A stretch of 64,000 bases of DNA, taken from assembly GCF_026988555.1 (NCBI RefSeq), contig NZ_JALSLB010000015.1, positions 1-64,000 of the forward strand, read 5' to 3'. Position 1 is the first letter of the stretch. Every line of letters starts with the position of its first letter. The notes under the pieces are model-generated. The model was not told where the DNA came from. It made no database searches and worked only from the letters and a program-made list of their open reading frames with translations. The stretch is from Thermococcus sp. (GTDB lineage: Archaea > Methanobacteriota_B > Thermococci > Thermococcales > Thermococcaceae). Shown here in pieces: positions 1 through 64,000 of this stretch. The translations under genes and the position numbers were made by a program.

Positions 1-469
1 CAAGCCGGACTTCGTGGTTCTCGATGAGCCAACATCGGCTCTCGATGTTTCGGTGCAGGCGAACATCCTGAACACCCTCAAGGGACTGCAGAAGGAATAC
101 GGCTTCTCGTACCTCTTCATAAGCCACGACCTCGGCGTCGTCAAGTATATGAGTCACAGAATGGGCGTCATGTACCTGGGTAAGCTTGTTGAAGTCGGGC
201 CGGCCAAGAGGATATTTGAGAACCCGCTTCATCCCTATACCCAGATGCTCCTCTCTGCGATTCCTGTGCCCGATCCGGAGCTGGCCAGGACAAAGAAGAG
301 GATGGAGGTCAAGGGGGAGCCACCAAGTCCGGTAAACCCGCCGAAAGGCTGCCGCTTCCATCCCCGCTGTCCCCTGGCCAAGGCAGGCCTCTGCGACAGG
401 AGGGAGCCACCACTAATCGAGGTTGAGAAGGACCACTACGTCGCGTGCTGGCTGTATGAGAAATCTTAG
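1..469 (+). CDS. Oligopeptide/dipeptide ABC transporter ATP-binding protein, C-terminal part (DppF/OppF type)
   Basis: The gene runs in from before the window, so the N-terminal half with Walker A and the signature motif is missing. What remains starts at [15 protein letters not shown] (Walker B and D-loop), followed by the H-switch ISHDLG and the C-terminal oligopeptide-transport extension with the CRFHPRCP...C cysteine cluster typical of OppD/DppD and OppF/DppF subunits. Proteins of this family energise peptide or oligosaccharide uptake at the inner face of the membrane. The stop is TAG at 467-469. Substrate cannot be told; some Thermococcales Opp-like systems import sugars. Confidence 0.9.
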
Positions 470-477
470 TCTTTTCC

Positions 478-1083
478 CTATTTTATTCCGAGCGTATCAT
501 GGAGAAGGGCGGAGTAAAACGCCGTCCTGAACCGGGGGTCCTTTTTAAGAAGGTTTGTGTAGACCTGATCCTTTCCGGAGTCCTTCATGACCGTCCCACC
601 CTCCAGCCATAGCCTCATGTAGATCGTACCTTCGGTGACTATCCTGATGTCCCCTAGGTCACTGGAGCCCTTAACCCCGAGTATCCCTTTGAGAAGCGCC
701 AGTCCCAGGGAATTCTCCCTCTCCGTTTCGGCGAGCCTTTCGTCGATGTCGATATGCCTGCTGTGCCCCGTGGGGATGCCTATCATCCTGAGTATGTTCC
801 ACCGCCTTATATGAGAGACTCTTCTCTCCAGAACCTCTTCGGTGGCCCGTTCCAGATTTTCAAACGTGTCCTTCAGCAGCTTCTCCAGGTTCTCCGGAAG
901 AAGCACTGGGAGGGGGTTTTGAGCGGAGTTGAGGAATCTCTCTTTATCAGGGTCCTTTACGAGGACCGCTTTCCTCGGTTCAATCGAGACGAACTCGATA
1001 AAATACGAGTCCATGGCCAACCTTCGTATGCTCTTCCCTTTTTTTATGACCCTGAAGACTGTGAAAGGAACCTCCATAGGCAT
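478..1083 (-). CDS. Conserved hypothetical protein
   Basis: A 201-residue soluble protein with no signal peptide or membrane segment that I can see. I do not recognise a family. The middle (around residues 60-110) is charged and likely helical (LEKLLKDTFENLERATEEV), and the C-terminal third looks mixed alpha/beta. It ends next to the peptide-transporter gene (convergent) and is divergent from the Hel308 gene. The start is uncertain: ATG at 1083 and ATG at 1077 are both possible, and the open frame extends to 1110. The short AT-rich element GGTATTTAACC between the genes (1090-1100) is nearly palindromic and could supply a TATA box in both directions. Confidence 0.6.
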   Translation of the reverse strand: MPMEVPFTVFRVIKKGKSIRRLAMDSYFIEFVSIEPRKAVLVKDPDKERFLNSAQNPLPVLLPENLEKLLKDTFENLERATEEVLERRVSHIRRWNILRMIGIPTGHSRHIDIDERLAETERENSLGLALLKGILGVKGSSDLGDIRIVTEGTIYMRLWLEGGTVMKDSGKDQVYTNLLKKDPRFRTAFYSALLHDTLGIK

Positions 1084-1128
1084 CCCAAAGGTATTTAACC
1101 GTGGCCCCAATAAGTCTTGCGGTGGAAG

Positions 1129-3309
1129 ATGAGGGTCGATGAACTTCCGGTTGATGAGAGGATAAAGAGAATCATCATTGAGAGAGGCATAGGAGAGCTG
1201 TACCCGCCCCAGGCCGAAGCCCTCACCAGTGGAGTGCTGGAGGGACGGAACTTAGTTCTGGCGATCCCAACGGCTAGTGGAAAAACACTGGTCAGCGAGG
1301 TGGTCATGGTAAGCAGGCTCCTTCGGGAGGGTGGCAAGGCGGTCTACCTGGTTCCGCTCAAGGCCCTCGCCGAGGAGAAGTACCGCGAGTTCAAGATTTG
1401 GGAGGCCTTGGGCCTGCGCGTTGCGGCAACCACCGGTGATTACGACTCCAGTGATGAGTGGCTTGGGAATTATGACATCATCGTTGCCACGGCCGAGAAG
1501 TTCGACTCTCTGCTTCGTCATGGAGCCAACTGGGTAAAGGACGTGGGACTGGTCATCGCTGATGAGGTTCACCTCATAGGCTCGTACGACAGGGGGGCAA
1601 CGCTTGAGATGATCCTGAGCCACATGCTGGATCAGGCGCAGATCCTCGCCCTGAGCGCTACAATTGGAAACGCCGAGGAACTGGCGGAATGGCTCAACGC
1701 GGAGCTCGTCGCGAGCGACTGGCGGCCGGTTCAGCTCAGGAAAGGGGTCTTCTCCCACGGACTCCTCACATGGGAGGATGGTAGCACCGAGCGTCATCCC
1801 GAGAACTGGGCATCCTTGGCCACGGGTGCAGTCCAGAAAGAAAAACAGGCTCTGGTGTTTGTGAACACCCGCCGCTCTGCCGAGAGGGAGGCCCTGAGCC
1901 TGAGCGGAAAGATCTCCCGGCTCCTGACGAAACCGGAGAGAAGGACGTTGAACGACCTCGTGGGCTCCATAGAGGATAATCCAACGACTGAGAAACTCAA
2001 GAGGGCCCTTAAGGGGGGCGTTGCATTCCACCACGCGGGTTTGAGCAGGATAGAGAGGACTTTAATCGAAGATGCCTTCCGTGATGGCATCATTAAGGTG
2101 ATAACGGCCACACCGACGCTCAGTGCTGGAATAAATCTCCCAGCGTTCCGTGTTATTATAAGAGACACCAAGCGTTACGCCGGCTTCGGCTGGACTGACA
2201 TTCCCGTTTTGGAGCTTCAGCAGATGATGGGACGTGCCGGGAGACCCAAGTACGATAAGGTGGGCGAGGCCATAATCGTTGCGAGGACTGAGGATCCGAA
2301 GAAGCTGATGGAGAGGTACGTCTTTGGAAAGCCGGAGAAGCTCTTTTCAATGCTGGCCAATGAGCAGGCATTTAGGAGTCAGATCCTGGCGTTGATAACC
2401 AACTTCGGTGTTTCCAGTTTTCAGGAGCTCCTGCACTTCCTGGAGAAGACGTTCTACTTCCACCAGAGGAGTGATACATCATCGCTGGAGTGGAAGGCGA
2501 AGGAGATAGTCTATTTCCTCATCGAAAACGACTTTATCGACATGGGGACCGACGACCGCTTCATGCCCCTGCCCCTTGGAAGGAGAACCTCCCAGCTCTA
2601 CATAGACCCACTGACGGCCAAGAAGTTCCACGACGCTTTTCCAAAGCTCGAGGATAATCCGAACCCCTTCGGAATCTTCCAGCTCATGGCATCGACGCCG
2701 GACATGGCCACGTTGAACGCCCGGAGACGGGAGATGGAGGACTACCTCGACCTGGCATATGAGATGGAGGATAAGCTTTACACGAACATCCCCTACTACG
2801 AAGACTCGCGCTTCCAGGGATTTTTGGGCCAGATAAAAACGGCAAAGGTGCTCCTCGACTGGATAAACGAGGTTCCGGAGACGAGGATATACGAGACCTA
2901 CAACATAGACCCCGGCGACCTACACAGGATCCTCGAACTGGCCGACTGGCTCATGTATTCGCTCATAGAGCTCTACAGGCTCTTCGAGCCAAAGGCAGAG
3001 GTTCTGACCTACCTCCGTGACCTGCACCTCCGCCTGCGCCACGGCGTTCGCGAGGAGCTCCTCGAACTGGTCAGATTGCCTAACATCGGGAGAAGGAGGG
3101 CGAGGGCCCTCTACAACGCCGGATTCCGCACGCAGGATGACGTAATGCGCGCCAAGGTGAGAGATCTTCTGAAGGTGGAGGGCATAGGCATGAAGGTCGT
3201 TGAGGGCCTCTTCAACCACTTCGGCGTCGAGATGCCGGGGGTGAAAGGGAGGCGAAAGAACGGGAATAAAAGAACCAGGAAAGGCACCCTCGACGATTTT
3301 TTGAAGTGA
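1129..3309 (+). CDS. hel308: Hel308 family ATP-dependent DNA helicase
   Basis: A 726-residue superfamily 2 helicase, the usual length for archaeal Hel308, which unwinds lagging-strand and fork structures during repair of stalled forks. Visible motifs: Q motif YPPQAEAL (Q28), Walker A PTASGKT (47-53), DEVH box (IADEVHLIG), motif III LSATIGN, the FVNTRRSAE and TPTLSAGINLP segments, and motif VI QMMGRAGRP. The C-terminus carries the ratchet helices and a helix-hairpin-helix (LPNIGRRRARAL) and ends with a basic tail and DDFLK, which resembles a PCNA-interacting peptide. The ATG at 1129 is chosen because GGTGG precedes it; a TTG at 1117 would only add four residues. Confidence 0.95.
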   Translation: MRVDELPVDERIKRIIIERGIGELYPPQAEALTSGVLEGRNLVLAIPTASGKTLVSEVVMVSRLLREGGKAVYLVPLKALAEEKYREFKIWEALGLRVAATTGDYDSSDEWLGNYDIIVATAEKFDSLLRHGANWVKDVGLVIADEVHLIGSYDRGATLEMILSHMLDQAQILALSATIGNAEELAEWLNAELVASDWRPVQLRKGVFSHGLLTWEDGSTERHPENWASLATGAVQKEKQALVFVNTRRSAEREALSLSGKISRLLTKPERRTLNDLVGSIEDNPTTEKLKRALKGGVAFHHAGLSRIERTLIEDAFRDGIIKVITATPTLSAGINLPAFRVIIRDTKRYAGFGWTDIPVLELQQMMGRAGRPKYDKVGEAIIVARTEDPKKLMERYVFGKPEKLFSMLANEQAFRSQILALITNFGVSSFQELLHFLEKTFYFHQRSDTSSLEWKAKEIVYFLIENDFIDMGTDDRFMPLPLGRRTSQLYIDPLTAKKFHDAFPKLEDNPNPFGIFQLMASTPDMATLNARRREMEDYLDLAYEMEDKLYTNIPYYEDSRFQGFLGQIKTAKVLLDWINEVPETRIYETYNIDPGDLHRILELADWLMYSLIELYRLFEPKAEVLTYLRDLHLRLRHGVREELLELVRLPNIGRRRARALYNAGFRTQDDVMRAKVRDLLKVEGIGMKVVEGLFNHFGVEMPGVKGRRKNGNKRTRKGTLDDFLK

Positions 3310-3352
3310 GTTAAGCTTTTAAACCCCCTCTTTTTACTCTGGCGTGGGCACT

Positions 3353-3910
3353 ATGATAGTCATCGTAACCGGGATGCCAGGATCCGGAAAGAGCAAGATC
3401 GTGAAGGAGTTTGAGAGTAGGGGATTTCCGAGCGTTTCTATGGGAGATATTGTGAGGGAGGAGACCGTAAAGCGGGGTCTCGAGCTCACCAAAGAGAACG
3501 TCGCCAAAGTCAGCATAAGGCTTCGGCAGGAGCTCGGCCAGAACGCGGTTGCGAAACTCGCGGTTGAGAAGGTTCGGGAGTTGCTGAGGGAAACAGACGT
3601 GGTGGTAATCGACGGCGTCCGCTCTCTGGACGAAGTGGGGACGTTTAGGAGCGCTTTTCCGGGGGAGAGGATAGTGACCATCGCCGTACACACCCCTCCG
3701 AGACAGCGTTTTGAACGGCTCAGGGCCAGGGGCAGGCACGATGACCCAAGGAGCTGGGAGGACTTTGAGGAGAGGGACTGGAAGGAGCTGAAGTTTGGCA
3801 TAGGCAACGTCATGGCTATGGCCGACTACATGCTGGTGAACGACGGCCCCCACGAGGATTACATCAGGCGCGTCAAGGAGCTCGTGAGGACCATCCTATC
3901 CGAGCATTGA
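3353..3910 (+). CDS. UPF0200 family P-loop nucleotide kinase-like protein
   Basis: A 185-residue P-loop protein with Walker A GMPGSGKS at the N-terminus and the adenylate-kinase-like core of the archaeal UPF0200/COG0237-like family. The run VVVIDGVRSLDE looks like the Walker B strand, and the RARGRHDDPRSWEDF segment supplies the arginine-rich lid. Family members are often labelled dephospho-CoA kinase-like, but the archaeal dephospho-CoA kinase shown in Thermococcus belongs to a different family, so the substrate is open. The ATG at 3353 is preferred; an in-frame GTG lies 9 bp upstream. Its 3' end overlaps the convergent ZIP gene by 15 bp. Confidence 0.8.
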   Translation: MIVIVTGMPGSGKSKIVKEFESRGFPSVSMGDIVREETVKRGLELTKENVAKVSIRLRQELGQNAVAKLAVEKVRELLRETDVVVIDGVRSLDEVGTFRSAFPGERIVTIAVHTPPRQRFERLRARGRHDDPRSWEDFEERDWKELKFGIGNVMAMADYMLVNDGPHEDYIRRVKELVRTILSEH

Positions 3911-4705
3911 ATCTAGGAAGAGCATGACGTAGAAACCCGCGAAGAAGCCCAGGGTGACGAGCGTCTCGTTCTTCTCCATCCTGTATATCTCTGGGATCAT
4001 CTCCTTAACCGTGACGTAGAGCATCGCGCCCCCAGCCATTCCAAGTCCGTAGGGGAGAAGCCAGCTGAAGAGGGTGAAGAAGTAAGCCCCGACAAGGACC
4101 ATCGCCATCTCCGCCAGACCGCTCAGGACGCCCATGAGTATCGGCTGGAGCCTCTTCCCCTGCAGCGTTGCGAGGGGGAGGGAGACAACGGTTCCCTCGG
4201 GGAAGTCCTGTATGCCTATGGCTATGGTTGTCACGAGGCCGACCTCTAGGCTGTAGACTAGTGATGTTCCGACGGCCAGGCCTTCGGGCAGGTTGTGGAT
4301 TATCACAGCTATCACCAGCAGCCACACCTTTCTCAGACGCTCTTTCATGGATCTAGGCCCCTCGTACCCCCTGGCCAGGTGTTCGTGGGGGAGGAGGCGG
4401 TCTATTGCGTAGATAATCAGAACACCCAGTGTTATGCCTATTCCTGCTGGAATAAACGAACCTGTACTCCCTATCGCGGGGAGGATCAGTGACGTGAACG
4501 CCGCGACTATCATAACCCCTGCGGCAAAGCTGAGGGAGAAGTCTACCCCTTCCTCCGGCAAACGTTTGGCGAATATCGCCACCATTGCCCCTAGAGATGT
4601 CATTATGGCCACGAATAAGCCCGCATAGAAGGCCACCCACATGATTTCACCGTTTGAAACCCTCAGTATCCAGCCGGCGAGGTTCGTGATGAAGTTCTCT
4701 AACAC
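3896..4705 (-). CDS. ZIP family divalent metal transporter
   Basis: A 269-residue integral membrane protein with about eight hydrophobic segments. It has both signature metal-site motifs of ZIP transporters of the ZupT type: HNLPEG in transmembrane segment 4 and QDFPEG in segment 5. Such proteins bring Zn, Fe or Mn into the cytoplasm. Translation seems to begin at GTG (4703-4705). The putative TATA (CAAAATAG read on this strand, near 4724-4731) is so close that the message would be nearly leaderless. A DtxR-like palindrome sits between TATA and start (see 4707-4722), suggesting metal-dependent repression. The metal cannot be decided from sequence. Confidence 0.92.
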   Translation of the reverse strand: MLENFITNLAGWILRVSNGEIMWVAFYAGLFVAIMTSLGAMVAIFAKRLPEEGVDFSLSFAAGVMIVAAFTSLILPAIGSTGSFIPAGIGITLGVLIIYAIDRLLPHEHLARGYEGPRSMKERLRKVWLLVIAVIIHNLPEGLAVGTSLVYSLEVGLVTTIAIGIQDFPEGTVVSLPLATLQGKRLQPILMGVLSGLAEMAMVLVGAYFFTLFSWLLPYGLGMAGGAMLYVTVKEMIPEIYRMEKNETLVTLGFFAGFYVMLFLDSMLG

Positions 4706-4706
4706 T

Positions 4707-4722
4707 GTTAGGACACCCTAAC
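4707..4722. promoter_or_regulatory. DtxR-like operator in front of the ZIP transporter
   Basis: GTTAGG-ACAC-CCTAAC is a perfect 6-4-6 inverted repeat between the weak TATA and the GTG start of the ZIP gene. The TTAGG...CCTAA core is the pattern bound by DtxR/IdeR/MDR1-type metal-dependent repressors. Its position would block transcription start of the ZIP gene without covering the TATA box (GTTTATAAGG, about 4738-4747) of the divergent gene. Confidence 0.6.
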
Positions 4723-4777
4723 TATTTTGGTGGTTGGGTTTATAAGGCTTCTTCCGAGCATTACCCCGGTGGTGAGA

Positions 4778-5191
4778 ATGGAGCTGTTTGAGGAAGTTGA
4801 AGTTGAGACCCATGTTTGCCCTACGGAGGACTTGGAAAAGGTGAAGACTGCGATGCTCAACCTCATTCCCGGGCTTGAGTTTGAGGTGTTCGAAAAGGAG
4901 GAGTACACCATCCTCACCGGGAAGACGACGAGTAGAAAAGCCCTCCAGAGGCTTTACGAACTCTTCCGCGGTCAGGCGATACTTGACACGGCGCGCTCAT
5001 TCTTGGAGGATGGTTACTTCGGTGAGGAAATAATTCTGAGGGTTAACAAGCAGGCCGCCTACGCCGGATCCGTTAACTTCAACGAGGAAAGTCCCCTTGG
5101 CCCGATAACAATAATCATAAGAACCAAGGATCCACAGGGACTCATGAAGTGGCTCGCACCGAGGACGAGGGATGGAATTCCGGTGGAATAA
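4778..5191 (+). CDS. UPF0201 family RNA-binding-like protein
   Basis: A 137-residue protein of the archaeal UPF0201 (COG1325, DUF54) family, known structurally as a small alpha/beta fold resembling RNA-binding domains; its function is not established. Typical features are the N-terminal [17 protein letters not shown] strand-turn and the [11 protein letters not shown] segment near the end. The start is the ATG at 4778, preceded by GGTGGTGAG; the open frame extends 51 bp upstream but lacks a binding site there. The TATA-like GTTTATAAGG at about 4738-4747 fits a transcript starting near 4770. Confidence 0.8.
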
Positions 5192-5203
5192 AAAGAGAAA
5201 TGC

Positions 5204-6484
5204 TCAGTCTCTCCTTCTCCTCTTTTTACCCCAGGATATCTTTGCCGTCAGCACTTTTTCGCTGGAAAATATCCTTGCCGCGAAGTAGAGGGTTACTAGG
5301 GACAGGGCGCTTAGGTATGCGATGCTGAGTGTCATGGGACCATAGCTCCCGGAGAGGGCGTACCTGTAGGCCAGTATTGGGTGGGTAAACGGATCCGCTA
5401 GGAGACCGTAGTGCGCCAGGGCTGGTAGCTCATTGATGTCTGTGAACATCAGGATAAATGCCGGGAACGCGAGCGGCAGTATGACCGAGCTCACGACCGT
5501 ATTTGCGCTCTGGACATCCTCCGCAAACACCGCCAGTATCATCGCGAGGCTCAGTGCAAAGACTATCGTCAGGAACACCACGAGTGCAAAGAGCAGCATT
5601 CCCATCGGGGTGACACCCAGGCCAAGCTCCTTCAGGGTCACTCCCGTCTCCGTTGTGAATGAGCCGAGGTAGCTTTTAAGACCTATCATGTAAGCCAGAG
5701 CGGCTATCAGGCCCATGATCGCGGTTCCGCTGATTTTTGAGGCCACTATGGTCGTCCTCTTAACTGGAAGGGTCAGGAGGGTTTCAAGGGTCTTGTTCTC
5801 CTTCTCGCTTGCTATGGCTCCTGCCGCCATCTGGGCGGTTATCGTCACCATCAGAAAGACTATGAGGGGAAGGCTGATCGCCTGCGATGTGAGGACGCCC
5901 GAGACGAGCGACGGTGGGGCGTTCACTATATGGTGATTTATGAAGGATCTGCTCTCCGCCCTAACCGGGTGAAGGAGGGCCTCTGGTTGACCGACGTTCA
6001 GGTTTTTGAGCTTCAGCTTTGCTATCTCCTCCGATAGGACGTTTATGACTGCATTTATCCTGGATTCACTGACGCTTTCCCTGACCCCCGTTCCTACGGA
6101 GTGGAAGATTCCGTAGACTTCCACAGTAGCGATCCTGTTGTCCTCGATGCTGACGCTGAAGTTGCGTGGTATGACGACGAGGACGTTCTGTTTTTCCTGG
6201 TAGGCTCGGTTCAGCGCCCCCTGAAGTGAGCTCGCGTTTATCTGTGTGACCGTCACGTTTGGGGCTGCGGTTAGGGCGTTAACCAGCACCCTCCCGTACG
6301 GGCCGTCGTCGAGGCTGACTATGACGACGTGGGTCTCCCCCTGGGCCGTTTCCATTCCGACCTGCATCACCTTTCCCATGGCGGGATATATTATCAGTGG
6401 TACTATTATAAGGCCGAAGAGCAGTTTCTTGTCCCTTATGAGGCTCAGTATCTCCTTCCTCGCAAGCACCCAGAAATCGCTCAT
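5204..6484 (-). CDS. ABC-2 type transporter permease (NatB-like)
   Basis: A 426-residue membrane subunit: one N-terminal segment (about 20-40), a large external domain of roughly 160 residues, then five to six C-terminal membrane segments including the ASEKENKTLETLLTLPVKR coupling region that marks NatB/ABC-2 exporters. It ends in a very basic KKRRRRD tail. The gene overlaps the upstream ATPase gene by 4 bp (ATGA), so the two are co-translated. It is the last gene of the nine-gene DUF2178 operon. Relatives export Na+, drugs or peptides; nothing here fixes the substrate. Confidence 0.88.
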   Translation of the reverse strand: MSDFWVLARKEILSLIRDKKLLFGLIIVPLIIYPAMGKVMQVGMETAQGETHVVIVSLDDGPYGRVLVNALTAAPNVTVTQINASSLQGALNRAYQEKQNVLVVIPRNFSVSIEDNRIATVEVYGIFHSVGTGVRESVSESRINAVINVLSEEIAKLKLKNLNVGQPEALLHPVRAESRSFINHHIVNAPPSLVSGVLTSQAISLPLIVFLMVTITAQMAAGAIASEKENKTLETLLTLPVKRTTIVASKISGTAIMGLIAALAYMIGLKSYLGSFTTETGVTLKELGLGVTPMGMLLFALVVFLTIVFALSLAMILAVFAEDVQSANTVVSSVILPLAFPAFILMFTDINELPALAHYGLLADPFTHPILAYRYALSGSYGPMTLSIAYLSALSLVTLYFAARIFSSEKVLTAKISWGKKRRRRD

Positions 6485-7224
6485 GATCCCTCACCATCCA
6501 CCGGTTCAACCGCCCTCATAAAGACCTCCTCGAGGTTCTCGGCACCATAGCGCTCCTTCAGCTCCTCCGGGGTCCCTATCTCGATGATCTTTCCCCTGTT
6601 TATCAGGGCAACGCGGTCACAGAGGAACTCGACCTCAAGCATGTTGTGGCTGGAGACCAGAAAGGTCGTTCCCTCCTCCCTGGCGAAGCGTTTTATTGTC
6701 TTCCTGATCGTGTAAGCGTTGACTATATCCAGCCCGCTCGCCGGTTCGTCGAGTATCGCCAGCCCTGGCATCACCATCAGCGCCCTTGCCAGGAGCAGTT
6801 TTCGGGTCATACCCTTAGAGTAGGTGGCCACTTTGTCGTTCAGTCTGTTTCCCAGGTTGGAAATTTTCTTTCCGAGCTCCACCATTCCTGTCGCCTTTTC
6901 ATCATCTTTGGCGTACAGCCTCGCCATGAGTCGGAGATACTCGATCCCCGTGAGGTTCTTGTAGGCACCGGCCTCCTCCGGAAGGTAGCTTATTAGGGCC
7001 CGCACCTTCTCGGCTTCCCTGACCACATCGTGCCCGAACACCTCGGCCCTTCCCCCGGTCGGCTTCAGCAGAGTTGCCAGTATCTTCAGGGTGGTGCTCT
7101 TGCCCGCCCCGTTCGGCCCGATGAGGCCGAATATCTCACCCTCGTTGATGGAGAAGCTTATCCCCTTGAGGGCCTTCACCTTTCCGTAGTCCTTCTCCAG
7201 GTTCAGAACTTCAACCATGGGCAT
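6481..7224 (-). CDS. ABC transporter ATP-binding protein (NatA-like)
   Basis: A 247-residue ATPase with Walker A GPNGAGKST, Q-loop region, the degenerate signature TYSKGMTRKL, Walker B LAILDEPASGLD and H-switch VSSHNM. It pairs with the ABC-2 permease that follows and overlaps it by 4 bp. The ATG at 7224 is chosen because GGGAGGG lies six bases before it; the open frame runs on to 7281, but that part lies inside the upstream gene. The overlap with the preceding membrane-protein gene implies translational coupling within the operon. Confidence 0.9.
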   Translation of the reverse strand: MPMVEVLNLEKDYGKVKALKGISFSINEGEIFGLIGPNGAGKSTTLKILATLLKPTGGRAEVFGHDVVREAEKVRALISYLPEEAGAYKNLTGIEYLRLMARLYAKDDEKATGMVELGKKISNLGNRLNDKVATYSKGMTRKLLLARALMVMPGLAILDEPASGLDIVNAYTIRKTIKRFAREEGTTFLVSSHNMLEVEFLCDRVALINRGKIIEIGTPEELKERYGAENLEEVFMRAVEPVDGEGS

Positions 7225-7576
7225 GTTTGGCCCTCCCAACTTTGTAGAGTACGAGACCAAGGATTGATAATGTTGCCCCAAAAACGAAGAGGCTCAGGAT
7301 CGATGAATAACCACTTATGATGGCAATGCCAAGGCCGCTCGAAAGGCCCAGCCAGCCGTTTAATTCGTGGTCGTTTTTAAAGCCATGGCCGAGCCCCAGG
7401 AGCAGCGCCCCAACAGCGACCAGCCCGAGCTCAATGATGAAGATGGGCGTGTTTATCCCCGTATAGACCTCTCCACTCGGCACTTTCATGCAGGCCAGCC
7501 GTTCAATGGGCGGCTCTGCTATGCCTAGGCTTATGCCGAGGAGATAAACCATCAGCCCGGCCAATTTCTTACTCAT
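7211..7576 (-). CDS. Small membrane protein of unknown function
   Basis: 121 residues with about four hydrophobic segments (near 6-20, 45-62, 74-90 and 93-110) and short loops. The loop after the first segment carries [12 protein letters not shown] do not recognise a family. The start at 7576 overlaps the stop of the Xre regulator gene (GATGAGTAA), with GGGTGATAGGG just before it; the end overlaps the ATPase gene. Its place between a regulator and an ABC exporter suggests an accessory or sensing role, but that is inference only. Confidence 0.7.
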
Positions 7577-7775
7577 CCCTATCACCCTCGTAAAGGAATA
7601 CGTCCTCGATTTTAACGCCGAAAAAGCGCGCTATCCTAAAAGCTAATCTCAGCGATGGGTCGTATTTACCCTTCTCAATCGCTATCACCGTCTGCCTCGT
7701 TACCCCTAGGGCCTTCGCCAGTTCCTCCTGGGTTAAGCCTTTGGCCTCCCTTAGCTCTCGCAGGCGATTTTTCAT
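7569..7775 (-). CDS. Small Xre-family helix-turn-helix regulator
   Basis: A 68-residue protein that is almost only a Cro/C1-type DNA-binding domain: [15 protein letters not shown], then [20 protein letters not shown], typical of the short YvaO/YgzD-type regulators often found with membrane proteins. It lacks any sensor domain, so a signal would have to come from another protein. The start is ATG 7775, with GGGAGGATG nearby that also encodes the end of the preceding DUF2178 gene. It lies sixth in the operon and is the obvious candidate to bind the twin palindromes at 9817-9848. Confidence 0.9.
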
Positions 7776-7779
7776 AGGC

Positions 7780-8079
7780 TCACATCCTCCCGGCATAATA
7801 GGCTCTGAAGATGAGGTTGCCTAGGAATATGGTAGCGAATATCAGGACGGCGAGGTTGGTGCACCGCTCGTCCCTGAGAACCAGCCACGAGTAGTAGAGC
7901 GCCGCCACTGTGACGAGAAGGACGAGCTCCAGGGTTCTCGCCGCTGAGAGTTTGGCTATCTCGAAGGCCCTCTCGTCTGGGGGAAGACCGATATCCCTCA
8001 CTATCGTCCGGGTCATGAAATGGCCCAGGAGTCCGCCTCCAACAATGGCAACCAACGAGACTAAGATGAGTTCGTTCAT
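7780..8079 (-). CDS. DUF2178-type membrane protein, fifth of five tandem paralogues
   Basis: 99 residues, about three to four hydrophobic segments. It shares with the four upstream genes a central [20 protein letters not shown] segment (the DER...I...SA motif) and a C-terminal YYAGRM tail. It is the shortest copy and seems to lack part of the first membrane hairpin. The stop TGA of the upstream paralogue directly abuts its ATG, and the sequence coding for that paralogue's RRRM tail provides its AGGAGG ribosome binding site. Function unknown. Confidence 0.75.
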
Positions 8080-8691
8080 TCACATCCTCCTCCTGTAGTA
8101 GATCCCAGCCCCGATCATCGAGAGGCTCCAAGTTAACATGAATAAAATGGAGAGCGTTTCAGAGCTCGGGTTCCACAGGTGGAAGAGGCTCACCAACAGA
8201 ACTATTGAGGCAACGAACGTCATGTTCCTGCCGACCATTGCCCAGGACTTGAGCTCTATCAGCTCAACCCTCTCATCCGTGAGGGGTTCCTCTGGAGTTA
8301 ATGTGGCCCTTTTTACCCGGAGGATAAGCGCCCAAGACACCACTACAACCAGGACAAGAAGCGCGCCGGGAGTTCTTTTCAGATACCCCGTCATGATGAA
8401 AGCCCCTATAGCCGAGGTTGTTCCCAGTAGAATTCCCAGGGACAACAGTTGCAGGATCACCTCTCTTTTCTCGACCATCTCTGAGCCGGTAATCGTCAGA
8501 AGTCCCCACCCACCGATGAACGCTATCCCAAAGACGAGGACGCCAACGAGGAGCGGAAACGTCCACTCCGGAGGGTTGGAGCTTACCACCATCGTTCCGC
8601 CACTTGCTTCATAAAGCCAGGCAAGATAAAGGACATACACCAGGGCAAAGACAAGTAGAAGACCGAGCACGTTTCGCTTCCAGCGCTCCAT
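8080..8691 (-). CDS. DUF2178-type membrane protein, enlarged fourth paralogue
   Basis: 203 residues, nearly twice the size of its neighbours. The C-terminal 90 residues contain the shared LTDERVELIELKSWAM segment flanked by membrane helices and end in YYRRRM like the others. The N-terminal 110 residues add about three more hydrophobic segments and look like a separate membrane domain (WGLLTITGSEM between helices). It starts directly after the TGA of the previous gene. I see no catalytic motif. Confidence 0.72.
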   Translation of the reverse strand: MERWKRNVLGLLLVFALVYVLYLAWLYEASGGTMVVSSNPPEWTFPLLVGVLVFGIAFIGGWGLLTITGSEMVEKREVILQLLSLGILLGTTSAIGAFIMTGYLKRTPGALLVLVVVVSWALILRVKRATLTPEEPLTDERVELIELKSWAMVGRNMTFVASIVLLVSLFHLWNPSSETLSILFMLTWSLSMIGAGIYYRRRM

Positions 8692-9060
8692 TCACATCAC
8701 CCGCTCATAATGCGCCTTCAGGACTGCCGCGGCCAGGACACCCGCTAACATCGACAACAGGAGCCACTTTGAAAGCAGAACCACAGTTTCATAGTCATGG
8801 CCAGCGAGCCAGATCAGTTCGTAGCCAAGAACGACGAAACCGACTCCCATGCCTTGGTAAAAACTCTTCATGGTTATCAGCTCGGTCCTTTCGTCTCTGA
8901 GGGGCCCTACTTTCTTCTCGTAGGTCTTCGCAAGGACCCAGGTTCCGAGCCAGACGAGGGTGAAGAAGAACCAGCTTAGGTATGTGCTGGTTCGCGAGTA
9001 ATAACTCACCAGGAAAATTGTCGTGAACAGAAAGACGAAGTGAATGACCCCGAACCTCAC
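8692..9060 (-). CDS. DUF2178-type membrane protein, third paralogue
   Basis: 122 residues with two N-terminal hydrophobic segments, the cytoplasmic-looking loop LRDERTELITMKSFYQG, then two more segments and the tail HYERVM. The start is GTG (9058-9060), placed immediately after the TGA stop of the upstream copy; the upstream copy's final CGG GTG ATG codons give the ribosome binding site. Family function is unknown. Its four helices, central charged loop and operon position are the only clues. Confidence 0.75.
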   Translation of the reverse strand: MRFGVIHFVFLFTTIFLVSYYSRTSTYLSWFFFTLVWLGTWVLAKTYEKKVGPLRDERTELITMKSFYQGMGVGFVVLGYELIWLAGHDYETVVLLSKWLLLSMLAGVLAAAVLKAHYERVM

Positions 9061-9423
9061 TCACATCACCCGCTTGTAATGATAGTGAGAAATCAGGGGC
9101 ACGGCCGCACCAAGGGCGAGGGGAATTATAAGCTTCGTAGCCACCTCGACGTTCTCCTTGTTGTACTCCCATAGATATTCAGCGAAGAGGAAAAAGCTCA
9201 TCACAGCATAGCCGTTCCTCGCGCTCTTCGCACTTATGAGCCTGCTCCTCTCATCCTCAATCCTCTCAACCTTTGAGTCGTAGTACCAAGCCAGCAGATA
9301 GCTTAGCAAAAAGCCCGCGACAAAAATTCCCACAGCCAGAAGGGCTTTTCCGGACTTTGTTGAGTAAGCCAGCCCGATTATCATGCCCGTGATGAGAATC
9401 CCGAGCAGGCCTTCGTACTTCAT
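9061..9423 (-). CDS. DUF2178-type membrane protein, second paralogue
   Basis: 120 residues, four hydrophobic segments, with IEDERSRLISAKSARNG between segments two and three and the tail HYHYKRVM. It begins with ATG directly at the stop of the first operon gene. The DER...S/ISAKSA motif is the best-conserved segment of DUF2178 (a family described only as a predicted membrane protein), and this copy matches it most closely among the five. Confidence 0.78.
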   Translation of the reverse strand: MKYEGLLGILITGMIIGLAYSTKSGKALLAVGIFVAGFLLSYLLAWYYDSKVERIEDERSRLISAKSARNGYAVMSFFLFAEYLWEYNKENVEVATKLIIPLALGAAVPLISHYHYKRVM

Positions 9424-9816
9424 TCACATCACCCTCAAGTAGTAGTGTTTCAGCGCGACCTTTAGAACCGAGACGAGAACCATCAGGGCAAGGGAGAGGT
9501 AGTAGGCGCTCCTCAGCTCCGGGCAGCTCTGGGAAAGTACCGCCAGACCCACCACGCTGAAAGCGAGGACGAGCACCAAAACCTGAAGCGTCCTTCTTGA
9601 TGCCATCTCCTCAATGCGGAGCGTTCTCTCATCGTTTATAATCTCACCGCGCCTCTTAACCCACTCGGAATATAAGAAGGTCGTGGCAATTGCCCCAGCC
9701 AGAACCCCAAAGGCGAGTGCGGCGTTTCCCATCCAGAGGGCCACGGCCAACAGCGATGCGGTCGTGGCCGGAATCGCATATCCAATTGCCTTCCATCCTT
9801 CCACATTCATCACCAT
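9424..9816 (-). CDS. DUF2178-type membrane protein, first gene of the operon
   Basis: 130 residues, four hydrophobic segments, central INDERTLRIEEMASRRTLQ and tail HYYLRVM. ATG codons at 9816 and 9810 are both possible; the first directly abuts the operator (9817). With the TATA box CTTATAAG at 9852-9859, transcription should start near 9830, so the leader is only about 14-20 nt. This gene therefore receives its translation signal differently from the four paralogues behind it, which all use the preceding gene's end as ribosome binding site. Confidence 0.75.
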   Translation of the reverse strand: MVMNVEGWKAIGYAIPATTASLLAVALWMGNAALAFGVLAGAIATTFLYSEWVKRRGEIINDERTLRIEEMASRRTLQVLVLVLAFSVVGLAVLSQSCPELRSAYYLSLALMVLVSVLKVALKHYYLRVM

Positions 9817-9860
9817 GTAAAGTTTCCTTTACGTAAAGCTTCCTTTACATCCTTATAAGC
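9817..9860 (-). promoter_or_regulatory. Promoter of the DUF2178 operon with two abutting palindromic operators
   Basis: Two 16-bp palindromes lie head to tail without a gap: GTAAAGTTTCCTTTAC (9817-9832) and GTAAAGCTTCCTTTAC (9833-9848). Each has perfect 6-bp arms and a 4-bp spacer, and they differ at one spacer base. The TATA box CTTATAAG (9852-9859) lies 3 bp beyond, so both copies cover the predicted transcription start. This is the layout of a repressor with two dimers bound side by side; the operon's own Xre protein is the likely ligand. Confidence 0.8.
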
Positions 9861-9872
9861 CTTTCCCCTCAA

Positions 9873-9884
9873 AGTTTTTAAAGC
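9873..9884 (+). promoter_or_regulatory. TATA box of tRNA-Leu
   Basis: GTTTTTAAAGC lies about 25-30 bp upstream of the mature 5' end of tRNA-Leu at 9906, the normal distance for an archaeal TATA element with little or no leader. It is separate from the TATA at 9852-9859 that serves the divergent DUF2178 operon. Confidence 0.65.
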
Positions 9885-9905
9885 AAAGGCAATAACTCAA
9901 TCCGC

Positions 9906-9993
9906 GCGGGGGTAGCCGAGCCTGGCCAAAGGCGCGGGATTTAGGGTCCCGTCCCGCAGGGGTTCGCGGGTTCGAATCCCGTCCCCCGCACCA
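9906..9993 (+). tRNA. tRNA-Leu (anticodon UAG)
   Basis: A class II tRNA of 88 nt including encoded CCA. The acceptor stem GCGGGGG (9906-9912) pairs with CCCCCGC (9983-9989), followed by discriminator A and CCA. The anticodon stem CGGGA/TCCCG encloses the loop TTTAGGG, giving anticodon TAG (reads CUA). The long variable arm GTCCCGCAGGGG-type and the TTCGAAT T-loop confirm a leucine tRNA. No intron. Confidence 0.95.
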
Positions 9994-10591
9994 TACAAAC
10001 TTCGCCTTTGCGACGTTGAAGTGGAGCTTCAACGCACGGGATGATAGTCCCGTTGAGTTTGACCAAGACTCGTGATTCTTCTCTAAATGCACTTCTGTGA
10101 GGTTTGCACTTTCAAACGGCTATTTTCTCGGGGAAATTCTCTTTAGGGGGCTATTAAACGTGTTTTCTCTAAAAAGCGCTCCTTCGGAGCGCGTGAAAGT
10201 GTAAACCTAATGGCAACGGCTCTTAACTTGGAGAATTTCACACATCCAAGGGGCTATTGGAAGTGCAAACACTCACCAAAAAGCTCCCTATCACAGGAAT
10301 CACTAACTTTGATGAAACTTTGCTCAGCAAAGTTTCCTTGATGAATCTTTTCCCAAAAGCTTCAGCGCTGGCGGAAGGTTATGTGCTTCTTCTAAAGCAT
10401 TCATTTTTGAGCGGGTTTTTTCCTAACTTACCCCTTGGTGAGTGTTTCACGCTCTAAATGGCGTCCAAAGGACGCCTTCTTGAGTGAAACACTCTTCAAA
10501 AAGCACGTGAAAAAGGAACCAAACTCAAAATGGACACCTCTAGAATAATGAATCTTGTTTTCCGCCAGCGCTTTCGTCGGAAAGGGCTGTT
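9994..10591. repeat. Gene-free stretch with nested inverted repeats between tRNA-Leu and tRNA-Val
   Basis: About 600 bp without a credible gene; the base composition is more AT-rich than its surroundings. It holds many exact inverted repeats: hairpins GCGCTCC-TTC-GGAGCGC (10176-10192), GAAACTTTGCT-C-AGCAAAGTTTC (10314-10336) and GGCGTCC-AAA-GGACGCC (10460-10476); longer-range arms 10267-10277 with 10437-10447, 10440-10450 with 10484-10494, and 10364-10376 with 10559-10571; and a near match 10101-10114 with 10194-10207. The word GGCTATT also recurs three times. No integrase, transposase or tRNA fragment was seen. It may be a decayed element or a source of structured RNA. Confidence 0.6.
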
Positions 10592-10670
10592 ATGGTGGGC
10601 CCGCGGGGACTTGAACCCCGGACCTCCACCGTGTGAGGGTGGCGTCATAACCAGTCTAGACCACGGGCCC
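10592..10670 (-). tRNA. tRNA-Val (anticodon CAC)
   Basis: 79 nt including encoded CCA. Read on the minus strand, the acceptor stem GGGCCCG pairs with CGGGCCC, then A and CCA. The anticodon stem CCACC/GGTGG encloses CTCACAC, giving anticodon CAC (reads GUG). The T arm is GGGGTTCAAGTCCCC. A TATA-like CTTTATATT lies at about 10697-10706, 27 bp or more upstream of the 5' end, just beyond the stop of dph5, so the tRNA has its own promoter. Confidence 0.95.
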
Positions 10671-10718
10671 ATCCGAAGATAATGCCAAAAGCAGGGAATA
10701 TAAAGCTTTCGCTGGGCT

Positions 10719-11513
10719 TTAGGTTTCTTCCAGTATCTTCCTTGGAGCCCTCCCGAACTCCACCAGGTATTCTGCCTCAACGATGTGGAGCCGCCCCGGG
10801 ACAACCATGACATGAGGCTGTCTCCCGAAGTCCTCGTTTATCATATCTTTAACGTAGCCCGCCCGCAGTGTTGGATTCAGAGAGCCCGCCCTTGCAAGGA
10901 CAACTACTAGAGTGTCGGGCGTGAAAATCCTATCACCTTTCATGTTCTCCACCTGGAGGAGTATCTCCATCGCCTCGTTGGCGGTCATGTAGCGGTTTTG
11001 GTGGGCTCTTATGTCGAGGAAGAGCATTGTATGAAGGCCCCTCTCGCGGTTCTCCCTGATTACGTCGTAGTGGCTGGTTGGAAACCAATTTTTCTCCGGA
11101 TACGCCACCGTGGCGCTCTTCCCAAACTTGTATATCTGGAGGCCCGTTACGGCGATCGCCGAGTAGATGCTGGGTGCGTGGATTACGTGGCTTTCGATAC
11201 CCATCCTCTTTGCCCTTATTCTGAGGTCGGAGTGCGTTGTTGCCACCATGGGATCCCCTGCCGTCAAAAAGGCAACGTCCTTTTTCTTGGCCTCACTTAG
11301 GACGGTGCGCTCAAAGTTGAGCTCAACATCCTCTCTGCTGAGCCTCTTTATAGGTTTACCTATCATGGCCTCTATTCTGTCCACCGTCGTTCCGGCCAGC
11401 AGGGATGTGTAGAACTCCGCAAACACCAGGTCGCATTTCTTAGCGGTCTCAAGCCCTTTGAGAGTGATGTCCCTCTCATCGTAAAGACCGAGTCCTATGA
11501 AGTAAATCGCCAT
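10719..11513 (-). CDS. dph5: Diphthine synthase (diphthamide biosynthesis methyltransferase)
   Basis: A 264-residue SAM-dependent methyltransferase of the Dph5/DphB family that methylates the modified histidine of translation elongation factor aEF2. Motifs: N-terminal YFIGLGLYDERDITLKG, FAEFYTSLL, the SAM-binding LTAGDPMVATTHSDL, HAPSIYSA, and VVPGRLHIVEAEYLVE at the end. The start is ATG 11513 with GGTGAG shortly before it; the open frame goes on to 11603 without signals. A TATA-like CTTAAAAGG lies near 11544-11553. A second diphthamide gene (dph6) is found at 24855. Confidence 0.95.
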   Translation of the reverse strand: MAIYFIGLGLYDERDITLKGLETAKKCDLVFAEFYTSLLAGTTVDRIEAMIGKPIKRLSREDVELNFERTVLSEAKKKDVAFLTAGDPMVATTHSDLRIRAKRMGIESHVIHAPSIYSAIAVTGLQIYKFGKSATVAYPEKNWFPTSHYDVIRENRERGLHTMLFLDIRAHQNRYMTANEAMEILLQVENMKGDRIFTPDTLVVVLARAGSLNPTLRAGYVKDMINEDFGRQPHVMVVPGRLHIVEAEYLVEFGRAPRKILEET

Positions 11514-11709
11514 CGTCTCACCGGCGGAAGTTTCCCTTCCACCTTTTAAGATTACCCTCGCAGCGCATGCTAGTTTCATGTTGCCGTGTGAGCCCAGTGC
11601 CACCTTAACCCTCGCTGTGGGGTGAGAACCAGCTGTGAACCGGGTTTGCCTAACTTGCCTGGCTTTTTATGTGGAGAGCCGACCCAACGTTCATCAGAAA
11701 AGGCTGTTG

Positions 11710-11787
11710 TGGTGCGGTGGCCGGGATTTGAACCCGGGTCACCGGCTTGGAAGGCCGGTGTCCTAGACCAGGCTAGACTACCACCGC
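11710..11787 (-). tRNA. tRNA-Gly (anticodon UCC)
   Basis: 78 nt including encoded CCA. Acceptor stem GCGGTGG pairs with CCACCGC, then A and CCA. Anticodon stem CCGGC/GCCGG encloses CTTCCAA, giving anticodon TCC (reads GGA). It starts 8 bp after the end of tRNA-Phe on the same strand and is probably co-transcribed with it. Confidence 0.95.
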
Positions 11788-11795
11788 GCAGAAAG

Positions 11796-11872
11796 TGGTG
11801 GGGCGAGGGGGATTTGAACCCCCGACACCCGGATCTTCAGTCCGGCGCTCTCCCAGGCTGAGCTACCGCCCC
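11796..11872 (-). tRNA. tRNA-Phe (anticodon GAA)
   Basis: 77 nt including encoded CCA. Acceptor stem GGGGCGG pairs with TCGCCCC (last pair G-T), then A and CCA. Anticodon stem CCGGA/TCCGG encloses CTGAAGA, giving anticodon GAA. A strong TATA box (GATTTATAAATTC read on this strand, about 11896-11908) lies upstream and should drive tRNA-Phe and tRNA-Gly together. Confidence 0.95.
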
Positions 11873-11962
11873 ACGCCCAAAGATAAAAGGCCGGAGCGAA
11901 TTTATAAATCTTGCGGTGAGCCGAAAGCAGACCCACCTTGGGAAGGAATCCGTGAGGCGGCA

Positions 11963-12682
11963 CTATACCCTTGGTTCAACAGCGTAGACCGTCTCGTCCT
12001 CTCTAATACCATCGATGAGTCCCCTGTGCCGCCTCACGCAGCTCTCGCACTCGCCGCAGTGTATGGGCTTTCCATCCCTTGTGAAGCCCTTCGGCATATA
12101 GCAGGAGCTGGAGTACTCGTACTTGGCGCCAAGCTCCTTTAAACGTTTAGCTATGCCCCTCTTGTCGAGGTCTATTAGCGGGGCGACGACCTTCACGTCT
12201 GCCATTGTTCCGTATTTCAGCATCTCGTTCATCTTTTCGACAAACTCTGAAGTGTTGTCCGGAAAAGTTGCCCCCTCCTCGGCGTTGAAGCCGACTATTA
12301 TATCGCCCCCGCCGAGCGCATCGAGGAGCGAAGCCGCTAAGCTTATCAGCACGACGTTTCTCGCCGGAATCCAGACGCTTTTTGCTGTTTCTTTGGCCCT
12401 CTCAAAATTCTCAAGCTCTTCTCTAGTAACCTTCGGTGTCTCCCCCCCAACGAGCGTCGTTCCCCTCAGCTTTGAGAACTCCTCAAGAAAGTCGAGGCGG
12501 ACTATCTTCAATGGAACATCCAGCTCCTTCGAGAAGAACTCCGCGACCCTGTTCGTAACGCGCTCCTCGTTGCTTCCGTAGTTGGCGGTGACCATTATGA
12601 CCTCGTCGTAGTTTCTCTTCGCCCAGTAGAGGCAGGCGGTACTGTCAAGCCCACCCGAGAACAAAACCACCGCGCGCTTCAT
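11963..12682 (-). CDS. queC: 7-cyano-7-deazaguanine synthase
   Basis: A 239-residue QueC protein. It converts 7-carboxy-7-deazaguanine to preQ0, the precursor of archaeosine in tRNA. The N-terminal PP-loop FSGGLDST marks the adenylating ATP pyrophosphatase fold, and the C-terminal zinc site is complete: C at SSSCYMP, then HCGECESC. Internal motifs [14 protein letters not shown] and [14 protein letters not shown] are typical. ATG 12682 is preceded by GGGGTGATACC. The gene stands alone with respect to other archaeosine genes in the window. Confidence 0.95.
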
Positions 12683-12723
12683 GGTATCACCCCTAGATTA
12701 AAGTTGGGCCGGCGATTAAAAAC

Positions 12724-13626
12724 TTACTCCAGCGCTAGGCCGACTATCTCTTCCACACTCGAAAAGCCCTCGCTTTTGAGGTATCCAGTTATCCCCTCGT
12801 TTATCTCCCGGAATACTCCCCATCCCCGGAGTGAGACGGCTGTACCAACCTGAAGGGCCGAGGCTCCGGCGAGGAGAAACTCAACCGCGTCCCACCACGT
12901 CGTTATACCCCCAATTCCTATCACCGGGATTTCAAGTGTTCTCGCGAGGTCGTAGACGGCCCTCAAGGCGACGGGCTTCACTCCGGGCCCCGAATAGCCT
13001 CCGACCCTGTTGCTCAGTATCGGCCTCCTCGCGTAGACGTCTATGGCTATCGCCTTCAGCGTGTTTATGGCGGAGACCGCATCTGCCCCCGCTTTTTCGG
13101 CTGCAAGACCGAGCTTCGTTATGTCGTTCGTGTTCGGAGTCAGCTTCGCTATCACTGGCCTGTCAGTGGCGTCTTTAATTGCCCTGACCACCTCGTAGAC
13201 GTTCTCCGGTTTCTGGCCTATTTCCATGCCGTAGCCCTTTGCATGGGGACAGCTGAGGTTGAGCTCGAAGGCGTCCGCAACGTCACTTAGCTTCTCGGCC
13301 AAAAAGGCAAACTCCTCTGGTGTCCCTCCGAAAATCGAGACGATCAGCGGGAAGTCGAAGGTGAAGCCTTCAACCATCTCAAGGAAGCCCTTCCAGCCGG
13401 GGTTCGGCAGTCCCATCGCGTTTATCAATCCATAGGGGAGCTCCACGATCGTTGGGTTGGCATAACCCTTCCTCGGCTCGATTCCGATGGATTTGGTGAT
13501 CACCCCCCCCGCACCTTCCTTATACGCTCTAATCCACTGCTCCGGAACCTTGTCATCTATCCCCGATGCGAGAAGAAGGGGGTTCTTAAGGTCAACTCCA
13601 AGAAGTTTGACTTTTAATGACGGCAT
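12724..13626 (-). CDS. pyrD: Dihydroorotate dehydrogenase
   Basis: A 300-residue class 1 enzyme (FMN-containing (beta/alpha)8 barrel) that oxidises dihydroorotate to orotate in UMP synthesis. The segment LNLSCPHAKGYG contains the cysteine that acts as catalytic base in class 1B enzymes; GIGGITTWWDAVEFLLAGAS forms the phosphate-binding end of the barrel. No pyrK partner is adjacent, so the electron acceptor is unclear. ATG 13626 follows GAGGTG. A second pyrimidine gene, pyrF, is at 20830 but not in the same operon. Confidence 0.93.
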   Translation of the reverse strand: MPSLKVKLLGVDLKNPLLLASGIDDKVPEQWIRAYKEGAGGVITKSIGIEPRKGYANPTIVELPYGLINAMGLPNPGWKGFLEMVEGFTFDFPLIVSIFGGTPEEFAFLAEKLSDVADAFELNLSCPHAKGYGMEIGQKPENVYEVVRAIKDATDRPVIAKLTPNTNDITKLGLAAEKAGADAVSAINTLKAIAIDVYARRPILSNRVGGYSGPGVKPVALRAVYDLARTLEIPVIGIGGITTWWDAVEFLLAGASALQVGTAVSLRGWGVFREINEGITGYLKSEGFSSVEEIVGLALE

Positions 13627-13659
13627 CTTCGCACCTCACTAGGGAATGGGGTGATTATA

Positions 13660-13998
13660 TTAAGGTTTTCTCCCTTCCCGGAGTTCCATACGCACGTCTT
13701 CGTCCATGAGTATGAAAAGCGCTAGTCCCGAAAGGAGCGTCAGGCTTACGGCGGCCAGTGAGAAGATGGATATTACCCAGATTATCCCGAATATAAGGTC
13801 GAGGAGGGCAACGTAGGCACCCCCATCAACGGCAATGCCGTTTCCGAGGTATACTCCGGCTGCGAAGAGTATGTGAAACGTTCCTATGAGAACAAAGCCG
13901 GGAAACATATACTGCTCCCCATAGCTCAGAACGGCGAGACCGTAGAAGTAAATTGAGAGAAGGAGAAAAAATGAGACGACGATTAGTCTAGGCCTCAT
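13660..13998 (-). CDS. Small membrane protein of unknown function
   Basis: 112 residues with four clear hydrophobic segments (about 5-24, 33-50, 62-80, 82-96) and a charged C-terminal tail (DEDVRMELREGRKP). The start overlaps the end of the MFS transporter gene by 11 bp, so the two are probably translated together. I do not recognise a family and no residues suggest an enzyme. Confidence 0.65.
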   Translation of the reverse strand: MRPRLIVVSFFLLLSIYFYGLAVLSYGEQYMFPGFVLIGTFHILFAAGVYLGNGIAVDGGAYVALLDLIFGIIWVISIFSLAAVSLTLLSGLALFILMDEDVRMELREGRKP

Positions 13999-15196
13999 TT
14001 CCGAGTTCCTCCACCGGGAGCCTCATTCTGGAAGCGGCTAACAGGAGCCCGATTCCAATCAGAGTAACGGCCAGGAAAATCGCCATCCCCGTCCCTACCC
14101 CGCTCACTAGGAGGAACATAACGTTGGGTGCCACTGCGTTGGCGGAGTTTGAGATGAGGCCGAGTGCAAAGCTGGCGTCGGGGTAGACCTCCTTGGAATA
14201 GGCCGCCGGTGCGGTCGTCCAGAACGCTGGTCCGGTACCCTGCACTATCCCCGTTACCGCCAAACCGAGCAGAAGTGCGCTGTAATCTCCCGAGGAGAAT
14301 CCCTTCCATACAAGAAGCAGCCCCAGGAACGTTACCGCGTACGAAATGCTCATGACGCTGACTATCGCCTTGAATAGACCACGGTTGCTACTGTTCTTGA
14401 CTGATAAGCGGTATCCGAGGTACCCCATGATTATCGACCACACACCAAGGGACACCTCAAGGGAGGTCAGGAGTGTTGAGATCTGGGCGCCGCTGAAGGG
14501 TGCGTGTTTAACCGTGAACGAGCCTATGGTGAATATTATCCACAGTGCGGGGAAGAACGTGAAGCCGAAAACCCACGTGAACGGCATCCTCCAGACGCTT
14601 ACGCTGCTCGTCCGTGATGTGCTCTTGGGGATTTCAAAGTCCTCGACGAGGAACCACCAAACCGCGAGCATCAGGTACATGATGACTGCTGATATAATAA
14701 ATACCCTTTGAATGGCGCCCCAGTCCGAGCTGTTCGGTGCAAGCCAGCCCGCAAGGTGAACTCCGTAGAGCCCACCCCAGAATATTCCCGATAGTATTAT
14801 GCCCTTTGCAAACGGTCTCCCCGCGAGGAAGAGCCTGGCGATCTGGTTGCTGAAGACCGCGATGAGGGCCACGATGAACCCCTGGAAGAACCTCAGGGCA
14901 ACCACCACCCACCAGTTCCCGACGAACGGGATTATAAACTGGGGCACCGCAGCGAAACTGACTATAAGAGCGACGCTCCTTTTGAACGAGCCTTTGAAGA
15001 GGTTAGTCCCTCCAAGCAGAAACGCAACAAAGAGACCAACAACGTAAGCGTCCTGCTGGTAGCTGAGTGCTGAACCGCTGATTCCGTAGTGAATTATAAC
15101 CGCGTCTTTAAACCTCTCCAGCATGTGCATCGTACCGAATCCTGCCGCGAGAAGAATCGTGTTCAGTATGACGGTCATCCACCTGCTGTTTTTCAT
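13988..15196 (-). CDS. MFS family transporter
   Basis: A 402-residue protein with about twelve hydrophobic segments, short loops and no signal peptide, as in major facilitator superfamily carriers. The loop after segment 2 is FLLGGTNLFKGSFKR and a central cytoplasmic loop with FEIPKSTSRTSS separates two halves. Substrate and direction are unknown. ATG 15196 is preceded by GGAGGTG six bases away. The promoter region carries an exact 15-bp tandem duplication (15223-15252). A small membrane protein gene follows with an 11-bp overlap. Confidence 0.85.
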   Translation of the reverse strand: MKNSRWMTVILNTILLAAGFGTMHMLERFKDAVIIHYGISGSALSYQQDAYVVGLFVAFLLGGTNLFKGSFKRSVALIVSFAAVPQFIIPFVGNWWVVVALRFFQGFIVALIAVFSNQIARLFLAGRPFAKGIILSGIFWGGLYGVHLAGWLAPNSSDWGAIQRVFIISAVIMYLMLAVWWFLVEDFEIPKSTSRTSSVSVWRMPFTWVFGFTFFPALWIIFTIGSFTVKHAPFSGAQISTLLTSLEVSLGVWSIIMGYLGYRLSVKNSSNRGLFKAIVSVMSISYAVTFLGLLLVWKGFSSGDYSALLLGLAVTGIVQGTGPAFWTTAPAAYSKEVYPDASFALGLISNSANAVAPNVMFLLVSGVGTGMAIFLAVTLIGIGLLLAASRMRLPVEELGNEA

Positions 15197-15222
15197 GTCA
15201 GCACCTCCTTTATTACATCATG

Positions 15223-15252
15223 TCATATCCTGCCTTTTCATATCCTGCCTTT
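15223..15252 (-). repeat. Two exact 15-bp tandem repeats upstream of the MFS gene
   Basis: TCATATCCTGCCTTT occurs twice in direct tandem (15223-15237 and 15238-15252, plus-strand reading), about 27-56 bp upstream of the MFS start codon. On the coding strand this reads AAAGGCAGGATATGA twice. The 82-bp gap has no typical TATA box other than the ATATGA words inside the repeats, so they may be the promoter/operator itself or a recent slippage duplication. Confidence 0.6.
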
Positions 15253-15278
15253 CTACATCCCGAAGGGCAACAATAACC

Positions 15279-16457
15279 TCAAATCTCCGAGAGGGCGTTC
15301 CTCATCCTCTCCATGGCTTCTACAAGCTGGTCCTTCTTGGTCGCGTAGCTTATCCTTATCCACCCTTCCCCCTGCTTTCCGAAGGCGGTACCGGGGATAA
15401 CGACGACTCCGGCCTTCTCAAGGAGCCAGTTTGCGAAGTCTTCGCTGCTCATATCGAGCTCCGGGTCAATCTTGGCCCACACATAGAAGGCTCCCTTGGG
15501 CTTGAATGGAGTTATGTGGGGCATGTTAAGAAGATTTTTAACGACTATCTTCCTCCTCTCCGCGTAGGTTCTGCGCATCTCCTCAAGTCCCGCCCAGCTG
15601 CGGCTGTCCCTGAGTGCTGTTATTCCGGCTATCTGGATGAAGGAAGCAACGTTTCCAATGACGTACGCGTGAAGTTTTATCATGTCCTTGATTATCTGAT
15701 CCGGTGCTATTGTAAAGCCCAGCCTCCAGCCCGTCATGGCGAACGTCTTTGAGAAGCTGTTGGCTAGGATCGTGTTATCCGGGGCGTACTTTACCATCGG
15801 GTAGTGCTTGGCCCCCTCATAAAGGAAGTGTTCATAAGGCTCGTCGCTGAGTATGTAGAGGTTGTAATCCTCCGCAATATCAGCGAGGGCCTTTACGTCC
15901 TGTTTTTTCATAACGGCTCCGGTGGGGTTGTTGGGGTAGTTCACCACCAGCATCCTGGTGCGCTTGGTTATTGTCTCCACGAGCTCATCAGGGTCAACGC
16001 GGAAACCGTTCTCTTCCCTCAGGGGGATGCGAATTATCCCCGCCTCCGCTATCTTGGCGTCTTCCACGTAGCAGACGAAAGCGGGATCCGGGATTATGAC
16101 GTCGTCCCCTTCCTCAAGAAGTGACTGAAACGCTAGGTACGTCCCCTCGTACGCACCCGCCGTTACGATGATGTTGTCTGGATGAACGTCGATCTTATAA
16201 AAATCGCTGTAATACTCCGCGATCGCCTCACGGAACTCCGGAATCCCCGCGTTTGGGGTGTAATGAGTGTATCCTTCGTCCAGGGCCCTTTTGGCGGCGT
16301 CCTTTATGACCCCCGGAGTGTCGAAGTCGGGCTCTCCAATCCCTAGGGAAATAACGTTCTTCATCTTCCTTGCCTTTTCAAAGAGCTCCCTAATCTTTGA
16401 GCGCTGAAGCAGGTTTATCCTGCCGGCCATAAAGTACTTACGCTTTTTGTATCTCAT
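15279..16457 (-). CDS. PLP-dependent aminotransferase class I/II (aspartate/aromatic type)
   Basis: A 392-residue fold-type I aminotransferase. Recognised by SLGIGEPDFDTP near the N-terminus, TAGAYEGTYLA, VNYPNNPTGAVM, SDEPYEHF, the PLP lysine in NSFSKTFAMTGWRLG, and the substrate-carboxylate arginine in EGWIRISYAT. It resembles the Thermococcales aromatic/aspartate aminotransferases that move amino groups from aspartate or aromatic amino acids to 2-oxoglutarate. Start ATG 16457 is six bases after GGGGTG; GTG 16466 and ATG 16463 lie inside that binding site. Substrate specificity cannot be read out. Confidence 0.92.
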   Translation of the reverse strand: MRYKKRKYFMAGRINLLQRSKIRELFEKARKMKNVISLGIGEPDFDTPGVIKDAAKRALDEGYTHYTPNAGIPEFREAIAEYYSDFYKIDVHPDNIIVTAGAYEGTYLAFQSLLEEGDDVIIPDPAFVCYVEDAKIAEAGIIRIPLREENGFRVDPDELVETITKRTRMLVVNYPNNPTGAVMKKQDVKALADIAEDYNLYILSDEPYEHFLYEGAKHYPMVKYAPDNTILANSFSKTFAMTGWRLGFTIAPDQIIKDMIKLHAYVIGNVASFIQIAGITALRDSRSWAGLEEMRRTYAERRKIVVKNLLNMPHITPFKPKGAFYVWAKIDPELDMSSEDFANWLLEKAGVVVIPGTAFGKQGEGWIRISYATKKDQLVEAMERMRNALSEI

Positions 16458-16542
16458 GAGCATCACCCCTTAAGCACGCAGAGATTAGAGCACTATTTTA
16501 TAAATCTATCCTGTATGTGACCCAGTTCATCCCCAATTTTGC

Positions 16543-16950
16543 CTATAAAACTTCAACGAGAGCCGCGTTTTCAAAAAAAGTTTTCGCTTCTTCTCTCCTG
16601 CATTCAGCAGGCGGCATCTTCTTCAGGTTGAATTCCCTCATGAATTCCATGCACTCCTCCTCACTTCCAAAGAAAACCAGGTAGTTCTCACCCCTCCTCA
16701 CACCTACCCTCTCTATAGCATCCTTTATCTGAAGTGTTCCCGCAAGGCGCAGGAGCAACTCACCTCCTGGAGTCTTCGCATGATTCGTTCCCCTCTCAAA
16801 GGAGTGCAGGGTCAGAACCGCCGCGAACCTAACCACCTCGTCGCAGGGGGCCCTTACAACCTGTATCTTCCCACCAAGGCGTGGAATTATTCTCCCGACC
16901 TCATCCACCAGCACTCTGACTATGCATACGTTGCTCCAAGTGCTTCCCAT
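16543..16950 (-). CDS. cgi121: KEOPS complex subunit Cgi121
   Basis: A 135-residue protein matching archaeal Cgi121, the Bud32-binding and tRNA-CCA-binding subunit of the KEOPS complex that makes t6A37 in ANN-decoding tRNAs. The matching stretch is HAKTPGGELLLRLAGTLQIKDAIERVG, followed by a strand-rich part (YLVFFG) and the terminal NAALVEVL. Other KEOPS genes are not in the window. The start ATG 16950 follows GGGTGTG. It is divergent from the RHH/ftsZ block, sharing a very AT-rich intergenic region. Confidence 0.85.
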   Translation of the reverse strand: MGSTWSNVCIVRVLVDEVGRIIPRLGGKIQVVRAPCDEVVRFAAVLTLHSFERGTNHAKTPGGELLLRLAGTLQIKDAIERVGVRRGENYLVFFGSEEECMEFMREFNLKKMPPAECRREEAKTFFENAALVEVL

Positions 16951-17019
16951 TACACACCCCTCGGAGAGATGCGTTCCGTGCCGTTAAAACGCTTTCCTTT
17001 CTCTATTTTCAGCCTTTTT

Positions 17020-17110
17020 AAATGATTTTTTGTGTATCAAAAAGTTATTAAAAATTTTTTTAAAATCATAATATGCTGATAATATTAAGCAAGCGCAAAG
17101 TATTTAACTA
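17020..17110. promoter_or_regulatory. AT-rich divergent promoter region between cgi121 and the RHH-ftsZ block
   Basis: About 90 bp of A/T-rich DNA (runs such as AAAAATTTTTTTAAAA) in a GC-rich neighbourhood. TTTAAAAAG read on the minus strand at about 17015-17024 is a likely TATA for cgi121. AAGTATTTAAC at about 17097-17107 is a likely TATA for the RHH gene, whose start is at 17160. TGATTTTTT and AAAATCATA flank the core as weak inverted words. It may also act as a bendable regulatory segment. Confidence 0.5.
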
Positions 17111-17159
17111 ATTAAAGCACTATCTATTTCAGCGGCTTAGTGGATTGGGTGGTGCAGTA

Positions 17160-17351
17160 ATGACCAAGATGCGTATCATCAGTGTACAGCTCCCGCAGGG
17201 ACTCATAAACGCCATGGATCAGCTTGTTAAGAGGGGTGCTTACCCAAACAGGAGCGAGATAATACGGGAGGCTATTCGTGAGCTCCTAAAGAGAGAGCTC
17301 TACCAGCTGGAAACTGAAGAACGGTCAATGCCTGACTACGTGCTGAAATAA
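17160..17351 (+). CDS. Ribbon-helix-helix regulator upstream of ftsZ (CdrS-like)
   Basis: 63 residues forming a single ribbon-helix-helix domain: strand RIISVQLPQGL, helix A INAMDQLVKRG, and helix B PNRSEIIREAIRELLKREL, as in CopG/NikR-type proteins. It sits 81 bp upstream of ftsZ on the same strand. In haloarchaea a small RHH protein, CdrS, is encoded next to ftsZ2 and regulates cell division; this gene has the same size, fold and position. The start at ATG 17160 follows GGTGGTG. It probably binds its own promoter; the regulated genes beyond ftsZ are unknown. Confidence 0.88.
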   Translation: MTKMRIISVQLPQGLINAMDQLVKRGAYPNRSEIIREAIRELLKRELYQLETEERSMPDYVLK

Positions 17352-17432
17352 GCCCTGGACTAAGCTTGCTCAAATAAGTCCTTGAATCATATCCTCCAAT
17401 AATCGGTCCGAATGAATGAGGGGGTTGGGAAA

Positions 17433-18677
17433 ATGGTGTTTAAGCTCTTGGAGCAGGCAGGGATTGACCTGAATCTAGACGATGAGAAACCAAAGGCAAA
17501 GATAGAGGGGTTCTCGGACGAGAACCTTGCTGATCTGATAAAAATAGCCATTGTGGGCGTTGGTGGTTCCGGGAACAACACGATAACCAGACTCTACGAA
17601 CTCGGGGTTCAGGGGGCGGAGCTCATAGCTATGAACACGGACGCCCAGCATCTCGCCAGGATCAAAGCCCATAAAAAGCTCCTCCTCGGACGGGAGATCA
17701 CCCAGGGGAAGGGCTCCGGGGGAGACCCTGAGGTGGGGTATCGGGCTGCCGAGGCAAGCGCTCACGAGATCGCCGAGACCATAGGGGACGTTGACTTGGT
17801 ATTTATAACGGCCGGTATGGGTAATGGTACTGGTACGGGGGCTGCCCCGGTTATTGCGAAGGTTATAAAGGAGCGTGCCAGGCACAACGGTCGCTTTAGG
17901 GAACCGCTCGTCGTCAGTGTTGTAACCTATCCTTTCAGGAACGAGGGTAAGATAAGGATTGAGAAGGCCAAGGCCGGCATAAAGGCCCTCATGTACTACT
18001 CCGACACCGTCATCATAATCGAGAACGACAAGCTCCTCAAGCTCGTTCCGAAGCTCCCGATAAACGCGGCCTTCCGCTTCGCCGACGAGATAATAGCCAG
18101 GATGGTCAAGGGCATCACCGAGACCATAAAGCTCCCGTCCATGGTCAACATCGACTTCGCCGACGTTTACAGCGTTATGCACAACGGTGGTGCGGCACTC
18201 ATTGGAATCGGTGAGAGTGATTCCAGTAACAGAGCGGTTGATGCGGTCAAGAACGCCCTTGAGAACAAGATGCTTGAGGTCGAGTACGGCAGCGGCGACA
18301 AGGCTCTGGTTCACTTTACAACCGGTCCGGACGTCAGTCTGGGTGAGATAAGCGCCGCTATGGACATAGTCTACGAGAAGCTCGGTGAGAAATCGGAGAT
18401 AAAATGGGGTGCGAGGATAGACGAGGATATGGGCAAGGTCGTCCGCGCCATGGTCATAATGACGGGCGTTAAGTCTCCCAACATCCTGGGCGGTGAACAT
18501 GCCCTGCGCGTCGGCGACAGATTTAAGGACAACATAATCACCCCCATAGACGCCAAGCCGTTTAAGAGCACCGATAAAGGATTTGAGAGCTCGTTCGGCG
18601 ACATCGCTAGGAACAAGAAAGGCGAGATACCTGTCCACGCCAAGCGGGCGCTTGAAGGTTTTCTCGACCTTACCTGA
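17433..18677 (+). CDS. ftsZ: Cell division protein FtsZ
   Basis: A 414-residue tubulin-like GTPase that forms the division ring. The GTP-binding region shows [19 protein letters not shown], and the tubulin signature [14 protein letters not shown]; the T7-loop catalytic aspartates lie in the [11 protein letters not shown] stretch. The N-terminal extension of about 40 residues ([15 protein letters not shown]) is common in archaeal FtsZ. The tail ends in [10 protein letters not shown], possibly a docking peptide. I prefer ATG 17433 (after GGGGGTTGGG) to ATG 17412, which lacks a binding site. A ParA gene follows 33 bp later. Confidence 0.95.
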
Positions 18678-18710
18678 TTTTCGTTCTTTTTAACCCTCAC
18701 AGGTGATTTT

Positions 18711-19481
18711 ATGGCAGTGGTAATTAGCGTAGCGAACCAGAAAGGCGGTGTTGGAAAAACCACCCTGACAATGAACCTCGGTTGTGCACTGGCCTCAAAG
18801 GGAAAACGCGTTCTCCTCGTTGACATCGACCCTCAGTTCAACCTTACCTTTGGTCTCATTGGCATGGAGGTTTTGAACTACGAGAACAGCAACGTTGGCA
18901 CACTGATGACGCGTGAGAGCGAGATCAACGACGCAATAGTGGAGATCAGCAATGACCTTCATCTGCTCCCCAGCCATCTAAACCTCTCTGTTAAGGAGAT
19001 AGAGATAATAAACGCGTACAACCGGGAACGGCGGCTGGAGAAGGCCCTTACTCCGGTTTTACCGGACTATGACTACGTCCTAATAGACAACCCGCCCAGC
19101 ATGGGCATATTCTTGGTCAACTCCCTGACGGCATCCGATTACGTTCTCATACCCCTGGAGCTCAGCTACTTCGGCGTCATCGGGATGCAGCTCATGTTCA
19201 ACCTCATGCGCATGATCCGCGAGGAAACCAACGAGAACCTGAAGCTCCTCGGCCTCGTTCCAAACAAGTTCACAAGGCAGACCAAAGTTCCAAAGACCCG
19301 TCTAAAGGAACTCAAGGAAGCGTACCCGGACGCCCCCATCTTAAAAACGATACCGAAGGCCATCGCACTTGAGAAGGCTCAGGGTAAGGGCATGAGCATA
19401 TTTGAGTTTGAGAACGATGGAAGGGCTGCAAAGGCGTTTATGAAACTGGCAAGAGAGGTGGTAAGAATTGCCGAGGGATAA
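18711..19481 (+). CDS. parA: ParA/Soj family partition ATPase
   Basis: A 256-residue deviant Walker ATPase: NQKGGVGKTT (signature lysine K12-type), switch VDIDPQFN, and LIDNPPSMG. It lacks the C-terminal amphipathic membrane helix expected of MinD and resembles Soj/ParA, which bind DNA and move cargo along the nucleoid. It follows ftsZ closely and overlaps the next gene, a ribbon-helix-helix protein, by 14 bp. That ParA plus RHH pairing is the design of type Ib plasmid partition systems, but here it lies in the chromosome next to a cell-division gene. Confidence 0.92.
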   Translation: MAVVISVANQKGGVGKTTLTMNLGCALASKGKRVLLVDIDPQFNLTFGLIGMEVLNYENSNVGTLMTRESEINDAIVEISNDLHLLPSHLNLSVKEIEIINAYNRERRLEKALTPVLPDYDYVLIDNPPSMGIFLVNSLTASDYVLIPLELSYFGVIGMQLMFNLMRMIREETNENLKLLGLVPNKFTRQTKVPKTRLKELKEAYPDAPILKTIPKAIALEKAQGKGMSIFEFENDGRAAKAFMKLAREVVRIAEG

Positions 19482-19800
19482 ACTTCCCAAGCTGTTTGAT
19501 GGTTCCGTTAACGAGCTCACCAAGCCCTCCCGTTTAAAGGCGGGGGACAGGTCCCGTAGCTCCCTTAAGTCCGAGAAGAAACAGAAAACCCTCTACGTTA
19601 CACTGGACATGAACCGGAAGCTCATTGAACTTTACGGGGAGGAAGGCAGGAGACAGAGTACCATAGTTGAAGACGCCGTTAATCTCTACTACTACCTCAA
19701 AAAAGCGCTCGGTGAGAAGAAATTCAACGAACTCCTGAGTGCCGTTGGAAGGGAAGATCCGGAGTTCCTAGCGGAATATATCTCAAAACTCAGGGTTTAA
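19468..19800 (+). CDS. Putative RHH partner of ParA
   Basis: 110 residues starting at TTG 19468, overlapping parA by 14 bp. The first 40 residues are basic and likely disordered (KAGDRSRSSLKSEKKQ). Then comes a ribbon-helix-helix-like core: strand KTLYVTLDMN, helix RKLIELYGEEG, helix RQSTIVEDAVNLYYYLKKAL, followed by a C-terminal helix region. An unstructured basic arm plus RHH is the architecture of ParG/ParR-type centromere-binding proteins, whose arm stimulates ParA ATPase. No function has been read from the sequence alone, but the coupling to parA makes a partner role likely. Confidence 0.72.
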   Translation: MPRDKLPKLFDGSVNELTKPSRLKAGDRSRSSLKSEKKQKTLYVTLDMNRKLIELYGEEGRRQSTIVEDAVNLYYYLKKALGEKKFNELLSAVGREDPEFLAEYISKLRV

Positions 19801-19856
19801 GTTAATTAAGAGCCTTTCAGTCAGTCCGCTGGAATAAACGGTTAAAATCGACGGCA

Positions 19857-20309
19857 TCATTCGCAGTAAGTTTCCACGATCCTTTCTATTATCTTACTCG
19901 TCTTTGCACGATCCTTCTTGTACAGGTAGGGTATCCTTATGACCTCCGCTTCTATCCCGTGTTTCCTGAGGTCCTCTTTCAGTCTTTTGCAGTTGAACGC
20001 CTGATCGGGACCCACCGCAACCACGTCGGGGTTTATTCTTTTCACCAGCTCGAAGTCTATGCTTCCCGGGGCCCCTATGTAGACCTCATCAACGTATTTT
20101 ATGGATCTCAGGACCTCTGCCCTATCCTCTGCGGGGTTTATGGGCTCCCTTTTCTTGTTCTTCCTGACGGTTTCGTCGCTGGCCACTATAACCACCAGCT
20201 CGTCCCCGAGTTCCCTTGCCTGCTTCAGGAAGTGCAGGTGGCCCACATGGAGCAGGTCGAAGACCCCCCCGACGAGGACCCGCACCTTCCCCCTCTCCGA
20301 GCCGATCAT
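19857..20309 (-). CDS. ribL: FAD synthase, archaeal RibL type
   Basis: A 150-residue nucleotidyltransferase that adenylylates FMN to FAD in archaea. It carries the HxGH site in [11 protein letters not shown], the [10 protein letters not shown] segment and a C-terminal [10 protein letters not shown] in place of the ISSTxR motif. The archaeal RibL type also has the short length and NCK cysteine (AFNCKRL). It starts at ATG 20309, six bp after the stop of the PUA-domain gene, and ends the leftward operon DUF4443-like gene, pyrF, PUA gene, ribL. Confidence 0.85.
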
Positions 20310-20315
20310 GTGACT

Positions 20316-20840
20316 TCACCGTTGTCCAACGGTTACTTCCCACATCCTGTCCTTTGCGTGGTGTATCACCTTAACGGCTTTTCCCCTGGGTTTCTCCTTC
20401 ATGGCCCTGCCGTCCATGAGGGCCACCCCTATTGCCAATGGTCTGCCATAGTCCTCTTCAACCACGAATACAAAGTCTCCCTCCTTTATGCTCTCGTCGG
20501 CATCGGTTATTCCGGCGGCCATAACATCGGCGCCCTTGAGTATGAATGGAACCGCACCAGCGTCAACCACAACCCTGCGTTTCCAGTTCCTTAGGTTCTC
20601 GGTGTTCGACAGCTCATAGAGGGCGATGACCAGAGGAAAGACGAGCCCCCCTCGTTTTATGAACGTGGGCCTACCGTTCACAAGCAGGATGTCGGTGGTT
20701 TTGTCGAACTCCGCCAGTTCAACCCTGTCCTTCTTCCCAAGGAGCTCCCTGCCCATGTCCTCGCCGAAGATCTCCCCCATCTCCCGGATTATCTCACGGA
20801 TCTCCCTTTTACTGAGAGGATGTTTGATCTTAAGTTCCAT
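20316..20840 (-). CDS. PUA domain RNA-binding protein (COG2016 / MCT-1-like)
   Basis: A 174-residue protein with a C-terminal PUA domain: RRVVVDAGAVPFILKGADVMAAGI, then GDFVFVVEEDYGRPLAIGVALMDG. The N-terminal 80 residues match the pre-PUA region of archaeal MCT-1/Tma20-type proteins, which in eukaryotes help ribosome recycling and re-initiation. The ATG at 20840 overlaps the stop of pyrF by 11 bp, with GGTG just in front; an alternative ATG at 20855 adds five residues. Confidence 0.85.
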   Translation of the reverse strand: MELKIKHPLSKREIREIIREMGEIFGEDMGRELLGKKDRVELAEFDKTTDILLVNGRPTFIKRGGLVFPLVIALYELSNTENLRNWKRRVVVDAGAVPFILKGADVMAAGITDADESIKEGDFVFVVEEDYGRPLAIGVALMDGRAMKEKPRGKAVKVIHHAKDRMWEVTVGQR

Positions 20841-21477
20841 CACCTGTTCCCCCATTTATTTCCTCATGGAGCCGTCTGGCACTTTCTCCTGGGTTCTCAC
20901 TCGCGTAAATACTTCTTCCCACGATGATGTAGTCTGCTCCGGCCTCTAAAACCTCACCCGCCCTGCCGCCCTGGGCACCGACGCCAGGGGTGAGGATTTT
21001 GATTCCCGGCTTCAGCTTCGAGCGTATGTATGAAACGCGTTCTGGCCTTGTCGCGGGGGCCACTATGCCGAATGGTTCCAGTTCGTTGGCCAGCTCCACC
21101 AGTCTGTCCGTGAGAGATTGAATGAACTCCCTTGCCCCCGGATGGCTCATCTCGGTGACCATTATGACCTCGCCCAGATCCATAACGGCCCTTACACTGT
21201 CCCTGCCAGTGAACCCATGGGCGATGATGTAGTCCGCTCCTGCCTCGAAAACCTTGCTAGCTATCAGCCGGTTGGTGTTTGGGATGTCCGCGAGTTTGAG
21301 ATCCGCGATTATCGGAAGCCCGGTTTCCACTTTAAGCCCCCTTATGATTCCCAGTCCAGAACCCAGTATCAGCGGCCAGTTGACCTTTACGGCCCACAGG
21401 TAATCCGCAGTCTCCCTTGCCACCCTCAGGGCAGTTCCCTTTTCGTACACGTCAAGCGCCAGGATGAGCCTTTTCAT
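20830..21477 (-). CDS. pyrF: Orotidine 5'-phosphate decarboxylase
   Basis: A 215-residue OMP decarboxylase, the last enzyme of UMP synthesis. Catalytic tetrad residues are visible in LDVYEKG, VKVNWPLIL and the core motif IADLKLADIPNTN (K and two D). The phosphate loop is near GIKILTPGVGAQGG and IIVGRSIYAS. ATG 21477 follows GAGGTGATG. It lies between a regulator-like gene upstream (5 bp gap) and the PUA-domain gene downstream (11-bp overlap). Confidence 0.95.
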   Translation of the reverse strand: MKRLILALDVYEKGTALRVARETADYLWAVKVNWPLILGSGLGIIRGLKVETGLPIIADLKLADIPNTNRLIASKVFEAGADYIIAHGFTGRDSVRAVMDLGEVIMVTEMSHPGAREFIQSLTDRLVELANELEPFGIVAPATRPERVSYIRSKLKPGIKILTPGVGAQGGRAGEVLEAGADYIIVGRSIYASENPGESARRLHEEINGGTGDGT

Positions 21478-21481
21478 CACC

Positions 21482-22084
21482 TCACCCCGCAATGGACTTG
21501 ATCTCCCCGGGTAATACCTCTGCTTTTAGCGCGAGGGCAACGTGGTAGGCACTCTTCATGGCATCTCCGGGGTTCTCCGCCCAGGTCACGACCACAAGGC
21601 AGCCTTCATTCAGCTCTGGCATCCTTTTGATGTCCTCATCGAGGGCCGGCATGGTCTCCCTGAGAGGTCTCTTGTCCTCTGGAAACACGACCTCCCCTTC
21701 GTCCACCACCAGTATCATAGCACCCTTTGCGAAGTACCGTATGGCTTCATCGCGGAGCTCTATGCTTTTGAACTCCGGGGGGTTTCTAACCACCACGGCG
21801 TACGCGGGATAGCTATCGATCCTGTGTACCTCCCGTGCTTCTGAGAAGTTCTCCGTAATCCCACGAACAAGGGATACCCCCTTTTCCGTGAGCGAATGCC
21901 CCCTCTGGGCGGAGCGTATAAGTCCCAGGTTGGTTAACCTCCTTAAGAGCGTCCTGACACTGCCCTCCCCTATGTTGAGTAACTCTGATATGGTTTTTCT
22001 CCCCGTGGGCTCTCCAAGGAGGAACAGTGTCGCAACAGCATCCTCAAGGGTAAATTCCGGATAGGCTCCCCTCTTCCAGCTCAT
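21482..22084 (-). CDS. DUF4443-like winged-helix regulator
   Basis: A 200-residue protein. The N-terminal 80 residues form a winged helix-turn-helix: LEDAVATLFLLGEPTGRKTISELLNIGEGSVRTLLRRLTNLGLI. The C-terminal half contains YPAYAVVVRNPPEFKSIELRDEAIRYFAKGAMILVVDEGEVVFPED, which I associate with the archaeal DUF4443 family; it may bind a small ligand. It heads the pyrF operon, so it might control pyrimidine genes, though that is inference. Start ATG 22084 is six bases after GGAGGG. Confidence 0.75.
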   Translation of the reverse strand: MSWKRGAYPEFTLEDAVATLFLLGEPTGRKTISELLNIGEGSVRTLLRRLTNLGLIRSAQRGHSLTEKGVSLVRGITENFSEAREVHRIDSYPAYAVVVRNPPEFKSIELRDEAIRYFAKGAMILVVDEGEVVFPEDKRPLRETMPALDEDIKRMPELNEGCLVVVTWAENPGDAMKSAYHVALALKAEVLPGEIKSIAG

Positions 22085-22281
22085 CGACTTCCCTCCAGAG
22101 ATGATACCCCCCACAAGATTAAAAGCTTGTTGGGTGGACGTTCTGACGTGGGACTCCGGGTTGAGCTAACAACGCGTCCCTTCCCACCCGGAACGACGCT
22201 CACAGAACGCAGACGAATACCTGGAAAACCCCATTCGCAACGATCACGGACCGGAGAGAACGGGAAAGGGGCAAAGGCCCC

Positions 22282-23430
22282 TCAAAGCCACTTTGGTTCC
22301 AGACCGGCCCACATCCTCATCTTCTCGTGGGCGATTATCCTGGGAATGTTCTGCTTCTCCTTCGGTCCCGGATTCTTCATGTAGAATGCGTTGACCTCGT
22401 AGACCGGGCCGAAGTCCCTCTTCTCAACCGCCATCCTCCCAAGCCTGACGAGATCGACGAGGAGTCCGGCGAGGGCCGGGCTGTCGTTGATCCTTCCGGA
22501 GATAATTATCTCATCGTGGGCACCGTTGAAGCTTACGTACTCCATGTGCATGGCGATGAACTTCTTGTCTCCGAGCGGTTCGAGAAATCCTGTCGGTTTT
22601 ATATAGTGAGGAGCGTCGTAGCCTAGGAGTTCTTTGACGATGGAGCTCTTGGTGAACTCCTTGCTCTTGTTCCTCTCCTTGTCGGTGAGGGCGAGGAAGT
22701 CGTTATTTCCCCCGATGTTGAACTGGGCGATGTCAAGGACGTACCTGTTCCTCTGAGCAAAGTGGCTGAGGACATCGGCGGTTAGTGGGGTGGCACCGGT
22801 CGCACCGTCGTCCCCGAATATCGCGAGGTTGCTTTCCCTTGCCAGTTCGGCGTAAACCGGGTCGTTAGCTATGAGGGTTGGGATTGCGTTGACGAACGCC
22901 GCACCGCCGGTCTCCTTCGCGTACTGTGCGGCCGCGTAGACATAGACCTGTGTCGCGGTGAGCCTGTCCTTCCTATCCTCGGCGATGGCCTTCTCAAGCT
23001 CCTCTCTGCTTTCGAAGGGAATGAAGGCCTCGGTGGTGCAGACGTTGACGAAAACGTCCGGTTTGAGCTCTTTCCACTCGTTAACAAGGTGCTCAACGGC
23101 CGCCTCAATGGTCATCCCATCGTCGAGGCCGGTGGCTTTGATTGGAAGGTTCCTGAGGCTTCTCAGGTGAATTCCATTCCTGACGGTGATGCCCTTGAGG
23201 CTCTCCGGCGCCTCGGGATCGTACCTCTTGACCACATCGTACAGGTCTTTGCCAACCTTGGAAGCATCAACATCGTAGGAACCGACTATCTCAATCTCCC
23301 TGATTTTGATCGGGAGCTCGTCAGCGAGGGGAACGCCGTAGGGTTCCATCTTCCCGGCCTTTATCTTCTCCAGACCGCTTGCGAAGATGCTTGCAACGTA
23401 TCCCTGTCCAAGTATCACAACCTTCACCAT
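22282..23430 (-). CDS. ino1: Myo-inositol-1-phosphate synthase
   Basis: A 382-residue NAD-dependent synthase that converts glucose 6-phosphate to inositol-1-phosphate, the first step to di-myo-inositol phosphate (DIP), a heat-stress solute, and to archaeal phosphoinositol lipids. Rossmann motif VVILGQGYVAS at the N-terminus; typical FVNVCTTEAF, FVNAIPTLIA, GDDGATGATPLTADVL and the NIGGNNDFLAL active-site stretch. It lies downstream of the IPCT/DIPPS gene with its own promoter (CTATTTAACC read on this strand near 23470-23479) and AGGAGGTG binding site. A small hairpin GGGGC-AAAG-GCCCC lies right behind its stop (22268-22281). Confidence 0.95.
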   Translation of the reverse strand: MVKVVILGQGYVASIFASGLEKIKAGKMEPYGVPLADELPIKIREIEIVGSYDVDASKVGKDLYDVVKRYDPEAPESLKGITVRNGIHLRSLRNLPIKATGLDDGMTIEAAVEHLVNEWKELKPDVFVNVCTTEAFIPFESREELEKAIAEDRKDRLTATQVYVYAAAQYAKETGGAAFVNAIPTLIANDPVYAELARESNLAIFGDDGATGATPLTADVLSHFAQRNRYVLDIAQFNIGGNNDFLALTDKERNKSKEFTKSSIVKELLGYDAPHYIKPTGFLEPLGDKKFIAMHMEYVSFNGAHDEIIISGRINDSPALAGLLVDLVRLGRMAVEKRDFGPVYEVNAFYMKNPGPKEKQNIPRIIAHEKMRMWAGLEPKWL

Positions 23431-23486
23431 TGTTATCCACCTCCTTTCTTATTCAGGATATTTCATAGTGGTTAAATAGTTTTCGG

Positions 23487-24770
23487 CTACGAAACTTTTT
23501 CGGATACTAAATAGCTCGTGAGGCAGACACGGAGGTTCGTCAGAATGGCGAGCAGGAGAAAGAGTGCCCTAACCGAAGCCCCGGCTGGATACAGAAGGAA
23601 GAGCATGGTGGTGAAGATTCTCTCGTCCCTCTTGCCGGGGAGCTTTCTGAGGGCGGGAATCGAGCCGTAGGCGTCCTCACCGTAGGCGGCCTTGAACCTC
23701 TCGGTCGAGTAGCTCACCATCACCGAGCCGAGGAGAGCGAGGAGTGCAGTGAGATACCAGAGGGGCTCTCTGAGGGTCGAATAGGCCAGGAGGGCCAGAA
23801 ACGCGCCGTCAACGTAGCGGTCGAGGAGGGAGTCGATGTAGCCCCCAAACCTGCTTTCCCTGAGCTGGGCCCTCGCCAGCTCCCCGTCAACGCCGTCGAG
23901 GATTGAGCTAATCTGATACAGTATTCCCGCCAGCGGAAGGCTGACGAGCGTCAGAAAGGCCGAAATCACTCCGAGGGCAAATGTAATGAGGGTCATCTGG
24001 TTCGGGGTGACCTTTTCGGCGAGGAGGTAGCTTATCTCCGTTGAAATCCTCCTGTTGAGGTGCCTACTGATGAAGCCGTCACCCGTTCCCTTCACCGCGG
24101 TCTTGGCGAGCATCCTCCTGGCCATCTTAAGGTCAGAGGGCGTGTCAACATCAATCCAGGGGAGGCCGTCGAGGAAGGTAACTGGCAGTTCAGCCCTCTC
24201 AACAATCTCGCTTAGGGGGTAGTCACCATCTTGCTCTCTCTCCAGTGCCTCCGTTATCTCAAAGATGCTCTCGTCGAGGATGAAGAGGCCTGTATCGACA
24301 GCGTCCCACTCGTCGAGAGATTTGCCTATCTCCTCAACCCTGCCGTTTTTGACCCTCACCTTCGTCGCCTCACCCACGTCCGTCCATCTCGGCTTTCTAT
24401 CCGCTATCAGGCCGCTCCCCCTAAGGGCTTCCCGGATGAATTCCTCACCGTAAACGTGGTCGCCCATCACCAGAACGAATCTTCCAGAGACGTGGTTTTT
24501 GACCAAGTGGAGGGAGTGTCCGTTGCCCTTTTCAGGTTCGGGGTTGATTACCAGCTCGGCGTTGAGGCCGTGCCCTTCGATGAACTCATGGTAAAGTCCT
24601 GCATAGCGTTCGTTGGTGACTATTATGAACATCCCAACGCCATTTCGCCTGAGAAGGGTAAGCGTCCGGTAAAGAATCTCCCTCCGGGCGACTTTCAGGA
24701 GCCCCTTGGGCCTCTCTCCCATCCTTGTCCCCAGGCCTGCCGCCAGAATTACCGCCGTTTTTGGCACCAT
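23487..24770 (-). CDS. Bifunctional CTP:inositol-1-phosphate cytidylyltransferase / DIPP synthase
   Basis: A 427-residue fusion. Residues 1-230 are a nucleotidyltransferase (ILAAGLGTRMGERPKGLL, LVMGDHVYG, PWIDVDTPSDL) that makes CDP-inositol. Residues 240-427 are a CDP-alcohol phosphatidyltransferase with several membrane helices and the motif DGVDGELARAQLRESRFGGYIDSLLDRYVD. Together with Ino1 it makes phosphorylated DIP in the membrane. The start is ATG 24770 (or 24776) after GGTGAT; the open frame extends much further, but antisense to dph6, and is not real there. Confidence 0.95.
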   Translation of the reverse strand: MVPKTAVILAAGLGTRMGERPKGLLKVARREILYRTLTLLRRNGVGMFIIVTNERYAGLYHEFIEGHGLNAELVINPEPEKGNGHSLHLVKNHVSGRFVLVMGDHVYGEEFIREALRGSGLIADRKPRWTDVGEATKVRVKNGRVEEIGKSLDEWDAVDTGLFILDESIFEITEALEREQDGDYPLSEIVERAELPVTFLDGLPWIDVDTPSDLKMARRMLAKTAVKGTGDGFISRHLNRRISTEISYLLAEKVTPNQMTLITFALGVISAFLTLVSLPLAGILYQISSILDGVDGELARAQLRESRFGGYIDSLLDRYVDGAFLALLAYSTLREPLWYLTALLALLGSVMVSYSTERFKAAYGEDAYGSIPALRKLPGKRDERIFTTMLFLLYPAGASVRALFLLLAILTNLRVCLTSYLVSEKVS

Positions 24771-24854
24771 TGGCATCACCTTTTTAAAGCCCCCGCCGAG
24801 CCACTCTCCAGTGGGAATTATACATCGACGATTTGAAGTTTTCGGGTGAGAGGG

Positions 24855-25544
24855 ATGCGAGTTGCGGTGCTGTATTCGGGCGGGAAGGACTCCAATTACG
24901 CCCTCTACTGGGCGCTGAGGCAGGGGTTTGAGGTCAAGTACCTCATCTCGATGGTGAGCGAGAGCGACGAGAGCTACATGTACCACGTGCCGAATATACA
25001 CCTCACCGAACTCCAGGCGAAGGTGGTAGGAATTCCCCTCGTCAAGGGCTTCACCAGCGGCGAGAAGGAGAAGGAAGTCGAGGACATGAAGGCCGTCCTT
25101 GAGAGGCTGAGGATAGACGGCGTCGTTGCCGGTGCTCTGGCCAGTGAGTACCAGAAGAAGCGCGTTGACAGGGTAGCAAAGGAGCTTGGCATAGAGAGCT
25201 TCGCTCCAGCATGGCACCGCGACCCAATCGAGTATATGCGCGAACTGGTGGAAATATTTGACATCGTCATGGTCGGCACGGCCGCCTACGGCCTGGACGA
25301 GAGCTGGCTCGGAAGGAGGATTGACGAGAAAGCTTTGGAGGAACTTGTGGAGCTCCATGAGAAGTACAAAATCCACGTCGCCGGCGAAGGGGGAGAGTTC
25401 GAGACCTTTGTTCGTGATGCGTCCTTCTTCAAGGCGAGGATAGTCTTCGATGAGGTCGAGAAGGAGTGGAGTGAGTGCAACTACTCTGGAGTGCTGAAAG
25501 TGAAGAGGGCTCATCTGGAGTGGAAAGAAAATGGAAGGGTCTAA
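24855..25544 (+). CDS. dph6: Diphthine--ammonia ligase
   Basis: A 229-residue ATP pyrophosphatase family protein that amidates diphthine on aEF2, the last step of diphthamide synthesis. PP-loop [12 protein letters not shown] at the N-terminus, then [27 protein letters not shown] and [15 protein letters not shown], all typical of the Dph6/MJ0570 family. ATG 24855 follows GGTGAGAGGG. It is divergent from the DIP synthesis gene and does not belong to an operon. Confidence 0.92.
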
Positions 25545-25647
25545 TCTTCCTCAACGTCCGCCCACAGGCTGACCCGCAAACGGCCGCCGGTTGTTGGTTT
25601 GGATAAAACTTTATTAACCCATCCCAGACATTACCATCGGTGGTGGA

Positions 25648-26409
25648 ATGATAGAGGTCGAAGGCCTCGTCAAGAGGTTCGGTTCTAACATGGCCCTCAA
25701 AGGGATAACCTTCACGGTCAAAGACGGCGAAATTTACGGCCTCCTCGGCCCCAACGGGAGCGGAAAGAGCACCACCATGAAGATCCTCTCAGGAATAATT
25801 CCCCCCTCATCGGGCAGGGTTGTCGTGGACGGCGTCGACGTTTCAAGCGACCCGATAGGGGTGAAGGAGATAGTCGGCTACGTCCCGGAAACGCCGGTTC
25901 TCTACGAGAGCCTCACCCCTGTTGAGTTTTTCAACTTCGTCGGGAGTGTGAGGAGAATCCCTAAGGAGGAGCTCCAGGAGCGCGTGGAGACCTTTGTGAA
26001 GGCTTTCGGGATAGAGAAGTACCTCGGTGAGATGATCGGTAACCTCAGCTTCGGAACCAGACAGAAAATCTCCCTGATAAGTGCCATGCTCCACGATCCT
26101 AAAGTTTTAATCCTCGACGAGGCAATGAACGGCCTCGACCCCAAGAGCGCGAGGATTTTAAGGGAGCTCCTGCTCGGGTTCAGGGAGGAGGGGAGGAGCG
26201 TGGTTTTTTCTACCCACGTTCTGGCTCTGGCCGAGACCATATGCGACCGCGTCGGTGTCATATACAACGGTGAGATAATTGCTGAAGGAACTGTGGAGCA
26301 GCTCAAAAGCTTTGCACACGAGGAGAGCCTTGAAGATGTGTTTCTTAAGCTCACTGAGAGCCAGGAAGAGGTGGCCGGAATAGTCATGGCCCTTAAGGAG
26401 GCCCTTTAG
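25648..26409 (+). CDS. ABC transporter ATP-binding protein (ABC-2 exporter)
   Basis: A 253-residue ATPase: Walker A GPNGSGKST, degenerate signature NLSFGTRQKI, Walker B LILDEAMNGLD and H-switch STHVLA. It has glutamate followed by alanine (DEAM) where most family members have DEPxxGLD, a mild variation. It is followed 9 bp later by a large permease gene and together they form an exporter of unknown substrate. A TATA-like ACTTTATTAAC lies about 40 bp upstream. Confidence 0.9.
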   Translation: MIEVEGLVKRFGSNMALKGITFTVKDGEIYGLLGPNGSGKSTTMKILSGIIPPSSGRVVVDGVDVSSDPIGVKEIVGYVPETPVLYESLTPVEFFNFVGSVRRIPKEELQERVETFVKAFGIEKYLGEMIGNLSFGTRQKISLISAMLHDPKVLILDEAMNGLDPKSARILRELLLGFREEGRSVVFSTHVLALAETICDRVGVIYNGEIIAEGTVEQLKSFAHEESLEDVFLKLTESQEEVAGIVMALKEAL

Positions 26410-26418
26410 GGTGGGAGC

Positions 26419-27882
26419 ATGTTCGAGATAGTCAGAATCCTCTACAGGGAGCTTCACTACAGGCGCCTCAAAAGCAACCCCCAGATAGCGGCCGACCCGG
26501 AGAAGTTCAGGAAGCAGCTCAGGAACTCTGGGAACATGAAGAGGGGCATAGCCCTCCAGTCCGTTGCCTTTCTCTTCTTCGGGATCATGATGGCTGGAGG
26601 TATCGCCGGAGCGGAGGACGAGACGAGGGCGTCCGTTATGTTCGCAACCTACGCGCTCCTGCCCTTCGTGATGGCCCTCTATACCACCACCGTCAACGCT
26701 TCCTACGCCGTCTCGATGGGAATCTTTGAGCCTCTCAAGCCCCTGCCGATAAGGACCGGCTCAAAGTATCTCAGCGTTCTCCTGGCGATAGACAACGTTC
26801 CTGCCGTTATAGCCCTCCTGCCGGCTGTCATTGCTATGGCCACAAAATACGGACTTCCTGGGGTACTCGGCCTTCTCTGGATCCTTACGGGGGCGTTCCT
26901 CGGCCATATCCTTGGACTGATCGTTTTCACCTTCTTCGGCTCCGCGAGCGTCGGCGGCAGGTTCTCAAAGCTCAGAACCCTCGCCAGAACCGTTGGGGTT
27001 ATACTCTTCATAAGCACCTTCTACGCCATCAACTACGTCCAGGAATACGTGAGGGAGCACTACGAGGAACTTTTGCCCTTCTTCTCAAAGTACTCTATAG
27101 CCTATCCGTTCTCAGTTGCATCGATAACCGATCCCCTCCACTCTCTCCTCCTGGTTCTTGGCTATCTCACCGTTCTAGTTCCGCTCTACCTGTTTATCCT
27201 TGGACGGCTCTGGGGAAGGCTTGAGGAGGGGGTGGAGGTTTCCCGCTCCAGAAACGTCCGCTTCAAGGCCAAAACCCACCATCCGGTTCTGGCCATTGCC
27301 CTCAAGGACCTGAGGATAGCCTTCAGAAAGAGCGCCCTCCTTGTGGGTTTGATTTTCCCCCTCTTCATAATCCTTCCGAGCGCCCTGAATCTCCTCACGG
27401 CCGGCTCGATCAGGGAATGGGCCGTTGCGTCGGTTCTGCTTATGATAGCCTGGATAACCTCGGTCGGGGTGGACACGGTCCTCAAGATAGACGGGAAGGA
27501 GTTTGAACTCCTGAGGAGCCTCCCGCTAACGGTCGGCCAGTTCGTCAGGGGAAAGCTCCTCGTCATGAACGCGGTTCCGGTCACCGCGGGCGTTGGTCTG
27601 GTTCTGGCGGTTTCATACATCAACGTTAAAACGCTCATCCTGCTCCCGGCAGCGCTTCTTCTGCCTCTTACGACGTCTTCGATAGCCTTAGCCTTTTTCT
27701 ACCACGGCGAGAGCGAGTTGTCAGTTCCTGAGACCAGCTTCGGGCACGTTCTTGCGCTCATGGTGATAAACGGGATCGCACTGGGAGTGGTCGCGGGGAT
27801 GTGGTATTTCATCGGGTACCCCTACGCGCTCGCCCTCACGCTCCTCGGGGTCTTGGTAATTCAGAAATCCCTCAGCAGGTGA
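26419..27882 (+). CDS. ABC exporter membrane subunit
   Basis: A 487-residue integral membrane protein with about ten to twelve hydrophobic segments. It begins with a soluble part of 50 residues (RILYRELHYRRLKSNPQ), and a long charged loop near residues 265-300 splits two membrane halves, as in PUTATIVE ABC-2 permeases of Thermococcales. ATG 26419 follows GGTGGGAG. Its last 11 bp overlap the end of the convergent, frameshifted Mth938-like gene. Substrate unknown. Confidence 0.82.
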   Translation: MFEIVRILYRELHYRRLKSNPQIAADPEKFRKQLRNSGNMKRGIALQSVAFLFFGIMMAGGIAGAEDETRASVMFATYALLPFVMALYTTTVNASYAVSMGIFEPLKPLPIRTGSKYLSVLLAIDNVPAVIALLPAVIAMATKYGLPGVLGLLWILTGAFLGHILGLIVFTFFGSASVGGRFSKLRTLARTVGVILFISTFYAINYVQEYVREHYEELLPFFSKYSIAYPFSVASITDPLHSLLLVLGYLTVLVPLYLFILGRLWGRLEEGVEVSRSRNVRFKAKTHHPVLAIALKDLRIAFRKSALLVGLIFPLFIILPSALNLLTAGSIREWAVASVLLMIAWITSVGVDTVLKIDGKEFELLRSLPLTVGQFVRGKLLVMNAVPVTAGVGLVLAVSYINVKTLILLPAALLLPLTTSSIALAFFYHGESELSVPETSFGHVLALMVINGIALGVVAGMWYFIGYPYALALTLLGVLVIQKSLSR

Positions 27883-28227
27883 CGTGAAATATTGCAAGTA
27901 CTTTCCTTTTTCCCCAGAGTTCGTTGAAGAGCTCCACCGCTTCGTCAGTCGGCTTTTCGATGACCTCTTTGTTCGCCACCAGTCCCCTGCTCTCCGGCAA
28001 AAGTGACAGCCTTCCCCAGGCGCCGGTTCCTACTATCAAAACGTCGAACTCCTCCTTCAGGTACTCCCTCAGCTCGTCCGGGTCGAGCCTATGGCTTGTC
28101 CCGTGCTTTTCCTTGCTGAGCCCTTTTTTCGCCTCTCGATTTCTCCGCTGGGATAGATCACGATGTCGTGGTCGTAGACCTTTCCATCGACGACTATCTT
28201 CCCGAAGGCAGGGAACTCGACCCTCAT
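27872..28227 (-). pseudogene. Mth938-like (DUF498) protein gene with a frameshift
   Basis: Translating the minus strand from ATG 28227 gives MRVEFPAFGKIVVDGKVY...GEIERRKK and then a premature stop in that frame. One frame over, the protein continues without break: LSKEKHGTSHRLDPDELREYL, DVLIVGTGAWGRL, KPTDEAVELFNELWGKRKVLAIFH and a natural TGA at 27872. The joined protein, about 118 residues, matches the Mth938/NDUFAF3-like fold with its IVGTG motif. The break lies at the homopolymer run A6G3 (28121-28129, read as GGG then AAAAAA in complement), where one base is missing. It may be a true mutation, a slippage-corrected gene or a sequencing error. It follows the NUDIX gene by 4 bp. Confidence 0.85.
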
Positions 28228-28231
28228 GACA

Positions 28232-28741
28232 TCACCCCAGACTCAGGGCGTCCCTCAGAATCTTCGCGTGGTCGAAGGCCAGCGGTAGCTTTAGTGCCTC
28301 ATCCATGGGGAAGACATACACTTCTTTGGCGTCGTCCCCGGCCTTCAGTTTTCCGGTTCCAATCGCCAGAAATGCCGTCGTCACGGTGTGCCCCCTCGGG
28401 TCGCGGTTCGGGTCGGAGTAAACGCCGACGAGCTTGATGAGCCTCACGTCGAGACCGGTTTCTTCCTTCGCTTCCCTCTTTGCCGCGTCCTCAACGGTCT
28501 CGCCGTACTCAACGAATCCCCCTGGCAGGGCGTAGTGACCTTTGAACGGTTCGTGCTTCCGTTTTATGAGGACAACACCGCCGTTGTAGAGTATCACAAC
28601 GTCTGCGGTGAGGCCTATGCACATGTGCGCCTCGACCTTGAGCTCCGGATGGATTCTGGAGAGAAACTCTCTGAGCTCCTCCCTTACGGGGGTTATATCG
28701 TAGCCCTTTGGGGCCTTAACGAGCAGAACGTAGCGGTCCAT
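28232..28741 (-). CDS. NUDIX hydrolase
   Basis: A 169-residue protein with a full NUDIX box: GGFVEYGETVEDAAKREAKEETGL (GX5EX7REUXEEXGU). The preceding ALPG and the residue pattern VGVYSDPNRDPRGHTVTTAF resemble ADP-ribose pyrophosphatases. It also has an N-terminal 45-residue extension (KGYDITPVREELREFLSRIHPEL). It lies between the myo-inositol kinase gene and the Mth938-like gene, all leftward and tightly packed. Confidence 0.9.
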   Translation of the reverse strand: MDRYVLLVKAPKGYDITPVREELREFLSRIHPELKVEAHMCIGLTADVVILYNGGVVLIKRKHEPFKGHYALPGGFVEYGETVEDAAKREAKEETGLDVRLIKLVGVYSDPNRDPRGHTVTTAFLAIGTGKLKAGDDAKEVYVFPMDEALKLPLAFDHAKILRDALSLG

Positions 28742-28775
28742 ATCACCACCTCAGGGAAGTCCCTTATCATCATCT

Positions 28776-29660
28776 TCAGCATGCTGACGTTTCATCATCG
28801 GCGGGCATAATTGTTCCTAATGGATTTATATCGTTAAGCCTCTCGACCGCGACTCTCATAGCCAGCTCGTTGAGGTCTTCCATCGAGAAGGAAAAGTCCC
28901 TGTGCTTTAGGAAAAGAGCGGTGAAGGCGTTTGCCTTTTTTAGGGCCTGAATAAAGGGGCACTGGGAGTAGAAGTAGCTGAAAGATGCTAGGAATACGTC
29001 GCCCGCTCCGGTGGATTCTTCAATATCCATCTGGATGGGCCTGTATCTGTATCCCATGCTCTTGAGGTATGCAAACCCCGGCTCCGCGCCGTTGCTTATC
29101 AGGAGAACTTCAACATCACCGGGACTAAAGTTGGTAAGATATCGTGTTTCCGTGAGATCGGCATGAAAAACTCTCATCCCCCTGAGGAAGGACGCATCAA
29201 TCTCCCGAAGCCTCACCGGGCCAACTTCTGGCGCCCTTATAAATCCCTGAACGTCGGCAACGAGAAAGTTCGACAGCTTCTTAAACTTGGTGGCACTTTC
29301 GGGGGGAATCTCCCCGGCAACCGGGTTCAGCATTACCATGTCGTAATCCCCACCCGGCACGTCCACTATTGGAGGGGCCCTTGAGAGGAGTCGGAGCTTT
29401 CTTCTGTTGGCGTCGATGTAGCGGAGCTCGTAGGAGGTACTCTCATTGGAGGGTATTATCCGGAGTTTTATACCAAGTTCCTTCAACTCATCGAGCCACT
29501 CGCCCGGAAGATCCTCACCCACGCTTGTCAGCACCTCAACGTCGCAGAAATTTGCCAGGGTTATTGCGGAGTAGTACGCCCCACCACCGGGTCTCTCCGC
29601 CTTCACGTCACTGTGCAGTACTATGTCACGGGTGAGGTGTCCGACTACGAGACATTTCAT
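28776..29660 (-). CDS. PfkB family kinase, probable myo-inositol 3-kinase
   Basis: A 294-residue ribokinase-fold enzyme. The GGGAYYSAITLA segment near the N-terminus and the anion-hole motif ESTGAGDVFLASF (catalytic D) mark the family. Its sequence and position next to gar1 and tfb correspond to T. kodakarensis TK2285, which was reported as a myo-inositol 3-kinase; I rely on memory for that match. Inositol metabolism is also present at 22.3-24.8 kb, which fits. Start ATG 29660. Confidence 0.78.
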   Translation of the reverse strand: MKCLVVGHLTRDIVLHSDVKAERPGGGAYYSAITLANFCDVEVLTSVGEDLPGEWLDELKELGIKLRIIPSNESTSYELRYIDANRRKLRLLSRAPPIVDVPGGDYDMVMLNPVAGEIPPESATKFKKLSNFLVADVQGFIRAPEVGPVRLREIDASFLRGMRVFHADLTETRYLTNFSPGDVEVLLISNGAEPGFAYLKSMGYRYRPIQMDIEESTGAGDVFLASFSYFYSQCPFIQALKKANAFTALFLKHRDFSFSMEDLNELAMRVAVERLNDINPLGTIMPADDETSAC

Positions 29661-29725
29661 AGATTCACATCCAACTTTAATCTTTAGCCTGCTTCCTAAT
29701 AAAAACCTTTTGGAATTTGACCGAA

Positions 29726-29783
29726 AGATTTATAAATGAGAAAGCGAAAAGCTTAAAAGGATGTGTCCTTTTGGGGTGGGGCT
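29726..29783 (+). promoter_or_regulatory. gar1-tfb promoter and 5' leader hairpin
   Basis: The likely TATA is GATTTATAAATG (about 29727-29738). The leader holds a perfect inverted repeat AAAAGGA-TGTG-TCCTTTT (29755-29772), directly before the GGGGTGGGG ribosome binding site of gar1. A second TATA-like word, GCTTAAAAG (29751-29759), overlaps the hairpin's left arm. The hairpin could limit access to the ribosome or bind a protein; Gar1 itself binds RNA. Confidence 0.5.
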
Positions 29784-30092
29784 ATGAAGCGACTTGGTAA
29801 GGTTTCTCACTATGCGAAGCAGGGCTTTCTGATACTGCGCACCGAGTGGGTTCCATCGCTCAATGAACCCGTTGTTGACAAAAGTTTGACGCTTGTTGGA
29901 ACGGTTAAGGATGTTTTTGGTCCCGTTGGCAGGCCGTATGTAGCGATTAAACCCCGTGTCAGAAATCCCGAAAAGTATGTCGGGACACTTCTCTACGCTG
30001 ACTCCAGGCGCGGATCGAAACCGAATCACGTCAAGGGCAAGCGGCCCGTTAAGGGAGGTAAACGACGCCCTGCCCCCAGAAAAAGGGGGTGA
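29784..30092 (+). CDS. gar1: H/ACA ribonucleoprotein subunit Gar1
   Basis: A 102-residue protein: a small beta-barrel Gar1 core (LGKVSHYAKQGFLILRTEWVPSLNEPVVDKS, TVKDVFGPVGRPYVAIKPR) and a basic Arg/Lys/Gly tail. It binds Cbf5 in pseudouridine-guide RNPs. The start ATG 29784 follows GGGGTGGGG. The TFB gene starts six bp after its stop, an arrangement (gar1-tfb) common in Thermococcales. Confidence 0.93.
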   Translation: MKRLGKVSHYAKQGFLILRTEWVPSLNEPVVDKSLTLVGTVKDVFGPVGRPYVAIKPRVRNPEKYVGTLLYADSRRGSKPNHVKGKRPVKGGKRRPAPRKRG

Positions 30093-30098
30093 GAATTT

Positions 30099-31010
30099 TT
30101 GGCTGACAAAAGGGTTTGCCCTGTGTGTGGCTCAACCGAGTTTATTTACGACCCTAGGAGAGGGGAGATAGTCTGTGCCAAGTGCGGCTACGTTATAGAG
30201 GAGAATGTGATAGACGAAGGTCCGGAATGGCGTGCCTTTGACCCGAATCAGCGGGCTAGAAGGGCAAGAACCGGCGCACCCATGACCCTGATGATACATG
30301 ATAAAGGCCTGTCCACGGATATCGACTGGAGGGACAGGGACATACACGGCAACCAGATAACCGGCATGTACAGGACAAAAATGCGCAGGCTCAGGATGTG
30401 GCAGCGCCGTATGAGAATCAACGATGCGGCCGAGCGTAACCTCGCCTTCGCCCTGAGCGAGCTCGACAGGATGGCGGCACAGATGCGGTTACCGCGCAGG
30501 GTTAAGGAGGCAGCGGCTTCTCTGTACAGGAAAGCCGTCATGAAGAAGCTCATCCGCGGGCGCTCGATTGAGGGAATGGTTTCGGCGGCACTTTACGCTG
30601 CATGCAGGATGGAAGCCATCCCGAGAACCCTGGATGAGATAGCGGCGGTTTCAAAGGTCAGTAAGAAGGAGATCGGAAGGAGCTATCGATTTATGGCAAG
30701 GGGTTTGAGCCTGAACCTCCGTCCGACGAGTCCCATTGAGTACGTGGACCGTTTCGGTGACGCCCTTGATGTTAACGCCAAGACCAAAAAGCGGGCCAAG
30801 GAGATACTGAAGGAGGCTATAAAACGGGGTATAACCAGCGGAAAGGGCCCAACGGGTCTGGCCGCGGCGGCGCTCTACGTTGCATCTCTCCTCGAAAATG
30901 AGAAGAAAACCCAACGTGAAGTTGCGGAGGTTGCCCACGTTACCGAGGTGACCGTCAGGAACCGCTACAAGGAACTTGTCGACAAGCTCGGGATAAACGT
31001 TCCGATCTGA
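30099..31010 (+). CDS. tfb: Transcription initiation factor TFB
   Basis: A 303-residue archaeal TFIIB. The zinc ribbon uses Cys 7, 10, 26 and 29 (CPVCGS...CAKCGY), followed by the B-finger/linker ([19 protein letters not shown]) and two cyclin-like repeats, ending in [17 protein letters not shown] (the helix-turn-helix that reads the BRE). Translation starts at TTG 30099, with GGGGGTGAG nine bases before it. Thermococcus species often have two TFBs; this one lies next to gar1. The next gene follows 9 bp later. Confidence 0.95.
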
Positions 31011-31019
31011 GGTGTCCCT

Positions 31020-31514
31020 GTGCTGATAGCAGTGATTAGTGATACCCATCACGGCGATAAAACCCTGAACTTTCCTTCCACTCTTTTTAAGTGTATACAA
31101 AGGAGAGAACCGGAGCTGATCCTCCACGCCGGCGATGTAACTTCCTCTGAACTCTTGGAGAAGTTGGAAGAACTCGCTCCTGTCCTGGCAGTTCGTGGAA
31201 ACGCTGACCACTTAGACCTGCCTGAGGAAAGTTCTCTTGAGGCTGAAGACCTCAGGATCGGCATCGTTCACGGTCATCAGTTTCTGAGCTTAAACCCCCA
31301 GTTCCTCACCTACAAGGCCCTGGAAATGGACGTCGATGTCCTGATATTCGGGCACACTCACAGGTTCTACAGTGACGTAATGTCCTTTCACGGTTCGCGG
31401 ATCCTGTTGCTGAACCCGGGCTCCCCCGCGTTTCCGCGTATGGACGCGGCAGGTTTCGCCCTTCTAAAAGTATCGGGAACAGAAGCGCGTGTTGAGAGGG
31501 TGAGGTTCTGGTAA
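31020..31514 (+). CDS. YfcE/MJ0936-type metallophosphodiesterase
   Basis: A 164-residue metallophosphoesterase with all metal ligands: SDTHHGD (D8, H10), HAGDVTS, RGNADH, VHGHQ and FGHTHRF. Close relatives such as MJ0936 hydrolyse phosphodiesters with Ni or Mn; the natural substrate is uncertain. It starts at GTG 31020 with GAGGTG in front and follows tfb by 9 bp, probably in the same transcript. Confidence 0.92.
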   Translation: MLIAVISDTHHGDKTLNFPSTLFKCIQRREPELILHAGDVTSSELLEKLEELAPVLAVRGNADHLDLPEESSLEAEDLRIGIVHGHQFLSLNPQFLTYKALEMDVDVLIFGHTHRFYSDVMSFHGSRILLLNPGSPAFPRMDAAGFALLKVSGTEARVERVRFW

Positions 31515-31532
31515 GGATAACATCCTCGATAA

Positions 31533-31577
31533 AAATTTAGAAAAAATCTGAGGAAAAGCGCCATCAGGACTTGATGG
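31533..31577 (-). terminator. Probable terminator of the histone gene
   Basis: On the minus strand the end of the histone gene forms CCATCA-AGTCC-TGATGG (complement of 31561-31577), overlapping the stop codon, followed by GCGCTTTTCC and then two thymidine-rich runs TTTTTTCTAAATTTTT (31536-31552). Archaeal termination relies on T-runs, so the tract alone could suffice. The convergent phosphodiesterase gene ends at 31514. Confidence 0.5.
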
Positions 31578-31767
31578 CGAGCTTGATGTCCTCGGCCTTG
31601 ACGGTCTTCCTGCCCGCGTGGTGGGCGAGGTCGACGGCCTTCTTGGCGATCTCGGTAGCCTTGTCCTCGAGGTGCTCTGCAAGAAGCTTGGCGGCGTCTT
31701 CGCTAACGCGGGCCGCACCGGCCTTCCTTATAAGCCTGTCAACTGGGGCAATCGGCAACTCAGCCAT
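31564..31767 (-). CDS. Archaeal histone
   Basis: A 67-residue histone-fold protein ([22 protein letters not shown], then a long central helix and [13 protein letters not shown]) that dimerises and wraps DNA. It is the length and sequence type of Thermococcus HTkA/HTkB and HMf. ATG 31767 follows AGGAGG. The strong TATA box (GGTTTATATACACC complement, near 31825-31838) and roughly 40-nt leader fit a highly expressed gene. Confidence 0.96.
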
Positions 31768-32158
31768 TTTCCCAACCTCCTAAACGTTGTTTTGCAAGTA
31801 TCTGCGTTTTATTTTAGGAACAAAGGTGTATATAAACCTTTCGGAAACGGGCGGCGTGGAGGCCTATATTTCTGGAGCTATAGGCGAGTTGTTGAGAATT
31901 GGGATGTCTTTCTATAGATGAGGGAGAAAGAGGCAAAAGGACGGGCGTGAGTTAAGCTACGAAAACCGTTCTTTGCCCATTATTTTCCTGGAACTGCTCT
32001 TCCAACGGGTTAAATTAAATAACAGGGACAGCATCTTGAACCATTGGGGGAGAAAAACTCTCTTCGATACCCATCTGAGGGCACGGATGTCTCAGATTTG
32101 CACCACAGGGTTTTTATAGGCTTGGCCCCGACATTGAATTTACCTGGAGGTGAAAGAT
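31768..32158. promoter_or_regulatory. Divergent promoter region of histone and RuBisCO genes
   Basis: A 391-bp gap. Near 31829-31837 is the histone TATA (TATATAAAC on plus strand). The RuBisCO TATA is TTTTTATAGG at 32110-32119, with transcription expected near 32138. Two inverted repeats lie between: GCCTATA-N10-TATAGGC (31862-31885) and ATCTGAG-N11-CTCAGAT (32073-32097). The second ends 13 bp upstream of the RuBisCO TATA, where an activator would bind. I see no ORF or RNA gene in the remainder. Confidence 0.55.
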
Positions 32159-33493
32159 ATGACGGAAAAGTTTGACCGGATCTACGACTACTACGTCGAC
32201 AAATCGTATGAGCCCAATGTAAAGAGGGATGTCGTGGCCGTGTTCCGTATAACCCCTGCGAAGGGTTATACGATCGAGCAGGCTGCGGGGGCCGTTGCCG
32301 CGGAGAGTTCGACCGGTACTTGGACGACCCTCTACGACTGGTACGAGCGGGAGCGCTGGGCAGATATGTCGGCCAAGGCCTACCACTTTACGGACATGGG
32401 CGACGGCACCTGGATCGTCAGGATAGCTTACCCTTACCACATCTTTGAGGACGGAAACATGCCCGGATTTCTCGCGAGTGTCGCAGGCAACGTCTTTGGT
32501 ATGAAGCGTGTTGAGTGGCTCCGCTTGGAAGACCTATACCTTCCGGAGAGGTTCCTCCGCAACTACCCCGGCCCGAACTTCGGTATTAGTGGAGTTAGGA
32601 AGAAGCTCGGAATATACGACCGGCCGCTGTACGGTGTCGTTCCGAAGCCGAAGGTTGGTTACTCTCCTGAGGAACTTTACAAACTCGCCAACGACCTTTT
32701 CTTGGGTGGAGCGGACTACATCAAAGATGATGAGAACCTCACTAGCCCCTGGTACAACCGCTTCGAGGAGAGGGTGAAGGTCGTCACAAAGGCGATGGAG
32801 AGGGCCGAGAACGAGACCGGCGAGAAGAAGACATGGTTTGCTAACATTACGGCTCCTATACTGGAGATGGAGGAGAGGCTTGAGGTGCTCTCAGACTACG
32901 GAGTTCCGCATGCGATGATCGACGTCGTCGTCCTAGGATGGGGTGTTCTTGACTACATAAGGGAGCTGGCAGAGGACTACGGCATCGCGCTGCACGCCCA
33001 CAGGGCCATGCACACAGCCTTCGCCAGAAACCCGTACCATGGCATCTCGATGTTCGTCCTAGCGAAGCTCTACCGCCTTATAGGCGTTGACCAGCTCCAC
33101 ATCGGAACCGCCGGTGCGGGCAAGATGGAAGGTGAGAAGTGGGAGGTCATCCAGTACAAGAGAATAATCACAGAGGACCACTACATCCCGGACGAGAACG
33201 ACGTCTTTCACATGGAACAGAAATTCTATCACATCAAGCCAGTCTTCCCGACGAGCTCCGGCGGGCTCCACCCCGGCAACATCCAGCCAGTCATAGACGC
33301 CCTCGGAAAGGACATCGTCCTACAGCTCGGTGGTGGAACTATGGGACACCCGGACGGACCGCGGGCGGGGGCTATGGCAGTCAGGCAGGCTATAGATGCC
33401 ATCATGCAGGGGATACCGCTTGATGAGTACGCCATGAGCCACAAAGAGCTTGCCCGTGCTTTGGAGAAGTGGGGCCACGTCACCCCTGTGTAA
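32159..33493 (+). CDS. rbcL: Ribulose-1,5-bisphosphate carboxylase, type III
   Basis: A 444-residue archaeal form III RuBisCO, which works in the pentose bisphosphate pathway that recycles the ribose of AMP and other nucleotides rather than in the Calvin cycle. The metal-binding motif GGADYIKDDENL has the lysine to be carbamylated (K189). Other active-site parts: GVVPKPKVG, TWFANITAP, HAHRAMH, TAGAGKMEG, FPTSSGGLHPG and QLGGGTMGHPDG. ATG 32159 follows GGAGGTG. The known partners, AMP phosphorylase and ribose-1,5-bisphosphate isomerase, are not in the window. Confidence 0.97.
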   Translation: MTEKFDRIYDYYVDKSYEPNVKRDVVAVFRITPAKGYTIEQAAGAVAAESSTGTWTTLYDWYERERWADMSAKAYHFTDMGDGTWIVRIAYPYHIFEDGNMPGFLASVAGNVFGMKRVEWLRLEDLYLPERFLRNYPGPNFGISGVRKKLGIYDRPLYGVVPKPKVGYSPEELYKLANDLFLGGADYIKDDENLTSPWYNRFEERVKVVTKAMERAENETGEKKTWFANITAPILEMEERLEVLSDYGVPHAMIDVVVLGWGVLDYIRELAEDYGIALHAHRAMHTAFARNPYHGISMFVLAKLYRLIGVDQLHIGTAGAGKMEGEKWEVIQYKRIITEDHYIPDENDVFHMEQKFYHIKPVFPTSSGGLHPGNIQPVIDALGKDIVLQLGGGTMGHPDGPRAGAMAVRQAIDAIMQGIPLDEYAMSHKELARALEKWGHVTPV

Positions 33494-33587
33494 GGTTCTG
33501 ACGGTTTTTCTTTCCCCTTTTCGTCTTCCGTTCAACTTTTTTTGCGGGGGAGGTTCAACGGCTGAAAATTCCCCCTTGGGGGAAACT

Positions 33588-33967
33588 ATGGTTCATCTAA
33601 GTGGTTACTCCGAGGACGAAGCCGTAGCGCACGACGGTCCGCGCTACATGGAGATAGACGAGGTTTAGCTCTTTCCGATGAGCCTGATCGAAGTCCTCAA
33701 CCTTCTGACGGGTGAGGTGTTTATGTCATCGTGAGTGGTCTCAACCTCGACTTCAAGGGGAATCCCTTCCCGGTTACGAAGGAACTCCTCGTCGGGGTCG
33801 ATAATGTGGTTTACCTGACCGCCGTCTGCACCGTGTGCGGAAGGCCCGCGACTAGGAGTCGGCGTCTCATCGATGGGGAGCCTGCCCCTAAGAACTCCCC
33901 GATAGTCCTGGTTGGTGGAAGGGAGAGCTACGAGGCTCGCTGCAGGGAACACCATATCATCCCCTAA
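33588..33967 (+). pseudogene. tdk: Thymidine kinase remnant
   Basis: Two coding pieces of a thymidine kinase survive in different frames. From 33588: GYSEDEAVAHDGPRYMEIDEV then TAG at 33666-33668, where family members read DEVQ(F/L)F. The same frame continues LFPMSLIEVLNLLTGEV, and the frame then shifts; from about 33718 it reads VYVIVSGLNLDFKGNPFPVTKELL, then CTVCGRPATRSRRLIDGEPAPKNSPIVLVGGRESYEARCREHH and a stop at 33965-33967. The P-loop start (GPMxSGKT) is absent and the stretch between HDG and IDEV is too short. So there is a 5' loss, an internal deletion, a nonsense codon (CAG to TAG likely) and a frameshift. The zinc-ribbon and lasso end is intact in sequence. Confidence 0.85.
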
Positions 33968-34006
33968 TTTTTGTAGTTTGCCCTCCAATCCACCGAAAAG
34001 CTTAAA

Positions 34007-34021
34007 GTAATCTTTTCTTAC
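34007..34021. promoter_or_regulatory. Candidate Phr autoregulatory site
   Basis: GTAA-TCTTTTC-TTAC is an inverted repeat directly after the TATA-like CTTAAAG (34001-34007) of the phr gene, about 40-50 bp upstream of its start. Phr of Pyrococcus is known to repress its own promoter by binding around the transcription start; a site here would do the same. Confidence 0.5.
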
Positions 34022-34058
34022 ATTAGGTTAGGGAAAGATGAAGTAGGGGGGTGAGAGA

Positions 34059-34655
34059 GTGGAATCAAATAAGAATATGGGGAGACTGCTGGACATACTC
34101 GGAAACGAGACGAGGAGGAGGATACTCATACTGCTCACCAGGCGGCCTTACTTCGTGAGCGAGCTCAGCCAAGAGCTTGGTGTGGGTCAGAAGGCCGTCT
34201 TGGAGCACCTTAGGATACTTGAGGGGGCAGGTCTCATCGAGGGCAGGATCGAGAAAATACCCCGGGGAAGGCCTAGGAAGTACTACACGATAAAGCGAGG
34301 CTTCCGTCTTGAGGTAATGCTGACCCCGTATCTCTTCGGAACCGAGATGTACGAGCCCCGGAAGCCCAGGTCGACCGAGGAGTACCTGCAGGCGCGGGAG
34401 CTAATAAAGTCCACCGGCCCAGTGGAGGAGAAGATGAGAGAGCTTCTTGAGTTCCTCGGTGAGATTCAGGACAGGATAAACGAACTGATAAGAACCAAGC
34501 AGGAGCTCGAGGAGGTTCGCCTCCTAACGGAGACCTACATCGAGAACCTGATGCGCAGGATGGCCAGGGAAGACGAGCCGGAATTCGAACGCCTGCTCAG
34601 GGAATTCGCCTCTTTGATGCCTAAGAAGGTCTTAGATGATCTTGATGACCTTTAG
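34059..34655 (+). CDS. phr: Heat-shock repressor Phr (ArsR-type winged helix)
   Basis: A 198-residue regulator. The winged helix shows MGRLLDILGNETRRRILILL, YFVSELSQELGVGQKAVLEHLRILEGAGLI and EKIPRGRPRKYYTI, practically the same as Pyrococcus furiosus Phr, followed by a long coiled-coil-like C-terminal half (EILDRINELIRTKQELEEV) used for dimerisation. Phr represses small heat-shock protein and AAA ATPase genes at normal temperature. The start is GTG 34059 after GGGGGTGAG; an internal ATG at 34077 is less likely. Confidence 0.92.
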   Translation: MESNKNMGRLLDILGNETRRRILILLTRRPYFVSELSQELGVGQKAVLEHLRILEGAGLIEGRIEKIPRGRPRKYYTIKRGFRLEVMLTPYLFGTEMYEPRKPRSTEEYLQARELIKSTGPVEEKMRELLEFLGEIQDRINELIRTKQELEEVRLLTETYIENLMRRMAREDEPEFERLLREFASLMPKKVLDDLDDL

Positions 34656-34708
34656 GAAGAAACAAAATCTGGGAGGACTTAAAGGCAAATAAAAACGAAG
34701 GGCAGCGA

Positions 34709-34912
34709 TTAGAGCATCTTGCCCTCTTCCTTCATCCCGATGAGCTTGGTTATGTAACCTGCTATCCTGTTCCTTATCGTCTTGCTGGTGACGTTTGTGA
34801 GTTCCTCGACCTTCTTCTTGTTGTACTCAAAGTCCTTGCTGAACTCGTTGGGATAGCGGTCAAACAGCTCCCTCGCGGTTCGCTTAATGAAAGTCTGCTT
34901 GATGTTCCCCAT
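34709..34912 (-). CDS. rps17e: 30S ribosomal protein S17e
   Basis: A 67-residue ribosomal protein with the S17e pattern: [54 protein letters not shown]. The length is normal for archaea. ATG 34912 is preceded by GGGAGTAAG. A small unusual ORF (35011-35157) lies upstream on the same strand. Confidence 0.96.
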
Positions 34913-35010
34913 CTTACTCCCTCCGATTAGCTTGAGTTTGACAACCGTAACTCACATCATAAGAGGCCTTTTAAAAGTTTTCCCAGAACCAGCAAAAATA
35001 AAGCGGTTCC

Positions 35011-35157
35011 TTACACCTTCCTGAGCTTCTTGCGGAGGAGTTCGAGCACGTCAACGCTGGTTTTTCCGGGATGGACCTTTCCAAGGGAGTTCACCCTTAC
35101 GATGGCGAACCCAGCGTTGATCCTCAGGAGGCCCTTAACGGCGCGCCTCAGGTTTAT
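35011..35157 (-). CDS. Small ORF with a non-standard start (ATA) or broken start codon
   Basis: A 48-codon frame reading (ATA)NLRRAVKGLLRINAGFAIVRV, SLGKVHPGKTSVDVLELLRKK, and a TAA stop. Its composition is coding-like (basic, helix-strand pattern). A promoter (CTTTTTAAGTATA in complement, near 35183-35195) and a ribosome binding site GGTGA four bases before ATA are in the right place, but no ATG, GTG or TTG follows; the first in-frame GTG comes 21 codons in. An in-frame TAG lies just upstream. I do not recognise the family. Either ATA is used, the start is mutated, or this is a remnant. Confidence 0.5.
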   Translation of the reverse strand: MNLRRAVKGLLRINAGFAIVRVNSLGKVHPGKTSVDVLELLRKKLRKV

Positions 35158-35250
35158 CCTGTCACCCTATGTAGTATTTCCCCGCTATACTTAAAAAGTT
35201 TTTCACCTGTTTAGCCGGAAATTTATAAACCCCTGCTCTAAGCTGAAACC

Positions 35251-35670
35251 ATGCTGAGGGAGATAATCCGCTGCAGGGGTCACGAGAACGTCAGGGCAAC
35301 ACACAGATCAACGCTGGAGTTCACGAAGGAGGACTATCTCACGCCCCGTGGTGACTGCATACTCTGCATTGAGGCCGACAAGGGGTTAAATGACCTCAGC
35401 TATGAGTTTAAACGTGCCCTTAAGGCTGGAAAGAGGCTCTTGATCCGCATCAGAGTGGGCGACCTCACTGACGAGGTTCTCTCTGAGGGAAGCCCAGACC
35501 TGATCCTCGACCACGATTTTTCGATGGTGGTGAGAAAGAGCAACTACATCGATGCCAGAACTCTCTCCGTAAGGGCTAACAAGGCGGCTAGGGATATAGA
35601 CAGGAAAATAGTGGAGCTCCTGAAGAGCCCCGAGAGGACAGCGGAGATTGAACTGATAATTTTGGATTAG
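35251..35670 (+). CDS. DUF371 family protein
   Basis: A 139-residue archaeal protein of the DUF371/COG2090 family, recognised from IIRCRGHENVRATHRSTLEFTKEDYLTPRGDCI and the ADKGL motif. Family function is unknown. The TATA box AATTTATAAAC (about 35219-35229) lies 22-32 bp from the start ATG, so the mRNA is probably leaderless. It is convergent with the GH130 gene (14 bp apart). Confidence 0.85.
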   Translation: MLREIIRCRGHENVRATHRSTLEFTKEDYLTPRGDCILCIEADKGLNDLSYEFKRALKAGKRLLIRIRVGDLTDEVLSEGSPDLILDHDFSMVVRKSNYIDARTLSVRANKAARDIDRKIVELLKSPERTAEIELIILD

Positions 35671-35683
35671 TCTTCCTTTCTTC

Positions 35684-36577
35684 TCAGTCCTCAATCGCCA
35701 GACCAACGTGCCTGTCTGCTCCCCCGTAGTAGAGGTAGTATTTGCCCCCGTGCTCTATCATTGCCTCCGCGAACACCACGTTGTCAACCCACCCGTGCAG
35801 CTCCCAGTCGAAGGTCGGCCTGAGGATGGGCTTCTCTGTCCTCCATATGAGCTTTCTTGGGTCTTCCAGATCAAAGAGAGCCGCGTGCGTGTGATAAACG
35901 AGCTTTTCACCCTCGTGGAAGGCTTCGCTGTGTATCAGGAGTATTCCGTCCCCTGTGCGGATTGGAGGGGGTCCGGGCTCAACGAGATGACCCCTAGGCA
36001 TCAGAACGGGTTCCCTCTCATACTCCCAGTGAATGAGGTTCTTTGAGTAGGCGAGCCAGACGTTTGAGTCGCCGAAGTACATGATGTAGTGTCCCTTAAA
36101 CGGCCCAGACTTCATTTTCTCCGGCAGAATAGCCCCACTCTTTGTCCAGTTGAGCTTTCCGTTCTTGGGGAAAGGAAACTCTTCAAAAACCACGCCATGT
36201 TTCTTCCAGTTCAGCAGATTCTTCGAGGTGGCGATGCAGAGCCGTGCCGTCTTTCCATCGTAGCCGGTGTAGGTCATGTAGTAGGTCTCTCCAATTCTCA
36301 CAACGCGTGGATCCTCAACGCCGAGGCTCTCCCAGCTGTATTCCGGCTCCATGACCGGCTCGGGGTGCCTGATGAAGTTGACTCCGTCCTCACTCAGTGC
36401 CAGGCCGATCCTTCCGGTTGTCTTGTCACCTTTGGCCTCCGCACGGTAGAGCATGACCACCTTTCCTCTCCTTTTGACCACCGCGGGGTTGTAGACGTTC
36501 TTTGAGTCGAATCCTTCATCTGAAGGAAAAAGCACGGGTTTTGGGAGCTTTTCAAACCTGAACTCATAGGGGTTCAA
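35684..36577 (-). CDS. GH130 family beta-mannoside phosphorylase-like protein
   Basis: A 297-residue five-bladed propeller protein of glycoside hydrolase family 130: FDSKNVYNPAVVKRRGKVVMLYRAE, SLGVEDPRVV, GHLVEPGPPPIRT and WVDNVVFAEA. Family members split beta-mannosides with phosphate (giving mannose 1-phosphate) or hydrolyse them. The start is probably TTG 36577, six bases after GGGGGTG; ATG 36592 would add five residues. It overlaps the debranching-enzyme gene and is last in the leftward treT operon. Confidence 0.88.
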   Translation of the reverse strand: MNPYEFRFEKLPKPVLFPSDEGFDSKNVYNPAVVKRRGKVVMLYRAEAKGDKTTGRIGLALSEDGVNFIRHPEPVMEPEYSWESLGVEDPRVVRIGETYYMTYTGYDGKTARLCIATSKNLLNWKKHGVVFEEFPFPKNGKLNWTKSGAILPEKMKSGPFKGHYIMYFGDSNVWLAYSKNLIHWEYEREPVLMPRGHLVEPGPPPIRTGDGILLIHSEAFHEGEKLVYHTHAALFDLEDPRKLIWRTEKPILRPTFDWELHGWVDNVVFAEAMIEHGGKYYLYYGGADRHVGLAIED

Positions 36578-38426
36578 CGCTAACACCCCCATTGGCCACT
36601 ACGAGGTATCTCCTCCCTCCAAATGAAAGGCCTCTCAGGACGATGTTTATTCCCTCTGCCGGCTGGATAGTAAGCCCATCCCCCGCCTCCATTCCCAGTG
36701 AGGCTGTGACGAAGGCGAAAACGCTCGCCGCGCTCCAGACCTGGGGGGAGTTAGCCCTAGGCACCGGGACGAGTTCGTCCAGTCCGCTGTACAGCTCAGG
36801 AAGTTCTTTCTCGGGCATGAGCTTCGCTGCTGCGAGTATTCTGTCCGTGAGCTCCTTTGCAAGGTCGGCCCTTCCAACCCTCGCGAGACCGAGGGCTATC
36901 AGCGCGTTGTCGTGCGGCCATACGCTTCCGCGGTGGTAGCTGAAGGGGTTGTAGGCTTTCTCTCTGGCACTGAGGGTTCTTATCCCGTACCGGGAGAGCA
37001 TGTCTGGCTGGAAAAGCCTCTCCGCTAGTTCCCTCTCGTGATCGGCTATACCCGTCAGGAGCAGGTGCCCCATGTTCGAGGAGACGACTCTGAGTGGCCT
37101 TCCATCCCCGTCCAGCGCGAGGGCGTAGTAAGAACCGAGCCAGAAGTCGCGGTTGAACCTTTTCCTGAGCTGTTCTGCCTCCCTGATTAGGGCCCCTTCA
37201 TCAAGGCCGGTCAGCCCAAGCTCCCCTGCGAGCTTGAGCGCCCAGTGGGCGTAGCCCTGCACCTCGACAAGCGCTATCGGCGGCTTTGGAAGCTTCCCCT
37301 CCTCATCAACTATGGCATCCCTAGAATCCTTCCACCCCTTGTTGCCGAGTATCCCCGGGACGTAGGTTATGTAACCATCATCGAGCTTTCCGAGTATCCA
37401 CTCGACGGCAGCGGTCAGGTTCGGCTTCAGTTCCTCTATCAGCCTCCTATCCTTGGTCCAGCGCAGGTACTCGCCCGCCAGCGCCACGTAGAGTGGGGTG
37501 GCATCGACCGTGCCGTAGTAGGGCGCGAAGGGAACCCTCCCAGACTGGGCGAGCTGACCAAGGCGGAACTCATGCGGTATCTTCCCCGGCTCCTCCTCAT
37601 TCTTCGGGTCGGTTTTCTTCCCCTGGAGTCTCCCGAAGAGCCTCAGCGTGCCGGCGGCGTATTCCGGGTAGTACGGCAGGAGAAAGAGCGAGGTTATTAT
37701 AGCGTCCCTCCCGAAGGGACAGGCGAAGTATGGAATCCCTGCAAGTGGAACCGGCCCGAAGCGCGTGAACAGCGTCAGGGCGTTTATGTTCTCAACCGCC
37801 CTCTCGAATATCCCGTCGATGGCGGGTAAGCCTGTGAAGGCGACGTTTTTTATCGTTTCCCTTTTCTCTGCGAGTATCTCCGAGACCCTGCCCTCGATTT
37901 TGGGGATGAAGCGGACGTAGAGGACCGCCTTCCCGAGGGGAGGTACCTCAAGTTCCGCCCTTAAGAGACTTCCCTCCCTCTCCATGTTGGTCTCGACGGT
38001 GAGGCTCCTTCTTCCGGCGGGGCTTTCCTTCAGGTGGGTTCCGCTGACTGGGGCTATCGCCTCCCCCCTCTTCAGTCCCATGAAGCCCCTGACCTGGAAT
38101 ATGTCCTCAAGGGGAGCCTCGTAGGTGTATCTGACATTGACACCGAGCGGTTTTTCGGATGTATTGTAAAAGGAGAACTTCTCCTCGTAAACCCCGTCAA
38201 GGGTTCTCAGCCTCACAAGGATTCCCCGTTCGCCGAGGGAGAAGTGTGAAACCGCCCGGGTAAAGGTAGACGATGCCCCGATGAAGCCTGGCTCCGGAGA
38301 AACTTCAAGCCTGGCCTTTCTGACGAATCTGGTGTCAAGAAAATAAAAGCCGTCGTAGTGGGAGGGCATGTCTCCCCTCTCGTCGCTCAGGACGAAGGCC
38401 CCGTTGCCGGCTAGGATGGTTCTCAT
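36564..38426 (-). CDS. Glycogen-debranching-type amylo-alpha-1,6-glucosidase family protein
   Basis: A 620-residue protein. Residues 1-190 are the beta-rich N-terminal domain of the GDE_N_bis type (FVLSDERGDMPSHYDGFYFLDTRFV), and 210-600 an (alpha/alpha)6 barrel (CPFGRDAIITSLFLLP, PYYGTVDATPLY, EVQGYAHWALK, SYHRGSVWPHDNALIALGLARVG). Carboxylates in GRDA and VWPHDN are in the usual positions. Relatives act on short alpha-glucans or related oligosaccharides. It has no signal peptide, so it would work on imported sugars. Start codon ATG 38426, 2 bp after the upstream gene. Confidence 0.85.
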   Translation of the reverse strand: MRTILAGNGAFVLSDERGDMPSHYDGFYFLDTRFVRKARLEVSPEPGFIGASSTFTRAVSHFSLGERGILVRLRTLDGVYEEKFSFYNTSEKPLGVNVRYTYEAPLEDIFQVRGFMGLKRGEAIAPVSGTHLKESPAGRRSLTVETNMEREGSLLRAELEVPPLGKAVLYVRFIPKIEGRVSEILAEKRETIKNVAFTGLPAIDGIFERAVENINALTLFTRFGPVPLAGIPYFACPFGRDAIITSLFLLPYYPEYAAGTLRLFGRLQGKKTDPKNEEEPGKIPHEFRLGQLAQSGRVPFAPYYGTVDATPLYVALAGEYLRWTKDRRLIEELKPNLTAAVEWILGKLDDGYITYVPGILGNKGWKDSRDAIVDEEGKLPKPPIALVEVQGYAHWALKLAGELGLTGLDEGALIREAEQLRKRFNRDFWLGSYYALALDGDGRPLRVVSSNMGHLLLTGIADHERELAERLFQPDMLSRYGIRTLSAREKAYNPFSYHRGSVWPHDNALIALGLARVGRADLAKELTDRILAAAKLMPEKELPELYSGLDELVPVPRANSPQVWSAASVFAFVTASLGMEAGDGLTIQPAEGINIVLRGLSFGGRRYLVVANGGVSVEPL

Positions 38427-38428
38427 GG

Positions 38429-39907
38429 CTACCCCTCAAGGAAGGACTTTACCTCACCTGCATCGCCAAGGTCTATCGCCTTTACCTCCCATAGTCTCGC
38501 GGTAAAGCGGAGCTCCTCGGTGTAGTCGCCGGGGACCAGCGAGAGATGGTTGGCCCCCATGGCGGAGATAAAGCCCTCCTTGTCGAGCGGGTTCCTTATG
38601 GCCGTATGCGGCCACTGCTTGCCCCATTTGAGCTTTGATTCCATTTCCCCCGTTATCTCAAGGCCCTCCGCGAGGAAGTAGAGGAGGTAGTAATCTCTCC
38701 CGCGACGTATGAGCCTCGCCACGGTGAACTCCGCCGGAGGGGTTCTGTAGGTTAGCGCCCCGCCGTTCGCCCCCTGGCACTGTCCCTGGACGGTTGTTGC
38801 CTTGAGGTTCTCCTCCGGGTTCTCGCTCAGCCTTGCGTAGTAGAGCGAAGCCGCGCCGCAGTTGGCTATCATGACGACCTTGTCGTCCACGTACTTTATA
38901 TCTCCGAAGAGCGGGGGCTTTCCGCTCAGATAGAAGAGGAGCGCCGAGCTTATCGTGCCCTTGACGTCGCCCTCGCACGTCGCCGGGACTACCTCCTTCT
39001 CGCCCTCTGCATCGAGGCTGAACGGAAAGAGTGCGGGAATCAGACAGGCCGTAACGCCGTAGACCTCGCTCAGCTCCGGCTGACACTTTACCGAGACGGC
39101 CGAGACGTTACTCTGCTCTTTCCAGCTCTCCTTTGCGGCGAGGTAGAGCGCTATCTGTCTCCTCAACACCTCAGGCGTCAGCATGAGGTCGTCGAACTTG
39201 ACTTCCATTTTCTCGGTCAGCCAGTCGTAGAACTCCTCCACGCGGACCCTCAATCTTTCGTCCGAGAGCATCTCCTCTGCCTTCCTCACCAGGACGTACT
39301 GGTCAAGGGTTATGAAGTCGCCGACGATTCTCTTAAGCCTCGGCAGGTCGTCCATGAGGTGCTCCATTCCGAGGGTGTACGGGGCTCCCCAGAGGAGGAG
39401 GGACTTCTTGGACAGCTTTGAGACGGCTTCAACGGCCCTTGCCCAGGCCTTTACCTTTTCAACGTCTCCTTTGAGGCGGACGTGGTTGAGGGCGTACTCG
39501 TTCACAGCGCTCTCCCAGAGCGAGGCACCAACGGATGTGACGCATGTAGTCCCGGCCCACGCAGGATCATCGTCGGCGTAGAGCAGTATTGGCCTCTTGG
39601 TCTCCCTAACGAGTGCCGTAACGAGGTTGCTCTCCGTCCAGTGCCACAGGCCCGCTATGATTCCGGAGGCGGAGCTCCCCCCGACTATCTCGGCGGCCCT
39701 GAAGCTCTCATCCATCGAATCTACCCCGAAGTTCTTACCGGCCTTTAAAGCCCCGTATTTTCCAAGCCTCTCGTTCACGTCGAGGACTTCAAAGCCTGCT
39801 CTCCTCAGCTCCCCGATGAGGGCGGAGTGCTTCTCCATCAACGCCCTCTCGCGCTCGATCGAGAGGGCCGTTGGCCGGGGGTCGGTGAAGGTAATAACGG
39901 CTATCAT
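38429..39907 (-). CDS. L-fucose/L-arabinose isomerase-like protein
   Basis: A 492-residue protein resembling L-fucose isomerase family proteins: N-terminal FTDPRPTALS, middle GGSSASGIIAGLWHWTESNL, CVTSVGASLWESA, and the C-terminal PATCEGDVKGTISSALLFYLSGKPPLFGDIKY and GQCQGANGGALTY. The ECEGDV-like glutamate and the aspartate in FGDI are the usual metal-binding region. Substrate could be a hexose or deoxyhexose; with GH130 next door, mannose or a mannose derivative is a guess. It is translated in the treT-trmB-malK operon (10-bp gap to malK). Confidence 0.78.
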   Translation of the reverse strand: MIAVITFTDPRPTALSIERERALMEKHSALIGELRRAGFEVLDVNERLGKYGALKAGKNFGVDSMDESFRAAEIVGGSSASGIIAGLWHWTESNLVTALVRETKRPILLYADDDPAWAGTTCVTSVGASLWESAVNEYALNHVRLKGDVEKVKAWARAVEAVSKLSKKSLLLWGAPYTLGMEHLMDDLPRLKRIVGDFITLDQYVLVRKAEEMLSDERLRVRVEEFYDWLTEKMEVKFDDLMLTPEVLRRQIALYLAAKESWKEQSNVSAVSVKCQPELSEVYGVTACLIPALFPFSLDAEGEKEVVPATCEGDVKGTISSALLFYLSGKPPLFGDIKYVDDKVVMIANCGAASLYYARLSENPEENLKATTVQGQCQGANGGALTYRTPPAEFTVARLIRRGRDYYLLYFLAEGLEITGEMESKLKWGKQWPHTAIRNPLDKEGFISAMGANHLSLVPGDYTEELRFTARLWEVKAIDLGDAGEVKSFLEG

Positions 39908-39917
39908 CTGATATCAC

Positions 39918-41036
39918 CTAAAATACTGCCTTTCCGCTTCTCTTCTCAAAGACGTGGGCCTTGCGCATGTCGAAGACGACGTCTATTTCTTGCCCTTCCT
40001 GGACTTTGGATTCTGAGCGGAATGACCCTAAGAACGTCACGTCACCAACGCGCAAGTGCACTATCTTCTCGCTTCCCAGGTTCTCAATGATATCAACCAT
40101 TGCTCTAATCATGTTCTCTCCAGGAATCTTGACTTGAGCGAACATTGCATCGTAGAGGTCTTCTGGCCTTATGCCGAATATTGCCTCCTTCCCGATCAGG
40201 TTCCTATCTTCGAGCACTTCAACCTGGTCTGGGAGGAGTTTGAGCTTGAACTCTCCAAAGTCGGCAAAGCCGTCCTCGGTTACCGTCGCGTCAATGAAGT
40301 TCATCGGAGGACTTCCGATGAAGCCTGCAACAAAAGTGTTGGCCGGCCTGTCGTAGACTTCCTCTGGAGTTCCAACCTGCTGTAAAACGCCGGCGTTTAT
40401 GACTGCAATCCTGTCGCCCATGGTCATTGCCTCGACCTGGTCGTGGGTGACGTATATCGTCGTGACTCCCAGCTGCTTCTGGAGCCTCTTCAGTTCGGCG
40501 CGCATTTTCACCCTTAGTTTCGCGTCCAGGTTGCTGAGTGGCTCGTCCATGAGGAAAACCTGGGGTTTTCTCACGATTGCCCTGCCTAGAGCGACTCTTT
40601 GCCTCTGGCCGCCGCTTAGTTCTCTGGGTTTTCTTTTGAGTAACTCCGTTAGTCCAAGCATTTCGGCGACTTCCCTCACGCGCTGGTCGATTTCCTGCTT
40701 GGGGACTTTTCTGAGTTTAAGCGGAAAGGCGATGTTGTCGTAAACCGTCATGTGGGGGTATAGAGCGTAGCTTTGGAAGACCATTGCAATGTCCCTGTCC
40801 TTTGGCGGGATGAATACTCCTTTTTCCGGGTCTGCGACGAGTTTGTCTCCAATGTAGATTTGGCCTTTCGTGGGTTCTTCCAGCCCGGATATCATCCTGA
40901 GTGTGGTCGTTTTTCCGCAGCCACTCGGACCTAGGAGGATCATGAACTCCCCATCCTTAACGTGGAGGTTCATGTCCTTGACGGCCGTGAAGTCCCCGAA
41001 CCGCTTCCACACGTTTACAAGCCTTACCTCCGCCAT
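39918..41036 (-). CDS. malK: Sugar ABC transporter ATPase (MalK/UgpC type)
   Basis: A 372-residue ATPase: Walker A GPSGCGKTT, signature LSGGQRQRVALGRAIV, Walker B VFLMDEPLSNLDAK, H-switch THDQVEAM, and a C-terminal OB-type regulatory domain from about residue 240 (FIGSPPMNF, GIRPEDLYDA). It energises MalEFG encoded on the opposite strand across the promoter region. It follows trmB by 10 bp. A second, similar ATPase lies at 55178 in module 2. Confidence 0.93.
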   Translation of the reverse strand: MAEVRLVNVWKRFGDFTAVKDMNLHVKDGEFMILLGPSGCGKTTTLRMISGLEEPTKGQIYIGDKLVADPEKGVFIPPKDRDIAMVFQSYALYPHMTVYDNIAFPLKLRKVPKQEIDQRVREVAEMLGLTELLKRKPRELSGGQRQRVALGRAIVRKPQVFLMDEPLSNLDAKLRVKMRAELKRLQKQLGVTTIYVTHDQVEAMTMGDRIAVINAGVLQQVGTPEEVYDRPANTFVAGFIGSPPMNFIDATVTEDGFADFGEFKLKLLPDQVEVLEDRNLIGKEAIFGIRPEDLYDAMFAQVKIPGENMIRAMVDIIENLGSEKIVHLRVGDVTFLGSFRSESKVQEGQEIDVVFDMRKAHVFEKRSGKAVF

Positions 41037-41046
41037 AAAATCACCC

Positions 41047-42066
41047 TCAAACTATGGTCAGTCGAATCATGGTCGTTTCATAATCCTCCAAAACCGCAAA
41101 CATTCCCCCGATCTTTACTATCCCCCTTTCCGTCTCCAGGTCGAAGCTGTCTATTCCCTCATCAAGCGCCACTGTGTAGCCAACAACGCGACCTTCAAGT
41201 TCCTCCATCTCACCCATGACGAGGTTCCTCCCAAGGACTTTGGCATAAATGACGCCGTCGTTGAGGTGCCGCCTTATGATGTCCACGGCGTGGAAGTTCG
41301 CAAAGAACCGCAGGTCGTCCCTGTTTTTTATCCCCTCCAGTATGAGGCTGGACTCCTTGAATGCCTCCCTGATGAAACTGTACTGGGAGAATATTATTTC
41401 GGGATATGTCGCCTTGAAGCTGGGTGGGTTCCTCGGCCGGAAGCCGATGTTCTGGATGTCTATGACCTCTCTGCCGTCAAACATCCCTATGAAGTGGTTC
41501 AGCTTGTGGAACTTCCTCACGTAGAGGTTGCCGAGCTTGGCAAAATCGGAGAGGTCTATCTGCTCTTCGGTGTAGAGGGAGATTGTGGTTCCCCTCTTGA
41601 GGGCGGTCTTTATGTTGTCCTCTATTTTCTCCAGAAACTTTTCCGGGGCCACCAGTATGGCCTCATAGGAACTGGAGTCTATGGACTCCTTCACCATCTC
41701 GACGGCTATGTTGAGGTCTTTTGTGCGCCAGATTCCGGGTCTCTCTTCGGTCTTTACATTGACCCTCTGGAGCTCCTTCTCAAGCTCTTCCTTGATTCCA
41801 TCTATGTCTCTCTTGAACCTCAGAAACGCTATCTTCGGGGAATATGCGACGTACACCTTCGGGGAGCCCTCAACCTCGTTGACGAAGCCCCTCGCCTTCA
41901 GTGATGCTATGGTGTCATAGACCCTGTTGTAGGGCACGCCACTCCTCTCGGATATCTCCTTCGCCGTGCTCGGTCCGTAGACGAGGAGCGTCCAGTATAT
42001 CATGACCTCGTACTTCGTGAAGCCGATTCTGGTCAGCATGGCTATGGCCTTCTCGCTGATCTCCAT
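41047..42066 (-). CDS. trmB: TrmB-family sugar-responsive regulator (module 1)
   Basis: A 339-residue TrmB protein: N-terminal winged helix (TRIGFTKYEVMIYWTLLVYGPSTAKEISERSGVPYNRVYDTIASLKARGFV), a coiled linker, and a C-terminal sugar-binding domain with the EGRVVGYTVALDEGI and IDSFDLETERGI motifs. In Thermococcales, TrmB represses the trehalose/maltose operon and is released by the sugar. It sits between treT and malK as in known TM operons. Likely targets are the TATACTNNNAGTATA palindromes at 43331-43345 and 43523-43537. Confidence 0.92.
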   Translation of the reverse strand: MEISEKAIAMLTRIGFTKYEVMIYWTLLVYGPSTAKEISERSGVPYNRVYDTIASLKARGFVNEVEGSPKVYVAYSPKIAFLRFKRDIDGIKEELEKELQRVNVKTEERPGIWRTKDLNIAVEMVKESIDSSSYEAILVAPEKFLEKIEDNIKTALKRGTTISLYTEEQIDLSDFAKLGNLYVRKFHKLNHFIGMFDGREVIDIQNIGFRPRNPPSFKATYPEIIFSQYSFIREAFKESSLILEGIKNRDDLRFFANFHAVDIIRRHLNDGVIYAKVLGRNLVMGEMEELEGRVVGYTVALDEGIDSFDLETERGIVKIGGMFAVLEDYETTMIRLTIV

Positions 42067-42068
42067 AC

Positions 42069-43313
42069 CTACCCCTCCCCAGAAAATAAGAGGAGGAGGT
42101 CTAAATACCTTTCCAGATGTTTGGTAATGAGGAAGTTCTCCCTCACGCGTTCCTTGGCATTGAGACCAAGCCTCTCGGCCTCTTTGGGGTGTCTGAGCAG
42201 GTAGATGACTTTTTCAACGGCCTCTCCAATGCCGTTCACGAGGAAGCCGGTCTCCCCGTCAATCACTTGGAACTTAATCCCCCCAACGGCTCTTCCCACG
42301 ACTGGCTTACCCTTCCACATGGCCTCCGTCACAGTCAGCCCAAAGCCTTCCCTAATGGACATCTGGAGAACTACGTCGCTGGCCCTCTGAAAGGCGTTAA
42401 CTTCCCGTGCATGGGCCCCAGTAAGGTTCGTCAGAACTTTAACGTCGTAGTCCTCACCAATCTTCCTCAAGGTCTTCTCGAAGTAAACCCAGCCTTCCGG
42501 ATCGTCAGCCGCCATGACCCCGACGAGAAGCAACTGAACCTCCGGAATCTTTTCCTTCACTTTCCGATAGACCTCGATAACATCGAAGACACCCTTCCAG
42601 GGGTCGAAGCGGGCAACCTGTGTGATTATCGGCCTGTCCGGGTCAACGTCGAACCTTTCAAGGGTTTTAAGAACTTCTGACTCACTCAGCTCCATATTCT
42701 TTTCGCTCAGCGGGTCGATGGACGGCGGCATAATGACGGTCTTCTTCGGGTTCAGGTCTGGCTGAACGTATTCCGGAAGGTGGAAGATGTACCGGTCGTA
42801 TCTTTGGACATACTCTCTCAAGAATGCCCAGAATTCCCTGTTCGGGTCGCTTAAGTCGATATGGCACCGCCAGATCCAGGGTTGGGTTTTCTCGTAGAAG
42901 TCTATGAGTGCTGCGGGTTGTGGGTCGTGGATGAGAACGTAGTCAAATTCGCTTAGGTCTGCTTTCTGAGCGTTCTCTTCGTTGGTTTTGAGGTAGAGGT
43001 TCTTCATTTTCCCGGTGAGTTTGAGGTCTTTGTTGCCCTGAAGGGCGTTGTGGAAGCTTTTGGTGACGTTGAAGAACTCGTCGCTTCCCTCGATGACCCA
43101 CCACTTCGCTCTTATTCCGACGTCGTTCATGAGGGGCACCAGATTGCTCAGTATCTCGGCGACGCCACCACCATATGCTGTTGAGTTGACGTGGGCGAGC
43201 TTGGCTCCCGAGAGCGTTTCACCCTTTTCCATAATCCTTGAAACTGCATCTTCTCCGGCAACAGAGGGATAGTCCTCAATTCGTTTCCGAGGCAGTTTCG
43301 TAACCTGGAACAT
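42069..43313 (-). CDS. treT: Trehalose synthase TreT (GT4 glycosyltransferase)
   Basis: A 414-residue GT-B fold enzyme almost identical in pattern to TreT of Pyrococcus and T. litoralis, which reversibly joins NDP-glucose and glucose to trehalose. Segments: HVNSTAYGGGVAEILSNLVPL, WRCHIDLSDPNREFW, ITQVARFDPWKGVFDVI, SIREGFGLTVTEAMWKGKPVVG. It is first in the leftward operon; start ATG 43313 after GGAGGAG. A palindrome (43331-43345) overlaps its TATA box. Confidence 0.93.
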   Translation of the reverse strand: MFQVTKLPRKRIEDYPSVAGEDAVSRIMEKGETLSGAKLAHVNSTAYGGGVAEILSNLVPLMNDVGIRAKWWVIEGSDEFFNVTKSFHNALQGNKDLKLTGKMKNLYLKTNEENAQKADLSEFDYVLIHDPQPAALIDFYEKTQPWIWRCHIDLSDPNREFWAFLREYVQRYDRYIFHLPEYVQPDLNPKKTVIMPPSIDPLSEKNMELSESEVLKTLERFDVDPDRPIITQVARFDPWKGVFDVIEVYRKVKEKIPEVQLLLVGVMAADDPEGWVYFEKTLRKIGEDYDVKVLTNLTGAHAREVNAFQRASDVVLQMSIREGFGLTVTEAMWKGKPVVGRAVGGIKFQVIDGETGFLVNGIGEAVEKVIYLLRHPKEAERLGLNAKERVRENFLITKHLERYLDLLLLFSGEG

Positions 43314-43330
43314 GTCGAGACTCCTCCTTA

Positions 43331-43345
43331 TATACTTTTAGTATA
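43331..43345 (-). promoter_or_regulatory. TrmB-type operator at the treT promoter
   Basis: TATACT-TTT-AGTATA, a perfect 6-3-6 palindrome (extendable by one A/T pair on each side), overlaps the probable TATA box (AGTATATAAGG read on the minus strand) of treT, 18 bp upstream of the start codon. It is matched by a nearly identical palindrome at the malE promoter. Confidence 0.8.
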
Positions 43346-43522
43346 TGAATACCCGGCAAATGTTTGGCTGTCTATATATAAAAAGTTTTTTGAAATATGT
43401 CCCGGATTTTAATGGACATGTTGTAAATGAAGTTGGTATTTTCCGTTATTAATCCAGACATCTTCCTAAATTCCTGGAAAATTATGGACATAAATTAACA
43501 GGGGCTTTCCGAAAAGTATAAA
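43346..43522. other. AT-rich spacer between treT and malE
   Basis: About 180 bp without a gene. It contains an inverted repeat ATGTCC-N11-GGACAT (43397-43419), another GGACAT nearby (about 43486-43491), and a TATA-like CTATATATAAAAAG at 43374-43387. The TATA-like word has no gene in range on either strand, so it may be chance or drive an unseen RNA. Confidence 0.4.
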
Positions 43523-43537
43523 TATACTAAAAGTATA
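43523..43537 (+). promoter_or_regulatory. TrmB-type operator at the malE promoter
   Basis: TATACT-AAA-AGTATA, a perfect 6-3-6 palindrome lying just after the TATA box (AAGTATAAATATAC, from about 43514) and 36 bp upstream of the malE start. It has the same arms as the site at treT and differs only in the spacer orientation. A bound repressor would cover the transcription start. Confidence 0.8.
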
Positions 43538-43573
43538 CAGGCCTAGTGAACAGCCCTGGTGAGGTGTCTATCT

Positions 43574-44887
43574 ATGAGGTTTCATGCCAAAAGGTTTGCA
43601 TTGCTTTTGAGCGTGCTGTTGTTAGCCGCCTTTGTCTCAGGATGCATTTCAGGAGGGGGAACATCTCCAACGCAGACAACCTCCAGCCCCGGACAGACGA
43701 CCACTCAGAAGCAGGTTGAGATAGTCGTTTACGGCCAGTGGGGTGGGGTTGAGGGTGAGAACTTCCAAAAGGCTCTGAAAGTTTACGAGCAGGAGCACCC
43801 CAACGTTAAGATAAAGTATGTGATTCAGTCCAAGCTCAGGGATGCCGTTCTAACGGAGCTCGCAACGGGCTCTCCGGGTTTTGATATCGCGATTCTTCCG
43901 TGGCCGGCCCTTATTACCGAGCTCGGCCAGAAGAACCAGCTCGAACCTATGAACTCTGTGGTCGATGCTTACAAGGGTGACATCATGGAGAACCTTCTTG
44001 AACCCGTGAAGGTTGGGAACACCTACTACGCTGTTCCAATAAAGGCCTGGGCAAAGCCTGGAATCTGGTACAACGTCCACGACTTCAAGAAGTACAACGT
44101 AAAGCCACCGAAGACCCTTGACGACCTTAAGGCCGTTTGTAAGGTCTTTGAGCAGCACGGAATTCAGCCAATGGCAAGCGGAGCCGCCGACAAGTGGCCT
44201 CTGACCGACATCTTTGAGGCGGTTCTCATCAGGATTGGTGGCCCACAGCTCCACAACGACCTCATGACCCACAAGGTCAAGTGGACCGACCCGCAGGTTA
44301 TTGAGGCCTTCAAGGTACTCAGCGACCTCATTAAAGACGGTTGCTACGGTGATCCCAAGGTCGCCATCGGTGAGAAGTGGGAGGTTCAGGTTTCGAGGCT
44401 TGGCCAGGGAGATGTGGCCATGTACTTCATGGGCAACTGGATCAACCTCATGCTCCAGAACCAGGGGTACAAGCCAGGCACAGACTACGACCTGATTCCG
44501 TTCCCCGTTATCAACCCCAACGCCGACTTCGCCATCGTTGCCGGTGGCGACTGGGTTGTAATTCCAAAGGGTGCTCCCCACAAGGATGCGGCCTTTGAGC
44601 TCGCCAAGTGGCTCGCCGGTCCGGAGTACCAGAAGATAATGGTTGAGCAGAAGGGCTACCTGGCGCCCAACCTCAAGGTTCCCAAGAGCGCCTACGACCC
44701 GGTTGACGCGAAGATCATCGACATGATGGCAAAGTACACCGTGGTTCCAGACCTTGACGACAACGCCCCACCTGGATTCCAGCCGATAATCTGGGACAAG
44801 CTCTTCGAGCTCTGGGCCAACCCGGACAACTACCAGCAGATAGCCCAGGAGCTTGAACAGTATGCGGAACAGTACTACGGCTCATGA
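43574..44887 (+). CDS. malE: Sugar-binding lipoprotein (MalE type)
   Basis: A 437-residue extracellular binding protein. Signal peptide with lipobox-like VSGC (Cys24), then a Ser/Thr/Gly-rich linker to about residue 48 typical of archaeal surface-anchored binding proteins, followed by the two-lobe type I fold (EIVVYGQWGGVEGENFQKAL, VPIKAWAKPGIWYNV, MYFMGNWINLML). It should capture trehalose/maltose or a related oligosaccharide; the GH130 and GH5-like neighbours leave open whether it takes up beta-mannosides. ATG 43574 follows GGTGAGGTG. Confidence 0.92.
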   Translation: MRFHAKRFALLLSVLLLAAFVSGCISGGGTSPTQTTSSPGQTTTQKQVEIVVYGQWGGVEGENFQKALKVYEQEHPNVKIKYVIQSKLRDAVLTELATGSPGFDIAILPWPALITELGQKNQLEPMNSVVDAYKGDIMENLLEPVKVGNTYYAVPIKAWAKPGIWYNVHDFKKYNVKPPKTLDDLKAVCKVFEQHGIQPMASGAADKWPLTDIFEAVLIRIGGPQLHNDLMTHKVKWTDPQVIEAFKVLSDLIKDGCYGDPKVAIGEKWEVQVSRLGQGDVAMYFMGNWINLMLQNQGYKPGTDYDLIPFPVINPNADFAIVAGGDWVVIPKGAPHKDAAFELAKWLAGPEYQKIMVEQKGYLAPNLKVPKSAYDPVDAKIIDMMAKYTVVPDLDDNAPPGFQPIIWDKLFELWANPDNYQQIAQELEQYAEQYYGS

Positions 44888-44897
44888 GGTGCCTGAG

Positions 44898-45785
44898 ATG
44901 GGCGGAAGGAGGGACTGGCTCAGCAGGGATTTCCTGATCCTGATGATACCCGCCTTCATCCTCCTTTTAGTTTTTATACTCTACCCGATTTTCAACACGT
45001 TCTACCTGGGGTTCACCAAGTGGGACGGCTTCACCCAGCCCCAGTTCGTTGGAATTGAGAACTACCGCACCATGATGGGTGACCCGCTCTTCTGGACGTC
45101 GGTGAAGAACAACATATTTATATTCATCGTTTTCCTGCCCCTTGTGACCATGATCGGCCTTGGCTTCGCACTCCTCCTCCACAACAGCGCCGTTGTGGGG
45201 CGCAACCTGCTCAGGGGCTTCGTCATGCTTGGCATGGTAATGCCCCTTACCGTCGTCGGTATCGTCTGGAGGCTCCTCCTGGACCCCAACGCGGGTATCG
45301 TCAATCACGTGCTAAGTTTCTTTGGAATAGAACCAAGGGCGTGGATTCAGGATCCCAGCACGGCGATATATTTCGTCATAATAGGCTCCCTGTGGGCGTG
45401 GCAGGGCTTTTCGACTACGGTATTCCTGGCCGGACTGGAAGGTCTCGACATCGAGGTTCTTGAGGCCTCGATTATCGATGGTGCGAACCCCTGGCAGCGC
45501 TTCAGGTACGTCATACTGCCCCTGCTGAAGCCTGCATTGATAGTAGTCGTCACTATGAGCTCCATATACATACTCAAGGTGTTTGACCTCGTTTACGTCC
45601 TCTCAGGGGGTGAATCCGTGCCAATGTACCTCTCGGTGCTGGCTTACATGGTGTACTACGAAATATTCCGCATGTTCAGGTGGGGCTACGCAGCTGCGAT
45701 AGCGACGTTGCTGACTGTTGCAGTGTTCTTGTTCTCCATAGGGATGCTGAAGAAGATGATAAGTGAAAGGGGAGTGGGCTCATGA
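44898..45785 (+). CDS. malF: Sugar ABC transporter permease (MalF type)
   Basis: A 295-residue permease with six membrane segments. The EAA loop is EASIIDGANPWQRFRYVILPLL, which docks on the ATPase. The start ATG 44898 follows GAGGTG next to the malE stop; the open frame extends into malE. It overlaps the malG gene by 4 bp. Confidence 0.92.
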   Translation: MGGRRDWLSRDFLILMIPAFILLLVFILYPIFNTFYLGFTKWDGFTQPQFVGIENYRTMMGDPLFWTSVKNNIFIFIVFLPLVTMIGLGFALLLHNSAVVGRNLLRGFVMLGMVMPLTVVGIVWRLLLDPNAGIVNHVLSFFGIEPRAWIQDPSTAIYFVIIGSLWAWQGFSTTVFLAGLEGLDIEVLEASIIDGANPWQRFRYVILPLLKPALIVVVTMSSIYILKVFDLVYVLSGGESVPMYLSVLAYMVYYEIFRMFRWGYAAAIATLLTVAVFLFSIGMLKKMISERGVGS

Positions 45786-46603
45786 AGGTTAGCACGAGAT
45801 ACAAGGTCACCATAAACCTCGTGGCGTGGTCAATAGGCCTGATGCTCCTCGTACCCCTCCTGGGACTGATAATGACATCCATCAGGCCGTTCGACGAGAT
45901 AGTGAACGGCTGGTGGAACCTCAAGAACGCCCACTTCATCATTGACAACTACGTCAGCGTGTGGAACGCCGGCTTCTGGAGGAACATCCTCAACTCCATA
46001 CTGATAGCCACGGTGGCAACGATAGTCCCAATACTCATCGCCGGAATGGCCGCCTACGGCTTTACCTCCTTCAGCTTCCCGATAAAGACTATGCTCTTCC
46101 TCACCCTCGTGGCCATCCAGGTTGTCCCCCAGCAGGCGGTCATAGTCCCACTCCTGAGGCTCTTCCGTGATCTTCACATGTACGATCAGTACTACGGCAT
46201 AATCCTCGTCCACACGGCCTTCGCGCTCCCGTGGATGATATTCTTCCTCCGCAACTTCTTTATGTCCATCCCCAAGGACTACGAGGAGGCCGCGAGGATA
46301 GACGGCCTCAGCGACGTTGGGATATACTTCAGGGTGATACTGCCCATAGCGATGCCGGCAGTCATCAGCGTTGCGGTCGTGCAGTTTATCTTTGTGTGGC
46401 AGGATCTGTTCTTCGCCATAACCCTGCTGAGGCCGGAGAAGTGGCCGGTTTCGGCTGGAGTAACGCAGTTCATAAGCCGCTACAACCCCAACTGGGGACA
46501 GCTGACAGCCGCTGGAGTGCTGGCGATAATCGTGCCTATCACCGTCTACGTTGTGCTTCAGAAGTACTACATGAGGGGAGTGTCCGGCGGAATCAAGGGC
46601 TGA
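45782..46603 (+). CDS. malG: Sugar ABC transporter permease (MalG type)
   Basis: A 273-residue permease with six membrane segments and the EAA loop EEAARIDGLSDVGIYFRVILPIAMP. It starts within the malF stop (ATGA overlap). The matching ATPase is malK on the other strand at 39918-41036, so expression of both operons must be coordinated; the shared palindromes do this. Confidence 0.93.
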   Translation: MKVSTRYKVTINLVAWSIGLMLLVPLLGLIMTSIRPFDEIVNGWWNLKNAHFIIDNYVSVWNAGFWRNILNSILIATVATIVPILIAGMAAYGFTSFSFPIKTMLFLTLVAIQVVPQQAVIVPLLRLFRDLHMYDQYYGIILVHTAFALPWMIFFLRNFFMSIPKDYEEAARIDGLSDVGIYFRVILPIAMPAVISVAVVQFIFVWQDLFFAITLLRPEKWPVSAGVTQFISRYNPNWGQLTAAGVLAIIVPITVYVVLQKYYMRGVSGGIKG

Positions 46604-46634
46604 GCCCTTTCAAAACTTTTTTGGAGGGATGAAG

Positions 46635-47825
46635 ATGGAGTTCGTCCTCGGTGTCAACTACTGGCCGAGAAGGAAGGCCATGTTCTGGTGGAAGGAATTT
46701 GAGGAAGGGGAGGTTAGGGAAGAGTTTGAGGTTATAAAGGAGCTCAGCCTCGATGTTGTGAGGATTTTCCTGCTCTGGGAGGACTTTCAGCCGGAACCCG
46801 AACGGATCAACGATAAATCCCTCCGGAACCTGGGGAGGGTCATGGACATAGCGCATGAACTCGGACTGGGAGTCATGCCGACCTTCTTCATCGGGCACAT
46901 GAGCGGGATAAACTGGCTCCCTGAGTGGGTTCTCTCCGATGAACCCCACAACAGGTTTCTGACATACTCTAACGGAAGGCTCGTTGACCGCGGCGCGAGG
47001 GACATCTACGAGGAGCCTGACCTCTTGGAGGCAGAAGAACTGCTTCTCCGGACCGTTGGCTCCGAACTCGACGACCATCCGGCACTGTATGCGTGGGACA
47101 TCTCCAACGAGATAGACAACGTCAGGATACCCCGCACCCCCGAGGCCGGGAGAAGATGGGTTCGGTTCGTTTACGAAACGCTGAAGGCCAGCTCCAGCAA
47201 GTCGGTGACCTTCGGTATCCACCAGGAGGACATTCAGGGGGACAAGCACTTCCGCGTTGGCGATGTGGCTGAAGGAAACGACTTCCTCTGTATGCACGCG
47301 TATTCGGTCTACACGGACTTCACTGATCCCCTCGATCCCTACTTTGTCCCCTTCGCATGTCTGCTGACGAAAGCACTCGGGGGAAAGGAGGTCCTCATGC
47401 AGGAGTTCGGGATGCCGACGACGCCCGGGGAGACCAGAAGGATACGCTCCGTGACGGGTAAACACGAGACAGAGCACTACCTTATAAATGAAAAGGATGC
47501 CGCAAGGTGGCTGGAAGAGACCCTCACGGCCCTCTATGAGTTTGGAACCCTGGGTGCGTTCTACTGGAACTTCGCCGATTATCACGAGAGCATATGGGGC
47601 AGGCCTCCCTTTGATAGGGCAGTCCATGAGAGGTTTTTCGGTCTTCTAAGGAGCGACGGGAGCCTAAAGCCGACCGCCTTTGTGATGGGAGAGTTCAGGA
47701 AAAAGATGGGCGAACTTAAAAGGAGAACCGTAGAGATAGAGGTGCCTGAAGACTACTATTCAGACCCCAAGGGCAACCTTGTAAGGCTGTACCGGGAGTT
47801 CAGGCAAAAGCTTGGCCTTGAGTGA
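46635..47825 (+). CDS. GH5-like glycoside hydrolase
   Basis: A 396-residue (beta/alpha)8 barrel protein without a signal peptide. VLGVNYWPRRKAMFWW opens the barrel; WDISNEID gives the acid/base Glu and LMQEFGMP the nucleophile Glu, as in clan GH-A enzymes (GH5 mannanases, cellulases). Cytoplasmic location fits hydrolysis of imported oligosaccharides. The start ATG 46635 is six bases after GGAGGG, preferred over ATG 46629 inside the binding site. Substrate may be a beta-mannoside or beta-glucoside. Confidence 0.82.
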   Translation: MEFVLGVNYWPRRKAMFWWKEFEEGEVREEFEVIKELSLDVVRIFLLWEDFQPEPERINDKSLRNLGRVMDIAHELGLGVMPTFFIGHMSGINWLPEWVLSDEPHNRFLTYSNGRLVDRGARDIYEEPDLLEAEELLLRTVGSELDDHPALYAWDISNEIDNVRIPRTPEAGRRWVRFVYETLKASSSKSVTFGIHQEDIQGDKHFRVGDVAEGNDFLCMHAYSVYTDFTDPLDPYFVPFACLLTKALGGKEVLMQEFGMPTTPGETRRIRSVTGKHETEHYLINEKDAARWLEETLTALYEFGTLGAFYWNFADYHESIWGRPPFDRAVHERFFGLLRSDGSLKPTAFVMGEFRKKMGELKRRTVEIEVPEDYYSDPKGNLVRLYREFRQKLGLE

Positions 47826-47835
47826 GGTGGTTGCC

Positions 47836-48786
47836 GTGATTGCCTCCATCGGCGAAGTCCTCATAGACTTCATAGCCCTCCAGGAGGGGAAGCTTAAGGA
47901 TGTGAAGTCCTTCGAGAAGCACCCTGGCGGCGCTCCTGCGAACGTTGCCGTCGGCCTTTCCAGGCTCGGAGTTGAGAGCGCCCTGGTGAGCAAGGTCGGA
48001 GACGACCCTTTCGGGGACTTCCTGATCGAAAGGCTCACAGATGAAGGTGTTAAGACATTCATCCCGAGAGACCCTGAGAGGCACACCGGCGTCGTTTTCG
48101 TCCAGCTCATCGGTGCTAGGCCGGAGTTCATACTCTACGACGGCGTTGCCTACTTCAACCTGAAGCCTGAGGACGTGGAGACTGCCCTTCTTGAGAGGGC
48201 AGAAGTTGTCCACTTCGGGAGCGTTCTCTTCGCCAGGGAGCCTTCGCGTTCGACGCTCTTCGGGATTCTGGAGGAACTTAAGGGAAAGGTTCCGCTGAGC
48301 TACGACGTCAACATAAGGCTCGACCTCTGGCGCGGAAGGGAGGATGAGATGCTCCAGGATATTGAGCGGGCCCTGAAACTTGTCGATATAGTCAAGCTCG
48401 GTGATGGGGAGCTGGCGTACCTTAGAGACAACGGAATAAGCCCCGAAGACTTCGACTTCAAAATATTCGTGGTGACTCTGGGTGCAGAGGGAAGCGAGCT
48501 GAGGAGCGGAGGCGCTGGGGTTCATATCCCTGCTTACAGGGTAGAGCCGGTTGACACCACCGGGGCTGGAGATGCCTTTATGGCCGCCCTCCTTGCTGGT
48601 CTCCACTACTCGAACCTGCTCGGTGAGAATTCCATAGATGAGGAGCACCTCAGAAAAATCGGCCGCTTCGCAAACCTCGTAGCCGCGCTCTCAACGGCCC
48701 TCAGGGGGGCCTGGAGCGTTCCAAAAATGGAGGAGATAGTCCTAATGAAAGAGGTGAGGGAGCTCTACCACCGCTCCAGGAGGTAG
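47836..48786 (+). CDS. PfkB family sugar kinase
   Basis: A 316-residue ribokinase-fold kinase: IASIGEVLIDFIA, HPGGAPANVAVGLSRLG, VSKVGDDPFG, YDVNIRLDLWR, LGDGELAYL and the active-site DTTGAGDAFMAALL. Closest in style to fructokinases. The start is GTG 47836 after GAGGTGG; it overlaps the tail of the GH5-like gene in the open frame only. It is the last rightward gene of module 1 and its end overlaps the convergent glycosyltransferase gene by 22 bp. Confidence 0.85.
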   Translation: MIASIGEVLIDFIALQEGKLKDVKSFEKHPGGAPANVAVGLSRLGVESALVSKVGDDPFGDFLIERLTDEGVKTFIPRDPERHTGVVFVQLIGARPEFILYDGVAYFNLKPEDVETALLERAEVVHFGSVLFAREPSRSTLFGILEELKGKVPLSYDVNIRLDLWRGREDEMLQDIERALKLVDIVKLGDGELAYLRDNGISPEDFDFKIFVVTLGAEGSELRSGGAGVHIPAYRVEPVDTTGAGDAFMAALLAGLHYSNLLGENSIDEEHLRKIGRFANLVAALSTALRGAWSVPKMEEIVLMKEVRELYHRSRR

Positions 48787-49907
48787 TCCTTCTCCTCAAG
48801 GAATACCTTAGCCCTCTCCTCTATCAGTTTTTCAGCCTCAAGGGTGCTCATGTCCATCGTTCTTTTGACGAAGTCCGCCGTCTTTGCGAAGTACAGCGGC
48901 ACGAGGGGTTCCGCCTCGGTTAGAATTCCGTTCCTGTACGCCACGGCTCCGTCGTAGAGGACGTGGCTCCAGAGCCTGTCGTCGAACTCGAAGGTCTTGA
49001 GTGCACTCACCACCCCCTTGAGCGTCTCTTCACTAAGCGCCCTCCTCAGCACAGGTTCGTGCTGGGCGAATAGCTCCTTCGCCCTTATCTCCAGGAGCTC
49101 CAGGGTCACCTTTACGGGCTCAGGTTCGCCCTTCTCAAGCTCCCCGAATACCGGGACGGGCTCTATCGTTCTCACGTCCCTCCAAGCATGCTCGTACTTC
49201 CTCATCAGCATGAACAGCGTTCCGACGACCTGGTTGAACATGGGACCGAGGGAAGCGGCAGGATCCTTGGGGTCATGTATCTTCATCCCCAACGCCGCCT
49301 GGGTGATTTTGAAGCCCCTAGCTATGGCAGTCGTCGTCAGGAAAATATCCACGCCGAAGCGCGCCACGTGCGTCTTCCAGACCTCCTCATCTTCGAGGTA
49401 AACCTCCATGAGTCCTCTGCTTATTCCAAAGTCTCCCCCTATCGGCTGTCTGACGTTCTTTCCGTAGAGAGAGGCCGTCATCGGGTAGGCTATTTTGTTG
49501 GTTATCGTGCCATCCCACTTGTGCCTTATGTAGAGCGGCGCCACGAAGTCGTAGCCTTCCTCGATGGGCCTGGCAAAGCGGTATATCCACTCGTGGGTTA
49601 TGCTCCTTAAATCGCTGTCGACGAAGACTATGGCATCGGCGTCCCTCCCGAGGGCAAACTCCATGAGCTCCTTCATGGCACTGCCCTTCCCCGGGATGGG
49701 CCATCTGTAAACGAAGCTGTGAACCTCGACACCGTCTAGGACCTCCGTCCTCATCACTGCGTCTCTCGTCCCGTCGGTGCTCCCTCCGTCGGCGTTGACT
49801 ACTATTCCCCCTCCAAAGTATTTTTTAAGCCCTTCTGCGGCCTGTTTCACGACAAAGGAGATGGTCTCTTCGTTGTTGTAACTGGGAATTCCGACGATAA
49901 CCCTCAT
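48765..49907 (-). CDS. GT2/GT81-like glycosyltransferase (mannosyl/glucosylglycerate synthase-like)
   Basis: A 380-residue GT-A fold enzyme: VGIPSYNNEETI, NADGGSTDGT, IPGKGSAMKELM, the DxD-type VDSDLRSI, and QPIGGDFGISRGLME, followed by a helical C-terminal region of about 130 residues. This order of motifs resembles Rhodothermus mannosylglycerate synthase (GT78) and GpgS (GT81), which transfer sugars to glycerate or 3-phosphoglycerate. The acceptor is unproven. ATG 49907 follows GAGGGTGG. Its TATA (CTTTAAAT) is inside the palindrome at 49930-49946. Confidence 0.75.
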   Translation of the reverse strand: MRVIVGIPSYNNEETISFVVKQAAEGLKKYFGGGIVVNADGGSTDGTRDAVMRTEVLDGVEVHSFVYRWPIPGKGSAMKELMEFALGRDADAIVFVDSDLRSITHEWIYRFARPIEEGYDFVAPLYIRHKWDGTITNKIAYPMTASLYGKNVRQPIGGDFGISRGLMEVYLEDEEVWKTHVARFGVDIFLTTTAIARGFKITQAALGMKIHDPKDPAASLGPMFNQVVGTLFMLMRKYEHAWRDVRTIEPVPVFGELEKGEPEPVKVTLELLEIRAKELFAQHEPVLRRALSEETLKGVVSALKTFEFDDRLWSHVLYDGAVAYRNGILTEAEPLVPLYFAKTADFVKRTMDMSTLEAEKLIEERAKVFLEEKDYLLERW

Positions 49908-49929
49908 CTTCTCCACCCTCATAAGTTAC

Positions 49930-49946
49930 AACCATTTAAAGTGGTT
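49930..49946. promoter_or_regulatory. Module 2 operator A
   Basis: AACCATT-TAA-AGTGGTT, a 7-3-7 inverted repeat with one mismatched pair, in the gap between the leftward glycosyltransferase and the first oxidoreductase gene. Exactly 14 bp follow before TTATATAC (49961-49968), the TATA of the rightward gene. On the other strand the site contains the TATA of the glycosyltransferase. It differs from the module 1 palindrome but has the same central spacing of three. Confidence 0.75.
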
Positions 49947-49994
49947 TACTTTGAAAAAGGTTATATACCTTTCGACCGTATTGGGAAGCAGGCG

Positions 49995-51008
49995 ATGCCC
50001 ATGGAGCTGAAGGTGGGAGTGATAGGCTGCGGAAACATATTCAACCTCGCTCACAAAAAGGCGCTGAGGGGAATAGAGGGGATTAAGGTCGTTGCCTGCA
50101 TGGACATAGACGCTGCCAGGGCGAAGGAAGGTGCTAAGGAGCTCGGGGCGAAGGCGTTCACGGGCCTCGATGAGTTCCTTGACCTCGACCTCGACGTCGT
50201 GGAGATATTGACGCCGACTTACACCCATGCCGAGCTGGCCATTGCGGCCCTTAAGGCTGGAAAGCACGTGGTAGTGGAGAAGCCGATAGCCCTCACCGTT
50301 GAAGAGGGCGAGAGGATGATAAAAACCGCCGAAAAGAAAGACCTGCATCTCTTCGTTGGCCACGTGAGGCGGTTTGACAAGAGATGGATTCAGATGAAGG
50401 AGGTCATAAAGAAGCGCAACATCCTTCCCATGCACATCAGGAAGGCCGAAGTCCAGAACCTCCCCTTCCCGAAGGGCTACTGGTACTGGGACGAAAAGAG
50501 AAGTGGCGGCGTTGCCGTTGACCTTGGAGTCCACGTCACGGACTTCCTGCGCTGGTTCTTTGAGAGCGAACCGGTGAGTGTCTACGCCGTTGGAAAAGCG
50601 ATAAAGGAAGAGGCTAGAGCCAACGGGACGTTCGACCACTTCATGATGATGATAAAGTTTGAGGGAGAAAAAACGGGCATAGCCGAGGTCAGCTGGGCGT
50701 ATCCCTATCCCTCGCGCTACGGTGTATTCTACCACCACGTTGACATCATAGGCAAGAACGGCAGGATACGCTATACACCGCTGGATACCCCGGTCGTCGG
50801 CGTTGCCAAGGCCAACTTCGAGATGCCCCGCTTCTCACCGCTCCTGTCGACGTTTCCAGATGCCTTCGAGAGGGAGCTGAGGCACTTCTTCAACTGCATC
50901 AGGGGCAGGGAGGAGCCAATGGTTACAGCGGAGGACGCTCTTATTGCGCTGAAGATTGCAGAAAAGGCCAAGGAAAGCGCCAGGAAGGGGGAGGTGGTTG
51001 AGGTATGA
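49995..51008 (+). CDS. Gfo/Idh/MocA family oxidoreductase, first copy
   Basis: A 337-residue NAD(P)-dependent sugar oxidoreductase: Rossmann VGVIGCGNIF at the N-terminus, the EILTPTYTHAELA strand, HVVVEKPIALT (the EKP motif), and GGVAVDLGVHVTDFLRWF in the second domain. Such enzymes oxidise or reduce C2-C4 positions of sugars, inositols or polyols. The start is ATG 49995 or 50001. Transcription should begin near 49990 (TATA 49961), so the message has almost no leader. Confidence 0.88.
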   Translation: MPMELKVGVIGCGNIFNLAHKKALRGIEGIKVVACMDIDAARAKEGAKELGAKAFTGLDEFLDLDLDVVEILTPTYTHAELAIAALKAGKHVVVEKPIALTVEEGERMIKTAEKKDLHLFVGHVRRFDKRWIQMKEVIKKRNILPMHIRKAEVQNLPFPKGYWYWDEKRSGGVAVDLGVHVTDFLRWFFESEPVSVYAVGKAIKEEARANGTFDHFMMMIKFEGEKTGIAEVSWAYPYPSRYGVFYHHVDIIGKNGRIRYTPLDTPVVGVAKANFEMPRFSPLLSTFPDAFERELRHFFNCIRGREEPMVTAEDALIALKIAEKAKESARKGEVVEV

Positions 51009-52018
51009 GGAAGCTCAACTTTGGAGTAATCAGCTACGCCCATCCGCATGCCCTCCGTTTTGCCTCGGTAATTGCGGGGGGCAAGAGGACAAAGCTCGTC
51101 GCCATATCCGGGGACGGCTCGAACTCTGACGTGGCCAGGGCCGAGGCGAGGAAGTACGGGGCGAAGTTCTATAGGGACTACGAGGCCCTCCTGAGGGATA
51201 AAAACGTGGAGGCCGTTTACATTGCCATAGAAACATATAGACACAAGGAAGTAGCCGTCAGGGCCGCGGAGGAGGGCAAGCACATACTCCTTGAGAAGCC
51301 CATCGCTCTGAACCTCAGGGACGCTGATGAGGTGATAAAGGCCGCTAAAAAGGCAGGGGTTAAGCTCATGCTCCCCTTCAACCCCCGGTTCACGGAGCCC
51401 CTCAGGAAGGCCAAGGAGATGATCGATGCGGGTGAGATAGGTGCCCTAGAATACATACAGACGATTTCTGAAAACGTCAAGCCGCCGATATTCCTCCAAG
51501 GGCTCGATATGGACTGGTTTTTGGACGTTAGAAAGTCCGGCGGCGGGGGCTTCATGGACACCGCACCCCACGGCGTTGACTCCCTTCTCTGGCTCACCGG
51601 CGATGTGCCCAGGAAGGTCTACGCCGACATAGGGAGCAAGATATACGGTTTCCCGGTGGATGACATAGGGACGGCCGTCCTTGAGTTCAGGAAAGGTGTC
51701 TTGGCGGTTCTTACCGCGGGCTGGGGCAACCCCAAGGGCTACTCCTACGGCATTGAGATAAAGTACTACCTCGTTGGCAGGGAGGGCTTCCTCGACGTCA
51801 GGACCGCCTACCCGGACTTCACTGTCTATCAGGACAGGGCCGAGAAGATATACTGGGACAGGCCGGACGTTAGGGGGATAGTGAACTCGTTCACGGATAC
51901 CGTGCTCGGGAACCGGGAAGTGCCCATAACAGGGGAGGACGCCAAGAAGAACCTAGCGGTAATCCTAGCGGCGTATGAGGCTTCTAGGAGGAATATATCG
52001 ATTAAACTTAAATTCTGA
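51005..52018 (+). CDS. Gfo/Idh/MocA family oxidoreductase, second copy
   Basis: A 337-residue oxidoreductase, overlapping the first copy by 4 bp. FGVISYAHPHALRFASV replaces the usual GxGxxG with a looser loop; ILLEKPIALNLRDADEVI gives the EKP motif; GGGFMDTAPHGVDSLLWLTG is the second-domain signature. Two tandem Gfo/Idh/MocA genes of this sort often act in succession on one sugar. Substrates unknown. Confidence 0.85.
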   Translation: MRKLNFGVISYAHPHALRFASVIAGGKRTKLVAISGDGSNSDVARAEARKYGAKFYRDYEALLRDKNVEAVYIAIETYRHKEVAVRAAEEGKHILLEKPIALNLRDADEVIKAAKKAGVKLMLPFNPRFTEPLRKAKEMIDAGEIGALEYIQTISENVKPPIFLQGLDMDWFLDVRKSGGGGFMDTAPHGVDSLLWLTGDVPRKVYADIGSKIYGFPVDDIGTAVLEFRKGVLAVLTAGWGNPKGYSYGIEIKYYLVGREGFLDVRTAYPDFTVYQDRAEKIYWDRPDVRGIVNSFTDTVLGNREVPITGEDAKKNLAVILAAYEASRRNISIKLKF

Positions 52019-52043
52019 TCGAATTTTTACTTTTTTATAATAC

Positions 52044-52060
52044 AACTACTTCTAGTGGTT
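52044..52060 (+). promoter_or_regulatory. Module 2 operator B
   Basis: AACTACT-TCT-AGTGGTT, a 7-3-7 inverted repeat with one mismatched pair, in front of the second binding-protein gene. Exactly 14 bp follow before TTATATAC (52075-52082), the same distance and the same TATA as at operator A. The two sites agree at 12 of 17 positions and share the right half AGTGGTT completely. Confidence 0.75.
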
Positions 52061-52147
52061 TTAATCCATAAACCTTATATACTTTGATGAACTTATATGC
52101 GTTGAGCTGTATAGTCTATTGACATTAAAGCATGCAGGTGATGTTGT

Positions 52148-53479
52148 ATGGAAAGGGTGTTTGGTTTGCTGTTGATCGGCCTTGTAGCCTTTGCCGTGGT
52201 AGCCGGCGGATGCATTAGCGGTGGGGGGACCACTTCCTCTCCAACAGCCACACCAAGCGGGACAAGCACTGCCCCAAAAGTCGGCAAGTTAACCTGGGTT
52301 TCGACCCAGCTCAACCCGCCTGAAGAGAGAAGTTTTGTTATCAACACCCTGATCTCCGGCTTTAAAAAAGAGAGCGGCATTGATGTTGACTTTGTCCCGC
52401 TGAGCTACACGGATCTCTCCACCCGCCTGGCAGCGGAGGAAAAAACGGGCAAGGTTACGATTGACCTGATAGGCGACCTTCACGGTGGTATGGATTACTA
52501 TGCCTCCCAAGGATGGCTTATGGACCTGAGCAAAATGCCAAAACTAACGGGCAGAACCTTTATCTCAAGTTTTGAAAAATACGCCACAATTAACGGTAAG
52601 CAGGTTTACGTCCCCTGGATGAGCGCAACGTACGTCATGGTGGTGAACAAAGAGGCATTCAACTACCTCCCCAGTGGCCTCACAAAGGAGGACGTTATAA
52701 AAGGAACTAACAAGTGGACTTACGATGCCCTCCTTGCATGGGCCAAGAAACTCAAAGAGGCTAAAGGACAGCCGGAGCTTGGGTTCCCCGCTGGACCAAA
52801 CGGTCTGTTTGTCAGGTTTCTGCATGGGTACCTGTATCCATCGTACACGGGATATGAAGCCAAGGAATTCAACAGTCAGGCGGCCCTTGGGATGTGGAGC
52901 TACCTTAAGAACCTGTGGCAGTACGTGAACCCGGCATCAACAACCTGGGATGCGATGAGCGATCCTCTCTTAACCGGACAGGTTCTTATTGCGTGGGACC
53001 ACACGGCGAGAATTAAAAACGCAATTGAAACCAAGCCCGACCAGTTCGTTGTTGTTCCGGTTCCCAGAGGACCGAAGGGAAGGGGGTTCATCGTTGTCCT
53101 CGCAGGGCTGGCGATTCCAAAGAACTCTCCAAACCCTGAAGCGGCATGGAATCTTATAGATTACCTCACCAGACCTGAGACCCAGGTTGAAGTCATGAAG
53201 AACGTTGGATTCTTCCCGACGGTTAAGGAAGCGACAAACGAAATCCCCAACGGACCCCTCAAGATACTGGCTGAAGGGGTAACCGCCCAGTCGTCAACAT
53301 CAGACGCCCTTATAGTCATGATACCTAACCTAGGGGACAAGGGCGGTGAGTTCAAGAACATATACAAGGAGGCGTTTAAGAGAATAGTTCTTCAGGGGGA
53401 GAACCCCCAAAAGGTGCTGAGCGACCTCGGACCTCAGCTGCTCGGTCTGTTTAAGGAGAAAGGCATCCCGACACCATGA
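52148..53479 (+). CDS. Sugar-binding lipoprotein (module 2)
   Basis: A 443-residue extracellular solute-binding protein with signal peptide and lipobox-like AGGC (Cys22), then a Ser/Thr-rich linker to about 44, then the two-lobe fold (LTWVSTQLNPPEERSFVINTLISGFKKESG...). It clusters with MalE-like proteins but is clearly diverged from module 1 malE. The start ATG 52148 follows CAGGTGATGTT. Transcript likely begins near 52105. Ligand unknown. Confidence 0.9.
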   Translation: MERVFGLLLIGLVAFAVVAGGCISGGGTTSSPTATPSGTSTAPKVGKLTWVSTQLNPPEERSFVINTLISGFKKESGIDVDFVPLSYTDLSTRLAAEEKTGKVTIDLIGDLHGGMDYYASQGWLMDLSKMPKLTGRTFISSFEKYATINGKQVYVPWMSATYVMVVNKEAFNYLPSGLTKEDVIKGTNKWTYDALLAWAKKLKEAKGQPELGFPAGPNGLFVRFLHGYLYPSYTGYEAKEFNSQAALGMWSYLKNLWQYVNPASTTWDAMSDPLLTGQVLIAWDHTARIKNAIETKPDQFVVVPVPRGPKGRGFIVVLAGLAIPKNSPNPEAAWNLIDYLTRPETQVEVMKNVGFFPTVKEATNEIPNGPLKILAEGVTAQSSTSDALIVMIPNLGDKGGEFKNIYKEAFKRIVLQGENPQKVLSDLGPQLLGLFKEKGIPTP

Positions 53480-53488
53480 GGGATTGCT

Positions 53489-54337
53489 ATGAGGTCCAAG
53501 TACCTTCCATATCTTTTACTTTTACCTGCCGTGGCGTATCTCCTTTTTTTCATCGGGTATCCTTTGATACAGGCGTTAAATCTTGCATTTTTCGTTAACG
53601 GTCATCCTTCGGCTTCGAACGTCCACAGGGCCGTCGGCAACCCTACGTTCCTAAGCGCCCTCAAGTACACCATAGCACTTGGGGCAGTTATAATTCCGGT
53701 GCAGATACTTCTGGCATTGGTTCTGGCCTTGATCATGATACGTACCTTCAAAGGTAAGGGTATGGTTCTCTATGCCCTTATAATACCACTGACTATAAGC
53801 GACGTGGCCGGTGGCCTTATATGGTACACCATGCTGTCAGACGCGGGTTTCCTGAACAAGCTACTCCTTAACCTTGGCATAATCAGTCAGCCCATACACT
53901 TCTTTGGGTACCAATACAGAAACATGGAATTTCTCGCAATAGTCATGGAGGAAGTTTGGAGGGCAACGGCCATAGTGTTCGTCATAATCCTCGCAGGGTT
54001 GCAGATGATAAGTAAAGAGTATCTTGAGGCCGCGGACGTCTTCGGTGCCAGCTACTGGACGAAGATGAGGAGGATAGTCATTCCAATGTTAAAGCCCAGT
54101 ATACAAAGCGCCCTGATAATTAGAACCCTCTTTGCGATGCAGATCTTCGGTGCAGTGTGGATGCTGGCGGGTAGGGACATACCGGTCCTTGCAGGGGAAG
54201 GATTCTATCAACTGACATTTATCAGGGACTATGGTGTTGCGGCTATCTACGCCTTAATGATTGCTGTCCTCTCAATAGTCTTGGGGGCCCTTTACGTCAA
54301 GTTCCTCAAGGCTGAGTACCTGGAGGTAAGAACATGA
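53489..54337 (+). CDS. Sugar ABC transporter permease 1 (module 2)
   Basis: A 282-residue permease with six membrane segments and the EAA loop LEAADVFGASYWTKMRRIVIPMLKP. It lies 9 bp after the binding-protein gene and overlaps the second permease by 4 bp. Confidence 0.9.
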   Translation: MRSKYLPYLLLLPAVAYLLFFIGYPLIQALNLAFFVNGHPSASNVHRAVGNPTFLSALKYTIALGAVIIPVQILLALVLALIMIRTFKGKGMVLYALIIPLTISDVAGGLIWYTMLSDAGFLNKLLLNLGIISQPIHFFGYQYRNMEFLAIVMEEVWRATAIVFVIILAGLQMISKEYLEAADVFGASYWTKMRRIVIPMLKPSIQSALIIRTLFAMQIFGAVWMLAGRDIPVLAGEGFYQLTFIRDYGVAAIYALMIAVLSIVLGALYVKFLKAEYLEVRT

Positions 54338-55167
54338 ACGACAGGACCAGATTCCTCATCAGGAAACTCGCTCTTTACACGTTCCTCTTTACCATAGTCC
54401 TCTGGGTAATTGTCCCAATAGTGGTCTCAATGCTTTACGCCTTCTCATCGAAGCTTGACTATTACAACATGCATAGGATTGTGCCCGTGCACTACACTAG
54501 TGAATGGGTGAGGACCATTCTGTTCACGCTGGGGGCTTGGCAGGGCATAAAGAACAGCATAGCGGTGGCGGTCATGACGATACTCATAAGCTTTTCTCTT
54601 GGGATTCCCGCCGGATACTCCATAGCCAAGTTCATCTTTCCCGGAAAGGACACGGTAAAACTCTCAATAATTGCCCTGAGGATGTTTCCAATCCCCGTCA
54701 TGGCTATACCCCTGGTGGTCCTGTACATACGTCTCCATCTGATAGATACCCTCTTTGGGGTTGCGCTTGCACACACGGCAATGGCCCTGCCGTTCGTGGT
54801 TCTCATAACTTCCAGCATATTCGCGGGGGTTTCCAAGGAACTTGAAGAGGCTGCCATGGTGTTTGGGCTCGGCCGATTCCAGTCTTTCCTCAAAATAACG
54901 TTGCCCCTGGCCCTACCTGGATTGGCAGCGGCCGCAATGTTTACCTTCGTGATGTCTTGGAACGAGGTTTTTATAGCCTCCATCCTGACTTTGAAGAACA
55001 GGACACTCCCAGCACAGATACTCTCAATAATGGCAGGGGCTAGCGGAGGGGCAGCACCCCCCTACTACAAGTTTGCAGCTGCGTTCATAATGACTCTGCC
55101 GGCAATGTTCTTTATATTCTTCGCAAGAAAGTACCTCGTGACAATGTGGGGTATAACGCTCAAGTGA
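54334..55167 (+). CDS. Sugar ABC transporter permease 2 (module 2)
   Basis: A 277-residue permease with six membrane segments and the EAA loop LEEAAMVFGLGRFQSFLKITLPLALPG. It starts inside the stop of permease 1 and is followed 10 bp later by the ATPase. Confidence 0.9.
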   Translation: MNDRTRFLIRKLALYTFLFTIVLWVIVPIVVSMLYAFSSKLDYYNMHRIVPVHYTSEWVRTILFTLGAWQGIKNSIAVAVMTILISFSLGIPAGYSIAKFIFPGKDTVKLSIIALRMFPIPVMAIPLVVLYIRLHLIDTLFGVALAHTAMALPFVVLITSSIFAGVSKELEEAAMVFGLGRFQSFLKITLPLALPGLAAAAMFTFVMSWNEVFIASILTLKNRTLPAQILSIMAGASGGAAPPYYKFAAAFIMTLPAMFFIFFARKYLVTMWGITLK

Positions 55168-55177
55168 GGTGTGCCGT

Positions 55178-56290
55178 ATGGTTGAAGTTAGACTTGAAAA
55201 CCTCAAGAAATATTTCGACAACGGAAGGGTAAAGGCCGTTGACGATCTCACCCTGCAGATAAGGGATGGGGAATTCCTCGTTCTTCTCGGTCCCAGTGGC
55301 TGTGGTAAGACCACAACGCTGAGGATGATATCGGGCCTTGAGACCCCATCCGCTGGGAGGATATACTTCAGGGATAGGGACGTTACATATCTGCCTCCTA
55401 AGGACAGGAACATCTCGATGGTCTTTCAGAGCTATGCAGTGTGGCCCCACATGAAGGTCTACGAGAACATAGCCTTTCCCTTAAAAGTGAAGAAATATCC
55501 AGAGAACGAAATCAAGGAGCGGGTCAGGTGGGCAGCTGAGCTCCTTCAGATCGGTGAGCTTCTCGATCGGTATCCGGCCCAGCTTAGTGGAGGCCAGAGA
55601 CAGCGCGTGGCGGTTGCAAGGGCCGTCGTTGTGGAACCTGAGGTCCTCCTGATGGACGAGCCGCTGAGTAATCTCGATGCCAAGTTAAGGGTCACGATGC
55701 GGGCCGAGATAAAGAAACTTCAGACGAAGCTCAAGGTCACAACGGTCTACGTTACCCATGATCAGGTTGAGGCCATGACTATGGGGGATAGAATCGCCGT
55801 CATGAACAAGGGTCGTCTGCTGCAGATAGGTCCCCCAACCGAGGTCTATCTAAAACCCAACTCAACATTCGTAGCCACGTTCATTGGATCACCGGAGATG
55901 AATATGCTGGAGGTCAGCGTCAAGGAAACTGAAAGCGGGATTGCCCTTGAGGGGAGTGGGTTCAGACTTGCCTTCCCACCCGATCTTGGGGAACTGTTGA
56001 GGGGTCATCTCGACAAGACCGTCACACTTGGAATCAGACCTGAGCACATGACTGTGAAGGGCGTCTCAACCCTCGAACACGTAACTAGGGCAGCGGAAAT
56101 TGAAGGTGCTGTTGACTTCGTTGAGGCACTTGGGACGGACACAATAGTCCACGTCAAAGTGGGGGACGACATAATCAAGATAAAGCTGCCAGGTCACATA
56201 CCCCTGCCGGTTGGAGAAAAGATTAAAATAGAGGTCGATCTTGACAATATCCATGTCTTCGATAAGAGCACCGAGAAAGCGATAATTTGA
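55178..56290 (+). CDS. Sugar ABC transporter ATPase (module 2)
   Basis: A 370-residue MalK-type ATPase: GPSGCGKTT, LSGGQRQRVAVARAVV, LLMDEPLSNLDAK, THDQVEAM, and the C-terminal regulatory domain (FIGSPEMNMLEV, GIRPEHMTV). ATG 55178 follows GAGGTG; the open frame starts three codons earlier. It shares its overall design with module 1 malK but is a separate paralogue with its own transporter. Confidence 0.93.
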   Translation: MVEVRLENLKKYFDNGRVKAVDDLTLQIRDGEFLVLLGPSGCGKTTTLRMISGLETPSAGRIYFRDRDVTYLPPKDRNISMVFQSYAVWPHMKVYENIAFPLKVKKYPENEIKERVRWAAELLQIGELLDRYPAQLSGGQRQRVAVARAVVVEPEVLLMDEPLSNLDAKLRVTMRAEIKKLQTKLKVTTVYVTHDQVEAMTMGDRIAVMNKGRLLQIGPPTEVYLKPNSTFVATFIGSPEMNMLEVSVKETESGIALEGSGFRLAFPPDLGELLRGHLDKTVTLGIRPEHMTVKGVSTLEHVTRAAEIEGAVDFVEALGTDTIVHVKVGDDIIKIKLPGHIPLPVGEKIKIEVDLDNIHVFDKSTEKAII

Positions 56291-56299
56291 GGAGTGCCT

Positions 56300-57313
56300 A
56301 TGGAGGAGAAGAAGATAAAGGACTGGTTAAGGGAATTTGGCCTCAATGAGTACGAGGTTAGAGCTTATCTCACCCTCATAAAGGGTGGCCCTTTAACTGC
56401 AGGGGAACTCGCGACGCTCTCAAAGGTTCCCCAACCCAGGATATATGACGTTGTAAGAACCTTGATGGCAAAGGGCTTCGTCATAACAAGCCAGGGGAGG
56501 CCCAAGCGGGTCATTCCCATCAGTCCCGACAGGGTCATGGATGCTATAAAGAGGCGTTACAACGAGAAGATAGAGCGATTGAAGGCTGCCCTTGAGGAGA
56601 TGTATACTCCCAGGGAAGAAATCGGAAGTGTAGTGGTTGTCAAAAGTAGGATCACGTTTGAGGAGTATGTCAGAAGGGCGGTTGAAAATGCCAAGTTTCA
56701 CCTCAGCATGGCGATGCCGACCGAAATTCTTGAGAAGTTTAAGGAAGCTATCACGAAGAAGGACTCCAACGTCAGCATAAACCTCTTTATTTATGGGGAG
56801 GGCAACATCCCGCCAATTGCAAACGAGATTAGAGCTAGGGACGTCCCAGATCCTGTGATTGTAATACAGGACAAGGAGATGGGTGTGTACCTCCCCTACG
56901 AGGCCCTGGATTCGGGGAGCTCTCTCCATGGCTACGGCCTCATAATCCACGACAACAACCTCCTTTTCATACTCAACCGCTACTTCTACCATGTCCTCTG
57001 GCCGACCGGAAGGATCGTTTACAGAGAGGAGCGGGAACTCCGGCTTCCGAGGGAGTACATACACATAAGGGAGCTTGTTTCGGACCTGCGGCGGTTCAAC
57101 ATCCAGAATGCCAAGGTGGAGGTTTTCGGTCGCTTTGTCCGTTCTGGAGAGCCGGTTCACCTCATGGGGAGGGTTGTTGAGTTCTACGAGGATGGGGGCA
57201 AAGTCATCTCGAACATAACTGTGGAGACTGAGGATGGTGAGAGGCACGTGGTGGGTGGCTGGAACGCTTCCCTGGAGGACATAGAGGCCGACCACATAAT
57301 CCTCTTTGAGTGA
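56300..57313 (+). CDS. TrmB-family regulator (module 2)
   Basis: A 337-residue TrmB relative: N-terminal winged helix (LREFGLNEYEVRAYLTLIKGGPLTAGELATLSKVPQPRIYDVVRTLMAKGFV), a linker, and a C-terminal sugar-binding domain containing VEVFGRFVRSGEPVHLMGRVVEFYEDG. It belongs to the module 2 operon (9 bp after the ATPase) and is the obvious candidate to bind operators A and B. The upstream position of those sites argues that it activates in at least one state, unlike classic TrmB. Confidence 0.88.
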   Translation: MEEKKIKDWLREFGLNEYEVRAYLTLIKGGPLTAGELATLSKVPQPRIYDVVRTLMAKGFVITSQGRPKRVIPISPDRVMDAIKRRYNEKIERLKAALEEMYTPREEIGSVVVVKSRITFEEYVRRAVENAKFHLSMAMPTEILEKFKEAITKKDSNVSINLFIYGEGNIPPIANEIRARDVPDPVIVIQDKEMGVYLPYEALDSGSSLHGYGLIIHDNNLLFILNRYFYHVLWPTGRIVYREERELRLPREYIHIRELVSDLRRFNIQNAKVEVFGRFVRSGEPVHLMGRVVEFYEDGGKVISNITVETEDGERHVVGGWNASLEDIEADHIILFE

Positions 57314-57335
57314 ATCCTTTTGCCGGGGGATGTGG

Positions 57336-58655
57336 ATGGACGCTAGAACGGTGGCACTGGACATCATGAGGGGAGCCATTAAAAGCGCCGATCCCTACAG
57401 GGCAGTGCGCAGGAGCATCAGCGTCGATGGAAGCCGCCTGACGGTTTTTGGAGAGAAGTTCTCAGTACGGGGGGATGTCTACCTCCTAGCGTTTGGCAAG
57501 GCCGCCTGCTCCATGGCAAAAGCTATAGTTGACCTCCTTGGGGGACGGATTGAGGAAGGTGTAATAATCACCAAGTACGGCTACGCCGAGGACTGTCCCA
57601 AGCCGGGAAGGCTGAAGGTCATTGAGGCCGGCCATCCAGTTCCAGACGAGAACTCCCTTCTGGGTGGAAAGCTCGGACTTGAACTGGCGGAAAAGGTTGG
57701 GGAAGACGACATCCTTCTCGTCCTCATCTCCGGTGGCGGAAGTGCACTTTTCCTCCTCCCGGAGGGAGGTATAAATCTGGGGGATAAAATCAGGACGAAC
57801 GAGCTCCTTCTAAAGAGCGGGGCAAAGATATACGAGATAAACACAGTGAGGAAGCACATCTCGGCGGTGAAAGGCGGCAAGCTGGCAAAAAGTGTAAAAG
57901 GTACCGTGATAAGTCTCATCCTCTCGGACGTCGTTGGCGACCCGCTTGAGGCGATAGCCTCTGGTCCGACCGTGAAGGACCCCACCACATTCCAGGACGC
58001 CTTCCGGATACTGAAGCTCTACGGCGTCTGGGAGAAGCTTCCAGAGAGTGTTAAGAGGCACATCGAGCTGGGGCTTGAGGGAAAGGCCGAGGAGACCCTC
58101 AAGGAAGATCTTCCCAACGTCCACAACTTCGTAGTCGGAAGCAGCACCCTCGCCTGCGAATCAGCGCTGAAAAAGGCGAGAGAGCTCGGCTACAACGCGG
58201 CGATACTCACGACGACCCTTGAAGGTGAGGCTAGGGAGATAGCCCTGTCAATAGGCTCGATAGTCCAGGAGATTGCCAAATACGACCGCCCGGTTCCAAA
58301 GCCGGCGGTTCTAATAGCCGGCGGCGAGTGGACGGTGACCATCGAGGGGAATGCCGGCCTCGGCGGGCCGAACCAGGAGTTTGCTCTGAGCGTGGCGAAA
58401 AAGATAAGCGGTCTGAACGCCGTTGTCCTGGCGGTTGATACCGATGGGACGGACGGGCCGACCGACGCCGGCGGCGGGATAGCGGACGGGAAAACGCTTG
58501 GGCTTCTAAGGGAAGCGAGAATAGACGTCGAGGAAGCCCTCAGGAGGCACGACGCATATAATGCGCTGGAAAAGGCCGGCGCGCTCCTCAAGACCGGCCC
58601 GACCGGAACGAACGTGAACTCTCTGGTGGTGGCTGTCATTCCGAAGGAGCTTTAA
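57336..58655 (+). CDS. Glycerate 2-kinase (MOFRL family)
   Basis: A 439-residue GckA-type kinase: LAFGKAACSMAKAI, GHPVPDENSLLGGKLGLEL, LVLISGGGSALFLLPEGG, ASGPTVKDPTTFQDA, and the C-terminal MOFRL domain (GGPNQEFALSVAKKISG, TDGTDGPTDAGGGIADG). It phosphorylates glycerate to 2-phosphoglycerate. ATG 57336 is six bases after GGGGG. It follows the TrmB gene by 22 bp and may be part of the operon; its presence next to a glyceroyl-glycosyltransferase-like gene suggests that the sugar island handles glycosylglycerates. Confidence 0.88.
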   Translation: MDARTVALDIMRGAIKSADPYRAVRRSISVDGSRLTVFGEKFSVRGDVYLLAFGKAACSMAKAIVDLLGGRIEEGVIITKYGYAEDCPKPGRLKVIEAGHPVPDENSLLGGKLGLELAEKVGEDDILLVLISGGGSALFLLPEGGINLGDKIRTNELLLKSGAKIYEINTVRKHISAVKGGKLAKSVKGTVISLILSDVVGDPLEAIASGPTVKDPTTFQDAFRILKLYGVWEKLPESVKRHIELGLEGKAEETLKEDLPNVHNFVVGSSTLACESALKKARELGYNAAILTTTLEGEAREIALSIGSIVQEIAKYDRPVPKPAVLIAGGEWTVTIEGNAGLGGPNQEFALSVAKKISGLNAVVLAVDTDGTDGPTDAGGGIADGKTLGLLREARIDVEEALRRHDAYNALEKAGALLKTGPTGTNVNSLVVAVIPKEL

Positions 58656-58686
58656 GAGAAACCGTTCAATATCGCTGGGTGAAATC

Positions 58687-59319
58687 ATGAACCGCATTCC
58701 ACGAAGGGAGCTCGTGAGAAAGGGCTGGCACGTCCTCCCCGGAATTTTGGGAGCCCCAATAATCCTCTTTACCCCCAAATGGGTAACCCTCCTTGTCGTC
58801 TGGTTCTTTGCCTTTCTCTACACACTCCAGAACCTGAAGCTCAGGAGGGGCTGGAAGTTTACCGTTCCAATAGCAGACCTGAGCTACCGCCAGATGGCGA
58901 GAGAAGATGAGAAGGATAACTACCTCGGGAGCTTCCTCCTGTGGGTCACAATGGCCATAATCTGTACGGTCTTTCCTAAAATAGCCGCCCTCTCGGCTCT
59001 GTGGGTTTCGACCTTCGGCGACTGCTGCAACGCCATAGCCGGCCAGCTCCTCGGAGGGCCGAGAATTCCCTGGAACCGGAGAAAAACCCTCATCGGGAGC
59101 ATCGTGATGCTGGCGGTTTCAATCCTGGCACTCTGGGCCAGTCACAGGGTTCTTGAGCTTGATCCATCTCCCGCTATCATAATGGGAGTTGCGATGGTCG
59201 CAACCCTCCTTGAAAGCCTCCCGCTCCGCTCGGCCTACGACGAGTCCACGGTTCCGTTCTTTACGGCTTTACTCCTCTGGCTGACCTACGGGGGAACTCT
59301 GCTCTCCACGACGTGGTAA
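58687..59319 (+). CDS. Dolichol/diacylglycerol kinase-like membrane protein
   Basis: A 210-residue membrane protein with about six hydrophobic segments. The motif STFGDCCNAIAGQLLGGPRIPWNRRKTLIGS resembles the CTP-binding region of polyprenol (SEC59), diacylglycerol and phytol kinases. It may phosphorylate a dolichol or other isoprenoid alcohol. It starts 31 bp after the glycerate kinase and is convergent with the radical SAM gene. Confidence 0.8.
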   Translation: MNRIPRRELVRKGWHVLPGILGAPIILFTPKWVTLLVVWFFAFLYTLQNLKLRRGWKFTVPIADLSYRQMAREDEKDNYLGSFLLWVTMAIICTVFPKIAALSALWVSTFGDCCNAIAGQLLGGPRIPWNRRKTLIGSIVMLAVSILALWASHRVLELDPSPAIIMGVAMVATLLESLPLRSAYDESTVPFFTALLLWLTYGGTLLSTTW

Positions 59320-59320
59320 G

Positions 59321-60121
59321 TCAGGGCTCTATGAACTCCCAGCCTTCCCTGTGGGTCTCTATTCCCTCCACCTTCACGTGTAGGCCTCTTATCTCCTTCT
59401 TCAGCTCCCACAGAAACTCTTCAAAGGCACTGCCATCGGTCAGAACCTCGTAGCTTTCCGGGTACTCATCGCGGAGGAGCTCCTGGAATTCCCTTCCGGA
59501 GGCGCGGAGGTTGAGCACCTCGAAGAAGTAGTAGTCCGCAAAGCCCCTCGTGTCCTCTACTATGGCGGAGACGTCAGTTATCTCTGGAATTATGGGGCTG
59601 ACGAAGACGTACGTCTTCAGGCCCGCCTCGCGGAGTTCCTTAAGGGCATTAACCCTCGCCTCGTGAACCGGCGTTAGAGGTTCGAAGAGCCTCTTTTCTC
59701 TACCCCTAAAGCCGTTTATCGTGAGGCCGACCTCTATCGTTCGGAACTCCTTGAAAAGGTCGATGTCCCGGGTTGCCAGGGGGGACTTGGTGAGAACCGA
59801 GAGTTCGTTCCTCTTGTCCATGTATCTCAAAACCTTCCGGGTGAGCTTCAACTCGGCCTCTATCGGCTGATACGGGTCGCTCACCGTTGACATGACGACG
59901 CTCCCGGAAACGTGCTTTCTAGCCAGGTCGGGTGCGTTGGTCTTGACCTCGACCCAGCTCCCCCATCTCCCGTAGTCCTTCCACCTCGTCAGAAACTTGG
60001 CGTAGCAGTACTCACAGGCGAAGGTACAGCCGACGTACTGGTTGACAGCCCACTCTACGCCAGGAATTTTGGATCTGATGTAGATGCTCTTGGCGCGCCT
60101 CTCTATGACCCGAACCTTCAT
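59321..60121 (-). CDS. SPL-like radical SAM protein
   Basis: A 266-residue radical SAM enzyme with the cluster motif CTFACEYCY (CX3CX2C) near residue 32, MSTVSDPYQPIE and a partial TIM barrel (VGLTINGF, YVFVSPIIPE). It resembles archaeal members of the spore photoproduct lyase-like family; substrate unknown. Start ATG 60121. Confidence 0.85.
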   Translation of the reverse strand: MKVRVIERRAKSIYIRSKIPGVEWAVNQYVGCTFACEYCYAKFLTRWKDYGRWGSWVEVKTNAPDLARKHVSGSVVMSTVSDPYQPIEAELKLTRKVLRYMDKRNELSVLTKSPLATRDIDLFKEFRTIEVGLTINGFRGREKRLFEPLTPVHEARVNALKELREAGLKTYVFVSPIIPEITDVSAIVEDTRGFADYYFFEVLNLRASGREFQELLRDEYPESYEVLTDGSAFEEFLWELKKEIRGLHVKVEGIETHREGWEFIEP

Positions 60122-60160
60122 AAGGGCTTTTTATCCATTCTCCTTAAAAGGTGAGCGGCA

Positions 60161-60841
60161 ATGCTGAGGGTTCGCCGTCGGCCGGTTAAGTACGCGAGGC
60201 TTGAGGTGAGGTCGGACGGGACGGTCGTGGTCACGGCTCCGGATGGCTTCGACGTCGATGCCCTGATCGAGAGGCACCGCGGCTGGCTTGAGGGCAAGCT
60301 GGCCGAGATAGAGGGCCTTCGCGAGATAGCCGAATCGGGCTTTCCCATCAACGGCGAGTTCTACGGGGTCATCCACGGGAGAAAGCCCAAGGTTCACGAG
60401 CGGTTCAAGACCGTCGTCCTCTCACCCAATCCTAGCGATGTCCTTGACTGCCTGAAGAAAATCCTCCGAAGGGAACTCCTGCCCCTCGTGGATTCCTACG
60501 CCCACAGGATGGGAGTTAAATATGGAAAGGTCTATATTCGCCATCAAAAGAGCCGGTGGGGGAGCTGTTCCCCCAGGGGGAACCTGAACTTCAACGTTCG
60601 TCTCATAGCCCTTCCCAGGGAGCTTAGGGAGTACGTTGTAGTCCATGAGCTCGCCCATCTGAAGCACATGAACCATTCGAAGGCCTTCTGGGGGCTGGTG
60701 GGGGAGTTTTACCCCGATTACCGGAGGGCTAGGGAAGAGCTTAAGAGATGGTGGAGCATTCTTGAGCTCAATCCCTACTGGCGGTGGCTTGGTGGACGGA
60801 ATGAAGAACTTCCTCAAGTTCTTAGCGCTGATGGCGGATGA
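60161..60841 (+). CDS. YgjP-type (DUF45) zinc metallopeptidase
   Basis: A 226-residue protein with the zinc-binding motif VVHELAHLKHMNHSKAFW (HExxH...H) and the preceding RWGSCSPRGNLNFNVRLIALP, the signature of YgjP/SprT-like M48-related peptidases. The N-terminal half is a beta-domain (RRPVKYARLEVRSDGTVVVTAP). Its end overlaps the NfeD-like gene by 41 bp. Confidence 0.88.
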   Translation: MLRVRRRPVKYARLEVRSDGTVVVTAPDGFDVDALIERHRGWLEGKLAEIEGLREIAESGFPINGEFYGVIHGRKPKVHERFKTVVLSPNPSDVLDCLKKILRRELLPLVDSYAHRMGVKYGKVYIRHQKSRWGSCSPRGNLNFNVRLIALPRELREYVVVHELAHLKHMNHSKAFWGLVGEFYPDYRRAREELKRWWSILELNPYWRWLGGRNEELPQVLSADGG

Positions 60842-61214
60842 GGTCATAGTAGGTCTCTTCCTCCTTCTGGTACTCCCAGGTTTCGGTATCGATGTTCCCA
60901 TCTGGACTGCGGCGGTTGTTATAGGGATCCTCCTAGCCAAGGATGTCCTCGTGGCGCCGTTCGTCCTGCGTGGGGGATTAAACACAAGGCCAGAGACCGG
61001 CTCGGAGAGTCTCATCGGGAGAACTGCCGTGATCGTCGAGGACTTAACTCCCGAGGGCCTTGTAAAGGTTGATGGGGAACTCTGGAGTGCGGAGTGCATA
61101 AACGGAACCGCCAGATGGGGTGAGAGTGTTGAAATCATCAGTGTGAGCGGTGCTAAGGTTCTCGTGAAACGCCTAGAGTCGCCAGAACGGCGGCGACCTC
61201 GTTCGGGTGGTTAG
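60801..61214 (+). CDS. Short NfeD-like membrane protein
   Basis: 137 residues: two N-terminal membrane segments (about 10-27 and 33-50) followed by a soluble OB-fold domain (LIGRTAVIVEDLTPEGLVKVDGELWSAEC, VEIISVSGAKVLVKRLE) typical of the NfeD C-terminal region, a partner of stomatin-type proteases. The start at ATG 60801 has GGTGG before it; an alternative is 60831. Its last 62 bp are antisense to the broken gene at 61153-61590. Confidence 0.8.
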   Translation: MKNFLKFLALMADEVIVGLFLLLVLPGFGIDVPIWTAAVVIGILLAKDVLVAPFVLRGGLNTRPETGSESLIGRTAVIVEDLTPEGLVKVDGELWSAECINGTARWGESVEIISVSGAKVLVKRLESPERRRPRSGG

Positions 61215-61590
61215 TCGTGAAGGAAACCGTCCAACCCTTTTTCTGGTGTATCGTGACGCAGCCCCTAGCTGGCAGGTTGAAGTGTATCGTTCCGTAGCAG
61301 GAGGTCCAGCCATTCCCGACCTAGAAGCTCGCAATGTTCTCTATGGAAACAGTCTTCCTGACCGCAAGCCCAATGATGCCCCTTATCATCAGCTCGCGCT
61401 CGTCTATCTCGATTCTGATTGCCATGACATCGAGGAGCAGAACAGTAATCCCAACCGTGACCGCGAGCATTATTTCAACACCGGCACCTGCCATATACGT
61501 CCTGTAGAGCCCAGCGAACATCGAGAGGATTGGAACCAGCATGAGGATCTGAAAGGCCCGGCTCGTCAGTCTCTCCTCGTAGAGCGCCAT
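61153..61590 (-). pseudogene. Membrane protein gene interrupted by an in-frame TAG
   Basis: Read on the minus strand, 89 codons give MALYEERLTSRAFQILMLV..., two membrane segments and VRKTVSIENIASF, then TAG (61321-61323). The same frame then stays open for 55 more codons (VGNGWTSCYGTIHFNLPARG..., TVSFTTNHPNEVAAVLATLGV) to a second TAG at 61153. That extension looks like genuine coding sequence and suits the PH-like domain seen in two-helix membrane proteins of this kind. One point change (CAG or GAG to TAG) would explain it. Readthrough is possible but not expected in Thermococcales. Confidence 0.78.
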
Positions 61591-61669
61591 GCTTTCACCT
61601 GTGGGAGTTCTCCGTTATCTCTTTAAAGTTTGACCCCCAACCTTTTTCGGTGGTTGTGTGGTCAAAACG

Positions 61670-62092
61670 ATGCCCGTAGACAGGCTGAGCGACGATGAGG
61701 TTAGGGAGATTTTGACGAAGTACAGAAAGATCGCCCTCGTGGGCGCTTCACCGAAAGCGGAGAGGGATTCCAACGATGTGATGCGTTACCTCCTTGAGAA
61801 GGGCTACGAGGTCTATCCAGTGAACCCCCGCTATTCCGAAGTCCTCGGAAGGAAGTGCTATCCGAGCGTTTTAGAGGTTCCGGACGAGGTGGATATAGTC
61901 GACCTCTTCGTCCGCCCGGAGTTCACGGGGGACTACGTCGAGCAGGCAATAAAGAAGGGCGCCAAGGTCGTCTGGTTTCAGTTTAACACCTACAATAGGG
62001 ATGCGTTCAAAAAGGCCAAGGAGGCTGGCTTAATAGCTGTGGCCCACCGTTGTATAAAGCAGGAACACGAACACCTTTTTGGCAGACCCTGA
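61670..62092 (+). CDS. CoA-binding domain protein
   Basis: A 140-residue Rossmann-fold protein of the CoA-binding (YccU) family: KIALVGASPKAERDSNDVMRYLLEKGYEVYPVNP, then CYPSVLEVPDEVDIVDLFVRPEFT and VWFQFNTYNRDAFKKAKEAG, VAHRCIKQEH. Family members bind CoA; cellular role unknown. The start is ATG 61670 or GTG 61658. Confidence 0.88.
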   Translation: MPVDRLSDDEVREILTKYRKIALVGASPKAERDSNDVMRYLLEKGYEVYPVNPRYSEVLGRKCYPSVLEVPDEVDIVDLFVRPEFTGDYVEQAIKKGAKVVWFQFNTYNRDAFKKAKEAGLIAVAHRCIKQEHEHLFGRP

Positions 62093-62135
62093 ACGGTTGC
62101 CCCCGCCCTTTTGCGTTTAATTAAAAAAGGAGGGG

Positions 62136-63410
62136 TCAGATAAGGGGAGGTTCAAGGCGGATGAAAAAGCCGAAGGGAAGTTTTGTGGTCGTGTACTCCC
62201 CTCCAGTTGGGGAAGTTTTCAGTGAAACCCTGTACGGGGTCGTTGCCCCATATGCCCTTATAGGGAAGGCCCCCTCATTATGGATGCTTACCGCTATCGA
62301 GTTCCCCACCTCTATCGGAACCAGGCTGAACCATCCCGGCAGTGAGTCATCAAGTTTTTTGAGAACCCATCCAGCGGGCGCGGCAACCCCCAGACTGTAC
62401 GGGGTGGTACCGTTGGCCCACACGTCCCCGTAGACGGCCGTTATGTATCCCATGTTGTCTCCGTGAATCTCGGTTCCGTTAACGGGTACGAAATCAAGCC
62501 CCTGTGGAATTGTAGCGTTGCCCGTCCCCTCGTTTGACCAGATCTCAAGTGAGCGGTAGCCGCTACCGTCGTAGCTTCCACCTACCTTTTCAACGCTCAG
62601 AACGTACCGTTCGTTTCCCGTTGGGTGGCATCCTCCGGAACCGCATATGACCTCCTTCTGAACCTCAAGGTGGAGGGTGACATACACGCCAACCGCCGCG
62701 GTGGTGTCGTTTCCCATCACCTTGATGGTGGTTCCTGCGGAGTACCTGCCGGTTATCAGGCTGTCGAGGATCCTGATCCTCATCCCCTCGGGGAGGCTTT
62801 CTCCCCCCGCACCGCTGACCTTTCCGTAGACAACGGTCACTTTGGGACCCACCAGCGGTGAGTAGCTCTTCAGCTTGAACATAAGGGTTACGTTGTTCTG
62901 AAGACTGCTGTTCTTGGAGATGACCATCAGGGGAAGTTTTACTCCACTGTAGGTCTTTTCATAGGATGTTTCCCATTTAGGCGTTTCCCCTGACGAGATC
63001 CGGTCCTCGAGTGCCCCATTTATAGAAACGTTCAGGTAGTACCCATCTGGAATGAATGAACCGGCGTTTAAGGGAAGTTCAATGCTCTCAGGCGGAAGGG
63101 TGTAGAGCTTTCCATCTTTCACAACCCACAGATCGACTCCGATGAACACGGAGTTTGACCCCCGAGTCTTGGCGAGCGATGTTAACTCCTTGAGGGTGCC
63201 CTTCGTGAGGTGTATCCTTCCGTTCGTCTTCCCCCTCTCAAACACCTCCATGCTACCGTTACCCGAAAACGTCCACAGTGCATAGTAAACTGTCCCTCCA
63301 GGCTTTTCCGCCCATTGCAGTGTTAAGTTGGCTCCCTCCGTTGTGTACACGTAGCCAACGCCCGCGATAACTAGGATTAACACGATGATTGCAGCCAATC
63401 TCTTCCTCAT
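62136..63410 (-). CDS. Secreted or membrane-anchored protein of unknown function
   Basis: 424 residues with an N-terminal membrane anchor or signal segment (MRKRLAAIIVLILVIAGVGYVYTT) and no later hydrophobic segment, so most of it lies outside the cell. It is rich in Asn, Thr and Gly with many N-X-S/T sequons, which suits a glycosylated surface protein. A CGSGGCHP pair of cysteines lies near residue 270. No known domain is visible to me. The start is ATG 63410 (GGTGAT four bases before); the open frame runs on to 63434. Confidence 0.7.
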   Translation of the reverse strand: MRKRLAAIIVLILVIAGVGYVYTTEGANLTLQWAEKPGGTVYYALWTFSGNGSMEVFERGKTNGRIHLTKGTLKELTSLAKTRGSNSVFIGVDLWVVKDGKLYTLPPESIELPLNAGSFIPDGYYLNVSINGALEDRISSGETPKWETSYEKTYSGVKLPLMVISKNSSLQNNVTLMFKLKSYSPLVGPKVTVVYGKVSGAGGESLPEGMRIRILDSLITGRYSAGTTIKVMGNDTTAAVGVYVTLHLEVQKEVICGSGGCHPTGNERYVLSVEKVGGSYDGSGYRSLEIWSNEGTGNATIPQGLDFVPVNGTEIHGDNMGYITAVYGDVWANGTTPYSLGVAAPAGWVLKKLDDSLPGWFSLVPIEVGNSIAVSIHNEGAFPIRAYGATTPYRVSLKTSPTGGEYTTTKLPFGFFIRLEPPLI

Positions 63411-63451
63411 TTCAATCACCATCAGAGTTAGCATTCCAATGGAATTTAACC

Positions 63452-64000
63452 TTATCCCCTGTACCTTAGCACGTGGATATCCCTCACGAGCCTGTGCCTG
63501 GGTTCAAAATCAAGGTACCTTCCAGTGGTCTCAAATCCCAGCCTCCTCAGCCATCCTCTATCCTTTCGGTAGACCCCGCCGCTGCTCAGTTTAAACGCTG
63601 GGAATACAAAAACAACCCTCCCGTTCCGCTTGAGGACATTCGATATTGACTCAAAAACAGGATAATAAAAGCTATCCAACTCGTTGGCCAGCTTTATAGC
63701 TTCTCCCCTTCCGGGGTTTCGTTTGAGGGGCCTCCCGAGATAGGGCTCGCTCACGATCGCGTCGAAACGGGTTCTAAAGCAGTGTTTGAGTCTCCGTGCG
63801 TCGCAGACCTCCAGTTGCGCCGAGTTTTTCAGCCGAAACTCCTTCCTGAGCCATCTGATGTTCTCCTTCGCGTTCTTTATGGCCGCCCCATCGCTGTCAC
63901 TTCCGTACGCACCCAGGCCCTGAAGCACGAACTCTTGAACTATGGTTCCTATCCCACAGAATGGGTCCAGGAAGTTCCCTTTTTTAATCTCGGTCAGGTT
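63452..64000 (-). CDS. Trm11/Trm-G10-like RNA methyltransferase, partial
   Basis: The gene begins beyond the window end; 182 C-terminal codons are visible. DPFCGIGTIVQEF is the SAM-binding motif I, and DAIVSEPYLGRPL stands where DNA/RNA N-methyltransferases of the Trm11 type have (D/N/S)PPY. The end (LRRLGFETTGRYLDFEPRHRLVRDIHVLRY) fits the family. It probably modifies guanosine in tRNA. Note SEPY instead of DPPY. Confidence 0.8.
   Translation of the reverse strand, partial: NLTEIKKGNFLDPFCGIGTIVQEFVLQGLGAYGSDSDGAAIKNAKENIRWLRKEFRLKNSAQLEVCDARRLKHCFRTRFDAIVSEPYLGRPLKRNPGRGEAIKLANELDSFYYPVFESISNVLKRNGRVVFVFPAFKLSSGGVYRKDRGWLRRLGFETTGRYLDFEPRHRLVRDIHVLRYRG

Follow-up and report, generated by a model that had tools for sequence, protein, structure and literature searches.

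CylR2 of Enterococcus faecalis is a DNA-binding repressor (PMC3709268), a 66-aa Xre protein with the helix VSRQT, which is accompanied by the small multi-TM partner protein CylR1 (PMC3709268, PMC5454873). The locus described here lies in a stretch of 64,000 nucleotides from Thermococcus sp. (contig NZ_JALSLB010000015.1), referred to below as the window, and encodes a regulator that resembles CylR2 in being a small single-domain Xre protein with a similar helix, paired with a small multi-TM protein, whereas CylR2 controls a divergent toxin operon. The likeness extends to the sequence, as this Xre protein, of close to 66 aa, matches CylR2 (1utx) with an E-value of 9.2e-14, and to the gene neighbourhood, as a membrane ORF with a DER motif adjoins Xre in 217 of 255 archaeal and bacterial loci, permuted motifs being far rarer. 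By analogy, the system may work like a CylR1/CylR2-type regulator; we claim no membership of that type, and CylR1 is likened to the DER proteins by description only.

Lantibiotic-immunity repressors of the PBSX/Xre type, such as LtnR, are also small Xre proteins, and control their own operons, which contain ABC exporter genes. The Thermococcus xre gene likewise belongs to an operon with ABC exporter genes. Adjacent palindromes bound by dimers of the Cro/CI fold, with about one turn between half-sites, are typical of the tandem operators of the phage 434/lambda type. The phage CI repressors owe their cooperativity to a C-terminal domain, which the 68-aa Thermococcus protein lacks. In the operators of C proteins (C.AhdI, C.Esp1396I), two neighbouring dimer sites are found at an autoregulated promoter, as is predicted for the Thermococcus tandem; C proteins belong with restriction-modification genes, act as activators as well as repressors, and have other operator sequences.

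The operon and its Xre protein

The operon lies on the minus strand and opens with a small DUF2178 membrane protein carrying an NDER motif (9424-9804, Pfam E-value 7.4e-12), whose ORF is also open from 9816, followed by a second DUF2178 membrane protein with an EDER motif (9061-9423, E 2.2e-9). These are the two clear members of the family, and the other small membrane proteins before xre are linked to it only by a DER motif or by a match below the threshold: a protein at 8692-9060, which has no Pfam match and is DUF2178-like by its RDER motif only, a 203-aa protein with a TDER motif and a marginal DUF2178 match (8080-8691), and a 99-aa protein with a PDER motif, whose DUF2178 match (E 7.4e-4) falls just under the cut-off (7780-8079). 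DUF2178 and DUF3796-like proteins may form one superfamily.

The gene at 7569-7775, which the initial annotation had assigned to an Xre protein, does encode a member of the Xre/Cro-CI repressors (HTH_3, E 4.5e-21). Its 68-aa product, with the recognition helix VTRQT, is the proposed ligand of the palindromes described below, and its nearest structural match is 9k3w (E 9.7e-19). Further downstream are a small membrane protein with no family above the cut-off (7211-7585), which as listed overlaps the end of xre slightly and whose true start may be lower, an ABC transporter ATPase (6481-7221), whose nearest curated model is drrA, at a score below that model's cut-off, and an ABC-2 type permease (5204-6484, Pfam ABC2_membrane_3, E 8.6e-34). 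An ABC ATPase homologue is found 3' of xre in 84 of the 84 Thermococcaceae loci with room for one. The analysis ties the unannotated DUF2178/DER membrane proteins to what is probably a regulated exporter module; DUF2178 is mentioned in no paper of the mostly non-subscription literature searched.

The tandem palindrome at the core promoter

Upstream of the first gene, two palindromes of 16 bp, GTAAAGTTTCCTTTAC at 9817-9832 and GTAAAGCTTCCTTTAC at 9833-9848, abut one another, each an exact match to GTAAAG-N4-CTTTAC, and a single base, located in the N4 spacer, distinguishes the two copies. The initial annotation had described just this arrangement, with perfect arms, a one-base difference and a distance of 3 bp from the TATA box, and we find it to be accurate in each detail. 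An abutting pair of perfect 6+4+6 palindromes of any sequence occurs once in the window, compared with 0.015 per dinucleotide-shuffled window, which rules out a chance palindrome as the origin and agrees with the earlier judgement that such arms are improbable by chance. In the whole 1.97-Mb genome, exact matches to GTAAAG-N4-CTTTAC are confined to this pair, with none for the reversed-pattern control. The symmetry of the element continues into its flanks, with AT at both ends.

Along the gene strand, the TATA box CTTATAAG (9859-9852) is followed by GAT, GTAAAGGAAGCTTTAC, GTAAAGGAAACTTTAC and ATGGTGATGAATGTGGAA, and a purine-rich BRE-like GGGGAAAGG is present just 5' of the TATA box. With a distance of about 26 bp assumed between the TATA centre and the start site, transcription would begin near 9829, within the second unit. 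The TATA-proximal unit 1 (9833-9848, GTAAAGGAAGCTTTAC), which is conserved in Thermococcaceae, would then lie between the TATA box and the start, and the abutting unit 2 (9817-9832, GTAAAGGAAACTTTAC) would overlap the start itself. The GTG at 9804 is the likely start codon of the first gene and comes after GGTGAT (9809-9814, minus strand), a putative Shine-Dalgarno sequence, as judged by the GGTGATGTGA-ATG junctions that separate the downstream genes. A tRNA-Leu gene (9906-9993, plus strand) and a tRNA-Val gene (10593-10670, minus strand) are found upstream of the operon promoter.

In our view, the 32-bp element very probably serves the Xre protein as its cognate autoregulatory operator, through which Xre would repress the membrane-protein/ABC-exporter operon, xre included, by promoter occlusion. 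One Xre dimer would bind each GTAAAG-N4-CTTTAC unit; at a period of 16 bp, or about 1.5 turns, the two dimers would sit on roughly opposite faces, covering the DNA from just past the TATA box to beyond the start and blocking TFB or RNA polymerase, with repression of the exporter operon and of the regulator's own gene as the expected outcome. Purely as an analogy with the CylR1/CylR2 pair, we propose that the signal releasing Xre would be likely to enter through the DER-motif membrane proteins. Three features expected of an autoregulatory operator are found here, namely palindromes within the core promoter of the operon that encodes Xre, their conservation at orthologous promoters and loss together with the regulator, and co-variation of the half-site with the recognition helix. 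The operator of a small repressor is as such ordinary; the conservation across domains, the helix/half-site code and the switch from 21 to 16 bp, all described below, are more than routine.

Conservation in Thermococcaceae and occurrence in other lineages

In 94 Thermococcaceae genomes, the motif is present in 81 and an Xre orthologue (E below 1e-28) in 86. Absence of the motif from orthologous promoters, named in the initial annotation as the result that would count against an operator, was looked for; the tandem (32 bp, at most 2 mismatches in the 24 fixed positions) is found 5' of the Xre operon in 78 of the 86 loci, 68 of them exact. The strict tandem is not always needed, since two species keep one unit (loci L087 and L126, 2/86) and in genome G009 (L108, 1/86) Xre is retained alongside a degenerate first unit; the remaining 5/86 loci begin inside the operon, cut by contig ends. 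The arm columns of the alignment hold about 1.7-2.0 bits, compared with 0.0-0.5 in most flank columns away from TATA, and the spacer GAAA of unit 2 is nearly invariant across the family. The TATA box and A-A at -15/-14 are also conserved, and a TATA-like hexamer begins 11 nt 5' of the tandem in 57 of the 78 loci. Between 85 and 2073 bp separate the tandem from xre; in one congeneric relative, a unit is right next to the gene, at 85 bp. The first gene of the operon varies between species and the tandem is constant. Part of this conservation is common descent of one locus.

The tandem was not found in the Xre-less Thermococcaceae genomes G006, G035, G046, G052, G056, G083 and G088. In G085, for which no Xre orthologue was found, a tandem lies 350 bp from a contig end and is oriented off the contig. 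A third genomic site occurs in all six genomes of genus g5 that have Xre, and in the four examined (L156, L157, L159, L161) a unit stands alone at the promoter of a gene for an ABC-2 permease-like protein. The third sites of two genomes are probably chance matches: the one in G023 follows closely on a gene end and has no TATA, and the one in G063 lies within a coding frame. G084 (L154) has two full tandems about 900 bp apart, the second preceding another DER/DUF2178-type gene; the operon seems to be split in two there, each part with a complete 32-bp element of its own.

The abutting 16-bp tandem might be thought unique to Thermococcaceae, which is wrong, as it is present in Bacilli and in some Halobacteriota. 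When 251 Bacilli genomes were scanned for the DNA pattern (up to 2 mismatches, no protein used), 25 contained it, with 0 for the reversed-pattern control. Of the 25 loci examined, 24 encode an Xre protein of the same family near the tandem, its gene lying downstream by 43-105 bp in most and by about 440 bp in two. At up to 3 mismatches, 9 of 295 Halobacteriota genomes are positive, 8 of them near an Xre of the same family. Nothing else in the data speaks as strongly for recognition of GTAAAG-N4-CTTTAC by this type of Xre as this linkage, since no protein entered the search. Since operators can be shared, and Xre binding here is predicted, the element might instead bind another, global regulator, its link to Xre being incidental. 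We regard this as very improbable, given that the element is found at essentially one locus per genome, together with Xre and absent with it, that it stands beside Xre genes in both Bacilli and Halobacteriota, and that its half-sites track the Xre recognition helix. The earlier reading of the pair as a candidate operator of the operon-encoded Xre thus gains strong support: the pair is conserved and co-occurs with Xre, it is linked to xre in both domains, and half-site and helix co-vary.

In several Bacilli loci a -35 TTGACA adjoins the tandem on its 5' side and unit 1 contains a -10-like TATACT; the tandem thus overlaps the core promoter in these bacteria too. Two Bacilli loci have three abutting units. 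In L299, L300, L306, L313, L316 and L323, also from Bacilli, an extra GTAAAG-N4-CTTGAC unit containing the -35 TTGACA lies about 28-29 bp 5' of the tandem. Inverted repeats close to a start codon can fold, and the element might act as RNA, in the form of a 5' leader hairpin controlling translation or stability; this is scarcely credible, as unit 1 is placed 5' of the inferred start, and would hence be untranscribed, yet is conserved as much as unit 2, and as TATACT falls inside that same unit in Bacilli. The position within the core promoter fits repression, activation by a second mode being the less probable outcome. Paired sites do permit two occupancy states, and C.AhdI, whose structure is solved, is among the matches of the Xre protein as a distant sequence relative, so the protein could be conceived as an activator acting via the tandem, or as an activator/repressor by occupancy, in the manner of restriction-modification C proteins with paired operators. 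Both units, however, are downstream of the TATA box in archaea or of the -35 in bacteria, in positions that would occlude the polymerase, which makes an activating role improbable, and repression by promoter occlusion is the reading we retain.

Recognition helix, half-sites and unit spacing

The sequence of the half-site co-varies with the Xre recognition helix. T/S and Q occupy positions 26 and 28 in 134/134 proteins of the groups with GTAAAG-type sites, and R and E do so in 55/55 proteins of the GTTA group, the relatives with the helix VRRET, instead of V(T/S)RQT, having units of the form GTTA-N8-TAAC. Four Thermococcaceae genomes contain both Xre types, each type with its own, different operator. 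From these data an operator, together with orthogonal variants of its sequence, can be predicted for a repressor family that is very common, spans both prokaryotic domains and has received little study; no paper of the mostly non-subscription literature searched prints the operator strings.

The spacing of 16 bp is found in Thermococcaceae, Bacilli and some Halobacteriota loci. Relatives of the VRRET type normally have their units 21 bp apart, at a distance of two turns and on one face of the helix. A rule of 21 bp was first noticed on part of the distant same-class loci and paralogues, 20 of 21 of which have units 21 or 42 bp apart (0.005-0.07 per locus in shuffles), and 80 fresh archaeal and bacterial loci yield 38 pairs at exactly 21 bp and 0 at 16, with 0.15 expected. 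GTAAAG-like half-sites at 21 bp occur in the archaea whose Xre is closest to that of Thermococcaceae, namely the sister family f2 (Xre about 69% identical) and Archaeoglobales and neighbours (74-77% identical); both f2 and Archaeoglobi have a 5-bp spacer between the two 16-bp units. Family f3 of the class (L170-L178 except L175) has two GTAATATATTTTTTAC-like units 42 bp apart, which flank the BRE/TATA box.

This spacer bears on which palindrome is read. The inner half-sites of the 32-mer form a further perfect palindrome of 12 bp, CTTTAC-GTAAAG (CTTTACGTAAAG), which could be the true dimer site, with the outer half-sites as auxiliary contacts. We consider this quite improbable, as the 5-bp spacer in the sister family and Archaeoglobi destroys the central palindrome and each unit persists, and as the solo sites of the g5 genomes are GTAAAG-N4-CTTTAC.

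In a protein tree, which is short and weakly resolved, Thermococcaceae (100/99) lie inside a clade (100/98) that unites them with these 21-bp relatives and leaves out the 16-bp Bacilli; the Halobacteriota '21' group of this tree includes loci with no detected pair, the nearest (L263, L270-L274) showing 21 bp. Because Thermococcaceae are nested among 21-bp relatives, the spacing most likely changed on their branch, from two turns with the dimers on one face to 1.5 turns with the dimers on opposite faces. The different faces proposed in the initial annotation do follow from the 16-bp period (about 1.5 turns), but this geometry appears to be derived, the nearest archaeal relatives having 21 bp. 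The locus would thus offer a natural experiment in which dimer-dimer geometry switches by half a helical turn.

Residue 13 of Xre (window 7737-7739) is Gly in 85/86 Thermococcaceae and in 22/33 other 16-bp proteins, compared with 0/15 and 6/55 in the 21-bp groups, and is Asn or Asp in most proteins with the 21-bp spacing. It is a possible determinant of dimer geometry, confounded by phylogeny.

Taking these patterns together, we lean, if only slightly, towards a single widespread family of minimal Xre proteins (about 65 aa), usually encoded beside a DER-motif membrane protein and sharing one operator code in bacteria and archaea. This code would consist of 16-bp palindromes, with the half-site set by two helix residues (T/S..Q for GTAAAG, R..E for GTTAGA) and a spacing of 16, 21 or 42 bp only; Thermococcaceae would have lost the 5-bp spacer, passing from same-face 21 bp to opposite-face 16 bp, and would then have frozen the array. 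The VRRET-type loci (L183-L262, L148-L151, L165-L169 and L175), from archaea and bacteria, have GTTA-N8-TAAC arrays of 21-bp period, often with three units, directly after the TATA box or the -35.

What the first reader, a model, noticed from the sequence alone, without database searches (positions are those of the whole stretch)
9994..10591. 600-bp gene-free interval packed with nested exact inverted repeats between two tRNA genes
Three perfect hairpins with one- or three-base loops (10176-10192, 10314-10336, 10460-10476) and three long-range exact arms of 11-13 bp (10267-10277/10437-10447, 10440-10450/10484-10494, 10364-10376/10559-10571) are crowded into 400 bp. The surrounding genome is tightly coding, so this much structured non-coding DNA is exceptional. 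The nested arms could form cruciforms or a folded RNA. It might be a relic of an integrated element at a tRNA or an unknown structured RNA.
Basis: seen in the sequence. Interest (0 to 1): 0.65.

Follow-up and report, generated by a model that had tools for sequence, protein, structure and literature searches.

The report
Palindromic repeat arrays behind tRNA genes
The hairpin-rich DNA between two tRNA genes is one copy of a widespread, apparently undescribed family of repeats that sits directly behind tRNA genes in heat-loving Thermococcus archaea and may be where their chromosomes break and rejoin.

Summary
The inverted repeats are real: four exact arms of 11 bp or more against 0.08 expected, 0 of 500 shuffles. 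The 599 bp fill the gap between two facing tRNA genes, Leu(TAG) and Val(CAC). They belong to a dispersed non-coding repeat family found in 70 of 94 Thermococcaceae genomes. Units start a few bases after the tRNA CCA, behind 14 of 38, 22 of 39, 17 of 39 and 18 of 38 terminal tRNA genes in four genomes. Each unit is a roughly 250-bp nested palindrome; stems keep pairing through compensatory change, without G-U preference and equally on both strands, so nothing points specifically to RNA. Arrays resemble other tRNAs' arrays in the same genome more often than the orthologous array. The window array joins a tRNA-Leu array to a tRNA-Val array; these loci lie 92 kb or more apart in 8 of 8 relatives. 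Facing tRNA pairs swap partners between species. Best reading: shared palindromic arrays act as recombination junctions at tRNA ends. How they spread is unknown.

The parts
9906..9993 (+). tRNA-Leu(TAG) gene, CCA at its 3' end; anchor of the left half of the array
9995..10061 (+). left-end hairpin, 'type 1' with insert: CAAACT 9996-10001 closes with AGTTTG 10056-10061; inside are two inserted hairpins (GTTGAAG.../...CTTCAAC and ACGGGA/TCCCGT)
   Evidence: sequence; 14 of the 24 other copies aligned have the insert, the rest a short form
10056..10319 (+). unit A, nested palindrome: stems 10062-10078/10297-10313, 10102-10111/10261-10270, 10133-10141/10231-10239, 10162-10165/10203-10206
   Evidence: 68 related copies in alignment A1
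10176..10192 (+). central GC-rich hairpin of unit A (GCGCTCC TTC GGAGCGC); other copies have GACGCCC/GGGCGTC instead
10314..10336 (+). linker hairpin GAAACTTTGCT C AGCAAAGTTTC
   Evidence: about 60-70% of 77 profile-aligned copies have letters here
10338..10363 (+). linker TTGATGAATCTTTTCCCAAAAGCTTC, a weakened form of a hairpin (GAAGCTTTT/AAAAGCTTC) seen in relatives
10364..10592 (.). unit B, two-headed palindrome: outer arms AGCGCTGGCGGAA 10364-10376 / 10560-10572, inner arms 10440-10450/10484-10494
   Evidence: B consensus
10460..10476 (.). central hairpin of unit B (GGCGTCC AAA GGACGCC)
10560..10591 (-). 'type 2' left end as read from tRNA-Val: AACAGCCCTTTCCGACGAAAGCGCTGGCGGAA
   Evidence: same start behind other tRNAs
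10593..10670 (-). tRNA-Val(CAC) gene, 3' end facing the array; anchor of the right half

Best explanation
The interval is a tRNA-anchored palindromic repeat array. A family of non-coding units (A and B, each roughly 250 bp, each a nested palindrome around a 7-bp GC-rich hairpin, joined by smaller hairpins) occupies the 3' flank of tRNA genes that end a transcription unit in Thermococcus. Shown by computation: the family, its anchoring a few bases after CCA, compensatory change in stems, switching of left-end types between orthologous tRNAs, excess similarity between arrays of different tRNAs in one genome, and that the window copy joins a tRNA-Leu(TAG)-type array to a tRNA-Val-type array where relatives have two distant loci. 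Inferred: the T-arm of the tRNA plus the array forms a stretch of shared sequence through which unlike tRNA loci recombine, by a pTN3-type integrase or by RadA. This would homogenise the arrays and create inversions whose ends lie between facing tRNA genes. The T-rich arms met from either side could also stop transcription; that is a side guess.
For: Family: 70 of 94 Thermococcaceae genomes; all 38 stretches found by an exact 25-base pattern in 84,980 species genomes are Thermococcaceae. Anchoring: arrays behind 14 of 38, 22 of 39, 17 of 39 and 18 of 38 terminal tRNAs; of 17 exact AGCGCTGGCGGAAG sites in four genomes, 13 lie within 1 kb downstream of a listed tRNA and 2 more follow an intron-bearing tRNA-Met that the tRNA list missed. 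Structure: 68 of 68 unit-A copies fold below z = -2 against local-composition shuffles on both strands; outer stem 90.5% paired, two-sided changes in 7 of 17 pairs. Exchange: the nearest relative of 57 arrays is in the same genome for 32, at the orthologous tRNA for 5; left-end types differ between orthologues. Junction: the closest copies of the A half (4 genomes, 86.7-87.6%) all follow tRNA-Leu(TAG); the closest copy of the B half (79.6% over 221 bp) lies in the array between tRNA-Val(CAC) and tRNA-Gly(TCC) of G034; the two loci are 92 kb or more apart in 8 of 8 relatives. Partner swaps: Val(CAC) faces Leu(TAG), Arg(CCG) or Gly(TCC); Thr(GGT) faces Pro(TGG) or Leu(CAA); Asp faces Lys or Trp. 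Downstream synteny against G033: 0 of 29 with arrays in both genomes (upstream 16 of 29) versus 14 of 29 with none. Cossu et al. 2017 (PMC5495485; Introduction, two Results sections and part 1 of the Discussion read, plus passages) put inversion ends in opposed tRNA pairs Leu/Thr and Leu/Gly and found too little similarity between such tRNAs for in vitro recombination.
Against: Downstream synteny loss is absent in the close pair G001-G096 (11 of 16 with arrays versus 11 of 15 without). After dropping tRNAs that I judged operonic, the contrast is 0 of 29 versus 5 of 19 (Fisher 0.007, comparisons not independent), and p is 0.11 and 0.07 when each genome pair is taken alone. Arrays may simply sit where breaks are tolerated. 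G019, with no match to the family, still has a facing Leu(TAG)-Arg(CCG) pair 72 bp apart, and G001 has a facing Leu(TAA)-Arg(CCT) pair without arrays. A PF16795 integrase is present in G000 and G033 but not found in G001, G096 and G019. Arrays of different tRNAs are mostly well diverged, below the identical 104 bp that the integrase is reported to use. The window genome is a 68-contig draft; an assembly join inside the array cannot be excluded.
Confidence: 0.6

Rival explanations
1. A non-autonomous mobile element (MITE- or REP/BIME-like) that is moved by an enzyme in trans and inserts just 3' of small RNA genes; rearrangements are a by-product.
For: Start of units fixed a few bases after CCA behind unrelated tRNAs; also behind a putative small RNA gene; presence and type differ between orthologous tRNAs; similar copies at unrelated tRNAs of one genome.
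Against: No Y1 transposase (PF01797) in G000, G001, G096 or G033; only 15 of 61 home-genus genomes have one, while 58 of 61 have the repeats. No larger copy with a transposase gene was seen. Shared tracts between copies run into the tRNA T-arm, which fits recombination rather than precise insertion. Target-site duplications were not tested.
Confidence: 0.2
2. Functional tRNA 3' flanks: bidirectional terminators or insulators that stop RNA polymerase leaving tRNA genes and entering from the other side; the palindromes are selected for that.
For: The tRNAs that read as having a co-transcribed gene behind them, such as Leu(CAG), Leu(TAA), Ser(TGA) and Pro(GGG), have no array. Left halves are T-rich and right halves A-rich on the tRNA sense strand (T 0.36 versus A 0.23 left; runs of 4 or more T 153 left, 46 right). 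More T4+ runs per 300 bp behind array tRNAs than behind array-free ones (4.5 versus 1.9).
Against: About half of terminal tRNAs do without; T6+ runs are no more frequent (0.19 versus 0.19) and a first T5+ run within 60 bp is rarer (7 of 57 versus 13 of 59). Hundreds of base pairs exceed what a terminator needs.
Confidence: 0.15
3. A structured non-coding RNA made as the trailer of tRNA transcripts and released by tRNase Z.
For: Directly downstream of tRNA promoters; strong predicted fold; compensatory changes.
Against: Both strands fold equally well (sense more stable in 36 of 68); G-U pairs not in excess over A-C mismatches (509:431, shuffled control 2187:1738); no Rfam match; content changes quickly between orthologous tRNAs. 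The T. kodakarensis transcriptome paper (PMC4247193, 12 passages of a find) reports a tRNA-snoRNA co-transcript, but those passages mention no such trailer.
Confidence: 0.05

Closest known systems
Chromosomal inversions at tRNA genes in Thermococcus (Cossu et al. 2017, PMC5495485; Introduction, two Results sections and part 1 of the Discussion read)
   Same: Ends lie between tRNA genes transcribed in opposite orientations; tRNA-Leu is a repeated participant; partners are unlike tRNAs.
   Different: The sections read do not mention repeat arrays; the authors found too little similarity between the unlike tRNAs. The arrays are a candidate for the missing shared sequence.
REP/BIME elements of bacteria with RAYT (Y1) transposases (recalled, no call)
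   Same: Dispersed non-coding palindromes combined in modular clusters at ends of transcription units.
   Different: Units are about ten times longer and nested; anchored to tRNA 3' ends; no Y1 transposase in the window genome.
MITEs (recalled, no call)
   Same: Short, non-coding, rich in inverted repeats, many copies.
   Different: No autonomous partner seen; variable interior with conserved symmetric motifs; copies joined in chains; duplications of target not shown.
Integrated plasmids and viruses of the pTN3/TKV type at tRNA genes
   Same: Use tRNA genes as integration sites; a PF16795 integrase is in G000 and G033; in G033 one array follows a tRNA 3' half near an integrase.
   Different: The array has no genes and is found behind many intact tRNAs.

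Membership tests
REP/BIME with RAYT transposase | dispersed extragenic palindromes in modular clusters | tested here: met
REP/BIME with RAYT transposase | units of roughly 20-40 nt (recalled) | tested here: not met
   units A and B are nested palindromes of about 250 nt
REP/BIME with RAYT transposase | Y1 (RAYT-like) transposase in the same genome | tested here: not met
   PF01797: none in G000, G001, G096, G033; in 15 of 61 home-genus genomes
MITE | inverted repeats and short non-coding body | tested here: met
MITE | target-site duplication at insertion points | not tested
   no pair of filled and empty sites was aligned base by base
MITE | related autonomous transposon | tested here: inconclusive
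   no transposase gene was seen next to the arrays read, but no systematic search was made
CRISPR array | regularly spaced identical direct repeats | tested here: not met
   direct repeats in the region are two-copy and imperfect
Known structured RNA (Rfam 15) | match at the family's gathering score | tested here: not met
   only tRNAs in the window; best in the interval far below gathering
Structured RNA in general | covarying stems with strand-specific G-U wobble | tested here: not met
   covariation yes, wobble bias no, no strand preference
Relic of an integrated element | remnant genes or att duplication around the interval | tested here: not met
   longest listed ORF wholly inside 66 codons; both flanking tRNAs intact; no match in plasmid or phage collections

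The most novel reading that the evidence does not exclude
The arrays are dedicated chromosome hinges: a genus-wide family of palindromic repeats that parasitises or equips tRNA 3' ends, kept similar by exchange, and supplies the shared sequence through which Thermococcus chromosomes invert so often. That would answer the open question of why inversion ends lie between unlike tRNA genes.
Probability: 0.3. Interest if true: 0.85.

Novelty: new variant of a known kind. Interest (0 to 1): 0.7.

Why it matters
Thermococcus genomes are shuffled so fast that even related species are hard to align, although insertion sequences are rare in the genus (stated in PMC5495485). A repeat family behind roughly 40-55% of terminal tRNA genes gives that shuffling a concrete, testable substrate and would explain why facing tRNA pairs change partners. 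It also shows that much of the non-coding DNA beside tRNA genes in a model archaeal genus carries an apparently undescribed, conserved, palindromic architecture.

Tried and rejected
Structured-RNA reading: RNAalifold on 68 copies finds only 11 pairs, because spacers do not align; individual folds share the topology. My first arm-complementarity measure was hardly above its local-composition control (0.695 versus 0.673); folding energies against the same kind of control are clearly lower, so I rely on the latter.

RAYT/REP mobilisation: rejected for lack of Y1 transposase. Viral origin: the single IMG/VR hit (L090) reads as a chance match inside coding sequence, without tRNA. Plasmids and phages: no match.

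Rows dropped before counts: 77 unit-A copies became 74 (two near-duplicates and one short copy out) and 68 after I removed six entries that were the opposite strand of places already in the set. The set is biased: loci came from similarity to the window copy or from an exact pattern that contains the conserved right stem. For synteny, 5 non-terminal tRNAs per genome and tRNA-Met were left out, and one G033 region (rRNA-operon tRNA-Ala) of 25 was not fetched. In the own genome 8 of 46 tRNAs were left out, as non-terminal or at contig ends. The list of 'operonic' tRNAs removed was my own choice, made.

Literature: no paper describing these arrays was seen in the listings of nine searches of the open library; subscription papers and supplements were not searched. 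The review PMC8371274 was seen as passages only, PMC2718504 likewise.

Full report
WHAT IS THERE. The interval 9994-10592 fills the space between tRNA-Leu(TAG) (9906-9993, +) and tRNA-Val(CAC) (10593-10670, -), whose 3' ends face each other. Exact arms of 11 bp or more are about fifty times commoner than in shuffles, and the fold is 8.5 standard deviations below shuffles on either strand. There is no recognisable gene in it and no Rfam match at gathering score.

IT IS A REPEAT FAMILY. The window sequence matches 12 places in its own genome, itself included. With a 384-bp query for the left half, 70 of 94 Thermococcaceae genomes match: 58 of 61 of the home genus, and 3 of 3, 0 of 9, 6 of 13, 3 of 7 and 0 of 1 of five others. 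In a set of 61 genomes of wider kinship, matches stayed inside the home genus (36 of 37) and were absent from the 24 others. An exact 25-base pattern from the right stem hit 38 stretches among 84,980 species genomes, all Thermococcaceae. Plasmid and phage collections gave nothing. The genus names behind the G handles are not given; the titles say Thermococcus or Thermococcaceae.

ANATOMY. Two units recur. Unit A (10056-10319 here) is a nested palindrome: an outer stem GTGATTC/GAATCAC extended outward, then conserved short motif pairs separated by variable spacers, around a 7-bp hairpin GCGCTCC/GGAGCGC (or GACGCCC/GGGCGTC). Unit B has the same plan with other motifs: AGCGCTGGCGGAAG, GTGC, GGGTTT, GTTTCA, GGCGCCC and, for most of them, their mirror images. 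Smaller hairpins such as GAAACTTTGC/GCAAAGTTTC link the units. In the window, B is two-headed, ending in the same 13 bp on both sides. Directly after the tRNA CCA three kinds of left end occur: ACAAACTTCGCC..., AACAGCCCTTTC...GCGCTGGCGG and AGAAACTTTTGC.... Units are chained; between tRNA-Leu(GAG) and an intron-bearing tRNA-Met of G033 several fill about 1.8 kb.

STRUCTURE, AT WHICH LEVEL? The outer stem of A pairs in 90.5% of cells over 68 copies, with whole-block changes (GTGATTC/GAATCAC, GTGGTTC/GAACCAC, GTAGCTC/GAGCTAC) that keep pairing. All 68 copies fold below z = -2 against shuffles that keep composition in 20-nt blocks, on both strands alike (mean z -5.1 and -5.3; sense strand more stable in 36 of 68). 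G-U type pairs do not exceed A-C type mismatches beyond the shuffled control. So palindromy is kept, with no sign that it is kept for RNA rather than DNA. The copies were gathered by similarity, which favours conserved ends.

WHERE IT SITS. tRNA genes that end a transcription unit carry an array starting within 150 bp in 14 of 38 (own), 22 of 39 (G001), 17 of 39 (G096) and 18 of 38 cases (G033). Exact AGCGCTGGCGGAAG sites in four genomes number 17: 13 within 1 kb downstream of a listed tRNA, 2 behind an intron-bearing tRNA-Met visible in the sequence, 1 behind a tRNA 3' half near an integrase gene, and 1 behind a putative small RNA gene. A second putative small-RNA start is L042/L082; neither has an Rfam name.

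TURNOVER. The same tRNA often carries an array in all three complete genomes, but its type changes: tRNA-Val(CAC) has type 1, 2 and 3 left ends in G001, G033 and G096. Of 57 arrays, the closest other array is in the same genome for 32 (27 of them at another isotype) and at the orthologous tRNA of another genome for 5; from the pair counts of that call the pools of possible partners are about 33% and 3%, so both are enriched. In nine close pairs that I chose the shared tract begins in the tRNA T-arm and, by my reading, ends at or just after a hairpin in eight; hairpins are dense, so this is weak.

REARRANGEMENT. The tRNA-Leu(TAG) and tRNA-Val neighbourhoods of the window are separate in 8 of 8 relatives, 92 kb to about 1 Mb apart. 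The A half is closest to the arrays behind tRNA-Leu(TAG) in four genomes (86.7-87.6%), the B half to the array between tRNA-Val(CAC) and tRNA-Gly(TCC) in G034 (79.6% over 221 bp). The window array therefore looks like a junction of two arrays. Facing tRNA pairs swap partners: Val(CAC) with Leu(TAG) here, Arg(CCG) in G001 and G096, Gly(TCC) in G034; Thr(GGT) with Pro(TGG) in several, Leu(CAA) in G033; Asp with Lys or Trp; three back-to-back pairs stay the same in G001, G096 and G033. Against the more distant G033, the gene beyond the array is conserved in 0 of 29 comparisons with arrays in both genomes while the gene upstream is in 16 of 29; without arrays the figures are 14 of 29 and 13 of 29. 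The contrast shrinks to 0 of 29 versus 5 of 19 without operonic tRNAs and is absent between the close genomes G001 and G096.

MEANING. Cossu et al. 2017 (PMC5495485; sections read) showed that inversions between two Thermococcus species end in opposed tRNA pairs of unlike type, and that the pTN3 integrase recombines similar DNA of about 100 bp, but found the unlike tRNAs too different to recombine. The arrays are shared DNA at just such places. That they are the substrate is an inference. The window genome has one integrase of the PF16795 family and G033 three; none was found in G001, G096 and G019. G019 lacks the family and still has one facing tRNA pair.

VERDICT. A real, widespread, apparently undescribed family of tRNA-anchored palindromic arrays. 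Its presence, anchoring and turnover are shown; its role as recombination hinge is likely but not proven; how it spreads is unknown.

Noticed in passing
window 8080-9816 (-): Run of small membrane-protein genes next to an HTH_3 regulator (7569-7796); two are DUF2178 (PF09946), two more look similar but have no Pfam match.
   Followed up: partly
window about 11680-11709 (-): tRNA-Gly(TCC) is followed by a short, degraded type 2 left end (CAACAGCCTTTTCTGATGAACG), as if an array had been lost.
   Followed up: no
L149, minus strand about 1890-1820; L037; L042 and L082: Two putative small RNA genes, conserved between genomes and followed directly by an array; no Rfam family.
   Followed up: partly
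L150, minus strand about 1600-1550; L250: A tRNA 3' half followed by an array lies near a PF16795 integrase gene in G033, as at the end of an integrated element.
   Followed up: no
G000 contigs C22, C30, C44, C45: Several contigs of the window's draft genome end within a few hundred bases of a tRNA gene, as expected if arrays break short-read assembly.
   Followed up: no
L165 (G019): In a genome without matches to the family, tRNA-Leu(TAG) and tRNA-Arg(CCG) face each other 72 bp apart, possibly an old arrangement.
   Followed up: no
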